DNA of 44,417 nucleotides. Origin: a virus. This document shows, piece by piece, positions 1 to 44,417 of the stretch (the stretch's first letter is position 1; the number at the start of each line of letters is the position of its first letter). A program made the translations under genes and the position numbers. The notes under the pieces were generated by a model. The model was not told where the DNA came from, searched no databases, and worked only from the letters and a program-made list of their open reading frames with translations. Where the stretch lies: positions 1 to 44,417 of the IMG/VR virus record IMGVR_UViG_3300042861_000026; one strand, written 5' to 3'.

Positions 1-639
1 TATGTTGGCATAAACTGATTTGATAATCTTAGGTGAAGATATAGCACCATAGTAATGCATCTTCATTGTGAAGGTTAGTGTCCAATTAACATATCTAACG
101 GAATCGTAGTTACCTTCATATGCAATATCATTTGCCACAGAATTGAGAATGATGGGGATATCTTTCAATGCGCCTAGATCAGGAATCATATTAGTAGTAA
201 CAGTAAAGTCAGGATTGAAGAACGGCATAATCTGTTCTACAATGTGAGTACCATCGTCGATATTGCGAGCATAGATGTTCAAAGCAAATGTAATGTCATA
301 TGGCACACCCATATAACTTGCGGATACGTTGGTTGCTGAATTAGTCTTAGCTGCCTTTAGCAGAGAGTTTTGTTTTCTCGTAGAATCATAAGAGATACCT
401 GTGATCTCGAATGACATGCGTGGCAGAATAGTACCAACCGATCTTAGTAGATCAGGGTCGGATAGAATACGAGTAACCATCTTCTCCTTAGGAGCATAGA
501 TGATAGGTACAAGAAAGCGGCTAGTCTCTTTACCAGTCTGATCATTCTTTCTAATGATGCTGATATCATCAAACAAGCGACCGAATAGAATAACGGCCTT
601 TCTTGTTAGCTGGTGGTAGAAGTGTGAATTACCTAATAT
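1..639 (-). CDS. gp15: gp15-like tail terminator / sheath stabiliser (partial at window edge)
   Basis: Partial gene; its 3' end lies beyond position 1. In T4 gp15 caps the finished tail and stabilises the contracted-state sheath, forming the joint between tail and neck. I translated the minus strand: after a short leader comes FYHQLTRKAVILFGRLFDD, then a segment with VPIIYAPKEK, then ILPRMSFEITGISYD, VEQIMPFFNPDF and WTLTFTMKMHYYG. These match the layout of T4 gp15 (YFYNS, VPITYASKEH, ETILPRI, VEQILPYFQPHF, WSLTFEV). It follows gp13 and gp14, as in T4. There is no ATG, GTG or TTG at a sensible place. The best-placed start is an ATA codon at 639-637, eight bases after AAGGAG (653-648), giving a protein that begins (M)LGNSHFYH. 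The frame is open back to a TAA at 696-694. The first 11 bases overlap the end of the endonuclease gene. Family identity is firm; the start is uncertain. Confidence 0.88.
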   Translation of the reverse strand, partial: MLGNSHFYHQLTRKAVILFGRLFDDISIIRKNDQTGKETSRFLVPIIYAPKEKMVTRILSDPDLLRSVGTILPRMSFEITGISYDSTRKQNSLLKAAKTNSATNVSASYMGVPYDITFALNIYARNIDDGTHIVEQIMPFFNPDFTVTTNMIPDLGALKDIPIILNSVANDIAYEGNYDSVRYVNWTLTFTMKMHYYGAISSPKIIKSVYANI

Positions 640-1246
640 TGGAGTCTCTCCTTGATTTTCGGTTATTATAATGACCAGACTTCCAGAGTTCTCTTACAGT
701 ATCAGATGATTTTTTCTTTGCTTCTTCTGATACTACTATCGGTCCTTTTTCTTTTCTAGCCTTCATACCTAAGTGTGCGATATTTTGTAGTCTTTCTTTA
801 CCTTCAATGCTGTTTGCTCGTTTTTTGGCCGATTCACTCATTTTTTGTTTTGCTTCATCAGTTATAACTTGGCGTTTCCTCGCCTCTCTCATTTTTTGTT
901 TTGTTTCCTCGGAATGTTTTCTCCCGATCATGTTCTTAGAAATTTTTTGTTTTGTTTCTTCGGAGTGACTAATACATATAAACTTACCATTACTGTTATG
1001 TTGATTATAAAAACTTTCGTTACATTGTGCGTTCACCGACTCTAAGATTTTTGATTCTAGAATACGCATTTCATCGGAAGTGCCACTTGCAATTATTTGT
1101 CTAGTAAAGTCTAAGGGTCTTTCCTTATACTCCTTTATCATAATTTTAGAAGAACAGATATATCCGTCATCTGGCAATCCTTGGTGATATCCAACATATA
1201 ACTTGTTATTTTTATGGTCTGTCCAACAATATACAAATGCTTCCAT
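629..1246 (-). CDS. GIY-YIG homing endonuclease with NUMOD3 repeats
   Basis: Likely free-standing homing endonuclease that cuts related phage DNA and spreads itself by repair. The GIY-YIG core is seen at residues 4-22 as FVYCWTD followed by KLYVGYH, with a Glu-containing segment ILESKILES at 62-70 in the place of the family's metal-binding Glu. The second half is made of NUMOD3-type DNA-binding repeats of the form HSEETKQKISKNMIGRK and HSEETKQKMREARK (94-124), with weaker copies near 129-143 and 173-185. The length of 205 residues is normal for phage members. ATAGGAG precedes the ATG at a good distance, and a late-promoter-like ACTAAATA lies about 20 bases further upstream. It sits between gp14 and gp15, adjacent genes in T4, so it looks like an insertion. 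The surrounding genes are intact rather than split by an intron. Its last codons contain the ribosome site for gp15. Confidence 0.9.
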   Translation of the reverse strand: MEAFVYCWTDHKNNKLYVGYHQGLPDDGYICSSKIMIKEYKERPLDFTRQIIASGTSDEMRILESKILESVNAQCNESFYNQHNSNGKFICISHSEETKQKISKNMIGRKHSEETKQKMREARKRQVITDEAKQKMSESAKKRANSIEGKERLQNIAHLGMKARKEKGPIVVSEEAKKKSSDTVRELWKSGHYNNRKSRRDSNIR

Positions 1247-1266
1247 GTTATTCTCCTATTCGTTAC

Positions 1267-1274
1267 TATTTAGT
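1267..1274 (-). promoter_or_regulatory. Late-promoter-like motif ahead of the endonuclease gene
   Basis: ACTAAATA on the minus strand, six of eight bases of the T4 late consensus TATAAATA, 21 bases before the ATG at 1246. The 15 bases ACTAAATAGTAACGA are identical to those at the site ahead of the gene at 3171-3518, which argues against chance. Confidence 0.4.
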
Positions 1275-1297
1275 AATCTATAGTTTCCCAAAGGGGT

Positions 1298-2197
1298 TCA
1301 AGGAGAACCAAATGGATTAGTTTCGCTCAAGTCGAGTATGATATTAGTTTCTGTTCTAAATTCTTCGTTATCGTAGTCATCATATGGATTAAAGTCTGTT
1401 CTGTCATCATAAGAGATAGAGCGGAAGATTGCATGTGATACATTGCCATATACGTTGGCATTTGCTCTAAACTGTCCTTCAATGTTGTGTAGAAATAGAG
1501 CGCCGTTGGCTTTGTAGAACTCTGAAACTGTAGCAGATGCAAAGTTATTAGCCCATGTACCGTCGGTTGATTGATATACAATCTCACCATCATGATAGCC
1601 AATGGCTGCTGGATTGTATGGTACATTACCCATCATAAGTCTGGTTGTATATTGCACTTCTTCTGCTATCTCATCGATATCTTCGATGCCTGTATTGATT
1701 TCTTCTTCGCTGTAGCGGAACAGTTCGCAACGCATTTCATAAACGAATGGCAGTCTCTTACCTAGAGAGTGAAACATTAGTTCCTGTTCAACGAACTTGA
1801 TTTCAACCAAACTCTTGATAACAGGAATATAAAGTAAGTCACCTTCTTGCGGGCGCTGACGAAGGGTTGTTGGTATAAGTCTTTTGAAAGCCTTTAGTGA
1901 AATGATAAAGTTAGATGTTTCTCTAATCTCTAGACCAAACTTAGAGAAGAAGTCATTGTCACCTTCAAAGCCTTCAAAGTTAGTCATGTAGGCTTCGATT
2001 AGGTATGCTTTGTCAAACTTTGATTTGCTATACTCACCAAAGATCATATCACCAGCGTCAAAGGATTCTCTAGGAATATAATAGACGTTCTGACCCATAA
2101 TCTGAATAGACTCAACAATAACATCCTCCATAAGGTGATGTTCATTGCTCATTCTATCTTGTGATGGGGAGTTGTTGAAATACCCTGATACGGCCAT
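1298..2197 (-). CDS. gp14: gp14-like neck protein
   Basis: Neck protein that, with gp13, forms the collar ring between the portal and the tail. Its 299 residues are slightly longer than T4 gp14 (256). Typical pieces are the N-terminal MAVSGYFNNSPSQDRM, the region IQIMGQNVYYIPRE, the FGLEIRETSNFIIS segment and the C-terminus ending ETNPFGSP, which resembles cyanophage gp14 endings. It starts one base after the gp13 stop codon, with AGGT just ahead of the ATG, so the two are probably co-translated. A 51-base gap separates it from the inserted endonuclease gene. Assignment rests on family resemblance plus the gp13-gp14-gp15 order. Confidence 0.88.
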   Translation of the reverse strand: MAVSGYFNNSPSQDRMSNEHHLMEDVIVESIQIMGQNVYYIPRESFDAGDMIFGEYSKSKFDKAYLIEAYMTNFEGFEGDNDFFSKFGLEIRETSNFIISLKAFKRLIPTTLRQRPQEGDLLYIPVIKSLVEIKFVEQELMFHSLGKRLPFVYEMRCELFRYSEEEINTGIEDIDEIAEEVQYTTRLMMGNVPYNPAAIGYHDGEIVYQSTDGTWANNFASATVSEFYKANGALFLHNIEGQFRANANVYGNVSHAIFRSISYDDRTDFNPYDDYDNEEFRTETNIILDLSETNPFGSP

Positions 2198-2198
2198 C

Positions 2199-2948
2199 TT
2201 AACCTACCAAGAAGCCAGGAGGGGCCTCGTATGTATTTCTAATCTCTTGCTCGGCTGCTGTGATTTCATTCATAGCCTCTGCATATATATCAGCACCACG
2301 CATTGTTACGCCGCCTGGTAGCTGCATCTTATCAAACTTGGACATGTTCTGTCCCCACTGGCGCTTAACATAGGCAGTGGCTAGTTTCTTGAGCATACGG
2401 TTATTCCATACCGCAGTAAATTGTGTTGGATCGGTAATAATCATTGCTTCTACAATAACAAACTCACCAGTATCAACGTCATTCATCCAGTCCATATCGA
2501 TGTATAGACGGTTATTGACTTTGTTGAAACGAACTGGAGTTTGACCTGTAAAGATAAGATCAAGTGTGGCAAGATGCTGCATAGTCAATGAGTAATTGAC
2601 ATATGATGTTGATGACAAATCCCATAGATCGTTTAGACGCAACTGATATCTTAGATCGAACATACCCATAGAGGCATTAGTTCCGCCTACAGGGAAGATA
2701 CGAACGGCACCAATAATCTGGTCTGATAGTTGAATGTAACCGTTAGCTTTATCTTGGGCTGAGATTTGATGCTTAACATAGGTGCGTTCTGTGCCGTCAA
2801 AGTGGAACTCGTTCCAGTATTCAAAGGCAAGTTCAACGGCATCATTGACCTGTTCATCATCGACATTGATTTGGATAACAGGGTAACCCAACTGTCTTAA
2901 ACAGAAGTCTTTTAGTTCTTCTTTATTAGCTGGTTTAGTAATAGACAT
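2199..2948 (-). CDS. gp13: gp13-like neck protein
   Basis: Head-to-tail connector (neck) protein acting on the portal vertex together with gp14. Recognised from the N-terminal pattern EELKDFCLRQLGYPVIQINV followed by DEQVNDAVELAFEYWNEFH, the standard opening of cyanophage-type gp13, and the later VIVEAMIITDPTQFTAVWN segment. At 249 residues it is shorter than T4 gp13 (309) but usual for the cyanophage branch. The ATG has only a weak AGGG about ten bases upstream. An ACTAAATA late-promoter-like motif lies 29 bases before the start, within the stop codon of the small upstream gene. It is the first head/neck gene after the fibre island. Confidence 0.9.
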   Translation of the reverse strand: MSITKPANKEELKDFCLRQLGYPVIQINVDDEQVNDAVELAFEYWNEFHFDGTERTYVKHQISAQDKANGYIQLSDQIIGAVRIFPVGGTNASMGMFDLRYQLRLNDLWDLSSTSYVNYSLTMQHLATLDLIFTGQTPVRFNKVNNRLYIDMDWMNDVDTGEFVIVEAMIITDPTQFTAVWNNRMLKKLATAYVKRQWGQNMSKFDKMQLPGGVTMRGADIYAEAMNEITAAEQEIRNTYEAPPGFLVG

Positions 2949-2976
2949 TTGGATTACCCTGGTTAGATATTTGTAG

Positions 2977-2984
2977 TATTTAGT
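2977..2984 (-). promoter_or_regulatory. Late-promoter-like motif ahead of gp13
   Basis: ACTAAATA on the minus strand (six of eight to TATAAATA), 29 bases upstream of the gp13 ATG. It overlaps the TAA stop (2980-2982) of the 58-codon gene before it. Confidence 0.4.
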
Positions 2985-3156
2985 TTACCACTTTATCCGA
3001 TAGAGGTCCCTCTGGTGCTGGTGGCTGCAACTGTGCGTTAGCCTGCTGGCGAACCACGGTGAAGGTATCGAGTGACTGTTCTAGTGGTAGCTTGGCTAGA
3101 CCTGCTAGAACAATGTTTAGCTGATCAATGTTCAATTCAAGTGTTACTTTATTCAT
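2980..3156 (-). CDS. Small conserved-looking 58-residue protein
   Basis: Short gene below usual length cut-offs, found by reading the gap between 2949 and 3170. It encodes 58 residues starting MNKVTLELNIDQLNIVLAGL, continuing with an amphipathic LEQSLDTFTVVRQQANAQL stretch and a proline-rich tail. It looks helical, with no membrane segment or signal peptide. Support is a very good ribosome site (ATAAGGAGTGAAAACATC ahead of the ATG), packing that leaves no waste (the AAGGAG overlaps the stop of the upstream gene), and a TAA stop inside the late-promoter-like motif for gp13. I recall similar short proteins beside fibre genes in T4-like marine phages, but I cannot name a function. It may be a fibre or neck assembly helper. 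Confidence 0.78.
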   Translation of the reverse strand: MNKVTLELNIDQLNIVLAGLAKLPLEQSLDTFTVVRQQANAQLQPPAPEGPLSDKVVN

Positions 3157-3170
3157 GATGTTTTCACTCC

Positions 3171-3518
3171 TTATGGTGTATTAGCTGCTGGTGCCCATGG
3201 TAGGGTTGCTTCGACTACTGGATTTAGTGAAGCATCAATCTGTTCTTGAATCTTCTCATTGACATGTTGCTCATAATGATCTACGACAATGGCCTGAATC
3301 CAAGATAGGACTGTTTCTTCTGTTAGTTGCTCAAACGGAACGAATGTTGTTCCTGCTGGCATTGAATCGGCGGAGAATGGCGTTGCACCAGAGAATGTAC
3401 CTGTATGCTCACCATCTGTACCAATCTTCTTCCAGTAGGTTTGAACAACTACGTTTGGTGTGTTATTTAGTGTAGTTGTTTTGATACCTGTTACTTCCCA
3501 GGTGTATGTAACTGCCAT
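3171..3518 (-). CDS. Small virion-associated protein of the cyanophage fibre region (possibly DUF7936)
   Basis: 115 residues, no signal peptide or membrane segment. It opens MAVTYTWEVTGIKTTTLNN and contains NVVVQTYWKKIGTDGEHTG, FVPFEQLTEETVLSWIQAIV and a C-terminal EKIQEQIDASLNPVVEATLPW. This pattern is familiar from T4-like cyanophages and related marine phages, where the gene also sits next to tail-fibre genes; I believe it is DUF7936, but cannot check here. Function unknown; location suggests a fibre-associated or assembly protein. The start is supported by AGAGGA seven bases ahead, and an ACTAAATA motif lies about 35 bases upstream. The stop codon is followed within 15 bases by the ATG of the 58-residue gene. 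Confidence 0.8.
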   Translation of the reverse strand: MAVTYTWEVTGIKTTTLNNTPNVVVQTYWKKIGTDGEHTGTFSGATPFSADSMPAGTTFVPFEQLTEETVLSWIQAIVVDHYEQHVNEKIQEQIDASLNPVVEATLPWAPAANTP

Positions 3519-3552
3519 AGTATCCTCTTATAATGTTAGTTAAACTCGTTAC

Positions 3553-3560
3553 TATTTAGT
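3553..3560 (-). promoter_or_regulatory. Late-promoter-like motif
   Basis: ACTAAATA on the minus strand, directly after the stop codon of the 1266-residue fibre and 35 bases before the next ATG (3518). It shares 15 identical bases with the motif at 1267-1274. Confidence 0.4.
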
Positions 3561-6500
3561 TAGCCTATCAAATAACCTTCGAAACCAGCATGACCAGTAT
3601 AAATTCTGAAGGTTGAGTTATTGTTATATGCGGTACAATATGCCTCAACATAATCGCCAGAATTTAGATACAGTGTGCCATATGAGTTTAGGCCAGCAAT
3701 GCTGATTTCACCTGCGTTAGTTCCAACATTGAAATCACCAGTGACAGTCGATGTATCTTGAGTGCCGTTTTTAAATAATCTAATGGACATTGTTGCTCTG
3801 GCACCACCTGAGGCAGTTCCATATCCCCATGCTCTAAAGTAATAGTAACCAGCAACAGGAGCAGTAAATCTATATGTGCTGGCGTTATAGTGTGAACCAA
3901 CGTTATATACGGCACTGTTATATGGCAGAACCGTATTGATAGTGTATGTCGTATCTGTAGCAGAACTGAATACCGCTTTGAATCTTGGTTGAGCCGACAT
4001 AGTGAAACGACCAGAAGCATCAATACGCACCCGTTCAGTATTGGTTGTGAAGAACATGAGAGGATTCGAACCCACTACACCAATACCTGCAATAGTACCA
4101 CCAAAGTTACCATTGACTCTCAAATCACCGCCGTTACCGGCTGCACGGAACTGATCGCTAGTATTGATTACACCACTAACGTCTAATTTATAATTTGGTG
4201 TATTACCAATACCCAAATTACCAGAAGGGTCCAAACGCATAAATTCTGTGAAAGTTCCACCGCCGGCGGCAGTGTGGCTATTACCAACACCAAAAGTAAT
4301 AAGTCTATTATATGATTGAATAACCGACGGTCCGCTTGTGCCTCCAGAATCACTATTACCCATGACAATAATAGAGGCGCCGCCCTGATTAGCACCATAA
4401 GGTGCCAAAGACAATACTCTTTGACCTATATTTGTGGTGCCATGAACATGTAGTTGTGCTATAGGGGTGGACGTACCAACACCAAAGTTACCAGAAGCAT
4501 CAAAGTTTGCCACATTGGTGAAAGCGGCTGAGGTATTATTAGCTGTCCAGAAGCCAAACACTCCAGCATTGTCACAACCAATACCATAGCCATTGTTTGC
4601 ACCACGCTGAAAAACTAGCTGTGCGCTTGAGGCACCGGTAACAACTGACAAGTAATATGGATTTGCAGACCATGGCTTTAGATATGTGCCGCTAGAACCA
4701 GCCGTACCAATATAGAAAGAGCCATCAGAAGTGATACGAACACGTTCGGTGCCGCCCGAATAGAAACGAACACCGGCATAACCAGACAAAAATGCTGCGG
4801 GAGATGCACCCCCATCGTTTGGTACCGCCCACTTTAGACTATAATGTGGTATAATTACACCAGCGGATGTAAAGTTGTCAGAACTACCAGAACCAACGAT
4901 TGCACCGGTATTTGCTGTAGAAGCTGGTAGATATATGTTGCCACCAGAAACGTGCAGCTTTTCAGTAGGCGATGATGTGCCGATACCAACCTCACCGGCA
5001 GTATCAATATCAATACCCTTACCGTTAGCTAACAGACCGTCGGCATATGTGTTATATATTTTAAAGTTGGAACTAGCTGCCGCAAAGCCAATTTGTCCAG
5101 AACCAATTCCAGGATTTAAGAAAAATACTGAACATTGGCTGCCAGATGTAGATGCTATAGATAACTTACCACCATAAGTAGAAGGAGTTGTGCTACCAAT
5201 ACCTACATTACCCGCAGAATCAATATACATAACAGAATTTGATGCTGATCTAATATTCAAGAATCTATTGGCTTGAAGTGCAGCACCGTAATCAAAATAT
5301 ACACCACCTGATGTACCTTCTTGCATCCAGCGGGCAACTTGTGTTGTGTTGGCGGTCAGTTCGATACCAAAATAGTCAGGACCGTTGATTGTTAATGCAC
5401 GATTGCTGAGAGGTGATACTGTCCCAATACCTAGATTGCCAGTTGAATTGAGACGCATAAGCCCCACACCAGCGGCCGTGCGCCAATAATGATTCGGACT
5501 GTCATAATAAGTTCCAGTTACAGCGGGACCAACCGAGAATTGCCAGTTTGGATTACCACCAGCGTCATTTAGACTTGCAATAGCATAAGAGTTTGGTGTG
5601 CCAGTCGACCAATCAAATCTTGCCTTAGCACTTGCATTTGTAGCAGTTGTGGTAGATTTGATGATAGAAACATTAGCTGTTGTTCTTAGAAACAGGTTTC
5701 TATCACCGCCTGGGTCAGATGGTGAGATTGATCCAATACCTACGTTACCGGCGGTATCGATCGCCAGTCTAGCCGAACCAGCAGTTTCATCTGCGATTAC
5801 AAAACCACCATTTGGGGAAAATGATGTACCGTAGTTTGAAATTGTCCAATGTCTATTACCATTAGACAGACCAAATCTCGACAATGATGAGTCAGAACTC
5901 GTCGCATAAATCTGTGCGCCTGTTCCAGAACCAACAACTTGTAGTCTGTAAGACGGCGCCGATGTGGTACCAATAGCTACAGAACCATCGACTGTCATAT
6001 TGACGGCATTAGAACCTCCTAATGCATTACCAAATGTTACGGTTTGTGTGCCAACATTTCCATTAAGGATTCTTAGATTATTTCCATAAGAGTCGATTGA
6101 CCAATTAGGATATGCTCCAGCACCATATAGAGTGACCTGACCACCTTCCAATGAACCGTCTGCGGCCGAAATATAAACAGTACCATTGGCAGAAACCGCA
6201 CCTGTAGTTGTCAAAGTTCCTGCAAAGGTGCCTGTGGTATTAGCAAGAGCGGCATTAGCCTTAGCAAAGGCAGCATTGGAAACCACATAATCGGCATTAG
6301 AACTAGTATAAACTGCATTGACAGTATCATAAGCTGACTTGATCCATACAATAGCATTAGCACCACCAAGGTTCAAGTTACTTGTTCTTATATTCGCATT
6401 AAGAACCGATAACGTCATATTGTTGCTCATGGCACCAATATGGTTGTTTATAGGCTCTCTGTCATAACCTTGGAATAGGTAATACTCTTTATCGGTGTGT

Positions 6501-7360
6501 TCTCTATAGAGACCTGTATGAACGTTTGCACCACCAGTATTGACATAGTTAGCAATGAAACCAATATCTACAATGTCTGATGAATAGTTATTAGCGGCGA
6601 GATAGATCAAAGGATCTGATACTGACATGGTGTTGGCATTCAACTGATAAGTATTACCAGAAACTACCAAGTCACCAACAATGCTTAGTGTACCTGTGAT
6701 AGTATCACCAGACTTAGAAACCTTGCCATTAGCAGTTCCAAAGGCCGCATTAGCTACAGTGTATGCAGCGTTAGTAACCACATAATCAGCATTAGAACTG
6801 GTATAAGCAGCATTGATTATTGCAAAGGCAGAATTGACGGCAGCATAGGTTGTGTTGGTCAGACCAAATGCAGCATTAGCCACCGTATAGGCAGCATTAG
6901 ACATAGTGTAATCATTGTTCTGCAACGCATAGGCAGAATTAGCCACAGTAAATGCAGCGTTGACCAAATCATATACTGAGTTTGATTGTTGACCTGTAGG
7001 CACCGCAGAACCACCAACGATCATAGTGGTTACTTCAAGTGTCTGTGCTGAAATAGAGTTGTTAGAGATTACAACTGTATTAGAACCAATATAGAGATTG
7101 CCTGTAACTCGCATAGAGAAGGCATTGATCGTATTGGCTGTAAGAGTATTAGCAGTCTTATTGAATGTCAGACCAACAGAACCGTTGGCAGAGTTTCCAT
7201 CATTGAACACCACCTGTGTATCAAGTGACGAGCCTTGAATATCGTTATTGGCTACGAAGAACCAGACATTGTTGGTCGCATTATACTTATAGCGATTGCC
7301 AGAGATACTATCAAAGTAAATCTGGTTATTAGATGGTGATGTTGGAAAGTTTAATGACAT
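3560..7360 (-). CDS. Large tail fibre / adhesin with heptad repeats, GIGT-type beta repeats and C1q-like tip
   Basis: 1266-residue fibre, probably trimeric. The N-terminus (SLNFPTSPSNNQIYF, then GNRYKYNATNNVWFF) is the attachment type shared with the fibre at 7679-10483. Residues about 130-215 and 345-375 are Asn/Ala heptads of the form NAAYTVA / NAAFGLT. Residues about 228-342 hold the cassette also present in three other fibres here (LIYLAANNYSSDIVDIGF, then VHTGLYREHTDKEYYLFQGY). Residues about 380-1120 are beta-rich with seven GIGT-type motifs such as NVGIGSISPS, EVGIGTSSPTEKLHVSG and NLGIGNTPNYKLDVSG. The last 140 residues look like a C1q/TNF-type trimeric head: YRFTAPVAGYYYFRAWG, a run of beta strands and a terminal GHAGFEGYLIG. 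The tip is the likely receptor-binding part. TAAGGT precedes the ATG, and GATAAATA lies 25 bases upstream. Confidence 0.88.
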   Translation of the reverse strand: MSLNFPTSPSNNQIYFDSISGNRYKYNATNNVWFFVANNDIQGSSLDTQVVFNDGNSANGSVGLTFNKTANTLTANTINAFSMRVTGNLYIGSNTVVISNNSISAQTLEVTTMIVGGSAVPTGQQSNSVYDLVNAAFTVANSAYALQNNDYTMSNAAYTVANAAFGLTNTTYAAVNSAFAIINAAYTSSNADYVVTNAAYTVANAAFGTANGKVSKSGDTITGTLSIVGDLVVSGNTYQLNANTMSVSDPLIYLAANNYSSDIVDIGFIANYVNTGGANVHTGLYREHTDKEYYLFQGYDREPINNHIGAMSNNMTLSVLNANIRTSNLNLGGANAIVWIKSAYDTVNAVYTSSNADYVVSNAAFAKANAALANTTGTFAGTLTTTGAVSANGTVYISAADGSLEGGQVTLYGAGAYPNWSIDSYGNNLRILNGNVGTQTVTFGNALGGSNAVNMTVDGSVAIGTTSAPSYRLQVVGSGTGAQIYATSSDSSLSRFGLSNGNRHWTISNYGTSFSPNGGFVIADETAGSARLAIDTAGNVGIGSISPSDPGGDRNLFLRTTANVSIIKSTTTATNASAKARFDWSTGTPNSYAIASLNDAGGNPNWQFSVGPAVTGTYYDSPNHYWRTAAGVGLMRLNSTGNLGIGTVSPLSNRALTINGPDYFGIELTANTTQVARWMQEGTSGGVYFDYGAALQANRFLNIRSASNSVMYIDSAGNVGIGSTTPSTYGGKLSIASTSGSQCSVFFLNPGIGSGQIGFAAASSNFKIYNTYADGLLANGKGIDIDTAGEVGIGTSSPTEKLHVSGGNIYLPASTANTGAIVGSGSSDNFTSAGVIIPHYSLKWAVPNDGGASPAAFLSGYAGVRFYSGGTERVRITSDGSFYIGTAGSSGTYLKPWSANPYYLSVVTGASSAQLVFQRGANNGYGIGCDNAGVFGFWTANNTSAAFTNVANFDASGNFGVGTSTPIAQLHVHGTTNIGQRVLSLAPYGANQGGASIIVMGNSDSGGTSGPSVIQSYNRLITFGVGNSHTAAGGGTFTEFMRLDPSGNLGIGNTPNYKLDVSGVINTSDQFRAAGNGGDLRVNGNFGGTIAGIGVVGSNPLMFFTTNTERVRIDASGRFTMSAQPRFKAVFSSATDTTYTINTVLPYNSAVYNVGSHYNASTYRFTAPVAGYYYFRAWGYGTASGGARATMSIRLFKNGTQDTSTVTGDFNVGTNAGEISIAGLNSYGTLYLNSGDYVEAYCTAYNNNSTFRIYTGHAGFEGYLIG
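6335..6640 (-). repeat. Dispersed fibre cassette, copy 1
   Basis: About 100 codons running from PLIYLAANNYSSDIVDIGF to LGGANAIVWIK. The same module recurs at about 9080-9385, 13940-14240 and 17300-17590 in other fibre genes, always followed by NAAYTSSNADY-type heptads. Boundaries are approximate. Confidence 0.75.
6720..6990 (-). repeat. NAAY heptad repeat block (21-bp period)
   Basis: Tandem seven-residue units with Asn at position 1 and Tyr/Phe at position 4 (for example NAAYTVA, NAAFGLT, NSAFAII, NAAYTSS). The spacing of core positions suggests a trimeric coiled-coil stalk. On DNA it appears as imperfect 21-bp tandem repeats; a shorter block lies at 6240-6330. Confidence 0.8.
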
Positions 7361-7384
7361 TGATTACCTTATGAATGTTTTAGG

Positions 7385-7392
7385 TATTTATC
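7385..7392 (-). promoter_or_regulatory. T4-type late promoter candidate
   Basis: GATAAATA (seven of eight) on the minus strand, 25 bases before the ATG of the 1266-residue fibre. It overlaps the TGA stop (7391-7393) of the small gene before it. Confidence 0.55.
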
Positions 7393-7666
7393 ATTCTGTA
7401 GGTGCGGCTGCTAAGGCTTCCTCATTGCGTTGTGCTGCGGTCTTAACCCATTCATTTGCGAAGGCTGCTGCTACGATTTCTTCTCTTGAACCTGGGATTG
7501 ATTGTCCTGCTTCAAGGAACTTTTCGACTGCTACCTTTACGATTTCATCAATAGCAATGCGGGCACGTTCATGTGCAGCATTTTGAATCCAATCATCAAC
7601 GGAAGCGGCTGCATACTGCATAGCCATATCTTCTGTTTCTGTGTATTCTACTGTGTAAGTTGTCAT
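7391..7666 (-). CDS. Small helical protein between two fibre genes
   Basis: 91 residues, unrecognised. It starts MTTYTVEYTETEDMAMQY and continues as an alanine- and glutamate-rich, probably all-helical protein (VDDWIQNAAHERARIAIDEI, then IVKVAVEKFLEAGQSIPGS). No signal peptide or membrane segment. AAAGGAGAAAAC ahead of the ATG is an excellent ribosome site, and the gene fills the gap between two long fibres. Similar short helical proteins occur beside fibre genes in cyanophages, so a fibre-folding or assembly role is plausible but not shown. Its stop codon lies in the late-promoter motif for the next fibre. Confidence 0.8.
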   Translation of the reverse strand: MTTYTVEYTETEDMAMQYAAASVDDWIQNAAHERARIAIDEIVKVAVEKFLEAGQSIPGSREEIVAAAFANEWVKTAAQRNEEALAAAPTE

Positions 7667-7678
7667 TGTTTTCTCCTT

Positions 7679-10483
7679 TTAACTAATCAGTTTTCCTATA
7701 AACCCGTTATATCCACTACCATATGCAGTATCGCCGGAAGTATTAACATAAATATCAACATAATCGCCTGCCGCCAACGAAAAAATTGCAGATATAGATC
7801 CATTCTGAAAAGCTGTGCTTCCTGATTGTTCTCCGAGAACTAATTGAACACCATTTTTTCTAATACTCCACTGACATCTAGCGGTTGAAGAAACGGTTAA
7901 CATAAAACTATTGAACAAATAATTACCAGCCACAGGAGCAGTAAATCTTCCTGTAGAAGAATCGTAATGGTTACCTATATTGGTAATGACATTATTGAAT
8001 AGGAAAACTGTTGGACCAGTAACGTTACCAGAAGTTCTTGCAGCAAAGAAGGCTGGTTGACTAGGCATTGTAACACGGCCAGAACTATCAATAGATAAAT
8101 GATTCCCACCAGATCCGGCAGCACGTAATGTTAATGGTCCTGTACCTTCGGTTGAAAGTCTTACAGCGTCACCAGAGTCCTCAAGAAATAACTTTCTTGA
8201 TAATCCTTCAAAAAGAGCAAAACCGCCAGAAGCACCTGTGCTGACATGGAATTTGTAAGATGGTGTGGAAGTACCGATACCAATTCTACCAGTATTGGTA
8301 ATACGCATGTTCTCCGTTAGAGAAGAACTGTTTCTGAAAACTAGGTTACCTGCGGCTGCTGTGCCTCTAGCAATATCAAAGTAAAAATCATTGCCGTTAT
8401 GAGCAAGTCCGGTAAATCCGACTGGATTTCTGAAAGCGATACCGCCGTTGGTGGAATCATACACTGTCATTGGATAAGCACTGGTAGCGGTTGCTGTACC
8501 TATTAGGACGTTACCGGTGGCATCAATTCTCATTCTTTCCGTATTGTTCGTGCGGAAAGCCATAGGATGATTTGATACAGTATTCAGAATACTTTCGGAA
8601 GTTCCGTTCAACTGCCAGTTAGCGGTGACAGTACCATTCTCTAGCCTATAAACTGTGTTTGATCTAACATCACCGGCAACGTCTAGAGTGTATCCAGGAT
8701 TGGTTGTGGCAATACCTACTCGACCAGTATTACTAAACGCAATAACGTCGCTAACAACAGAATCCCAAAGTCTTGTTACGTTATTTGATCTGTAAATACC
8801 ACTGACACCTGTTATGCTGGTATTTCTATCAGCAAGGACAAGTATTGATGAGGCACCTCCTCCGAGGGTTAGAGAACCGTTAAACACAACACCAGATGTA
8901 TTAGCAAGAGCAGCATTAGCCTTAGCAAAAGCCGCATTACTTACCACATAGTCTGCATTAGAACTTGTGTAGGCAGCATTGATAACACCGAAGGCACTAT
9001 TGACCGCAGCATATACGGCATTAGTTAGAGTATAGTCGGCGTTAGAACTTGTATAAGCGGCATTAACCGTATCATATGCAGTCTTAATCCATACAATAGC
9101 ATTAGCACCACCTAGTGTTAGATTGCTTGTATTCAAATCCGCAACCAACACAGCATTAACCATGTTATTAGTACCAGGAACGAATGTGTTATTAGCTGGC
9201 TCCTGATCATATCCGCTAAACAGATAGTATTGCTTGTTAGTAGCGTCTCTGATTAGACCTGTATGAACGTTGGCGCTAGTAGCATTACCATAGTTGGCGA
9301 TAAAGCCAATATCCACCAAATCTGTACCAGAGTAATTGTTTCCTGCTAGGTAGATTAGCGAATCACCAATAGATAGAGTATTAGATGAAATGATTGTAGA
9401 ACCACCAAGCAATGACAAGTTACCAGTGATAGACAAATCACCAGTAATAGTTTGTGTAGTCGCAACTAGCTTTAGAAATGTATTGTTGGCATATGTGTTA
9501 GATGAAGCACCAACAACTACCGTGTAAGCATTACCAGCATTAGCCATTGCACCAGAGTATGCATTAGCAGATATGGCTAGATTGTTAGCATTACCGTAAG
9601 CAGCATTAGCCACAGCAAAGGCAGCATTGGTAACAACATAGTCGGCATTAGAGGATGTATAGGCTGCATTGATTACTGCAAATGCTGAGTTAACCGCAGC
9701 ATAGATGGTGTTAGAGAATGTATATTCAGCGTTAGCGGCAGCGAAGGCAGCATTGGCAATAGTTCCTGCGCCATTTGCCATAGCACCTGCATAGTTGTTA
9801 GCAGATGTAGCGTTATTTGCCATATTAGTAGAGAGAACAAATGAAACATTAGTATATCCAGCATAGGCAAAATCATTTGCTGCGTTTGCCATGACGCCTG
9901 CATAGTTGTTAGCACCAATTCCTGTATTGTATGCTAGAACGTTAGCTGAGTTAGCCTTAGCAAAAGCAGCATTAGCGGTATTAAAAGCAGGAGTTACTTG
10001 AGGTGCTACGTTATTGGCAGCAGCAAAAGCGGCAGCAGCATTGGTAGCAACACCATTTGCAAAACTATAGGCAGCATTAGCCTGTGTGTAAGCAGCATTA
10101 GCGGTATTATAACTTGGTGCTACCTGAGGAGCGACATTGTTGGCGGAATCAAAAGCAGCATTAGCAACACCGAAAGCAGCATTGATTGTCTGAAAGGATG
10201 CAGCAACGTCAGAGAAGCCACCAGATGGTGATGTTTCAACCCACTGTGTGGAATCACCATCGTTGTAAAAGATAAACATGGTACCAAGGTCTTGGTGCCA
10301 CCATAGATCACCAGCTACCGCACCAGGAGGTGCACTAGCAGAAAGATAAACTGAACCAGTAGGAGTATTGTTAGCTGTATAACTCCACTTGGTGGTCGCA
10401 GCATCATAAACATATCGGTTACCAGAAGCGGTGTCATAGTATATCTGTCCATCAACTGGTGATGCTGGGAAATTAAGTGCCAT
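7679..10483 (-). CDS. Tail fibre / adhesin with heptad stalk and C1q-like tip
   Basis: 934-residue fibre paralogous to the one at 3560-7360. The N-terminus ALNFPASPVDGQIYYDTASG is followed by a motif (DLWWHQDLGTMFIFYNDGD, then SQWVETSPSGG) also found in the 336-residue fibre at 15059-16069. Residues about 95-320 are Asn/Ala heptads with inserted NVAPQVAP and SANNYAGAMAN units. Residues about 350-467 are the shared cassette (LIYLAGNNYSGTDLVDIGF to LGGANAIVWIK). Three GIGT-type beta repeats follow (RVGIATTNPGYTLDVAG, VLIGTATATSAYP, RIGIGTSTPSYKFHVS). The last about 140 residues form a C1q-like head, with RFTAPVAGNYLFNSF and the ending YNGFIGKLIS. AAAGGA precedes the ATG, and GATAAATA lies 37 bases upstream. 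Probably a receptor-binding fibre carried beside its relative. Confidence 0.88.
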   Translation of the reverse strand: MALNFPASPVDGQIYYDTASGNRYVYDAATTKWSYTANNTPTGSVYLSASAPPGAVAGDLWWHQDLGTMFIFYNDGDSTQWVETSPSGGFSDVAASFQTINAAFGVANAAFDSANNVAPQVAPSYNTANAAYTQANAAYSFANGVATNAAAAFAAANNVAPQVTPAFNTANAAFAKANSANVLAYNTGIGANNYAGVMANAANDFAYAGYTNVSFVLSTNMANNATSANNYAGAMANGAGTIANAAFAAANAEYTFSNTIYAAVNSAFAVINAAYTSSNADYVVTNAAFAVANAAYGNANNLAISANAYSGAMANAGNAYTVVVGASSNTYANNTFLKLVATTQTITGDLSITGNLSLLGGSTIISSNTLSIGDSLIYLAGNNYSGTDLVDIGFIANYGNATSANVHTGLIRDATNKQYYLFSGYDQEPANNTFVPGTNNMVNAVLVADLNTSNLTLGGANAIVWIKTAYDTVNAAYTSSNADYTLTNAVYAAVNSAFGVINAAYTSSNADYVVSNAAFAKANAALANTSGVVFNGSLTLGGGASSILVLADRNTSITGVSGIYRSNNVTRLWDSVVSDVIAFSNTGRVGIATTNPGYTLDVAGDVRSNTVYRLENGTVTANWQLNGTSESILNTVSNHPMAFRTNNTERMRIDATGNVLIGTATATSAYPMTVYDSTNGGIAFRNPVGFTGLAHNGNDFYFDIARGTAAAGNLVFRNSSSLTENMRITNTGRIGIGTSTPSYKFHVSTGASGGFALFEGLSRKLFLEDSGDAVRLSTEGTGPLTLRAAGSGGNHLSIDSSGRVTMPSQPAFFAARTSGNVTGPTVFLFNNVITNIGNHYDSSTGRFTAPVAGNYLFNSFMLTVSSTARCQWSIRKNGVQLVLGEQSGSTAFQNGSISAIFSLAAGDYVDIYVNTSGDTAYGSGYNGFIGKLIS
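9080..9385 (-). repeat. Dispersed fibre cassette, copy 2
   Basis: Same module as copy 1. By eye the DNA matches copy 3 (13940-14240) closely, with most differences at third codon positions, for example the GLIRDATNKQYYLFSGYDQE segment against GLVRDATDKQYYLFNGYDQE. Confidence 0.75.
9480..10200 (-). repeat. NAAY heptad repeat block (21-bp period)
   Basis: Long run of Asn-led heptads broken by NVAPQVAP and SANNYAGAMAN-type inserts; a shorter block follows the cassette at 8890-9075. Confidence 0.78.
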
Positions 10484-10503
10484 TGCTATCCTTTAGCGGT
10501 GGA

Positions 10504-10812
10504 TTATTGTGGTTTTGGGTATTTATCTTTCACGGCTAAACAGGCATCGATATAGGCTTGGATCTGTGCTTGATCACCCTTCACAACACCATCTAAGTAT
10601 TCTTTGAAGTCTGGATACTCTAGCGCACGATCTCTCTGATACTGTGTGTCTAGCCAAACTTGATGTAGACGGTCACATTCTACTTCTAGTTCTTCTAGAG
10701 TTGGCTTTTGAATATTTGTTGATAGCCAGTTAAGACCCTCATATGTATCACCATTTAGCGTCCACTGTGCGTTTGGATATAATGACATAATTGCTTTTGA
10801 TAAATCTCTCAT
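10504..10812 (-). CDS. Small fibre-associated protein, XkdW-like pattern
   Basis: 102 residues. It opens MRDLSKAIMSLYPNAQWTLN and then has KPTLEELEVECDRL and a C-terminal half of the common phage pattern 'YxxxRxxEYPxxxEYLDxxxKGD' (YQRDRALEYPDFKEYLDGVV). This pattern is found in small proteins next to tail-fibre genes in many phages, some annotated XkdW-like or as fibre-assembly helpers; I infer such a role. Good ribosome site (AGAGGA) before the ATG. Its last codons (DKYPKPQ) contain the GATAAATA motif that probably serves the next fibre gene. Confidence 0.78.
   Translation of the reverse strand: MRDLSKAIMSLYPNAQWTLNGDTYEGLNWLSTNIQKPTLEELEVECDRLHQVWLDTQYQRDRALEYPDFKEYLDGVVKGDQAQIQAYIDACLAVKDKYPKPQ
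10520..10527 (-). promoter_or_regulatory. T4-type late promoter candidate
   Basis: GATAAATA (seven of eight) on the minus strand within the last codons of the 102-residue gene, 37 bases before the ATG of the 934-residue fibre. Confidence 0.5.
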
Positions 10813-10827
10813 AATTTCCTCTTATGA

Positions 10828-11373
10828 CTATTGTGCTATTTCTGTTAAAACAATTGTGGATGATGATACTGAATTGTAACTCTGCGTACCATCCGAATAG
10901 TTTTGAGTTCTGTTCAAACCAAAAAAAGTACCTTCAGGTCTAACTTGAACTTGATATGTCAATGTAGATGTTGTTGCTGGACTGTCCAGATAATGAATTA
11001 TACATTGACCACAGTGGTTTGCGTCACGACCTTGGTTGGATTCTGCCGCATGTACCTGTAAACGGCTGCCTATAGCAGAACCAGCATTAAACAGACTACT
11101 ATTTCTCAATACACGAAATGCAAGAGCATTACCTCCCGAAACTCTACTCAAATTTACATGAACTTGAATTTTACTCGTGGCAAACTTCGGAGTAATAGCG
11201 GCAGACATGCCTGTTATATCTGTCCAAGTTTCGGCGGTTGATGATGAAAACGTATCAGTCTTAATACCTTGAACAATCTGAATAACGTGTCCAGGTATAT
11301 ACACCGTGCTGCCAGCAGTCTTGGCGTAAATAAAATCGATGTTTGCTTGATCTACTGTTAGAATACCTGGCAT
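10828..11373 (-). CDS. Adhesin-like small virion protein, paralogue 3 of 3
   Basis: 181 residues, third of three tandem paralogues. The shared core is TVYIPGHVIQIVQGIKTDTF, then TWTDITGMSAAITPKFATSKI, an arginine-containing strand (FRVLRNSSLFNAGSAIGSRL), LDSPATTSTLTYQVQV and the ending SSSTIVLTEIAQ. It is beta-rich with no membrane segment or signal peptide. Proteins of this kind are found near the fibres of cyanophages and other marine phages and are presumed structural or receptor-contacting; this is inference. The N-terminus (PGILTVDQANIDFIYAKTAG) differs from the other two copies. Only a weak AGGG precedes the ATG. Confidence 0.78.
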   Translation of the reverse strand: MPGILTVDQANIDFIYAKTAGSTVYIPGHVIQIVQGIKTDTFSSSTAETWTDITGMSAAITPKFATSKIQVHVNLSRVSGGNALAFRVLRNSSLFNAGSAIGSRLQVHAAESNQGRDANHCGQCIIHYLDSPATTSTLTYQVQVRPEGTFFGLNRTQNYSDGTQSYNSVSSSTIVLTEIAQ

Positions 11374-11382
11374 TATAATACC

Positions 11383-11889
11383 CTATTGTGCTATTTCCAT
11401 GACACATATTGTGCTGGATGTTTGGAATCCCGAATCAAGACCACGACCATTTACTAGAAAAACGCCGCCTTGGCCTTGTAATTTGTATGTTAATGTTGAT
11501 GTGGTTGCTGGACTATCTAAGAAAACTACTGACCTAGTATGAACAGCGAAGTAGTCCTGTCCGGCGACTTGACCGAAGAAACCACTATTACCATTACCGA
11601 TAGCAGTTGAGCCTCTTACCAATCTAACATAAGCGTCACCACCGTTAGCATCTTTTGAACAATTAGTATGAGCGGTTACAAGTATTCTACTTGATGTCGA
11701 TGTTGGAGTTATCGTTACAGATAAACCAGTAATGTCTGTATAAGTACCGCTATTCATAGTAAAAATATCAGTCTTGATTGCTGTTCGGACTTGAATAACA
11801 TGGCCAGGAGCATATAAACTAGTACCTGTAGGAACAGCAATAGTCGTTCCAGTTCTAGCATTGAGATTATCAACTCGTAAGGTACTCAT
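11383..11889 (-). CDS. Adhesin-like small virion protein, paralogue 2 of 3
   Basis: 168 residues from the ATG at 11889 (MSTLRVDNLNARTGTTIAVP). A start five codons upstream is open but has no ribosome site; the chosen ATG has GGGAG eight bases ahead and overlaps the upstream stop as ATGA, like the gene before it. The core repeats the paralogue pattern: YAPGHVIQVRTAIKTDIF, TYTDITGLSVTITPTSTSSRI, LDSPATTSTLTYKLQ and a C-terminal STICVMEIAQ. Most divergence from its neighbours lies in the middle (VRLVRGSTAIGNGNSGFFGQ), the likely exposed part. Function inferred only from location and similarity. Confidence 0.8.
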   Translation of the reverse strand: MSTLRVDNLNARTGTTIAVPTGTSLYAPGHVIQVRTAIKTDIFTMNSGTYTDITGLSVTITPTSTSSRILVTAHTNCSKDANGGDAYVRLVRGSTAIGNGNSGFFGQVAGQDYFAVHTRSVVFLDSPATTSTLTYKLQGQGGVFLVNGRGLDSGFQTSSTICVMEIAQ

Positions 11890-12434
11890 ACACCAATCTC
11901 CCATAGAGTGATAGATGAAGCCATTCTACAGTCATTACCATCAGTATCTCTAGTTGTTCTATTTACGTATCTAGCACCAGTATTCTCACCATGAGATTGT
12001 ATCTTATAGGTAATAGTAGATGTAGTCGCTGGCGAATCGATAAAAGTACCAACATTTACACCAAGAAAGGCAGCATCACCTCCAGATGCTTGTCCGAAAC
12101 CTAGAGTTCTACTGCCCGATGCATCTCCGATATAAATTGGTGTATCACCTCTAAGCAATCTCACTCTAGCAGCAACGACACCAGGATGACCTGAACCACC
12201 ATTTACATGAACTAATACAAATACTTTACTAGACGCTGAGGTTGGTGTAATGCTACAAGTCAAACCAGTAATATCTTGCCAAGTTGATGCTGTGGTTGAT
12301 ACCCATGTATCTGTCTTGACCGTTTGAACAACTTGAACAATTCCTCCAGGTGCATAAAACTTATGTCCAGAAGGAACCGTAATTCTATTACTTGGCGAAA
12401 CGCCTCGAAGATTTTGAACTGTTAAGGTACTCAT
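11886..12434 (-). CDS. Adhesin-like small virion protein, paralogue 1 of 3
   Basis: 182 residues, first in transcription order of the three paralogues. It starts MSTLTVQNLRGVSPSNRITV, with an ATG that overlaps the stop codon of the 866-residue fibre as ATGA, so translation is probably coupled. The core is FYAPGGIVQVVQTVKTDTW, TWQDITGLTCSITPTSASSK, VRLLRGDTPIYIGDASGSR and FIDSPATTSTITYKIQSHG, ending SSITLWEIGV. The MSTL N-terminus is shared with paralogue 2, as in other marine phage proteins whose first residues resemble a fibre attachment segment. Likely a virion protein associated with the fibre tips. Confidence 0.8.
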   Translation of the reverse strand: MSTLTVQNLRGVSPSNRITVPSGHKFYAPGGIVQVVQTVKTDTWVSTTASTWQDITGLTCSITPTSASSKVFVLVHVNGGSGHPGVVAARVRLLRGDTPIYIGDASGSRTLGFGQASGGDAAFLGVNVGTFIDSPATTSTITYKIQSHGENTGARYVNRTTRDTDGNDCRMASSITLWEIGV

Positions 12435-15031
12435 ACGATCACCCAGTTTGCGTTATTATCTATTGTCACTGTAACTCCGTTATTTATGGTAATTGGTCCG
12501 ATGCTCATTTCATTGTATGATGATGTAATAGTATAGTTTGAAGCAATGGTTGTTGTGTTTCTATAATTAGGAACGGTTGCTAGTGTGACTGTACCGGCTA
12601 ACATGGCAGATGTTGCTGCGTTAGGATCAACATAGAAACCTGTGTTATTCGAATCATAAAAGATTGGCGCACGGAAGTCGCCAGCCGCTCCGGCCGTTCC
12701 AGCAGAATTGATATACAAAGGAGTAGAAATACTATTTGTATTGTTGTCGATGTTGGTGTTTGTTGCCCAGTTACAATAGAAAGTATCACTTAAAGTTCCT
12801 ATTGTAAATCCACCAGAAGGCGTTCTAGCGGAATACCAACCATGATAACTCGAAACTGTACCAACAGTGGAACTTGTAATACCGGAATCGCCTCTAAAAC
12901 CTCCAATCCAAGTTGTGCCGACTGTAGGAACTCTTAATGATGTGCTAAAAGTTTTTGTTCCACCAATAGTTTGATTACCCGTGGTATATACACCATTTGT
13001 TACAGTGCCGGCATTACCAGCGGAATCAGCATAACCTGCGGAAATTTTCTGCCAAGTTCCAAGGGCGTTACCCTCATTATATCTGATGGTAATATAAGGA
13101 ACTGTAACATTTCTTGGATATGCTATTTGCATACCATACGATCCTGCCCCTGTTGCCGCATAATCATTACCTAAACCTACATATTCAGAATAATATTGAG
13201 TAGCGCCATTTACACCAGGTCCATTGGTCGATCCCTGAACAAATCGCCATCCAAAGTTATAAGAAGGATTTGTAGCATCAAATGAGGTTCTTGTAGAATG
13301 AATGTCACCCATGTTATTGAATAGACGATGTTCGTCTGTCATATTATCAATAACAGAAGCACTTAAAGTGCCACCTAATGTCAAGCTACCTGTTGATGTA
13401 ACAGTTCCGGATAATGTTAGTCCAGATACTGTGCCTGTTCCTGAAACTGAGGTTACGCCAGATGAAGTAACATAACCAGCTGAACCAGTAACAGCCGTGA
13501 CACGTCCATAAGCATCAACAGTAAGTGCGGAAATACCAGATGAGTAAGAAGCGGCTCCCGCACCAGCCGTGGCAAGATCAAGAGTGATACCTGTCGTTCC
13601 AGATGATGTAATACGACCTGAGGTACCAGATACGGTCGCCACTTTTGCATTAGCAGCAGTAAACGCCGCATTAGTTAATACATAGTCTGCATTAGATGAT
13701 GTATAGGCTGCGTTAATGACAGCAAAGGCACTATTGACCGCAGCATAGATGGTATTGGAGAAAGTAAATTCGGCATTACCGGCTGCAAAGGCGGCCGCCA
13801 CGTTTGTTGAAACACCATTGGCAAAGGCAAAGGCAGCCGCCGCATTGGTGGCTACACCATTAGCAAATGTGAAAGCTGCATTAGTTAATACATAGTCTGC
13901 ATTAGAACTTGTATAAACTGCATTAACCGTATCAAATGCAGTCTTAATCCAAACAATAGCATTGGCACCACCTAGTGTCAAGTTACTAGTATTGATATCT
14001 GCAACCAATACGGCATTGACCATATTGTTACCACCAGGAACAAATGTATTGTTGGCTGGTTCTTGATCATAACCATTGAATAGATAGTATTGTTTATCGG
14101 TAGCATCACGAACAAGACCAGTATGAACGTTAGCGCCAGTTGTATTACCATAGTTAGCAATGAAACCGATATCTAAAAAGTCTGTGCCAGAATAGTTGTT
14201 AGCGGCAAGATAGATCAGGGAATCGCCAACAGACAGATTATTTGATGAAATGATTGTAGAACTACCGAGTAGGCTTAGATTACCGGTAATTGAAAGATTG
14301 CCTGTGATTGTTTGTGATGCTGCGGTTAGTTTGACAAAAGTGGCATCAGCATAACCATTGGCACTATTAACCATGGCACCGGCATAATTGTTGGCAGCAA
14401 TTCCTACAGTATTGGCAAATACTCTAGCATACGCATTACCAGATGTACCAGTGTTAAATGCATATGTGGATACACTGTCGATCATTGTTACGGCATAAGC
14501 ATTTGCACTATTTGCCATACGTCCAGCATAGTTGTTTGCCGATACTGCAACTGAATTAGCATTACCATAAGCAGCATTAGCAACCACATAGGCAGCCGAT
14601 AGTCTTGTTACTTCTGAGTTAGATTGAGTATAGGCAGCATTGGCAGTGTTAAACGCCGGTGCTACTTGAGGGGCTACGTTATTGGCAGAATTGAAGGCTG
14701 CGTTAGCAACACCGAACACCGAGTTGGTGGCAGTATAGGCAACGTTTGCTAGTGTGTATGCTGCGTTTGATGTATTAAACGCCGGTGCAACTTGAGGTGC
14801 TACGTTATTGGCAGAACCATATGCGGCATTCGCCACATTAAAGGCTGTATTTACGGTGTCAAAGACAAGATTGGATGTAGCACCAGAAGGAATCGATGTA
14901 CCATTGACTTGAATGGCAGCAGCGTTGATTGTTCCTGTTACTGATACTGTGTTTGATGTGACGTTGGCAACCAATACATTGTTACCAACAACGAGCCCGT
15001 GGCGGACTCTAAATTCTTTATTGTCTGGCAC
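12431..15031 (-). CDS. Tail fibre with heptad stalk and YVDPN-type distal domain; GTG start
   Basis: 866-residue fibre. The start is GTG at 15031 (protein MPDNKEFRVRHGLVVGNNV), with AAAGGGA about seven bases ahead; the N-terminus is the 'RVRHGL' type known from cyanophage fibres. Residues about 60-225 are Asn/Ala heptads with NVAPQVAPAFN inserts; the shared cassette lies at about 264-363, followed by more heptads. The distal half differs from the two C1q fibres: a Gly/Ser/Thr beta region (GTVSGLTLSGTVTS), an aromatic segment near WRFVQGSTNGPGVNG, TWQKISAGYADSAGNAG, the frequent phage-fibre motif FYDSNNTGFYVDPN, and a C-terminus ITINNGVTVTIDNNANWVIV. It overlaps the next gene by four bases. 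Confidence 0.86.
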   Translation of the reverse strand: MPDNKEFRVRHGLVVGNNVLVANVTSNTVSVTGTINAAAIQVNGTSIPSGATSNLVFDTVNTAFNVANAAYGSANNVAPQVAPAFNTSNAAYTLANVAYTATNSVFGVANAAFNSANNVAPQVAPAFNTANAAYTQSNSEVTRLSAAYVVANAAYGNANSVAVSANNYAGRMANSANAYAVTMIDSVSTYAFNTGTSGNAYARVFANTVGIAANNYAGAMVNSANGYADATFVKLTAASQTITGNLSITGNLSLLGSSTIISSNNLSVGDSLIYLAANNYSGTDFLDIGFIANYGNTTGANVHTGLVRDATDKQYYLFNGYDQEPANNTFVPGGNNMVNAVLVADINTSNLTLGGANAIVWIKTAFDTVNAVYTSSNADYVLTNAAFTFANGVATNAAAAFAFANGVSTNVAAAFAAGNAEFTFSNTIYAAVNSAFAVINAAYTSSNADYVLTNAAFTAANAKVATVSGTSGRITSSGTTGITLDLATAGAGAASYSSGISALTVDAYGRVTAVTGSAGYVTSSGVTSVSGTGTVSGLTLSGTVTSTGSLTLGGTLSASVIDNMTDEHRLFNNMGDIHSTRTSFDATNPSYNFGWRFVQGSTNGPGVNGATQYYSEYVGLGNDYAATGAGSYGMQIAYPRNVTVPYITIRYNEGNALGTWQKISAGYADSAGNAGTVTNGVYTTGNQTIGGTKTFSTSLRVPTVGTTWIGGFRGDSGITSSTVGTVSSYHGWYSARTPSGGFTIGTLSDTFYCNWATNTNIDNNTNSISTPLYINSAGTAGAAGDFRAPIFYDSNNTGFYVDPNAATSAMLAGTVTLATVPNYRNTTTIASNYTITSSYNEMSIGPITINNGVTVTIDNNANWVIV
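12482..12489 (-). promoter_or_regulatory. Possible late promoter ahead of the paralogue triplet
   Basis: CATAAATA (seven of eight) on the minus strand, inside the last codons of the 866-residue fibre and 48 bases before the ATG of the first paralogue. It also encodes part of a conserved fibre C-terminus (TINNG), so chance is possible. Confidence 0.3.
13940..14240 (-). repeat. Dispersed fibre cassette, copy 3
   Basis: Module from SLIYLAANNYSGTDFLDIGF to LGGANAIVWIK; closest by eye to copy 2. Confidence 0.75.
14340..14850 (-). repeat. NAAY heptad repeat block (21-bp period)
   Basis: Asn-led heptads with NVAPQVAPAFNTANAAY-type units; a second block lies at 13640-13930. Confidence 0.75.
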
Positions 15032-15058
15032 CCAAGTTCCCTTTCCCTTAGGATGATG

Positions 15059-16069
15059 TTATCTAGCCGCTAATCTGAACCTATAGAAATCTACTATCGT
15101 GTTAGCATTGGCTGAGTTTATGATCAAGTTCACGTTGGATGAATAAAGATTTGCACTAACTGTATATAGTTCGGAATTGCCTGTGAAGATTGTTCCGTAT
15201 TCTGTTATGAAAACATTTGCGCCATTATGTGTAAGTAGAACTTCTGTAGAATGAACATTAGATGCACAAGCACCTTGAATGATATACTTTGCAGTTCTGT
15301 ATGTATTAGCAGAGAAGCTATCAATGACATATGAAACTGTGGCGCTACCAGTATTAGCATTACCTGTTAGAACAACTGCAACATTAGAAGCCAAGGCGAC
15401 ATAATCAACTGTACCACCTGAAGGTGATGTTTCAACCCACTGACTTGAATCCGGGTCAGTATAGTAGATGAATAGACGACCGCTTTGAGTATCCCACCAC
15501 AAGTTACCGGCGATTGCACCAACTGGTGGCACAGCACCGATATTAACGGAAATGTTATTAGCTTTGTTGAACGCCGCATTAGCTACCGTAAAGGCAGCAT
15601 TCGACATGTTATAGTCGTTATTCTGTAGATTGAAAGCAGCGTTAGCTAGATTGTATGCTAGATTAGCCGTAGCAAAGGCAGCGTTGGCAGTATTGTAACT
15701 AGGTGCTACCTGAGGTGCTACGTTATTGGCTGAGTCAAATGCAGCATTGGCTACATCATATACAAACTTTAGGTTTGCACCAATTGTTAGAGTATCAGTA
15801 AGAAAGTTACCAGTGATCTCAATATTGTTACCAGGATTGATGGTAAGAATATCAGTTGGTGATGTCGATACTAAGAGAGTGCCGTTGGCATTAACGGTAT
15901 AGAATGTATTAGCACTACCAGAAATCTGCTGAATGTTATTAGATGGATCTTTATAGAAGATTTTACCATCGGCATAGTTAAGCGCAATTTCACCATGTTC
16001 CAACTGGGTTGCAGTAGGAAGATGTGCAGATACCGAAGATTTCTTTAGTCTAATAGTTGTGTTGGCCAT
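15059..16069 (-). CDS. Short tail fibre / cyanophage-type virion protein
   Basis: 336 residues. The N-terminus (TIRLKKSSVSAHLPTATQLE, then GEIALNYADGKIFYKD) is a standard fibre-attachment start in T4-like marine phages. Residues about 95-175 are Asn/Ala heptads. A motif follows that is shared with the 934-residue fibre (GNLWWDTQSGRLFIYYTDPD, then SQWVETSPSGG). The last about 90 residues (YVIDSFSANTYRTAKYIIQG, then TEVLLTHNGANVFITEYGTI) form a small beta domain seen at the C-terminus of cyanophage structural proteins. It lacks the shared cassette and any C1q head. The ATG overlaps the upstream TAA as TAATG, with no good ribosome site, so translation is probably coupled. Confidence 0.82.
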   Translation of the reverse strand: MANTTIRLKKSSVSAHLPTATQLEHGEIALNYADGKIFYKDPSNNIQQISGSANTFYTVNANGTLLVSTSPTDILTINPGNNIEITGNFLTDTLTIGANLKFVYDVANAAFDSANNVAPQVAPSYNTANAAFATANLAYNLANAAFNLQNNDYNMSNAAFTVANAAFNKANNISVNIGAVPPVGAIAGNLWWDTQSGRLFIYYTDPDSSQWVETSPSGGTVDYVALASNVAVVLTGNANTGSATVSYVIDSFSANTYRTAKYIIQGACASNVHSTEVLLTHNGANVFITEYGTIFTGNSELYTVSANLYSSNVNLIINSANANTIVDFYRFRLAAR

Positions 16070-16698
16070 TAAAAGTCGTCAGTCTCGTTTTCCGGCTCTA
16101 CTACATTAACAACTTTTAAAGCGACCTCATTATTAGCCTTCTTAGGAGGCTCATATGGAACTTTAGTTCCTACAACACCTGGCACATATGGCGCAACAGG
16201 AGTCTTTGTTTCTTTAACCGCTTCCTCACCTACAGTTGTAGATTTCTTCTTATTTATTACAGCTTTTTTAGGTGAAGGAACAGATGGTACCAGTTTCTTT
16301 AGTTCTTTGATCTGACCATCCTTTTCGGCTGCCTGCTTCTTTAGATCATCAATAATGCCTAATGCTTTAGTAAGTTCGGCATTCTTCTCAACTAACATCT
16401 TCTTGGCTTCACCGATTTGATGATTCAAAGTATCCATATGTGATACCTTGTTCTTCATATCATTGAAAGAGTTTTCCCAGTTTGTGGCATTAGCCACCGC
16501 ACGGTCAACCTCTTGTTTATTGCTCAAGTGTGTGTTTAGTTCATTCTGTAACGAAGCAATAGCGGTATCCTTCTCCTTTACTTGATCTTCCAATACTCTC
16601 AACTGTGTCTTTGTTTGTAGCAAAGTGTTGATGTATTCATGCACCATAGTCATGGAATTTTCAACGTAATAATTTATATACTTGTTTGGATCACTCAT
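16069..16698 (-). CDS. Coiled-coil protein in the fibre operon
   Basis: 209 residues, unrecognised. Residues about 15-135 are strongly coiled-coil (TQLRVLEDQVKEKDTAIASL, then LQNELNTHLSNKQEVDRAV and ALGIIDDLKKQAAEKDGQIK). A lysine- and proline-rich stretch follows (PSPKKAVINKKKSTT, YVPGVVGTKVPYEPPKK), then an acidic end (VVEPENETDDF). No membrane segment. GGAG ten bases before the ATG is a good ribosome site, and the stop overlaps the start of the next fibre (TAATG), which suggests matched production. It could be a fibre folding helper or a structural linker; nothing in the sequence decides this. Confidence 0.78.
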   Translation of the reverse strand: MSDPNKYINYYVENSMTMVHEYINTLLQTKTQLRVLEDQVKEKDTAIASLQNELNTHLSNKQEVDRAVANATNWENSFNDMKNKVSHMDTLNHQIGEAKKMLVEKNAELTKALGIIDDLKKQAAEKDGQIKELKKLVPSVPSPKKAVINKKKSTTVGEEAVKETKTPVAPYVPGVVGTKVPYEPPKKANNEVALKVVNVVEPENETDDF

Positions 16699-16723
16699 AG
16701 TTTAGACTCCACTTATATGAGAA

Positions 16724-18160
16724 TTAGAAACCGCCTCCGTCTAGGATACCAAAGAATGGTACGCCTGATGCGCTGGCTTGTAGCACTTGTCCTTCTGTAC
16801 CAGCACCAGTAACCTGTAGAGGACCAGTTGCGTTACCGAATAGGACACCATTGGTGGTGAAGGTTGTGTTACCAGTACCACCCCATGACACGCCGATTGT
16901 ATTAGCAGTCCATGTGCCGATTGTTACGTTACCTAGACCAGTGATATTGCGGTAGTTACCAACAACTAGGTTCTCAGGAACAGTACCAGTGTTCATGTAA
17001 GAAGCGTTAGCAGCATGTTGATCAGCAACGTTAGCTGTATTGAATGCTGCGTTGGCTACAGTGTAACCAGCATTGATTGATGTATAAGCTGCATTAACGA
17101 CAACGTATGCAGCGTTTGATGATGTATATGCAGCATTTGTAACTGTGTAGTTCATATTTGCCATTGTATAGGCAGCATTAACTACATCATATGCAGCATT
17201 AGTTGTAAGATAATTCTGATTAGCCATGACATATGCGGCATTAGTTACCGTATAGTTCATGTTTGCCATTGTATAGGCAGCGTTTGTGGTATCGAAGTTT
17301 GTCTTGATCCAAACGTATGCGTTAGCGCCGTTAAGTCTTAGATTGCCAGTGATGATATCGGCATTAAGAACGGCTAGCTGGAAGCCGTTGGCTGTAGGAT
17401 CAATGTGGTTATTATCTGGTTCTTGATTATAGCCTTGGAATAGATAGTATTCTTTAGTAGAATGCTCACGATAAAGACCAGTGTGTAGATTGGCTGAACC
17501 GTTATTATAGTTGGCAACAAAACCGATATCAACAATATCAGAAGTATAGTTGTTACCTGCCAAGTAGATCATCGAATCAGAAACTCTTAGAACTTCTGCA
17601 TCTACTACGAAAGTGTTGCCAGAAAGTGTAAGGTCGCCGACGATATTAACATTACCAGTGATTGTACCACCAGCAGATGCGAACTTAGTATTAGCTAGAT
17701 CAAATGCAGCGTTAGCAACCGTATAGCCAGCATTAGAGGAGGTGTATGCGGCATTAGTCACAACGTAGTTAGCATTTGCGGAAGTATAGGCTGCATTGAG
17801 AACTGTAAATGCAGAGTTTAACTTATCGAACGAAGCGTTAGAAACAACATAGTTGGCATTAGAACTTGTATAAGCAGCATTAAGAACTGCATATGCCGCA
17901 TTAGTTGTGGTGTAATTCATGTTTGCCATAGTGTAGGCAGCATTGACTACACCATAAGCAGAGTTGATTACATCAAAGGCTGCATTAGACTGGTCTAGGA
18001 AATACTTACCACCAATCGTGATAACGTCCAGACCATTAGCAGAACCGATGAAAAGTTTGCCAGACTGATAGGAATAGGCTAATTCCGCTTGCTGGAGCGA
18101 ACCGCCAGGTGGCGTTCCTGTGGTACTAGAACGCTTGATTTGAATGATGGTATTTGACAT
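16724..18160 (-). CDS. Tail fibre with heptad stalk and shared cassette
   Basis: 478-residue fibre. The N-terminus SNTIIQIKRSSTTGTPPGGS followed by LQQAELAYSYQSGKLFIG is the cyanophage fibre start. Residues about 57-155 and 292-390 are very regular Asn/Ala heptads (NAAYTMA, NMNYTTT, NANYVVS). The shared cassette lies at about 192-290 (MIYLAGNNYTSDIVDIGF, then REHSTKEYYLFQGYNQEPDN). The C-terminus is short: WGGTGNTTFTTNGVLFGNAT and QVLQASASGVPFFGILDGGGF. No C1q head is present. It follows the 78-residue protein with a three-base gap. The previous gene's last codons (GGA GGA GAT) lie 13 bases before this ATG, where they could act as a distant ribosome site. Confidence 0.85.
   Translation of the reverse strand: MSNTIIQIKRSSTTGTPPGGSLQQAELAYSYQSGKLFIGSANGLDVITIGGKYFLDQSNAAFDVINSAYGVVNAAYTMANMNYTTTNAAYAVLNAAYTSSNANYVVSNASFDKLNSAFTVLNAAYTSANANYVVTNAAYTSSNAGYTVANAAFDLANTKFASAGGTITGNVNIVGDLTLSGNTFVVDAEVLRVSDSMIYLAGNNYTSDIVDIGFVANYNNGSANLHTGLYREHSTKEYYLFQGYNQEPDNNHIDPTANGFQLAVLNADIITGNLRLNGANAYVWIKTNFDTTNAAYTMANMNYTVTNAAYVMANQNYLTTNAAYDVVNAAYTMANMNYTVTNAAYTSSNAAYVVVNAAYTSINAGYTVANAAFNTANVADQHAANASYMNTGTVPENLVVGNYRNITGLGNVTIGTWTANTIGVSWGGTGNTTFTTNGVLFGNATGPLQVTGAGTEGQVLQASASGVPFFGILDGGGF
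17300..17590 (-). repeat. Dispersed fibre cassette, copy 4
   Basis: Module from SMIYLAGNNYTSDIVDIGF to LNGANAYVWIK, the most diverged of the four and closest in wording to copy 1 (GLYREH, KEYYLFQGY, NNHI). Confidence 0.7.
17690..18000 (-). repeat. NAAY heptad repeat block (21-bp period)
   Basis: Regular Asn-led heptads, alternating NAAYTxA with NxNYVVx; a matching block lies downstream at 16990-17295. Confidence 0.8.
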
Positions 18161-18163
18161 GCC

Positions 18164-18400
18164 TTAAAAATCTCCTCCGTTTACAATAGGCAGTTCTCTA
18201 ATAACAAACTTTCCTGTTGCCTGGTCGTAAACAACTGTATTGGTGTTAGCTATATGTGTTGCATTAACATCTTTTAGTTCTACAAGTGTATCAATATTTG
18301 AGGGTAATGCACTACCACCACCAGTATTTATGGTGATCCTATTCTTAGGTGTCGTAGTGACGTTAACCTTAGTTTGCTTAGGTGTAATCTTGATTGTCAT
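18164..18400 (-). CDS. Small virion protein ending in a GG-x-F motif
   Basis: 78 residues. It begins TIKITPKQTKVNVTTTPKN and ends KFVIRELPIVNGGDF. T4-like cyanophages carry short proteins with this 'KITPKKTKV...' opening and a DGG-x-F end beside their fibres; several have a collagen-like middle, which this one lacks. Function unknown, probably a structural adaptor. The fibre that follows ends in DGGGF, the same C-terminal motif. AGGAT eight bases before the ATG overlaps the stop of the gene before it. Confidence 0.75.
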   Translation of the reverse strand: MTIKITPKQTKVNVTTTPKNRITINTGGGSALPSNIDTLVELKDVNATHIANTNTVVYDQATGKFVIRELPIVNGGDF

Positions 18401-18405
18401 ATAAC

Positions 18406-18750
18406 TTATCCTGTGATGGATGGTGTTACATGGACAACGCCTTCAATCAATCTTGAATGAGTATTAGTCAAAGCACTGACAGTCAAAATATCAAAGAAAT
18501 ACGTTCCAACTTTTAGGTTGGCTGTATTAGCTGCTGACATTGAAATGAAAATTGTACCGTTGCTATTTGATGTATCGGTGGTACATACGAAAGATGCAGA
18601 TGCATTAGGAGATACTAGAGACCTCTTGAGGCTTCCTCTAATAGTATATCCGTTTAAGTCTTGAGGCAAGTTTGTGTCATCATCGGTGATATCGATGGTA
18701 GTATAGAAGTCTGCACCTTTGTCTATGTATAGTTCTACATACTCGGACAT
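18406..18750 (-). CDS. Small beta-rich virion protein (Ig-like/BppU-like pattern)
   Basis: 114 residues, beta-rich. It opens EYVELYIDKGADFYTTIDIT and has DLNGYTIRGSLKR, AANTANLKVGTYFFDILTV and a C-terminal RLIEGVVHVTPSITG. The pattern 'KGADF...LTGYT...LKxGxYxxDI...EGxVxVTP' is frequent in T4-like cyanophages and resembles the N-terminal beta domain of BppU-type baseplate proteins, so a structural role is likely but not shown. AGGGA nine bases before the ATG. A late-promoter candidate (18802-18809) and a strong stem-loop lie in its leader, so it probably heads a transcript covering the following fibre genes. Confidence 0.78.
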   Translation of the reverse strand: MSEYVELYIDKGADFYTTIDITDDDTNLPQDLNGYTIRGSLKRSLVSPNASASFVCTTDTSNSNGTIFISMSAANTANLKVGTYFFDILTVSALTNTHSRLIEGVVHVTPSITG

Positions 18751-18761
18751 TTGTTTCCCTT

Positions 18762-18792
18762 TTGCTTATTTAGACCTTCTCATAATAAGCAA
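18762..18792 (-). promoter_or_regulatory. Perfect 9-bp stem-loop in a late mRNA leader
   Basis: On the minus strand TTGCTTATT (18792-18784) pairs with AATAAGCAA (18770-18762) across a 13-base loop. It sits between the GATAAATA motif (18802-18809) and the ATG at 18750, so it would form at the very 5' end of that transcript. No U-run follows, so it is not a typical terminator. Confidence 0.55.
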
Positions 18793-18801
18793 TTCCTTTA
18801 G

Positions 18802-18809
18802 TATTTATC
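18802..18809 (-). promoter_or_regulatory. T4-type late promoter candidate
   Basis: GATAAATA (seven of eight) on the minus strand, overlapping the TAA stop of the oxygenase gene (18805-18807) and 52 bases before the ATG at 18750. A weaker TCTAAATA lies at 18767-18774. Confidence 0.55.
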
Positions 18810-19422
18810 TAAACTTGGGTCCCTCTACCCAGATAACCAAAGACTTTCTGATTCCAGATGTGACAGGTGCTACCTTGTGAGGAATGAAAGAAGGAAACGA
18901 TACAATGGTTCCTCGTTTCATAGCAATCGTAATAGCATCTTCTTCTTTACCAGTATTGATCAAAAACTCACCACCAGTAAAATCTTCGCCAGGTGTATTC
19001 AGCAACATAACTAAACTTAACTTTCGTGTGTCACTGTTCTTAGTGTTACCCAGTTGTTGATCATATAGTAGGTCAGTGTGCCACTCAAACTTTCCGTCTT
19101 TATCATATGTCGTGTATTGTATTGACTCATATCCGTGTAGATCGAATCCATAATAGTTGTTATTAACTCTATTGATCACATGGTTAAACTTATTGTAAAA
19201 CCATTCTGTAGTATCATCTTTACCGATGAAGGCTACTTTAGAAATTCTAACCTGATTGACATACTCATCGGTAACAATCTTGGCATCATTCAATTCTAGA
19301 GTTTCACAATAGTTTGCTATATTGCCTATCTCCGAATCATCAAACACACCATCAATCCAAAAGTTAGAAGGTGTCATCCTTCTTCTCATAAACAAATCAT
19401 TTGACACTTCACCATAACGCAT
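18805..19422 (-). CDS. 2-oxoglutarate/Fe(II)-dependent oxygenase (prolyl-4-hydroxylase-like)
   Basis: 205 residues. The double-stranded beta-helix core shows the full iron and cosubstrate set: H115 and D117 in FEWHTDLLYD, H182 in SFIPHKVAPVTSG, and R192 in GIRKSLVIWVEG for 2-oxoglutarate. YESIQYTTYDKDGKFEWHTD, LSLVMLLNTPGEDFTGGEF and GTIVSFPSFIPHKV follow the P4H/PKHD pattern. Such enzymes hydroxylate protein side chains (Pro, Lys) or small molecules using O2 and 2-oxoglutarate, releasing CO2 and succinate. No signal peptide, so cytoplasmic. T4-like cyanophages often carry homologues among fibre genes; their substrate is not known to me. Here it lies one gene from a Gly-Pro-rich collagen/polyglycine-like adhesin, a candidate substrate. 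AAGGA eight bases before the ATG fixes the start. Confidence 0.9.
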   Translation of the reverse strand: MRYGEVSNDLFMRRRMTPSNFWIDGVFDDSEIGNIANYCETLELNDAKIVTDEYVNQVRISKVAFIGKDDTTEWFYNKFNHVINRVNNNYYGFDLHGYESIQYTTYDKDGKFEWHTDLLYDQQLGNTKNSDTRKLSLVMLLNTPGEDFTGGEFLINTGKEEDAITIAMKRGTIVSFPSFIPHKVAPVTSGIRKSLVIWVEGPKFR

Positions 19423-19433
19423 TGTTTTAATCC

Positions 19434-19952
19434 TTAAAGAGGAATAGTTGTTCCTGTATGAATTGCATGAATAACTAGATTGGCAAAAGCTGACGAAATC
19501 TTAGGATCACTATTAGCGTAATCGAAGATGCGAACAGTTTCGGTTATATCAGCATTAACATTTGCTACTGCCTGTTGGCTTGATTGTGCCTGTAAGGCTT
19601 CTACATCTTCTAATGTAAATGTTCCTGTATCACCAACATGTTCTTTTAGTTCTGCAAGTTTAGTATCAACATTAACATCAACAATACTCTCTTGCAACTT
19701 AAGCCAGTCAATAGGTGCTCTTAGAATAATGTCTTTTACAATTTGTTCATATGATGGTGCTGGTGTTTCGTAAATGCTCATGAACACATCTGTTCTGGTT
19801 GATAGTGGATAACCATCGGCATTTACTCTTACAGTACCATCTTCATTGAAGGATGTGGCCAAATCCATCTCTGTTACTTTGTCTGTCCAATAGCGAACAA
19901 GAATGCCATGCTCTGACGAGTCTGCTTTAATTATTCTGTATCCTAGATTCAT
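19434..19952 (-). CDS. Uncharacterised phage protein between the polyglycine adhesin and the oxygenase
   Basis: 172 residues, not recognised. The N-terminal third is beta-rich (NLGYRIIKADSSEHGILVRY, then WTDKVTEMDLATSF); the rest is mostly helical (YEQIVKDIILRAPIDWLKL, FTLEDVEALQAQSSQQAVAN). No membrane segment, signal peptide or catalytic motif. It follows the adhesin by 15 bases, with AGGGA eleven bases ahead of the ATG, and is followed by the oxygenase gene, so the three may be made together. It could be an adhesin chaperone, like the small proteins after other fibres here, but this is only position-based. Confidence 0.7.
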   Translation of the reverse strand: MNLGYRIIKADSSEHGILVRYWTDKVTEMDLATSFNEDGTVRVNADGYPLSTRTDVFMSIYETPAPSYEQIVKDIILRAPIDWLKLQESIVDVNVDTKLAELKEHVGDTGTFTLEDVEALQAQSSQQAVANVNADITETVRIFDYANSDPKISSAFANLVIHAIHTGTTIPL

Positions 19953-19967
19953 TTCTTATTGTTCCCT

Positions 19968-21143
19968 TTAAGATACTGGCCCGTTTCTTGTGCCTTGATT
20001 GATATATCTGATGTTTGAATTGCCTGTGATAGCATTACCTTGTGAGCCAGATGCACCAGCTGAACCTGTGGATCCTTGTGCGCCGCCTGGTCCTGTTGGA
20101 CCTGTAGAACCTGTAGGTCCTGTAGCACCTGCACCACCTCCGGCTGCACCAGCATGACCGCTGTGAGAACCGCCACCATGTCCTGCATGTCCGTGTCCTC
20201 CGCCGCCACCAAAGCCACCACCAGAACCACCTGTACCACCTCTAACATGACTGTGGTTGTTGTTTCCACCGTAATCGGCATGACCGCCGCCGCCGCCGGC
20301 GCCGCCGTTATTTGCACCGTGGCCGCCACCTGGACCACCACCGCCTGCACCATGGCCGCCTGTACCTGCACCACCACCTCCACCGCCTCCACCGGCAGTA
20401 ATATGACCACCGTGATGACCTACGGCGTAATAAACATAAACGTGATGACTACCGTAGCCGTGTGCAGCACCGCCGCCGCCTCCGCCTCCACCACCACCAG
20501 AACCACCAGGTCCTCCTGAACCGCCTGGTCCTCCAGATCCTCCTGGACCACCTGGTCCACCAGGGCCTCCTGACCCACCAGAACCACCAGTAATTGTGTT
20601 ATTGTTGTTTAGAATGAGTGCTGTTCCAGTTGCAGTATCGGCTTGAAATGATATGCCGCCTGTACCACCAGTTCCTCCAGTACCACCAGGTCCGCCTGTA
20701 CCACCTGTTCCTCCAGAACCACCAGTTCCGCCTGTACCACCAGCACCTCCGCCACCTCCATGGCCTGCACCAGATGTTGAGCCACCAGAAGCATGAGCAC
20801 CACCGCCACCATGACCACCATGTCCTGATGAACCAGTTGAGCCTGTAGAGCCTGTAGTACCCGTTGAACCCGTTGTACCAGTTGAGCCTGTGCTGCCGGC
20901 TGTTCCTGTTGAGCCAGTAATCGTTGCATTGTTTTCGATATAGAGCAATGAACCACCAGTCCATGACGAACTAGTTTTGAATGCTGGTGTAGAAGGATTT
21001 GACGAACCGATATTAGCATTAACGAAACAGAAAACATTAAGAGGGTAAGTTGGATTACCTGCCTGTGTATATAGATCAACATTGTTCGTTGCTGAACTAA
21101 TGTTGATGATCTTAGTTGGTCTTAATATCGGAAATACAAACAT
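19968..21143 (-). CDS. Histidine-rich polyglycine / collagen-like tail adhesin (gp38-type distal tip)
   Basis: 391 residues. The N-terminal 75 residues (INISSATNNVDLYTQAGNPT, then GSLLYIENNATITG) match a domain that precedes glycine-rich tips in many phage tail proteins. From about 76 on it is glycine-rich: Gly-x-y triplets (STGSTGTTGSTG), GGTGGTGGSGG and GGPGGPGGPGG runs typical of polyglycine-II helix bundles, a repeat of the entry motif (LILNNNNTITGGSGG, about 177-190), then four His-rich stretches (GHGGHGGGG, GSHHVYVYYAVGHHGGH, NNNHSHVR, GHGHAGHGGGSHSGH). A collagen-like run (GPTGSTGPTGPGG) and the familiar end SNIRYINQGTRNGPVS follow. T-even gp38 adhesins use polyglycine-II lattices with variable loops for receptor binding; I infer a similar role. 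The ATG has only a weak ribosome site. The oxygenase lies one gene downstream. Confidence 0.82.
   Translation of the reverse strand: MFVFPILRPTKIINISSATNNVDLYTQAGNPTYPLNVFCFVNANIGSSNPSTPAFKTSSSWTGGSLLYIENNATITGSTGTAGSTGSTGTTGSTGTTGSTGSTGSSGHGGHGGGGAHASGGSTSGAGHGGGGGAGGTGGTGGSGGTGGTGGPGGTGGTGGTGGISFQADTATGTALILNNNNTITGGSGGSGGPGGPGGPGGSGGPGGSGGPGGSGGGGGGGGGGAAHGYGSHHVYVYYAVGHHGGHITAGGGGGGGGAGTGGHGAGGGGPGGGHGANNGGAGGGGGHADYGGNNNHSHVRGGTGGSGGGFGGGGGHGHAGHGGGSHSGHAGAAGGGAGATGPTGSTGPTGPGGAQGSTGSAGASGSQGNAITGNSNIRYINQGTRNGPVS
20030..20920 (-). repeat. GC-rich low-complexity region encoding Gly-Gly-x triplets
   Basis: Nine-base units encoding GGT, GGS, GGP and GGH triplets. It is visibly more GC-rich than its surroundings and keeps several other reading frames open for long stretches. 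Prone to slippage or recombination. Confidence 0.8.
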
Positions 21144-21156
21144 TCAAGCAACTCGC

Positions 21157-23415
21157 TTATCTAACGTCTGGTAGGAATGAACCGTATAGATTTGTGCCAT
21201 CACATACGAATGAGAACAAGTCACGACGATTTGCAGTCGTTGTCAGGATTGGTGCGACACCGGCTGGCCATTTGAATACAGCATTCCATGTTAGTGTTCT
21301 GCTGCCAGTACCATCTTGTATCACATGTAGTATATATGTACCAACTCTGAGGTTAGTTGGTGCTGCAATTGTTCTATTTCCACCAAGTGTAACATATGCA
21401 ACCTGTCCAACTGAAACGTCCCAATTGATTGTGGCACCATCAGTTAGTGTCTGATTTCTAATGTTAGCATTAACTGTAACCGTACCTGTGAATGTAGGGC
21501 TAGCAATTGATGGTGATGATAGAGGTGCATAAGTGGCAGCGGCAAATGCATTTGCTGATGCGCCTACTTGCTGTGCGTATCCGTTACCAGATGCACCGAT
21601 AGATGTGGCTACAGATAGTGCATAAGCATTTCCACTAGTTGCCATTGCAGTAGCATAGTTATTGGCAGAGGTTGTGGATGTATTAGTATATGCTCTTGCG
21701 GTTACGAGATTTGTGGCAACGGTGGTGTTTGTGTATCCGTTGGCAGCATTAGCCATGGCACCCGCATAGTTATTAGCAGATGTACCAACTAGATTTGAGT
21801 ATGCATTATCTGATGCACCAACTTGAACTGTATATCCATTAGCACCAGCAGAAACACCGTTAGCTTTAGCAAATGCAGCGGTTGTGTTTTGAACTACCGA
21901 TTCAATATCAGAGTTAGATGCAATTCTTCTATAGTTAGTTCCGTCGTTTGTAAATTCCCAAACGTCAGTTGCTTCATCCCATAGTAGTGCTACGTTAGTT
22001 GATGAACCACGATTGATTTCAATACCAGCATCTTGTGATGGTGCCGTACCTATTGGTAGATCAGCATTTAGTGTGATGATATTATCACCAACATTTAGTT
22101 GCTGTGTATTGGCATAAGTTGTGATGCCAGAGATCGTTAGGTTACCAGTAACTACTAGATCACCACTAACAGTGTCACCAGCTTTTCTTACATACGTTGC
22201 AATTGAGAATGTATTTACTGCGTTGGCGACAACACCAGCTTGGTTTGCGGCAGCGAAGCCAGCATTAGCAGTACCATATGCAGTATTGGTAACAACATAG
22301 TTAGCATTCGCAGAGGTGTATGCAGCATTCAATACCACAAAGGCTGCTGATAGTCGAACATTATCAGTGTTGGCTTGTGTATAGACTGAATTAGTAACAC
22401 CAAAAGCTGTATTCAAAACACCATAGATGCTGTTTGCTCTACCGAAAGATGCGTTACCTACAGTGAATGATGCGTTAATTAGGTTATAGTTATTCTGATA
22501 ATCGGCATAAGCATTAGCAGCATTTGATCCCAATGTCATTGCTAGGCTGTATGCGTCATTTGCCTTTGTAAAGCCTGCGTTGGCTGTAACATATGCGGAA
22601 TTAGTTACAGTATAGGCAGATGCAACGTTAATGTTAATGTTGTTTGCAAAGTCATAGATGCCGTTAGCAAAAGTATATACAGAATTGACACGTCCGAAGC
22701 CTGAATTGGCAACGGTGAATGCACTATTCGATACAACATAGTTGGCATTACCAGAGACAAAAGCCGCAGACAGACGAACGTTGTCTGTATTGGCCTGAGT
22801 GAAGGCGGCATTAAGAACAACATAAGCTGCACTTAGTCTAACATTGTCTGTGTTTGCTTGTGTGAATGCCGCATTGAGAACAGTAAATGCAGAATTGGTA
22901 ACAACATAGTTAGCGTTTGCAGAAGTATAAGCAGCGTTTAATACCGTATAAGCGGCATTAGATACAACATAGTTGGCATTCGAAGAAGTATAAGCAGAGT
23001 TTAGAACCACATATGCAGCAGACAATCTAACATTGTCGGTATTTGACTGGGTGAATGCTGAGTTTAGCACAACATATGCGGCTGATAGTCGAACGTTATC
23101 TGTATTTGACTGGGTGAATGCTGAATTAGTGACTACATAGTTGGCATTAGCTGAGGTATAAGCTGCATTTAATACGTTGTATGCCTGTGTAAGTCTAACG
23201 TTATCTGTGTTTGACTGTGTAAAGGCTGCATTGGTTACTACATATGCTGCGGATAGTCTAACATTGTCGGTGTTTGATTGGACATAAACAGAATTGGTTG
23301 TCTGAAACACCAAGTTCATCTTCTCATGCTGTTCATTAGCATATAGAATGATCTGGTTTGTTTTGACTCTCCACTGATCAAATGTGTCAGTAAGGTTTAC
23401 GTTTGCTAATCCCAT
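21157..23415 (-). CDS. Tail fibre with the longest heptad stalk and cyanophage-type distal domain
   Basis: 752-residue fibre. The N-terminus (NVNLTDTFDQWRVKTNQIIL, then ANEQHEKMNLVFQTTNSVY) is the characteristic attachment segment of cyanophage fibres. Residues about 40-405 are Asn/Ala heptads, many containing TDNVRLSAAYVV. Then comes GDLVVTGNLTISGITTYANT and the domain NVGDNIITLNADLPIGT with AGIEINRGSSTNVALLWDEA and WEFTNDGTNYRRI, known from cyanophage structural proteins. More SANNYAGAMAN-type repeats follow. The C-terminal about 95 residues form a beta domain (WDVSVGQVAYVTLGGNRTI, YILHVIQDGTGSRTLTWN, FSFVCDGTNLYGSF), a common phage tail module. It directly follows the 67-residue gene, with little ribosome site. 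A perfect TATAAATA lies 139 bases upstream inside that gene. Confidence 0.87.
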   Translation of the reverse strand: MGLANVNLTDTFDQWRVKTNQIILYANEQHEKMNLVFQTTNSVYVQSNTDNVRLSAAYVVTNAAFTQSNTDNVRLTQAYNVLNAAYTSANANYVVTNSAFTQSNTDNVRLSAAYVVLNSAFTQSNTDNVRLSAAYVVLNSAYTSSNANYVVSNAAYTVLNAAYTSANANYVVTNSAFTVLNAAFTQANTDNVRLSAAYVVLNAAFTQANTDNVRLSAAFVSGNANYVVSNSAFTVANSGFGRVNSVYTFANGIYDFANNININVASAYTVTNSAYVTANAGFTKANDAYSLAMTLGSNAANAYADYQNNYNLINASFTVGNASFGRANSIYGVLNTAFGVTNSVYTQANTDNVRLSAAFVVLNAAYTSANANYVVTNTAYGTANAGFAAANQAGVVANAVNTFSIATYVRKAGDTVSGDLVVTGNLTISGITTYANTQQLNVGDNIITLNADLPIGTAPSQDAGIEINRGSSTNVALLWDEATDVWEFTNDGTNYRRIASNSDIESVVQNTTAAFAKANGVSAGANGYTVQVGASDNAYSNLVGTSANNYAGAMANAANGYTNTTVATNLVTARAYTNTSTTSANNYATAMATSGNAYALSVATSIGASGNGYAQQVGASANAFAAATYAPLSSPSIASPTFTGTVTVNANIRNQTLTDGATINWDVSVGQVAYVTLGGNRTIAAPTNLRVGTYILHVIQDGTGSRTLTWNAVFKWPAGVAPILTTTANRRDLFSFVCDGTNLYGSFLPDVR
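22200..23320 (-). repeat. NAAY heptad repeat block (21-bp period), longest in window
   Basis: Over 1 kb of imperfect 21-bp tandem repeats, many carrying a TDNVRLSAAYVVLN unit that recurs with few changes. Confidence 0.8.
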
Positions 23416-23416
23416 G

Positions 23417-23620
23417 TTACTTTACCAGTCCTTTTAGAAGTTCTTTAATTTCTCGTAAGTCTTCCTTGATTGAGGATACTTCTTCTTTTACGGTGTCTAG
23501 TTCTCTGTCTCTTGTTTTTCTAGCTTTGTATGCAGCAAGAGATTTATTATCTTTATTTATAAGAAATCCTTCGGGGCTTCTGTAGATGCCTGGAATGTCT
23601 GTTTTAGCTTCTTTGCTCAT
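23417..23620 (-). CDS. Small coiled-coil protein ahead of the large fibre
   Basis: 67 residues. The pattern DIPGIYRSPEGFLINKDNKS, then LAAYKARKTRDREL, followed by a coiled coil (VKEEVSSIKEDLREIKELLK), is common just before fibre genes in T4-like cyanophages. Function unknown, perhaps a virion or assembly protein. The ATG overlaps the upstream TGA as ATGA, with TAGGA at good spacing. It contains an exact late-promoter motif on the coding strand. Confidence 0.82.
   Translation of the reverse strand: MSKEAKTDIPGIYRSPEGFLINKDNKSLAAYKARKTRDRELDTVKEEVSSIKEDLREIKELLKGLVK
23554..23561 (-). promoter_or_regulatory. Exact T4 late promoter motif, internal to the small gene
   Basis: TATAAATA (eight of eight) on the minus strand, 139 bases before the ATG of the 752-residue fibre. 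It could start a transcript for the fibre and adhesin, though its codons (the FLINKDN region) may make it by chance. Confidence 0.45.
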
Positions 23621-24387
23621 AATCCTACTCTAGCATTTAGCAAATCGGTTATAATCTTACGTTCATCATATGCTTCGATATCTTCTTCTCTATCTGTGCA
23701 TCCATGAAACTCGGCAACATACTTTAGAGCCTGTACCCATTTGACTGCTTCATCGGGATGATACCCCATCATTCTTACAATCTTTTTAGCAGTAGTATCA
23801 ATAAACTTTGGTGGTATAACTACACAACCTAGGCAGATATGATGATCGGTAATCGTTACGTTATAATCAAACCCATAACATGCTTTAGGTTTTCTGGTGA
23901 CTACACTGTTAGCATATACTTTCAAGGAATCGTATATATCAGCACCACCATATACTTTAGCGTAGTTTAGAACCTCTGCGTTGTTACGAACGATAGCGTC
24001 ACCATAAACTTCCGAGTAATCATAGACCATGGCATTGTCCATTACTTTGGCTTTACCATATACTTTAGAGTGTCCGCTTACTCTTGCATCACCATAAACT
24101 TGTGCTTCTTCATATACCTGACAGTCACCATATACTTTTGCTCTACCATATATCTTGGCGTTGCCATATACTCTAGCATAATCATTGATGATAACGTTCT
24201 CTGATACTCTTGCTTCACCATATACCATGGCAAATGGACCGATATAACAGTTATCATCTACCTTGGCAGTTTCAGCAACCCATCCACCACCTCTGATATG
24301 CTGATGGGCGGGAACAGGTCCCGCACCATCTTGAAAGTCTATATCTACTTGTTCAACAAAATCACTCGAATCAAAACGAATTTCCAT
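23617..24387 (-). CDS. Left-handed beta-helix (hexapeptide-repeat) protein
   Basis: 256 residues from the ATG at 24387 (MEIRFDSSDF); a start nine codons upstream lies inside the previous gene and lacks a ribosome site, whereas this one has GGAG five bases ahead. Residues about 36-160 are hexapeptide repeats of the form VYGDAx / VYGKAK / IYGRAK, at least 20 units, predicting a left-handed beta-helix as in acyltransferases and YdcK-like proteins. The C-terminal 85 residues (DYNVTITDHHICLGCVVIPP, then TAKKIVRMMGYHPDEAVKW) are mostly helical, with two Cys and two His close together. No acyltransferase catalytic His could be assigned. It may be a structural rod in the tail or a sugar-modifying enzyme. 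It lies between the wedge genes and the fibre island. Confidence 0.8.
   Translation of the reverse strand: MEIRFDSSDFVEQVDIDFQDGAGPVPAHQHIRGGGWVAETAKVDDNCYIGPFAMVYGEARVSENVIINDYARVYGNAKIYGRAKVYGDCQVYEEAQVYGDARVSGHSKVYGKAKVMDNAMVYDYSEVYGDAIVRNNAEVLNYAKVYGGADIYDSLKVYANSVVTRKPKACYGFDYNVTITDHHICLGCVVIPPKFIDTTAKKIVRMMGYHPDEAVKWVQALKYVAEFHGCTDREEDIEAYDERKIITDLLNARVGL
23925..24260 (-). repeat. 18-bp tandem repeats encoding the beta-helix
   Basis: Imperfect 18-base repeats with a recurring core, accatatacttt on the plus strand (Lys-Val-Tyr-Gly on the coding strand). They are coding repeats of the hexapeptide helix. Confidence 0.75.
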
Positions 24388-24397
24388 TTTATCTCCA

Positions 24398-27300
24398 TTA
24401 CATTTGTAGAGCAATAACTCTTAGGTCACCGACACGTGGAACAATAGCAGAATTGAAGCCGTCGTTTAGTAGACCAATCTTAACTGCGAAATACTTATAT
24501 GACTGATAAGTAACGCCGGCGTCTGTTCTATAGCTTAGAACATTAGCAACACCACCATTTAGTGCAACTGGGCGACCAATTGCGGAAACAACAGTGTTAC
24601 CAGTAACGATACCACTTGAATTAACAACGTTTGCTGTTTCGCCAGTAGAGAATCCAGTGCCACTCATTACATAGATTGAGCCTTCGATGGCTGATACCTG
24701 TGCAGAGTTAGCAGAAGATAGTCCAGTTAGTGTATCACCAACATTGATTGTTGTACCAAGTGTATTTGTCACAGTTAGTCTATCGATAGTTGATGTAGGT
24801 ACGAGATATGTGTATTCGATAAAGTCATTTCTATCATCTAGTGATGAATACTTAACATCGCCTGTACCATCTTTATATAGTTCTACCCATGGTCTATTGT
24901 CAAATGGTGTAGCATCTTCGGCATTTAGTGCCTTGAGCCATACCTTTACATCTGTTCCTGGTGGACGATATGCAGCAATGATAACTTGAATATCCTCTGC
25001 GTCTTGTCCTTCTGCTAGTGTAACAGTCTTTGAGATATACTTGTTAAGTAGCAGACCGTGAGTTGGATAAGTTTCGCCACGGTAATCATTGTTGATGATA
25101 TTGTCAAGAATGATAGAATGTGTTCTGTTTGTATCAACTAGTGGTGATACAGCATTAGATGATGAACGCATTGTTACTTGAACGTTCATTGACTGACCGC
25201 CAGAGAGTAGAGCATTTTCGTTTGTTCTTGAAAGAACGCCCTGCTCGGTCTTGAAGTAATGAACTTCTGATGGATCAACATCAATAAAGTTACCAGGAAC
25301 ACCAGCGATAGATGTTGTCTTGACTTTGAACTGGATATCGGTATTCTTGAATGACAAGAATGATGGTTCAAAAGTCATTGACGAATATCTAAAGTTAGAG
25401 ATACCTTCGATCTTCTCAATGAAACCACGCTTGCTCCAATCAGTAGAAGCAATAACGTAATCGCCATTGACGAAGCCACCACCAGAGCCAGATAGATGTA
25501 GCATTGATGTATCGCCGTTGATGTAGTAGTTTAGGCTACCACGAGCATTGGTGATATCAGATACAGTTCCGAAGATAGCTTTTGATAGTAGTGTAGTACC
25601 ATCTAGAACATAGAAGTTCTCACCCTGGATGTAACCAGTGTTTGAACAATGAACTAGTCCGCCTGATACATTAACAACGGTGCTGTTCTGGAATGAAACG
25701 TTACCGTGAATAACGTCACCGATAGAAATCGATCCACCAGTCAAGCCAGAAACGGTTATCTTATCACCAGACATAAATGTTTCGCCATAGTTGCCATCGA
25801 AGGTGATTGTTTCGTTTCTAACGAATAGCTTTTCGATTGGCTTATTGGCTAGATATGCAACACCGTCTGTGTTCTTAACGAACTCTGCACGATAGAACTT
25901 GCATGTTAGATCGGTGTCTGGAATGATATCCCAGTTGGTGTTGTTGTTTGTCTGATAGAATGTACCAGTACCACGACGATCAACAACCTGACCGAGACCA
26001 TTAACATCTGTCTGACCAAGTTTAGATACCCAAACATATAGATCAGGGTTAGCGTTAATTGGGTGAATAATAAACGCATACTGTGTATCGTTATACAAGA
26101 ACACAGGTGCCTGGAATGTTACACGGCAAGGATTGCTACTGCCGTTTGTTGAAATTGGAACTGCTGCTGGATTATTGAAGAATACTTCTGAATAAGGAAC
26201 AGTATTTCTAGTGATCTGCTGACCAGCATCCATTTCACGAATTTCACACCAGAAGCCCTTTGTACCAATTCTCGCTACGAAGATATCAACACTTGTTATG
26301 AAAATGCCTTCTTCACCATTAGGTGCTTTAGCCAAGAATGAATAAGCCGCACAAGAATGTGAAGCTGGTGCTGGTGGTGGAGGAGCAGCAATTGATTCCC
26401 AATCTGATGATGGGAAGTCTTGAACAACTTTTTCAGTATGATAAGAAACGGTCTTGGTTGTTAGAATTGAACGCTGCTTCTTAACGGCTGTACCAGATGC
26501 AGTAAATGTAGCAGCACCACCAGTTGAGATTTCATCTGGGATATCTGATCTAGTTTTTACTACGTTTGGATCAACTGGATAACGACTGTCGATAACCAAC
26601 ATGCTACGCTCACCAACACGGAACTGACCCTGTGTCACTTGGAACTGGAAGTTTAGAGCACCGTTAGCGTCAGTAACTAGGTCAGTACCGAATGATGACC
26701 ATGGTGTTAGTGAAGATGGTGCTGGTAGTGTGGTGTTAGATGCGCTTGTTGTTCCCTTTGTCAAATCAATAACAGTGTTTGGTGATAGACCAAACTGACC
26801 GTTCTGAATGATCCAGCCAAACTGATTTGCTGTTAGAGGACGGGCATTGTTAGCAACTGATACGTTATCAAAGTATGGCCACATGCGAGTGTATGGCTTC
26901 ATACCGGTACAACGAACGGTGATCATCTGCGGACGAATATATGGGTAAGACTGAATGTCGATTACCTTATAGTCTGTCTGCACAACGTCGGCGCCTGATG
27001 CTTCCCAATACTGTGTACCAGAACGATTATTGTTATATACAGTCTCAACTGTAACACCAGGACCGCCGATTGGGTTATTAGAGTTAGCTACGCTTCTAGC
27101 TTGATCGTATGTTGAATATGTACCAACGTATGATCTACTTGAGCCAGTGCCACGATAAACTTTATATCCAGTGACCCACTTGTTCCATGATGCCCATTGT
27201 GTGCTGTTGAGAACATCGACAACACCTGATGTGGCATTTGCAGTAAATGTACCAAAGTTGGTTACTGTGTTACCAGAATAGCCATACTTGTTTGTGGTAT

Positions 27301-30300
27301 AGGCATTGTTTAGATATCCTGAAGCCTGTGATCCGTAAGTGACGATTGAAACAGACTTGTTAGATAGCTGCTCATCTGGCATTAATGTAGTATCAATCCA
27401 GATATCATTATCTGGGTATAGATTAACTGTGCCTAGGAACAACCAAGACTGACGTTCAACATTGACTTCAACGGTTGCTCTTTGCTGTTTCCAGTATTCA
27501 ACTTCTGTATATTGTAGAGTTACAACAGGGCTGCTATAACGAACATTCTGTCCAGTCTTATAGTCGTATGCGATTGTTTCCATCTTATACAATGGACGAA
27601 TTGACTTTTCTTCGTCATCGAATGCTACACGCTGTTCTGGATCATCAGTGTTTGATAGCGAACTATCGTTGAATGTATCCGTAAAGATACCATTCTTAAA
27701 GCGATCATTGCCAGCATCGTCTTTGATTGTCATGCTGGTTGCAGAACGTTCGAGGACAGATAGTGAGGTGTAATACTCTAGGTTAACGATACGCTGTTTC
27801 AATACACCAATATCACGCATTGTAAAGCGTAGGTTTGATAGTCTCTTAGCTGAACATGCTAGATCAGGACGTCCTAGAGATACTGCATACTGTGGTGACA
27901 GTGATGGATATGGCTGAATATTGATAGAAGCAAGAGCCATAGAGCCAGGATAAATCTGTGGCATCTGTGGATTGATGCTTGGGATACCCTTAATGATCTG
28001 GAAGTTGCTGTCTTTATCAACTACAACCAAGTCAGTTCTACCGAGATAGTAATAGAAGTCATAAGTGATCAATGATGATGGCACTGGGAACTTCATACCA
28101 GTAGCAGGGTAGTTGAATGTCGTAGTTACTGCTGGGTTGACAGGAGCACCAGCTACAGTTGTGGAGCCAGTTACAGACGCAGCCTTAACTGGTCTAAAGT
28201 CTAGGCAGTTTCTTAGATCATATGATGCACCATTGATTGGTGACTTAAAGATCGGAACATTTTCTGTTCTGATATCAGTAGTTGGATCAAATAGAGTGTC
28301 ATCATCTTCAATTGGGTATGAGTCAATAGAGAAGTAACCACCACGATTAGTGAAATCAGGTGTGAAGTAATCCAACTCTACTAGCAGTCTTGTGTTTGTG
28401 TCTAGTGTAACTGTAGGAGTAATTGTTGCGTGATCATAATGCGTATCTTTCTGACCATTGCTGAACACGAAAGATGACATAACATTAGAACCGTTTGTGT
28501 TTGATGTTGGATAAACACCATCAGTTCTGGCTCTAATGCTTCTGATACGATAAACATCAGAGAAGCCTAGATCATAAGGACCTACAATGCCAGCAACGTT
28601 GTTAGCACAATTGATCTTAACATAACGGCTAATGTTTAGGTTCTTTTCAATTTCAAGAGCGCCTGATCTTACAATTGGGTAAGATACTGTGACATAGAAC
28701 ACGCTTGGGAATGTTTCTTTAAGATCAAATCTTAGAGTTGTATCAGTTGCGGTAATTGTGCGCTGTGAGCCAGCATCAGAACCAATACCTGTTAGAGTGA
28801 TCAAGTCACCAGACTTATAAATCTTAGAAATGGTATTTGTTGAAACAACGGCTGGTAGAGCGGAATCAACAGTTAGATATAGATTGTTGGCGATTGCTGT
28901 AACGTAATAGAAATTACCATTACCAGATAGCTGGATCTTATCACCAACGTTTAGTCTCTGGAATCTTGTACCTAGACCAACTAGCTGTGTAGTACCAGCA
29001 CCAGATGCAGCGGTACCAGTCTGTGTAATAGCAGCAACGTTAGCACCGCCAGATGTCTGGTTGAATGTTAGATAGATTCCCTGTGCAGCACTAGCAGATA
29101 GTGTAGTTGAGCCGAATGGGAACTTTTCAATACCAGAAGGTAGTGATAGAGTGAATACACCGTTTGAGGCTGCCTGAACCGTAGAAGCTACACCATCGGT
29201 CTGATTAAAGATGAATGATGTATCTGTCTGTGATATATCACCAACGCTACGAATTGTCTTGGTAAAGTCAGAACCAGTTCTATAGAGTAGAGTTGAATCT
29301 GGAACTCTTTGAAGAACTGCATTTCCTGATGTATCAAGAATAACATCAGCACCCATTAGAGAACTTACACCAGAGCCAGCAGCATAGATGTTTCTTACGC
29401 TTGAGAATGTATTTGAGCCAAGCATCTTAACATCGGCTAGATATACATTATATCTTGCGTCATAGCCTGGTGTTCCGCTTACATATTCATATGATAGTAG
29501 TGTAGCAGAACCAATCTTAGAACCAGTCTGTGTGGCGATTGACCACTTCTTGGTGCTAATTCTATCCTGTGCAGTATTGTATAGTTCAACTGTCTTGGCT
29601 TTGTTTAGTTCCCAACCACCTACAAGTTCATTGACAGTTACATACTGCCCCATTGTAGCAGCGGCATACTGGCCGTTAACGTTAGAGAAAGTTAAACCCT
29701 TGTCAGTTGATAGATCGTAAGTTGATAGAGCGCCGACTTGATAACCCTGACAATAGCCAGAGCCAGGCGACACACCAACATAAAGTAGGCTATTGTTACC
29801 ATCGTCGTAACGACCGTAGTTAGATCCTGTATTGTCATGCTCTTTAACAGTGATATCAAGACCATTAACAACATAGTCACCAGAGTTGTCATATGTTCTC
29901 TTAGCCATAGCATCATTGATATATGAATACTGTGTGTTGGCTAGATATGTCTTAACACGTCCTGCTTCGATGGTGAATAGAGTTACGAAGTTCTGAACAT
30001 CTACAGTATCATCAATACCGACAACCTGTAGTTCTGGATTTAGTCTTAGACGATCAGCACCTGGTGCAGAGAAGTTTGATGCCTCCTGTGCAGGATCTAG
30101 TAGTGATGCGTCGGATGATGATGTTACAATTTCTTCTGAAATGTAGAAGCCAACTCTTGCGGTTGGGTTTGGGTTGTAACGATCAATAACGATTGACTGT
30201 TCTGGGAAAGCAATAAAGTGGTTCTTAGCGAATAGAACACCTGATGTAATAGTAAAGCGTGAACCAACGCCAGTATTTGCAACAGCGTCGGTGCTCTTAA

Positions 30301-30865
30301 CAACTACACTATAAGTTGCACCATTTACGTTTGCTCTTAGTGTTTCACCTGGCAAGAATACCTTTTGAGTAGGATTAGTTGGTGAAGCTGATGTATAAGC
30401 AACGTATAGTGTTTTAGAGTTTGCGGATGACTGAACACCGTCTAGTGTCTGAATAAGTTGTGCTGTAATGTTCGATGTAACGCCAGTAATCTCAAGGCGA
30501 GTATTACCATTTGCTTTGCCTTGTTCAATTAGAGTGTTCCATTCTGACACACTAACAGTGTTACCAGTTGAATCCGTATCATTGATCTTAACGTAACGAA
30601 TAGCACGACCAGCATTTAGACCATCGTTAGTTTCTAGGTAGAATGCGCCAGGGAGAACGATTGTACCATCTTTGAAGATATTGCGACCAAAACGCTGAAT
30701 TTGTTCCTGTAGGGAAGTCTGAATCTGTGTTAGTTCTCTAGCCTGGACTGCATAGCCTGGCTTGAATAGGATTCGATAGAAACCCTTATTAGCATCATAA
30801 TCGTCATAATAAGGTGTAACGTTAAAGTCTGTGGTTAGCGCAGTTGTGTTAGCAGTATTTGCCAT
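24398..30865 (-). CDS. Giant virion protein, DUF4815-type (baseplate wedge / fibre connector)
   Basis: 2155 residues, the largest protein here. The N-terminus TDFNVTPYYDDYDANKGFYR followed by FKPGYAVQARELTQIQTSLQ and FGRNIFKDGTIVLPG is the usual opening of DUF4815 proteins in cyanophages and related T4-like phages. Around residues 885-1050 is a conserved core (LRNCLDFRPVKAAS, DFYYYLGRTDLVVVDKDSNF, MRDIGVLKQRIVNLEYYTSL). The middle and C-terminal parts are beta-rich repeats, ending YFAVKIGLLNDGFNSAIVP. It follows gp8, where T4 has gp9/gp10, so it probably belongs to the baseplate periphery and holds the fibres; this role is inferred. The AGGGAAAG site before the ATG is normal. Its stop overlaps an alternative start of the beta-helix gene. 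Confidence 0.82.
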   Translation of the reverse strand: MANTANTTALTTDFNVTPYYDDYDANKGFYRILFKPGYAVQARELTQIQTSLQEQIQRFGRNIFKDGTIVLPGAFYLETNDGLNAGRAIRYVKINDTDSTGNTVSVSEWNTLIEQGKANGNTRLEITGVTSNITAQLIQTLDGVQSSANSKTLYVAYTSASPTNPTQKVFLPGETLRANVNGATYSVVVKSTDAVANTGVGSRFTITSGVLFAKNHFIAFPEQSIVIDRYNPNPTARVGFYISEEIVTSSSDASLLDPAQEASNFSAPGADRLRLNPELQVVGIDDTVDVQNFVTLFTIEAGRVKTYLANTQYSYINDAMAKRTYDNSGDYVVNGLDITVKEHDNTGSNYGRYDDGNNSLLYVGVSPGSGYCQGYQVGALSTYDLSTDKGLTFSNVNGQYAAATMGQYVTVNELVGGWELNKAKTVELYNTAQDRISTKKWSIATQTGSKIGSATLLSYEYVSGTPGYDARYNVYLADVKMLGSNTFSSVRNIYAAGSGVSSLMGADVILDTSGNAVLQRVPDSTLLYRTGSDFTKTIRSVGDISQTDTSFIFNQTDGVASTVQAASNGVFTLSLPSGIEKFPFGSTTLSASAAQGIYLTFNQTSGGANVAAITQTGTAASGAGTTQLVGLGTRFQRLNVGDKIQLSGNGNFYYVTAIANNLYLTVDSALPAVVSTNTISKIYKSGDLITLTGIGSDAGSQRTITATDTTLRFDLKETFPSVFYVTVSYPIVRSGALEIEKNLNISRYVKINCANNVAGIVGPYDLGFSDVYRIRSIRARTDGVYPTSNTNGSNVMSSFVFSNGQKDTHYDHATITPTVTLDTNTRLLVELDYFTPDFTNRGGYFSIDSYPIEDDDTLFDPTTDIRTENVPIFKSPINGASYDLRNCLDFRPVKAASVTGSTTVAGAPVNPAVTTTFNYPATGMKFPVPSSLITYDFYYYLGRTDLVVVDKDSNFQIIKGIPSINPQMPQIYPGSMALASINIQPYPSLSPQYAVSLGRPDLACSAKRLSNLRFTMRDIGVLKQRIVNLEYYTSLSVLERSATSMTIKDDAGNDRFKNGIFTDTFNDSSLSNTDDPEQRVAFDDEEKSIRPLYKMETIAYDYKTGQNVRYSSPVVTLQYTEVEYWKQQRATVEVNVERQSWLFLGTVNLYPDNDIWIDTTLMPDEQLSNKSVSIVTYGSQASGYLNNAYTTNKYGYSGNTVTNFGTFTANATSGVVDVLNSTQWASWNKWVTGYKVYRGTGSSRSYVGTYSTYDQARSVANSNNPIGGPGVTVETVYNNNRSGTQYWEASGADVVQTDYKVIDIQSYPYIRPQMITVRCTGMKPYTRMWPYFDNVSVANNARPLTANQFGWIIQNGQFGLSPNTVIDLTKGTTSASNTTLPAPSSLTPWSSFGTDLVTDANGALNFQFQVTQGQFRVGERSMLVIDSRYPVDPNVVKTRSDIPDEISTGGAATFTASGTAVKKQRSILTTKTVSYHTEKVVQDFPSSDWESIAAPPPPAPASHSCAAYSFLAKAPNGEEGIFITSVDIFVARIGTKGFWCEIREMDAGQQITRNTVPYSEVFFNNPAAVPISTNGSSNPCRVTFQAPVFLYNDTQYAFIIHPINANPDLYVWVSKLGQTDVNGLGQVVDRRGTGTFYQTNNNTNWDIIPDTDLTCKFYRAEFVKNTDGVAYLANKPIEKLFVRNETITFDGNYGETFMSGDKITVSGLTGGSISIGDVIHGNVSFQNSTVVNVSGGLVHCSNTGYIQGENFYVLDGTTLLSKAIFGTVSDITNARGSLNYYINGDTSMLHLSGSGGGFVNGDYVIASTDWSKRGFIEKIEGISNFRYSSMTFEPSFLSFKNTDIQFKVKTTSIAGVPGNFIDVDPSEVHYFKTEQGVLSRTNENALLSGGQSMNVQVTMRSSSNAVSPLVDTNRTHSIILDNIINNDYRGETYPTHGLLLNKYISKTVTLAEGQDAEDIQVIIAAYRPPGTDVKVWLKALNAEDATPFDNRPWVELYKDGTGDVKYSSLDDRNDFIEYTYLVPTSTIDRLTVTNTLGTTINVGDTLTGLSSANSAQVSAIEGSIYVMSGTGFSTGETANVVNSSGIVTGNTVVSAIGRPVALNGGVANVLSYRTDAGVTYQSYKYFAVKIGLLNDGFNSAIVPRVGDLRVIALQM

Positions 30866-30880
30866 TTTCTATTCTTTCCC

Positions 30881-32212
30881 TTAGAAACTTAGTAGGATTT
30901 TGTATTCTTCGTTCTGGTCAATTGAACGTTCGATTGGTACTATATTATCTATATATAATAGTTTTCCTGAGTATGGTAGCATTTCAGGATTTAGAACCGA
31001 GTTAACGTAACGTGATGTGGTTGATGTTGCTCCGATTAGCAAATCGGATGTAGGAACGCCTCTTACATTAGTAAGTTTGATTGTAACGTTAGAGTAATCC
31101 CAAGCAGCCACAATGCCTCTGAATGTAGAATTGGCTAGGCTAGAACCCTGATATACCCATTCATCTTCATAGTAGTTTGTAGTAACGGCTGATTCGGCCA
31201 TTGTAATTACTGTCAACTGTGATACGGCAGCATTAGACATAACTTTTGTATCATCGTAGTTACGTGGATCTTCGATGATGGCAATCTGTCTGTAGTCATT
31301 TTCTACTGATAGAACACCACCTTCTTGGTTCTTGATAAGAGTATCGATCATTAGATATGATCCGCCTAGTTCATATAGTGGATCTGATCCATGGCCGCCT
31401 GGTGGGTTAATAATTACTCTTGCATTAGCACCGGATCCTACAGGTGATCTAATAGTTACATTTGCTAAGGTATATCTAGCACCTTTATTGTCAATGGTAA
31501 TAGAGTCAATTTGTGAAGTGGTTGTATTGCGTGTAGCGAATGCATTGGCGAACAAACCATCACCAGCAATATTTACTGAAATCTGATTTGAAGTATATCC
31601 CGAACCTCTGTTGGTGAGAATAATGCTATTAATAGCACCATCAACAGCACCATCTTGAACTTGCCACTGTAGAGTGTTATCGTCAGTAGCTAGAGTTTTA
31701 ATAGGCATGAAAGAACTAGTCAAAAATCTTTGCTGATCTTCTGCACTCAAGCTATACATATACTTCCAGATATACTTGTCTGGTGTCTGGAACACACCTG
31801 CTGGATTTGTTGATGATGGTTTAGCTGTAGAAGCAGCACCATAATTGTTTGCGATACACTTATAAACATTGAAATCATCAGTGAGAACATAGAAGGCTGT
31901 GTTTGGATTCTTTAATGATCTAGAATCCGTAAGATGATCGTAAGCAACATAAACGGTATTGTTCGACCAATCAAATCTAGGAACAACATGTCTCATGTCG
32001 TTTGATGTTAGTCTCTTTCCACCAACCATATTATCCCATACTTCATAAACACTAGCTTCGGAAGTATTAGCTTGTGGCGGGCTGATATCGTTTGTCCATG
32101 GCTGCACTCTACCAAATGTTAGATATAGATTAGCGCCTGATGGTTCTGAAACCGATTCACGGAACTGTTTAGCAACATAAATGCCAAAATCTTTAGAACG
32201 AACTGAAGCCAT
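30881..32212 (-). CDS. gp8: gp8-like baseplate wedge subunit
   Basis: 443 residues. In T4 gp8 is a dimer in the baseplate wedge that joins after gp7-gp10. Matches to T4 are the early LYLTFGRVQPWTN (T4 IFITFGRSEPWSS), VVPRFDWSNNTVYVAYD, PDKYIWKYMYSLSAEDQQRF (T4 GYVWEYLFEI) and the ending KLLYIDNIVPIERSIDQNEE (T4 MIYMENRPPIIMAMDQTEE). It is about 100 residues longer than T4 gp8. The extra length lies around residues 190-275 and consists of two units (TNRGSGYTSNQISVNIAGDG and DNKGARYTLANVTIRSP) also found in gp6 and gp7 here. A perfect TATAAATA lies 21 bases before the ATG. Confidence 0.92.
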   Translation of the reverse strand: MASVRSKDFGIYVAKQFRESVSEPSGANLYLTFGRVQPWTNDISPPQANTSEASVYEVWDNMVGGKRLTSNDMRHVVPRFDWSNNTVYVAYDHLTDSRSLKNPNTAFYVLTDDFNVYKCIANNYGAASTAKPSSTNPAGVFQTPDKYIWKYMYSLSAEDQQRFLTSSFMPIKTLATDDNTLQWQVQDGAVDGAINSIILTNRGSGYTSNQISVNIAGDGLFANAFATRNTTTSQIDSITIDNKGARYTLANVTIRSPVGSGANARVIINPPGGHGSDPLYELGGSYLMIDTLIKNQEGGVLSVENDYRQIAIIEDPRNYDDTKVMSNAAVSQLTVITMAESAVTTNYYEDEWVYQGSSLANSTFRGIVAAWDYSNVTIKLTNVRGVPTSDLLIGATSTTSRYVNSVLNPEMLPYSGKLLYIDNIVPIERSIDQNEEYKILLSF

Positions 32213-32232
32213 TATTCTCTCTCTTTAGATAA

Positions 32233-32240
32233 TATTTATA
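32233..32240 (-). promoter_or_regulatory. Exact T4 late promoter ahead of gp8
   Basis: TATAAATA (eight of eight) on the minus strand, 21 bases upstream of the gp8 ATG. The TAA inside it (32236-32238) is the stop codon of gp7. Confidence 0.65.
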
Positions 32241-35172
32241 AGCCGTATCTACGGCGGTCTCTATTGAATAGTGTTTGAATTTCGTTGTTTGAAAGCACTT
32301 TATTATATATCTCAATAGAAGCAATCTTGCCTTCAAACGGTAGAGGTGGTGTGCCGCTGCGACGACCAACCATTAGTTGTTGTGTAGAGTCAGTGACACC
32401 AGTTGATGTTCCTGTCGACATGGACATAAAGGCGCCGTTTGAGTAACCACGGATATTAATACCGTCATATGTAAATGCAACAAACTGCCAGCTATTATTT
32501 GCTAGACCTGTTGTGATCACTAGTGAGTTATCAGCAGACGATGGATAGATATCAATCGTTGGGTTGCTGCCGTTCATATACAATTCATATCCTGAGGTTG
32601 ACTTATCACTCTTTGTTAGAATTGTCTTATATGCTAGAACGTTTGACTGATTTACCCATGCAGCAACCGAAATGACGTTTGAAACATTCATAGTATTGGC
32701 ATGTGACATGATAGCACCACCATTACTGTAGATACCCATTACACGCAAGCCAGCTGATGCAAAGTAAGTGTTAGCTTTGAGATTGGCGTATTGCTGAGTA
32801 TTAGCAGCATTGTACCAAATGTTCTGAGTATCATATATCACGTTGCCAACATTGGCTGCGGTGTTTGTTGTTCCTCTTCTTGTGTCATATGTTAGATATG
32901 CAAAGTTTCCTGTAGGAACATAACTTGAGCCATTTGATGTAGCAAATTTTAGAATTAGATTTTGATATGCAATGTCTGTTGTGATATATGTGTTAACAAC
33001 ATTGGCTGCCACGTTGATATCATATCTTTCGGTTTCACTTCTATAAACATGCTGACCGAATAGCTTCATACCAGCAGGATGTGAAAGTTCTTTGATTGAC
33101 TTTCTGTATTTCTCAAGCGATGTGTCAGACTTAATGACATATGAATAAGGCTGATAATAATCACGATCCTGTAGGAAGTTATAGCCAGATAGATGACCAT
33201 CATCATTGACATAACGGCCTGGGTATGTATAGATACCAGTGATAACTGTAATATCTGCCTGTGCTAGACCGTCGCCCTGTGTAGAAAGATTTAGAGTTGT
33301 GTTTGGTTGATATCCAGCACCACGAGATAGAACACGCAACTGCTCAATACCACCAATGATATTTGATGTGGCTTCAAGTAATTCACCGTCACCGATAATT
33401 GCCACCGCTTGAACATTCGCACCATATGCATTGACGTTTTGTGAGATAACAGAAACGTTAGGTAGTGCAGACTGTATATATCCTGAACCGCCGATTGTGT
33501 AACCTGTGCGAGGTGTAAATGATACTTGCTGGATTGAACCATTGGAATCGACGATTGTAACGACACCATTAGCACCTTCACCATAATATCCATATCTGTT
33601 ATTGAACTCTAGAATATCACCGACAACATAGCCGAAGCCACCATTTGCAATTTCCATTCTACCAAGAATACCCATAGAACGAACAAAGGTATTAGAGAGA
33701 ACGTCGACTGATGGTAGTTCGTAATAACCTAGTCCTGGGTTTGTAATCTTAACAGAAAGAACAGGACCGCAATTTGCATACTGCCAATATATCATAGAAT
33801 TGGCTACTACTGTATTGGCGTTAGGCTTCTTATAGATATCGAAAGAGTAGCCACCAATATTTCCTGATAGTGCTGGTGATACTCTAATAATATTTGATTT
33901 TGTATTACTACTAGTAATTGTAACAAACTCATTGTTAGCCATGATAACGTCACCAGTCTCAAAATAAACATTTGAGTTAGATGTCCAATAATCTAGGTTA
34001 ACAGTTGTTGCAGGACCGATACCTGTCGAGATAATCAAATTTGATGTATTGACATAGATGTTAGCCATATTAGTATAGGCTTCACTCTGATTAACGTTTA
34101 GAGTGTTTGCGATTACATTATTGGCAACATCGATAATTCTAGTACCTACGATATCATAGCTAGAGGGATGATATGTCTCGTCCTCATTAACAACGAAGAT
34201 GTTAGCAGCGGCGTCACGACCACCACCGCCAGTGAATAGCAATGCGTCGTTTGCTCTAAAGCCAGCACCTGGTAGAGTAACCTCAACCGATCTAATCTTA
34301 CCTTCAAGATATGCTCTAATAACTTTAGAGATAACGACAAGACCACCAGAACCGCTATTACTACTAATAGGAACAGCAGAACCTTGAACGTATCCTGAGC
34401 CAGGGTTTGTTACTGTAACGGTGTAAATCTGACCAGAGAATAGATTACAAGACAGTCTCTTGACTAGGCCATTGTCATCATAGAACGTGAAGATTTCTTC
34501 ACCGTTTTCGAAGTCTTGTTCAACTGCGGAAACTTTAAGTTCTGTAACTAGAACACCGTTATCATAATATTGATCGGCAGTTTCAACGGTACAAGTAGAA
34601 TTAGAATTAGCACCACGAATAGTTCTACCGATAAACAGAGAATATGCAGAACTGTTGGCAACATTATCGACCGCAAAGTCTTTAACGTTTAGTGATCTTT
34701 CTACGAACCATTTACCATCTGACGCACGAAGAATATCATCTTTAGGATAATAGAAATCAATATCCTGGTTATACAGGGCTCGCATAAGAAAGCGAATTGA
34801 CTTCTCTGAACCACGGGTACGATAAAACTCCTTGGCATGTTTTAGCAACATGACCTTATCAGCTAGAATACTGTCAGGAATTAGTGCTGTGTAATTATCG
34901 TATAGCTTCTGTAGGAAGGCATGATAGTCATCTTCTTCTTCAATATAATGTTCTTCACCTTCTTGTATATCATGATCGATATCCATCTTGATCTCATCGA
35001 TATCAAGAAAGCGAGGAAAGTTTTTAGTGACATACTGTAGCTGTCCGTCTTGTTCTAAGAACTTATAATAATGCTCCATGAATTGAACAAACAACTCATG
35101 ATCGGCTCTGACGAAATCAGGTACCTGTGACTTAACTAGTATAGATGTTTTGTTATCGATTTTATCGGTCAT
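32236..35172 (-). CDS. gp7: gp7-like baseplate wedge protein with C-terminal LamG-like domain
   Basis: 978 residues, close to T4 gp7 (1032). The N-terminal 170 residues (VKSQVPDFVRADHELFVQFM, HYYKFLEQDGQLQYV, HAKEFYRTRGSEKSIRFLMR) are the conserved start of cyanophage-type gp7 wedge proteins. The middle holds about six short units of the type NPGSGYVQGSAV, LPGAGFRANDALL and NPGLGYYELPSV. A conserved stretch near 690-740 (SYVIKSDTSLEKYRKSIKEL, HPAGMKLFGQHVYRSE) is common in these proteins. Residues about 790-978 look like a concanavalin/LamG fold (VSVAAWVNQSNVLAYKTILT, GYELYMNG, WQFVAFTYDGINIRGYSNG, FEGKIASIEIYNKVLSNNEI), a possible carbohydrate-binding extension not in T4. The ATG overlaps the gp6 stop as ATGA. 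Confidence 0.87.
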   Translation of the reverse strand: MTDKIDNKTSILVKSQVPDFVRADHELFVQFMEHYYKFLEQDGQLQYVTKNFPRFLDIDEIKMDIDHDIQEGEEHYIEEEDDYHAFLQKLYDNYTALIPDSILADKVMLLKHAKEFYRTRGSEKSIRFLMRALYNQDIDFYYPKDDILRASDGKWFVERSLNVKDFAVDNVANSSAYSLFIGRTIRGANSNSTCTVETADQYYDNGVLVTELKVSAVEQDFENGEEIFTFYDDNGLVKRLSCNLFSGQIYTVTVTNPGSGYVQGSAVPISSNSGSGGLVVISKVIRAYLEGKIRSVEVTLPGAGFRANDALLFTGGGGRDAAANIFVVNEDETYHPSSYDIVGTRIIDVANNVIANTLNVNQSEAYTNMANIYVNTSNLIISTGIGPATTVNLDYWTSNSNVYFETGDVIMANNEFVTITSSNTKSNIIRVSPALSGNIGGYSFDIYKKPNANTVVANSMIYWQYANCGPVLSVKITNPGLGYYELPSVDVLSNTFVRSMGILGRMEIANGGFGYVVGDILEFNNRYGYYGEGANGVVTIVDSNGSIQQVSFTPRTGYTIGGSGYIQSALPNVSVISQNVNAYGANVQAVAIIGDGELLEATSNIIGGIEQLRVLSRGAGYQPNTTLNLSTQGDGLAQADITVITGIYTYPGRYVNDDGHLSGYNFLQDRDYYQPYSYVIKSDTSLEKYRKSIKELSHPAGMKLFGQHVYRSETERYDINVAANVVNTYITTDIAYQNLILKFATSNGSSYVPTGNFAYLTYDTRRGTTNTAANVGNVIYDTQNIWYNAANTQQYANLKANTYFASAGLRVMGIYSNGGAIMSHANTMNVSNVISVAAWVNQSNVLAYKTILTKSDKSTSGYELYMNGSNPTIDIYPSSADNSLVITTGLANNSWQFVAFTYDGINIRGYSNGAFMSMSTGTSTGVTDSTQQLMVGRRSGTPPLPFEGKIASIEIYNKVLSNNEIQTLFNRDRRRYGL

Positions 35173-37253
35173 GCTGTTTCGGCTACCATGTCTAGCTGAA
35201 TTGCCTGTATGTTGTTAGTGTCAATAGCGAGAATACGATTTCTCAAAGGAACAATAACGCCCTGTTCAGGAACAACGTTAATTGTAAGAACGTCTTGATC
35301 ATAGAAATCGTTTGCTGGCATTGAAATAGGTGTCAATGTATCTAGAATAATTTTACCAGTTAGATAATCAATAGTGCCTGCCGCTGCATTAACGATAACC
35401 TTTTCACCGTTTGGCTTATAGTAATATGATCTTAGTGTTCCAGTTGTTGCTCTTAGGTTGACTGCTAGAACTGCACCAGAACCCTGACTGTCGGTAATCT
35501 CAACGAACGCTCTGGTGTAATTAATACCAGGGTTTATAACTCTGACAGAAACGAAACGCCCATTGACGATGACTGGCTCAACTTCACCACCAGAACCGTC
35601 ACCAGTAATTGTTAGTGTTGGTTTGCTAGTATAATTAACACCAGGATTTAGAATTGATACCGAATCAATACCAGTATAGGACTCTGGTGTTTCTTCAATG
35701 AATACGTCACGCTGAATAGCTGCGGAGTCTTTTACTTTAAGAGTTGGATATGTGTTTAGCTTGAACGCATAGTCACCCTTACGAAGCGGTGTATTAAAGT
35801 TAATAACGTATGTATTAGTTCCGCCAATCTCCATCTTGACACGGCGTTGTAGGAAGATATCGATATCAGAAGATGTAATAGATGCTTCTGACTGTTCAAT
35901 ATAATACTGCATCTTAGACAACTTGAAAGTTGACTTGAAGGTGTATAGTTCCTGTGTGGCGTAGTTATAGATAGCTTCTTTGATTAGATTTAGAATTTGC
36001 CCTTGTGTTCTAGTTGTCAAGTTAGGATTATATCTAACCTTACCACGAATAAGAACGAATGCATATTCCGGATCGACGATATCTGGCTTAACAGTTAGAA
36101 CGTTGCGATTTTCAACAAGGCTATTTTTAATTGTTTCTTTTTCTAGATTGGTTAGTGTATAATAACCCTTGGTCTTGAGAGACATGAACACTTTGCCATA
36201 TACGATAGGATCATTATCTTCACCACCCCAAACAGAAACGGCTTCAATGTTAGGGAAGTCTTTAGTAACGAGTGCTTCATAGTCACCTGAGGTAACAGCA
36301 CGATTTTGTGAGGTGTAATAGTTGGTAGAACGGAAACGAACCTGTTCGACCGTTTCTTTATCAGAACCACCAGCAGAGGCGCTTGTTACTGTAACTCTAA
36401 CATTGCTACTGAATCCTGCGATACCGTCAGCGTCAGATAGACCAATTCTTGAAATATTGTTGCCTCTAGGACCTACAGTATCAAGATAAGTTGCAATAAC
36501 GATAGAGCCATTAGAAGGTCTCTTACCGATGTAGTTATCACCAAAATAAACTGTGTAATATGAGTCCTGATCTTCTTCGATGAAATATACCGTAGAGTTA
36601 GCTTGAATTTCTGAAATGTCAGCGGCTAATACATATTCAGTTGTGGTAGTATTTGATGCAGACTCCTGAACTGAAATAGTTAGAGTTGATGTATCGACGT
36701 TAGAAGATGGAATCTGAAAGCGTCTTGATGTGTTATTAGCCAGCACTGGGAACTGCATTGTAACAGCCTCACCCTGTCTAACAACTACATTGCTGAACAC
36801 AAATGAACCGTTGCTCTTATATGCGGTATTAGAATGTATTGCAACGAATGGGTAATTAACTTGTTCCTTATCAGCACCAAGAAAGGTTGTCCATTTGTCT
36901 AGTGTAATATAATTGATGATCTGATCTTCATCGGGACCTGGTGTGACAACAACATTTACCATAGCCTCTGCACCACGCATAGACATAGGCACATAGTTGA
37001 TCACCTTGGCGTGTGATACGATGTTCTTTCTAAGCTGCGCCGTATCAAGAAAGGCTTCGTTAGCAGCCATATTCAAGTAATATGAATTGTAATAGGTATT
37101 GTATGCCAGAATGTCTAGCATTACAGACATACCAGAACCCTCAAAGTCATAATCCTGAAAAGTATTCTGACTGCGGAGATACTCTTTGAGATTATTGCGA
37201 ATAGAGAAGAAGTCTAGATCCGCAACTCTAAGTATATTGTTGGAACTTGCCAT
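35169..37253 (-). CDS. gp6: gp6-like baseplate wedge protein
   Basis: 694 residues (T4 gp6 has 660). gp6 forms the inner ring that links six wedges around the hub. The N-terminal signature is clear: DYDFEGSGMSVMLDILAYNT, YYLNMAANEAFLDTAQLRKN and ISRIGLSDADGIAGF; further on come YTSQNRAVTSGDYEALVTKDF, IEAVSVWGGEDNDPIVYGKV and FKLSKMQYYIEQSEASITSS, all standard for the family. Residues about 525-605 carry two NPGxxYT units (NPGVNYTSKPTLTITGDGSG, NPGINYTRAFVEITDSQGSG) like those in gp7 and gp8. It starts five bases after the gp25 stop (AAGAG ahead of the ATG), the order gp25-gp6 being usual in cyanophages. Confidence 0.93.
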   Translation of the reverse strand: MASSNNILRVADLDFFSIRNNLKEYLRSQNTFQDYDFEGSGMSVMLDILAYNTYYNSYYLNMAANEAFLDTAQLRKNIVSHAKVINYVPMSMRGAEAMVNVVVTPGPDEDQIINYITLDKWTTFLGADKEQVNYPFVAIHSNTAYKSNGSFVFSNVVVRQGEAVTMQFPVLANNTSRRFQIPSSNVDTSTLTISVQESASNTTTTEYVLAADISEIQANSTVYFIEEDQDSYYTVYFGDNYIGKRPSNGSIVIATYLDTVGPRGNNISRIGLSDADGIAGFSSNVRVTVTSASAGGSDKETVEQVRFRSTNYYTSQNRAVTSGDYEALVTKDFPNIEAVSVWGGEDNDPIVYGKVFMSLKTKGYYTLTNLEKETIKNSLVENRNVLTVKPDIVDPEYAFVLIRGKVRYNPNLTTRTQGQILNLIKEAIYNYATQELYTFKSTFKLSKMQYYIEQSEASITSSDIDIFLQRRVKMEIGGTNTYVINFNTPLRKGDYAFKLNTYPTLKVKDSAAIQRDVFIEETPESYTGIDSVSILNPGVNYTSKPTLTITGDGSGGEVEPVIVNGRFVSVRVINPGINYTRAFVEITDSQGSGAVLAVNLRATTGTLRSYYYKPNGEKVIVNAAAGTIDYLTGKIILDTLTPISMPANDFYDQDVLTINVVPEQGVIVPLRNRILAIDTNNIQAIQLDMVAETA

Positions 37254-37258
37254 GGCTC

Positions 37259-37663
37259 TTAACGAATCCTTTCAAGGAATATTGTTGTTGTTACTGGTAG
37301 GTCTCTATTCAGAATAATATACTGCAAGCGAACATTGAACCCGTTATTATCAATATCAGCGGTTACATCAACTGCCTGTAACTTAACTCGTGGCTCAAAG
37401 TTCTCAATACATAGTTTAATGGCCTTCTGTAACTGAATAGCAGTAAAAGAGGTCATTGGTTCAAATAGTAATCTTCTAACATCAGAACCAATATAACTCT
37501 GAAATGGGCGCTCATTATAGTTAGTCAATATTAGATTACGAACAGCACGTTTAATTGACTCATCACCCACCTTGCGGGTAACGTCATTAGTTGATGGATT
37601 TCTGAAAAAATCCAAATCAAGGTCTGAATAATCTGGCTGTCTATTTACCTGATTGACTGACAT
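37259..37663 (-). CDS. gp25: gp25-like baseplate wedge protein
   Basis: 134 residues (T4 gp25 has 132). This small wedge protein starts sheath polymerisation and is related to TssE of type VI secretion. Seen here: GDESIKRAVRNLILTNYNER (33-52), IGSDVRRLLFEPMT (58-71) and the family's EPR motif in ENFEPRVKL at 90-92. It begins after GAGG eight bases ahead of the ATG, with a CATAAATA late-promoter candidate 21 bases upstream. It probably heads the wedge transcript gp25-gp6-gp7. Confidence 0.93.
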   Translation of the reverse strand: MSVNQVNRQPDYSDLDLDFFRNPSTNDVTRKVGDESIKRAVRNLILTNYNERPFQSYIGSDVRRLLFEPMTSFTAIQLQKAIKLCIENFEPRVKLQAVDVTADIDNNGFNVRLQYIILNRDLPVTTTIFLERIR

Positions 37664-37683
37664 AGAGGTCCTCTAGTTTATTA

Positions 37684-37691
37684 TATTTATG
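37684..37691 (-). promoter_or_regulatory. T4-type late promoter candidate ahead of gp25
   Basis: CATAAATA (seven of eight) on the minus strand, 21 bases before the gp25 ATG. The TAA inside (37687-37689) is the stop codon of the spike gene. Confidence 0.58.
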
Positions 37692-38901
37692 CCGTTCTAT
37701 CAAGAGCATTGATCCAAGCGGAAGCGTCGGCTTCTGCCTGTGGCTGATTTGCTCTAGTTGCTTGTCTATCTTGAATACCAGTTGCCTGATCACCTGTTAG
37801 GAAGTTAAATGATAGCTGCCCAAGACCACCGAAGGCCTGGCCGCCGCCGCCTGCTAGGTTCAATAGACCACCAAGTGGATCAATATTAACACCAGATGCA
37901 CCACCTACAACGTTAGTGGTAGCGGTAGCATTACCGACTGTAGTGCCACTTGAGCCTTCAATAGCAGCATGACCCTGTGCAATAACGTGGGTATCTTGTT
38001 GTGACTTAACTTCAATATTCTGTTGTGCTTGTGCCGAAATAGAACCAGCATCGGCTTTCATTTGAATACCACCTGACTCCGACTTAGTAGTAATGTCTTG
38101 CTTGGCGGTTGTAGTAATACCTTTATTAGTAGATTTTGTGGTGATTTCTTCGTCGGCGGTATGATCTGTCTTACCATCTTTGTGCATAATCTTAACTTCT
38201 TTACCACCGCTGGCATACTTCTGATCTGCCTTACCGTCTTTTGTTTCGTGGTACATATCACCCTTTTCGTTTAAGAATGACATATCACCTTCGTTAGTAA
38301 CGGCAGCATGTAATCCAGAAGCACCAGCCAAGAATGTTTTATCACCCTGTGAAGCAACCGTAGTGGCACCTTTAGAAACATATGCCTGTCCACCTTGCGC
38401 CTGATAACTGATAGATCCTTCGATCTTCTTATTGACGTTCTTAGCTTGTGTGTCCATATTGCCACGAATGGCTCTATTCATATTTTTACCAGTAATGTTG
38501 ATATCACCCATAACAGATAGATTGTAGTTCTTATGACAGGTGACGTTATAATCACCATATACTCTCAATGATGCATCACCCTTGACTGTGATATCTTGAG
38601 CACCAGAAATAGTCATACGATTTTCACCGAATGTTATTTCATATTTACCGTTGTGTGCTGTAATGTGTAGAGAACCATCTGGATGAAACTGAACCGCTGA
38701 GCCACCTCTATGCTGAATAGTAATTGACTCATTACCTTCAGAGGCATCCATACCGAATGAGTTGCCTGATCTATCTTTAAAGTTCCAGTAATTAGGATAT
38801 TCACCAGCACCTTTACGACCACGAGCATCACCAAAGACATTAAATTCATCTGGTGTTTCTTTACCTGGGTTTGTATTCTTAGACTCTGGGCCACTTGCCA
38901 T
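37687..38901 (-). CDS. Beta-helical central spike (gp5 C-terminal / VgrG-like)
   Basis: 404 residues. It resembles the spike half of T4 gp5 and VgrG needles: after NYWNFKDRSGNSFGMDASEG and SITIQHRGGSAVQFHPDGSL come strands such as YEITFGENRMTISGAQDITV, LRVYGDYNVTCHKNYNLSVM and a long run of short repeated strands (GDMYHETKDGKADQKYASGG, ITTKSTNKGITTTAKQDITT, IEVKSQQDTHVIAQGHAAIE), as in a triple-stranded beta-helix. The last 100 residues are Gly-rich, then polar (NLAGGGGQAFGGLGQLSFNF). It would form the membrane-piercing needle under the hub. No lysozyme domain. GGAG nine bases before the ATG overlaps the stop of the hub gene. The gp5 symbol is withheld because the gp5 functions are split over two genes. 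Confidence 0.84.
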   Translation of the reverse strand: MASGPESKNTNPGKETPDEFNVFGDARGRKGAGEYPNYWNFKDRSGNSFGMDASEGNESITIQHRGGSAVQFHPDGSLHITAHNGKYEITFGENRMTISGAQDITVKGDASLRVYGDYNVTCHKNYNLSVMGDINITGKNMNRAIRGNMDTQAKNVNKKIEGSISYQAQGGQAYVSKGATTVASQGDKTFLAGASGLHAAVTNEGDMSFLNEKGDMYHETKDGKADQKYASGGKEVKIMHKDGKTDHTADEEITTKSTNKGITTTAKQDITTKSESGGIQMKADAGSISAQAQQNIEVKSQQDTHVIAQGHAAIEGSSGTTVGNATATTNVVGGASGVNIDPLGGLLNLAGGGGQAFGGLGQLSFNFLTGDQATGIQDRQATRANQPQAEADASAWINALDRTA

Positions 38902-38907
38902 TATTAA

Positions 38908-40431
38908 TTACTCCAAAAATTGTAAATTGAACTGATCTGTACCAGCAGCATCAGCCTGATAATGTTGCTTGCTTAAAGGTTCGCCACCTTCAATCGTATC
39001 TTTTGAGATTGATTGTATCTTCTTGGCATCAGCAGACTGATTTAGCTTCTCGTGCATTTTCTTGGCTTCTTTTTCTTGCTGTGGTGCAAGACGCTTAAAC
39101 ATTTCTTGCATAATCTGTGCAGACTGACCGAACATTTGCTGCATCATTGACTGCATTTGTTGGCCCTGCCCAGAACCTGAGCCGCTTGATGGTGTTGTTC
39201 CTGTGCTGCTAGAAGGTGTTGATGAACCTACGGCAGGTGATGTGGTTGGGCTTGTAATAGTATTAGCCCAGGCATTCATGCTGTTCATCGTATTACTGGT
39301 ATAAACAGTCTCAATATGTCCGTCATAATACATATACTGAAATGCTGCACCGTGGGCAGTATCTACCTCAAAGACAACAGGTGATAATTTATCTTGACCG
39401 AATAAACTCTCGTCCCATTGTAGTCTCTGCATACCAATCATTAGGTCGTCAATAGTAGTTGCTTGCGCTAATAGACCAGCAGCATTCTCCATAAAGATAG
39501 TATAATGAACAGCACCACCTGTAGGAAACTCTACACCATCATTTGTTTCTAGTCCTTGCACTAGTTTAGCAAGTGACTTAACGGCAGTCTGCATGTGTGG
39601 TTCTAATGTTTGTAGAACCTCGTCCATATACGATACACCGTCAGGACCTAGACCAGCGCCTGTCTTAGATAAATCGACCTGTGTTTCTGTTCCTGTATTA
39701 GGGTTAGAAACGGTGCTCATCATACCAGAAGCAGCAGGAATACCACCAGCAGCCGATGTGCCGCTACGACCATTATTCATTAACCCTTGAAACATCTGCG
39801 CCATGGACATTACCTGTCCCTGTAGCTGTTGCATCATCTGGTTATTCATCATCTTGTCATTCTTCTGCTTGGCAGTAGGAATGCTTTTTAATTCTGGCAA
39901 TCTAAAGCCAGTCATCTGAAATAATGCACCGTGTAGAGGCAAACCGTCAAGCATATCTAATGAATGTTGCTCACCCTTTTCTTTAATCTTTCTAATCTTG
40001 GCGCCACGTTCTGTCTTTTCTTCGATCTGTGGAGGAACATTAACACCGATCTTACGTGAGGCAAGATCCTGCATAATGCTGCCGTCCATCAAGTTCTGTC
40101 CACCGATAGAACCACCTGACGAACCTTTACGGCTGCCACTGGCTGCGCCTAGAATAACACCACCAGGCTCACCTGCCTGCTTCAATACATAAACGATTGT
40201 ACCAGGATCAAGACCACCACCGGTACTCATCTGTCCCATTTGTGTGGGGTTCTGTAGAAAGCCATTGAACCACAAATCGCTTAGATCATAATCTTGCTGA
40301 CTCCAGCGATTAGGATCGAATAGCTTCATTGAGCCGTCACGGCGTTGTGCTGGATCGGTCTTGTCACCACCAGCAATTACCATTGGTGTTATTTCACCAT
40401 GGGGATGTGAAGGTGTGCTTGCGTTTCCCAT
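38908..40431 (-). CDS. Hub OB-domain protein (gp5 N-terminal equivalent), Met/Gln-rich
   Basis: 507 residues from the ATG at 40431 (MGNASTPSHPHGEITPMVIA), which overlaps the upstream TAA as TAATG; a start 12 codons earlier would lie inside the previous gene. Residues about 10-100 look like the OB-fold that docks T4 gp5 to gp27 (HGEITPMVIAGG, TIVYVLKQAGEPGGVILGAA). Unlike T4 gp5 there is no lysozyme motif. The middle has a Met/Gln-rich segment (KMMNNQMMQQLQGQVMSMAQ), then a conserved-looking domain (TQVDLSKTGAGLGPDGVSYM, AVHYTIFMENAAGLLAQATT, FEVDTAHGAAFQYMYYDG), a Ser/Thr/Gly linker and a second Met/Gln-rich stretch (GQQMQSMMQQMFGQSAQIMQ). With the spike gene it appears to replace gp5; the function is inferred from order and fold. 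Confidence 0.75.
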   Translation of the reverse strand: MGNASTPSHPHGEITPMVIAGGDKTDPAQRRDGSMKLFDPNRWSQQDYDLSDLWFNGFLQNPTQMGQMSTGGGLDPGTIVYVLKQAGEPGGVILGAASGSRKGSSGGSIGGQNLMDGSIMQDLASRKIGVNVPPQIEEKTERGAKIRKIKEKGEQHSLDMLDGLPLHGALFQMTGFRLPELKSIPTAKQKNDKMMNNQMMQQLQGQVMSMAQMFQGLMNNGRSGTSAAGGIPAASGMMSTVSNPNTGTETQVDLSKTGAGLGPDGVSYMDEVLQTLEPHMQTAVKSLAKLVQGLETNDGVEFPTGGAVHYTIFMENAAGLLAQATTIDDLMIGMQRLQWDESLFGQDKLSPVVFEVDTAHGAAFQYMYYDGHIETVYTSNTMNSMNAWANTITSPTTSPAVGSSTPSSSTGTTPSSGSGSGQGQQMQSMMQQMFGQSAQIMQEMFKRLAPQQEKEAKKMHEKLNQSADAKKIQSISKDTIEGGEPLSKQHYQADAAGTDQFNLQFLE

Positions 40432-41702
40432 TATACTATTCCCTGTCCAACTGTATTTGATACGCAATCGAGTGTAGTCGTAGCATAGCCACCTTTCTGC
40501 ACTCTATGAGTTAGTGATGCAACTAGATAATCACCAGACCCGTATAAATCTTGTCCTCTGTCTTTATCTTTCCATGTTAAAGAGATAACATCACCGACAC
40601 TGATATATGGATTCCATGCGACGATCATTCTTAGTGCTACTTTATCTTTTTCTAGCAATCCCATTCTAGCTTGACGCTTTAATAGATGTTGCTCAACATT
40701 TGATGGGCAACCATTTTGTTGACCGGCTGAACCTTTATTAGTTAGTGACTGTTTAAAGTTACCATTAGGGGCGCACATTTGCATACGACCACCGCCACCA
40801 CCTGTAAGAAAGCCAGCGGCCATATCCATAGCGTTCATGAACGAACCTGCGTTGATATTTTGTCCTTGTTCATCTACACCATTTAATAGGTCAGATAGTA
40901 AATCAAAGTCACATGGGAACATAAACTGAATAGCAGGACGATTAAATGCGTTGGGTGTTCTATACTTCTCGTTATTATAATCTGCACCACCAGCCAAGCC
41001 AGTTTCAGAATGAAAGAATGTATATCTTGGTGCCTGTCTAGCCAAATGTGTCAATGAACGGAAGTTATGTGTAGGCTGCCAATAAGAACCGCCCTGCATA
41101 AAGTTAGCACCTTGGGCTCTATTAGAATATGTCATATAATGCACAAAAGATGGATCGTCACCATCTAGTGCCACATTGGCTTGCTGTGCAATTACTTGAA
41201 ATGGGTGAATCATTTCCGCTGCATAATCACGAGCGGGCTCAGCAGTTTGAATATATGTGTTCTGAATATTTAAACAAGTGCCAAGAACCTCCTCTACAAT
41301 CTTAGAAGGTGTGGTGCATTTCCAATATTTGCTTACGAGTTTCTTAGCATCGTCTAATAGAGATTGATCACATGCATGAACAGTAAATTCTTCAACCTGT
41401 GAAATATTGACTGGATGAAACTCTCTACCATCCATTCTATAAACTGTTTGCTGCAATGACATTTGATTACCATAACCATCTTCCATAGTAATTGTCATGG
41501 GCTTATTCTTGATGGCATCCCAATTCTTGAATACATCATTCTTGTAGATTTGAGATTGAAATGTGGCTGATGTTTGCAAACCTGGTGTCAATAAACTCTC
41601 GGTGCATGTCACCTCTTTACAGGTAACCTGCGTATAGCTATCAGCACCACCAAGTTGTCCGTTTAGTCGGACTAAGCCACGATCAAAATAATTATCAGAC
41701 AT
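40431..41702 (-). CDS. Baseplate hub protein, gp27-like
   Basis: 423 residues. It lies between gp53 and the OB-domain hub protein, where a gp27-type hub is expected. The C-terminal region (VALRMIVAWNPYISVGDVIS, then LTWKDKDRGQDLYGSGDYLV and SLTHRVQKGGYATTTLDCVS) matches the pattern of gp27 / gpD-type hub proteins, which form the trimeric ring linking tube and spike. The middle (MTITMEDGYGNQMSLQQTVY, YWKCTTPSKIVEEVLGTCLN) resembles the same family's domains. It is a little longer than T4 gp27 (391). The ATG overlaps the gp53 stop as TAATG. Identity rests on context plus the C-terminal pattern. Confidence 0.75.
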   Translation of the reverse strand: MSDNYFDRGLVRLNGQLGGADSYTQVTCKEVTCTESLLTPGLQTSATFQSQIYKNDVFKNWDAIKNKPMTITMEDGYGNQMSLQQTVYRMDGREFHPVNISQVEEFTVHACDQSLLDDAKKLVSKYWKCTTPSKIVEEVLGTCLNIQNTYIQTAEPARDYAAEMIHPFQVIAQQANVALDGDDPSFVHYMTYSNRAQGANFMQGGSYWQPTHNFRSLTHLARQAPRYTFFHSETGLAGGADYNNEKYRTPNAFNRPAIQFMFPCDFDLLSDLLNGVDEQGQNINAGSFMNAMDMAAGFLTGGGGGRMQMCAPNGNFKQSLTNKGSAGQQNGCPSNVEQHLLKRQARMGLLEKDKVALRMIVAWNPYISVGDVISLTWKDKDRGQDLYGSGDYLVASLTHRVQKGGYATTTLDCVSNTVGQGIV

Positions 41703-42409
41703 TAAAACAACTTCCTAATATAATCAGGTTTCTGTCCTGTTAGATATCTAAACTCATCCATAATCTGGACATAGTATTCTGCTTTGATGACTTTGATTGA
41801 ACGACGATCATCGTTCTTTCTATTCTCATAATCATAGCATGAGACTTCTTCACCACGAACAGTTACCTCAATCGAGTCATCACCAATATCATATGTGTCG
41901 GAACTATAATATGCGCCACCAGTAGCTAGTGACTGATAATAATCGTATGGTACAGAAAGAGGATCATCGGTTATAATATCTTCATTGATTATAAAGCGAG
42001 TTTCATTGACCACATCTGTTCTGGTATTGCGTCTTTCAATGACCTTTTCATAATGATGTGCGGTTGTCTGGGATAGTTCAACTGAACCGTATTTGTCGGC
42101 AACAAACTGTTGAAATGAAGAATAATCTAGAGGCCATTCGTGTTGTGCATCTACAATATTATTGGCTAGCAGGATCATCCATGCTGCACCAGGATCGTTA
42201 TAAAATCTTTCTGCAAGAAGTTCTGGTGTGTCACCATCTTCAATATCATATACAAAGTATGATGAAATGTTATTCAATGCGTTCTGAATAACACCTAGAC
42301 GAAAGAAGATATCAGTAACCAACTCATGAGAGCCTGCCTGAAAGGTGGATGTGTTGTTGATATCGTATTTGATTTTAGGAAACGAATCAAAGAAACTGCT
42401 GACTGCCAT
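41702..42409 (-). CDS. gp53: gp53-like baseplate wedge protein with LysM-like segment
   Basis: 235 residues (T4 gp53 has 196). gp53 joins neighbouring wedges in baseplate assembly. The N-terminus (VSSFFDSFPKIKYDI, then VTDIFFRLGVIQ) and the LysM-like segment YDIEDGDTPELLAERFYNDP followed by GAAWMILLANNIVDAQHEWP (about 54-93) match the family. The C-terminus (KVIKAEYYVQIMDEFRYL) is also typical. AAGGGA eight bases before the ATG lies in the stop of the previous gene. T4 has the order gp4-gp53-gp5; here one extra gene and the gp27-like hub are inserted in the series. Confidence 0.9.
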   Translation of the reverse strand: MAVSSFFDSFPKIKYDINNTSTFQAGSHELVTDIFFRLGVIQNALNNISSYFVYDIEDGDTPELLAERFYNDPGAAWMILLANNIVDAQHEWPLDYSSFQQFVADKYGSVELSQTTAHHYEKVIERRNTRTDVVNETRFIINEDIITDDPLSVPYDYYQSLATGGAYYSSDTYDIGDDSIEVTVRGEEVSCYDYENRKNDDRRSIKVIKAEYYVQIMDEFRYLTGQKPDYIRKLF

Positions 42410-42412
42410 TTG

Positions 42413-42916
42413 TTATCCCTTAATGACCCATTCGTCGATTTTTAGTTGAACTGCTTTATCGTATTCTTCTGGTAATATTCTAATAAACTTTGATCTAGTA
42501 TGATCGTTTAGGTAACGATGCACGGCTTGTGGCATAATCTTGTATATTCTTTTAGTTCGTTCAAGCATAGTGATAAACTCTGCATTGTTTTTAAACCTAT
42601 CACCCTCTCTCAGTGTTTGCTTAAACTCATTAACGGTTCGAACAAACAATCGACGCTCACCTGTAGGTAAGTAATGCATATTAACACCTAAGAATCCGTC
42701 TTTATATAACTTGATCGGAAACGCCATTGGGTAACGATCATATATGTTTAGAGTATCTTTGTGCTTAGGTTCATACTTAAAGAAGTATAGATTGCCTACT
42801 ATCGATTTACCACCTCTATCACTATTTAACAAAGTTCTATGAACCTCACCACTAGTAAGGTCCATGGCTTTATTATTAATCCAATCAGTTAGGTCTTTTT
42901 GTGAGTAGTCTACCAT
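42413..42916 (-). CDS. Conserved T4-like phage protein of unknown function
   Basis: 167 residues. It starts MVDYSQKDLTDWINNKAMDL and contains NLYFFKYEPKHKDTLNIYDR, YPMAFPIKLYKDGFLGVNMH and YLPTGERRLFVRTVNEF, then a helical half ending PEEYDKAVQLKIDEWVIKG. The pattern 'YFFKYxPKxKDxLxxYDRxP...GFLGxNxHYLP' is one I know from many T4-like cyanophage proteins without assigned function. Its place between gp4 and gp53 suggests a virion or assembly role. No good ribosome site precedes the ATG; a GATAAATA motif lies only six bases ahead, which is odd for a promoter serving this gene. Confidence 0.8.
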   Translation of the reverse strand: MVDYSQKDLTDWINNKAMDLTSGEVHRTLLNSDRGGKSIVGNLYFFKYEPKHKDTLNIYDRYPMAFPIKLYKDGFLGVNMHYLPTGERRLFVRTVNEFKQTLREGDRFKNNAEFITMLERTKRIYKIMPQAVHRYLNDHTRSKFIRILPEEYDKAVQLKIDEWVIKG

Positions 42917-42922
42917 AACTAG

Positions 42923-42930
42923 TATTTATC
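42923..42930 (-). promoter_or_regulatory. T4-type late promoter candidate, very close to a start codon
   Basis: GATAAATA (seven of eight) on the minus strand, abutting the gp4 stop codon and six bases before the ATG at 42916. A T4-type late start site would fall at or inside this ATG. Confidence 0.35.
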
Positions 42931-43377
42931 TCACTTTTTGAACAGATCCGCTTCTGTTATTAGTTTGAAAGTCCAGCCACGGTCAGCACAAAACTCCTCG
43001 GCTGCTTTCCACTTTGCTTGATTAACACCCCATGTAACAACTTCTGTAATATATCTTTTAGTCTTTCTCTTTTGTGGGGTAGGTTCTTTAGTCTGTCCTT
43101 TAGGTTTAACCTCTAGTAGATATGTCTGCTTGTTACCTTTACCGTCTATAGCCTCAACATAAAAATCTACAAAGTATCTGTGTGGTCTGTTATCTACTGG
43201 TGAGATATATGGTATCACAATCTCCTCTGATGACCAGGCTACTATATTTGAATTGGTGTCACACCAGTCCATAACTCTCTTTTCCCAGCCAGATCGATAT
43301 ACGATATTAGAAGCATCACCTTTATACTTCTCTGGTTTTGTGGGTTTGAATATTCCTTGTTTGTAATCGTAAGCCAT
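42931..43377 (-). CDS. gp4: gp4-like head completion protein (PD-(D/E)XK nuclease fold)
   Basis: 148 residues, same size as T4 gp4 (150). gp4 acts on filled heads before tail joining and is related to TnsA-type nucleases. Matches to T4 are GIFKPTKPEKYKGDASNIVY, SGWEKRVMDWCDTN (T4 SSWEAFVMKFLDTS), WSSEEIVIPY and KRYITEVVTWGVNQAKWKAA. The nuclease residues are visible: E32, D71 in RYFVDFYVEA, and E89-x-K91 in YLLEVKPKG. GAGG eight bases before the ATG is the ribosome site. It is the first gene of the minus-strand series and is divergent from gp48. Confidence 0.93.
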   Translation of the reverse strand: MAYDYKQGIFKPTKPEKYKGDASNIVYRSGWEKRVMDWCDTNSNIVAWSSEEIVIPYISPVDNRPHRYFVDFYVEAIDGKGNKQTYLLEVKPKGQTKEPTPQKRKTKRYITEVVTWGVNQAKWKAAEEFCADRGWTFKLITEADLFKK

Positions 43378-43387
43378 AATATACCTC

Positions 43388-43395
43388 GCTAAATA
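43388..43395 (+). promoter_or_regulatory. Late-promoter-like motif for gp48
   Basis: GCTAAATA (six of eight) on the plus strand, 24 bases before the gp48 ATG in the 42-base divergent gap. No equally good motif points toward gp4. Confidence 0.4.
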
Positions 43396-43419
43396 TATGT
43401 AGCATTGTCGGAGACATAA

Positions 43420-44196
43420 ATGGCTGGTAACTCATATCGTTTTCCGTCTGACCTATTGGATTCACCAGAATATGGTGCAATGGTTCAGTTTTCGGCATAT
43501 ACACCACAGTCTTTTGTTCAAGCGGCAGGCGCTGCCCGTGGACTAAACAGTGGCAGACAAATGCTCGACTCATTTCAATTGTATATGCCCGGCGGCGGAC
43601 AATCAAACAATCTAAGTTTCCAGCAGGGCCATGAATATGATGAAATCAAACTAGCAAGACTAGGTGCTGGCGCCGCTGGTGCTGTTATTGGTGTTGGATC
43701 TGATCTCATATCTGGTGCAAATGCTCTCGCCGGCGGCCTATTCAGACGACAAATCAATCCTGGTGTTGAAGTTCTTTATAGAGGCACATCATTAAGACGA
43801 TATAACTTTTCATTCACATTCGCACCACAAAATCAGGCTGATGCTGAAATGTTATATGGTGCTAGTCAAGGCTTTTCAGGCGATGGTCTATTAAATCGTT
43901 TCAGATACCACGCTGCACCAGAGATTACAGGTATTACAAGTTATGATAGCCTACAATTCATAAGCCCATCAGAATGGGAGATTGATTTTTGGATTAAAGA
44001 TGCTAACGGTGGTTGGAGACCAAACGATAAGATTCCGAAAGTAGCAAAAGGTGCTTTCGTTAGAGTCGATGTTGATTACAATCCAGAAACAGAGTTTAGT
44101 ACCTTTGAGGATGGTAGCGCCGTCACATCAAGACTAACAATGGAATTTGTTGAAATGCAGATTGTCGATAAGACACTAATCGATCAGGGATACTAA
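43420..44196 (+). CDS. gp48: gp48-like tail tube cap / baseplate protein
   Basis: 258 residues, shorter than T4 gp48 (364). gp48 sits on the hub and, with gp54, starts tail tube growth. It opens NSYRFPSDLLDSPEYGAMVQ, has a Gly/Ala-rich helix near 75-100, then the conserved half: NPGVEVLYRGTSLRRYNFSF, FAPQNQADAEMLYGASQGF, LQFISPSEWEIDFWIKDANG and DGSAVTSRLTMEFVEMQIVD. This SP-x-W-x-I plus late beta pattern resembles T4 gp48. CGGAG precedes the ATG by eight bases. It is the first plus-strand gene, and its stop overlaps the gp54 ATG as TAATG. Confidence 0.82.
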   Translation: MAGNSYRFPSDLLDSPEYGAMVQFSAYTPQSFVQAAGAARGLNSGRQMLDSFQLYMPGGGQSNNLSFQQGHEYDEIKLARLGAGAAGAVIGVGSDLISGANALAGGLFRRQINPGVEVLYRGTSLRRYNFSFTFAPQNQADAEMLYGASQGFSGDGLLNRFRYHAAPEITGITSYDSLQFISPSEWEIDFWIKDANGGWRPNDKIPKVAKGAFVRVDVDYNPETEFSTFEDGSAVTSRLTMEFVEMQIVDKTLIDQGY

Positions 44197-44417
44197 TGGC
44201 ATATTCAGGTAATAATCCACCCACACAAATAGCAATCAATGATATGCTATCTGCTCTCAATGGGCAGGATCAAGTCACTAAAAGTTGTCGATTTATCGTT
44301 AGAATCAACCCACAAGGACTATTGAGCCGACTAAGCTATTTCAATGATATTAGCAAGAGTATGATCTTTGCATGTGACGCTGCCGAGTTTCCCGGCCGTG
44401 GCTTTCAGGTAGCAGAA
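44196..44417 (+). CDS. gp54: gp54-like tail tube initiator (partial)
   Basis: Only the first 74 codons are in the window. They read MAYSGNNPPTQIAINDMLSA, then LNGQDQVTKSCRFIVRINPQ and FACDAAEFPGRGFQVAE. In T4 gp54 forms the ring on gp48 from which gp19 tube polymerises. The C-x-A-x-x-PG motif is shared by tube and tube-initiator proteins, and the position right after gp48 points to gp54. The ATG overlaps the gp48 TAA, so translation is probably coupled. Confidence 0.78.
   Translation, partial: MAYSGNNPPTQIAINDMLSALNGQDQVTKSCRFIVRINPQGLLSRLSYFNDISKSMIFACDAAEFPGRGFQVAE

Follow-up and report, generated by a model that had tools for sequence, protein, structure and literature searches.

Hydroxylation of viral proteins has been described for viruses of eukaryotes. 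The Chlorella virus PBCV-1 encodes a prolyl 4-hydroxylase that accounts for viral hydroxyproline (Eriksson 1999, as cited in PMC9301287), and in mimivirus collagen hydroxylation of a viral protein has been described (PMC8968730). In the bacteriophages S16 and PP01, polyglycine lattices of the gp38 adhesin carry the receptor loops (PMC6851490, PMC12892980). Few "auxiliary" genes are as common in marine and freshwater phages as those for 2OG-Fe(II) oxygenases. Publications from 2022 to 2026 assign the viral enzymes to DNA repair, to nitrogen or iron, or describe their use as "cryptic" (PMC9301287, PMC13184970, PMC12774648); in the metagenomic literature the use of viral prolyl hydroxylases is "cryptic" (PMC9301287) or PiuC-like (PMC13184970), and Phold related the family phrog_61 to EGLN3, with no substrate named (PMC12774648). 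According to a 2012 study of collagen-like proteins in prophages, the required prolyl hydroxylases are absent from bacteria and viruses. Our literature search, with many subscription journals outside its coverage, returned no link between a phage oxygenase and an adhesin and no case of hydroxylation in a phage.

The tail-gene row and its oxygenase

The DNA examined, hereafter the window, comprises positions 1 to 44,417 of a 44.4-kb virus record (IMG/VR IMGVR_UViG_3300042861_000026). Its genes lie nearly throughout on the minus strand and encode the baseplate wedge, hub and neck proteins of a T4-like phage together with a large cluster of its tail fibres. Asn-rich repetitive fibres are abundant at the locus. 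One minus-strand row leads from a 752-aa repetitive fibre through a 391-aa Gly-rich protein, a 172-aa protein (mid protein) and a 205-aa oxygenase to a 114-aa LtfC-like protein, with gaps of 15 nt between adhesin and mid gene, 11 nt between mid gene and oxygenase, and about 54 nt after the oxygenase. The features are as follows.

21157..23415, minus strand: repetitive tail-fibre protein, 752 aa, upstream of the adhesin
19968..21143, minus strand: Gly-rich putative adhesin, 391 aa, proposed substrate
20919..21143, minus strand: conserved N-terminal domain of the adhesin, about residues 1-75, about 53-70% identity across relatives
20016..20915, minus strand: Gly-rich region of the adhesin, about residues 77-376, containing the Pro-Gly steps
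19434..19952, minus strand: mid gene, 172 aa, conserved adhesin partner, likely assembly partner
18805..19422, minus strand: 2OG-Fe(II) oxygenase, prolyl-hydroxylase-like, 205 aa (PF13640, phrog_61, model)
18406..18750, minus strand: LtfC-like protein, 114 aa (L-shaped tail fibre assembly)

The initial annotation of this stretch had described a complete oxygenase with the residues H115, D117, H182 and R192, separated by a single gene from a Gly-rich protein, and both statements proved correct, as did the coordinates given: the open reading frame matched PF13640 with 57.3 bits (cut-off 27) as well as phrog_61, and only the mid gene lies in between.

The Gly-rich protein has a conserved N-terminal domain of about 75 aa and a conserved end (...GNSNIRYIN...), together with GGx runs and arms of Gly-x-y. 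Its Gly region combines Gly-x-y with GGx/GGPGG and polyglycine runs, including long Gly-Gly-x stretches; Gly-x-y tracts of 12-14 consecutive triplets occur, the longest being of 13-14. Gly makes up 152 of the 391 residues (39%); the 17 Pro form 8 Pro-Gly and 11 Gly-Pro steps. A profile of the protein matched collagens, by composition, and a Pfam search gave no match, collagen and gp38 included. We call the protein a putative adhesin on the basis of its tail-fibre and baseplate gene setting and its resemblance to polyglycine-II adhesins. The consensus of its N-terminal domain had no match among 50,697 phage records, hence no close isolate. The "many Pro-Gly steps" attributed to it are nothing unusual for a single protein of this make-up: the 8 observed are near the compositional expectation of about 6.6 (17 x 152/391). 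The window adhesin's own count was therefore dropped as evidence; a single genome proves little here, and the comparative evidence decides.

The oxygenase has the features of the 2OG-Fe(II) superfamily: the HxD...H triad, the 2OG-binding Arg and, in a predicted model, the double-stranded beta-helix. In a Foldseek search the AlphaFold2 model (pLDDT 78, pTM 0.80) was nearest to PHD2, to the PHDs of Trichoplax and Dictyostelium, and to Pseudomonas P4H/PPHD (TM about 0.67-0.69), a ranking that is supportive only since PHD2 entries dominate the PDB fold matches. The model also resembles the EF-Tu hydroxylase 4iw3 in fold. By sequence, the nearest solved proteins were PiuC/PKHD hydroxylases (E = 1e-4 with the single sequence, 1e-8 with a profile), followed by the prolyl 4-hydroxylase 6iuq. 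Homologues in bacteria were confined to one MAG contig. The active-site positions are the following codons.

19087..19089, minus strand: F112, where P4Hs carry Tyr (Tyr310 in PHD2)
19078..19080, minus strand: H115, iron ligand, invariant in 107 homologues
19072..19074, minus strand: D117, iron ligand, invariant in 107 homologues
19024..19026, minus strand: R133, counterpart of PHD2 Arg322 (substrate-proline-binding) from alignment, 107/107 homologues
18877..18879, minus strand: H182, iron ligand, 106/107 homologues
18847..18849, minus strand: R192, 2-oxoglutarate-binding Arg, 107/107 homologues

In every P4H and P3H an Arg at the active-site opening hydrogen-bonds the carbonyl of the substrate proline (Arg322 in PHD2, Arg161 in CrP4H), and P4Hs have a Tyr in addition (PMC4396695). 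This Tyr (Tyr310 in PHD2) lies three residues ahead of the HxD histidine. R133, whose role is assigned by alignment and not from an enzyme-substrate complex, aligned with Arg in the prolyl 4-hydroxylase 6iuq and with Thr in PiuC. The position of F112 is Tyr in 100 of 107 homologues and Phe in the window's phage and its strains. At the substrate edge the phage enzymes have an invariant Arg-Lys, PiuC a Thr-Asp. An identity as a "PiuC iron gene" was dropped for this reason: the enzyme does match the PiuC/PKHD profile, but its active-site edge differs, and there are no iron-uptake genes among its neighbours in the window. The predicted fold and the invariant R133 lead us to class the family with the prolyl hydroxylases, with a reservation, for the Phe112 member, as to the rate or the position of hydroxylation.

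Linkage and proline content across relatives

Among 2.9 million viral contigs scanned, 47 relatives of the oxygenase were recovered; the oxygenase, the mid protein and the N-terminal part of the adhesin served as queries in further scans. In a tree of 97 oxygenases the window enzyme fell within a supported clade of 24 sequences (support 95). Twenty-one of these adjoin the mid gene, which is every member with enough upstream sequence; of the other three, two are truncated where their contigs stop and the third is a tandem copy. The gene pair is thus kept together in all assessable clade members, a check that had been proposed along with the initial annotation. Window-clade loci (42-57% identity) with upstream sequence run from Gly-rich protein through mid gene to oxygenase on one strand, with 369-591 bp between adhesin and oxygenase, and their adhesins vary in length from 391 to 1145 aa and in Pro-Gly count from 8 to 67. 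In the neighbouring oxygenase clade the enzyme lies farther downstream, by 1-5 genes; it is mostly encoded on the opposite strand and often has a second oxygenase (PF13759) next to it. Other layouts comprise adhesin-oxygenase-adhesin and a convergent oxygenase directly after the mid gene. Given these several differing layouts, the oxygenase-adhesin linkage has been remade. On 11 contigs of 99-172 kb that carry both genes, oxygenase and adhesin are 0.4-8.8 kb apart. Large contigs of these phages carry 3-7 PF13640 oxygenases, and a related (sister) clade sits between gp47 and gp46 with no adhesin alongside. Oxygenase homologues regularly found away from any Gly-x-y protein had been named beforehand as evidence against a link; the gp47-gp46 clade provides such cases, while the window clade keeps its adhesin.

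In the mapped pairs the mid gene travels with the Gly-rich protein, oxygenase present or absent. Because it is kept in pairs lacking the oxygenase, the 172-aa protein is, as judged from gene content, a partner of the adhesin and not of the enzyme, and its proposed role as an oxygenase helper was rejected. A structure search with the mid protein gave no PDB match, the only matches being uncharacterised proteins of uncultured phages, and its consensus had no match among the 50,697 phage records.

Adhesin-mid pairs were sorted by the presence of an oxygenase anywhere on the contig, with a PF13640 check, and one pair was retained per 85% mid-gene cluster. In a first set of 29 pairs with and 12 without oxygenase, the median Pro-Gly content per 100 residues was 5.1 vs. 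1.1, and a larger set (40 with, 21 without) gave p = 5e-8 and AUC 0.93. The final set of 60 pairs, from which unassessable contig ends were taken out and to which the locus L382 was added, contained 41 pairs with and 19 without oxygenase, with medians of 5.2 vs. 1.1 (Mann-Whitney p = 7e-8, AUC 0.94). A phylogenetic regression, for which the tree was built from the N-terminal domain and the mid protein with the Gly region excluded, returned a slope of +2.45 (p = 0.0015; p = 0.0006 and 0.0004 in two sensitivity sets). Among the residues compared, Pro was the only one to rise strongly with the oxygenase; Gly, Ser, Thr, Asn, Asp and His did not differ significantly, and Ala, Ile, Leu and Lys were slightly lower. 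Contig GC was lower, not higher, where the oxygenase was present, so base composition is not the cause, and GC bias was rejected as the source of the Pro enrichment. The oxygenase was gained or lost independently only 4-6 times, the tree requiring 5-6 changes of state, and about half of the negatives come from a single deep clade that lacks the enzyme. An independent-pairs test pointed in the expected direction (about 2.8 pairs, none or almost none opposite), with too few pairs for significance. The exceptions were L255/L332, with an oxygenase and 2 Pro-Gly in a split adhesin, and, among pairs without oxygenase, L286 (7 Pro-Gly) and L249 (18 Pro-Gly), the latter on a contig that stops before the position where its relatives have the oxygenase gene. 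L382, whose tree position is unsure, has an oxygenase of a different, cyanophage-type lineage at the corresponding place, two genes downstream of the mid gene, and its adhesin is likewise Pro-Gly-rich (9 steps in 241 residues).

Absence of the oxygenase from an otherwise conserved locus was found in two groups. The window and the L007 locus share the order 263-75-fibre-adhesin-mid-oxygenase-112 (approximate sizes in aa), and L168, L169-L174, L176 and L193 have the identical order minus the oxygenase, on contigs of up to 81 kb; in relatives without the enzyme the LtfC-like counterpart directly follows the mid gene. When the L168 group was aligned with the oxygenase-bearing adhesins, 20 Gly-region columns with Pro in the latter kept Pro in 11 of 73 cells of the group, with Ala (19), Thr (11) and Asp (11) as replacements, and Pro of the N-terminal domain was kept in 20 of 24 cells and Ser/Thr columns were still Ser/Thr in 49 of 74. 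GGPGGPGG becomes GGDGGDGG or GGTGG in adhesins without oxygenase. L227, related to L218 and L121, lacks the oxygenase between conserved neighbours and retains the PF13759 companion enzyme; in its adhesin there are 3 Pro-Gly, vs. 27 in L218 and 12 in L121.

Proposed modification and alternative explanations

Taken together, the linkage, the Pro-Gly covariation and the active-site features make prolyl hydroxylation of the adhesin the best explanation. We consider it likely that the oxygenase is a phage-encoded peptidyl-prolyl hydroxylase with the Gly-rich tail adhesin two genes upstream as its main substrate. The support comes from the gene linkage, the covariation of Pro-Gly content with the enzyme, the enzyme fold and the active-site residues. 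Several observations weigh on the other side: the oxygenase state changed only 4-6 times independently, the gp47-gp46 enzymes have no adhesin alongside, another of the 3-7 PF13640 oxygenases per large contig could act, the window enzyme has Phe at the P4H tyrosine, and L255/L332, L286 and L249 depart from the pattern. The idea, already put forward in the initial annotation, that the phage hydroxylates its own adhesin thus gained from the linkage, the Pro-Gly depletion of adhesins without the enzyme and the prolyl-hydroxylase features of the active site, and lost some ground with the gp47-gp46 clade.

The oxygenase would be made late together with the tail genes, as its place in their row suggests, and would consume host 2-oxoglutarate, oxygen and iron. 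It would target, at C4 or C3, the prolines of X-Pro-Gly and Gly-Pro-Gly steps while the Gly-rich region is not yet folded. Action in the cytoplasm before assembly would be expected from known P4H behaviour, folded polyglycine-II lattices and triple helices presumably being poor substrates, and the 172-aa protein would work with the adhesin during assembly and not with the enzyme. Hydroxyproline could then contribute hydrogen bonding and ring-pucker stability to polyproline/polyglycine-II strands, and so stiffen or hydrate these strands or the collagen-like arms that bear the receptor-binding loops. The Asp or Thr found instead where the enzyme is absent would fit a need for polar side chains. 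Since relatives without the enzyme are nearly Pro-free in this tail protein, proline oxygenation probably serves the virus to harden or retune its attachment protein.

An effect of shared ancestry, host or structure type, with a Pro-rich adhesin subtype and the oxygenase coinciding in a lineage and no enzymatic link between them, would fit the few oxygenase changes on the tree and the deep clade that holds about half of the negatives. We regard it as highly improbable, as the phylogenetic regression remained significant (p = 0.0015, and 0.0004-0.0006 in the sensitivity sets) and the absences in the L168 group and L227, which are nested inside oxygenase-bearing groups, shift alike, at aligned sites in the case of L168. 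Many 2OG oxygenases hydroxylate Asn, Asp or Lys. The enzyme might accordingly act on other residues of the adhesin (Asn, Asp, His or Lys) or on another virion protein of the locus (the mid protein or the Asn-rich fibre repeats) and the proline pattern be a side effect, which the wealth of Asn-rich repetitive fibres at the locus would also suit. This is unlikely: only Pro differs strongly, with Asn, Asp and His unchanged and Lys slightly lower with the enzyme, the mid protein is retained without it, and the active-site Arg is of the prolyl-hydroxylase type.

A substrate in the host, such as EF-Tu (cf. Pseudomonas PPHD), or a PiuC-like iron or 2OG role, with the gene hitchhiking in a hypervariable tail locus, is suggested by the PiuC/PKHD hydroxylases as nearest solved sequences, the fold match to 4iw3, the sister enzymes in the gp46-gp47 module and the published interpretation of viral 2OG oxygenases as PiuC-like iron genes (PMC13184970). 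It appears unlikely as well, given that linkage to one adhesin family has re-formed in several layouts, that adhesin Pro-Gly content tracks the enzyme, and that the Thr-Asp of PiuC is replaced by an invariant Arg-Lys. Prolyl hydroxylation of the adhesin is hence the reading we carry forward. The wider proposition is that of a dedicated post-translational modification of receptor-binding tail tips, in which a polyglycine-II/collagen-like adhesin and a phage-encoded prolyl hydroxylase evolve together. The product would be a polyglycine lattice with hydroxyproline, of a type not known from cells, and phages which lost the enzyme would have rebuilt the same positions with coded residues such as Asp, Thr and Ala; for this we judge the chances to be evenly balanced. 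The covariation points one large oxygenase group to a specific substrate, which opens the question to experiment. If the proposal holds, phages alter by chemical means the part that contacts the host, with a bearing on host range and particle stability, on how infection depends on oxygen, and on protein materials.

Comparison with known systems

The phrog_61 oxygenases of cyanophages (T4-GC 412) belong to the same broad family and often occupy the tail-fibre region, with other Gly-rich proteins nearby, for example in S-SSM5, P-RSM4, S-CAM8 and S-SM1. They differ in falling outside the window clade, mostly at <40% identity, in accompanying other Gly-rich proteins and in never having had a substrate named. 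Among 12 isolates reached through the S-CAM8-type oxygenase or the S-SM1 neighbour protein, 11 have a strongly Gly-rich protein (local Gly of 0.48 or more) and a 2OG oxygenase within 10-13 kb; the remaining one, S-SM2, has only a weaker, partial Gly-rich protein. S-SM1 has an additional gene annotated as leprecan. No such pairing was seen in the 7 isolates reached through the window enzyme (S-PM2, Syn30, P-SSM4, P-SSM7, S-SCSM1, ACG-2014a, CRP-810). The isolate pairings are leads, not evidence for the window clade.

With PHD2/EGLN and Pseudomonas PPHD the enzyme shares the fold, the HxD...H motif, the 2OG Arg, the Arg322 counterpart and mostly the Tyr310 counterpart, at about 18-20% identity; the proposed substrate is a repetitive structural protein, whereas theirs is a single regulatory proline. 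PiuC/PKHD hydroxylases are the best sequence match among solved structures, but PiuC combines Thr-Asp at the substrate edge with Phe before HxD and iron uptake, and the phage family combines Arg-Lys with mostly Tyr and tail genes. The adhesin resembles gp38 of S16, PP01 and T2, a polyglycine-II sandwich (PMC6851490, PMC12892980), in its Gly-rich motifs alternating with variable loops and in its T4-like tail-fibre locus. It gave no Pfam match to gp38, which was also absent among its PDB matches, and it differs in having another N-terminal domain, Gly-x-y arms, Pro-Gly steps and the mid gene next to it. As in PBCV-1 and mimivirus, a virus enzyme would modify Pro or Lys of collagen-type viral proteins; those are viruses of eukaryotes, whereas here a bacteriophage has a PHD/PKHD-like, not a collagen-P4H-like, enzyme and a polyglycine-rich tail adhesin as the proposed target.

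Oxygenase-type genes at the adhesin locus

Among related viral contigs, three carry a tandemly duplicated oxygenase, and Cys replaces the P4H tyrosine (three residues before the HxD histidine) in the second copy:
L027, L028, L029: 10001-11300, +, tandem oxygenases adjoining the adhesin

In the convergent layout, where the proline-type oxygenase lies downstream of the adhesin and mid genes on the opposite strand, it is adjoined by a distinct second 2OG oxygenase (PF13759). This companion is retained in L227, where the proline-type oxygenase is absent. A fatty-acid-hydroxylase family gene downstream of the mid gene (L218, L121, L227 and L332; PF04116 assignment given for L218) is a further oxygenase-type gene within the adhesin locus.
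L218:4866-5549, -, PF13759 2OG oxygenase
L227:3454-4137, -, PF13759 2OG oxygenase
L200:5861-6544, -, PF13759 2OG oxygenase
L218:2078-2533, +, fatty-acid-hydroxylase family gene

The oxygenase of contig L382 belongs to the cyanophage S-SM1 lineage, and the adhesin there is Pro-Gly-rich. A different oxygenase was apparently recruited independently to the same adhesin-mid locus.
L382:6009-8356, +, adhesin, mid gene, cupin-like gene, oxygenase, in that order

Other tail-fibre genes of the window

Three tandem paralogues match the C-terminal part of the tail-fibre family phrog_6942 and are possibly alternative fibre tips.
10831-12434, three paralogous genes (173-182 aa)
16724-18160 and 21157-23415, tail-fibre proteins built from many NAAYTSANANYVV-type repeats

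Cultured cyanophages

Clusters of genes annotated as 2OG oxygenase, 'leprecan', carbamoyltransferase or tryptophan-halogenase adjoin Gly-rich tail-region proteins in cultured cyanophages (S-SM1, L236; S-SSM5, L384; P-RSM4, L385; Sf-CH11, L386; S-CAM8, L242), and perhaps constitute a wider tail-modification island.
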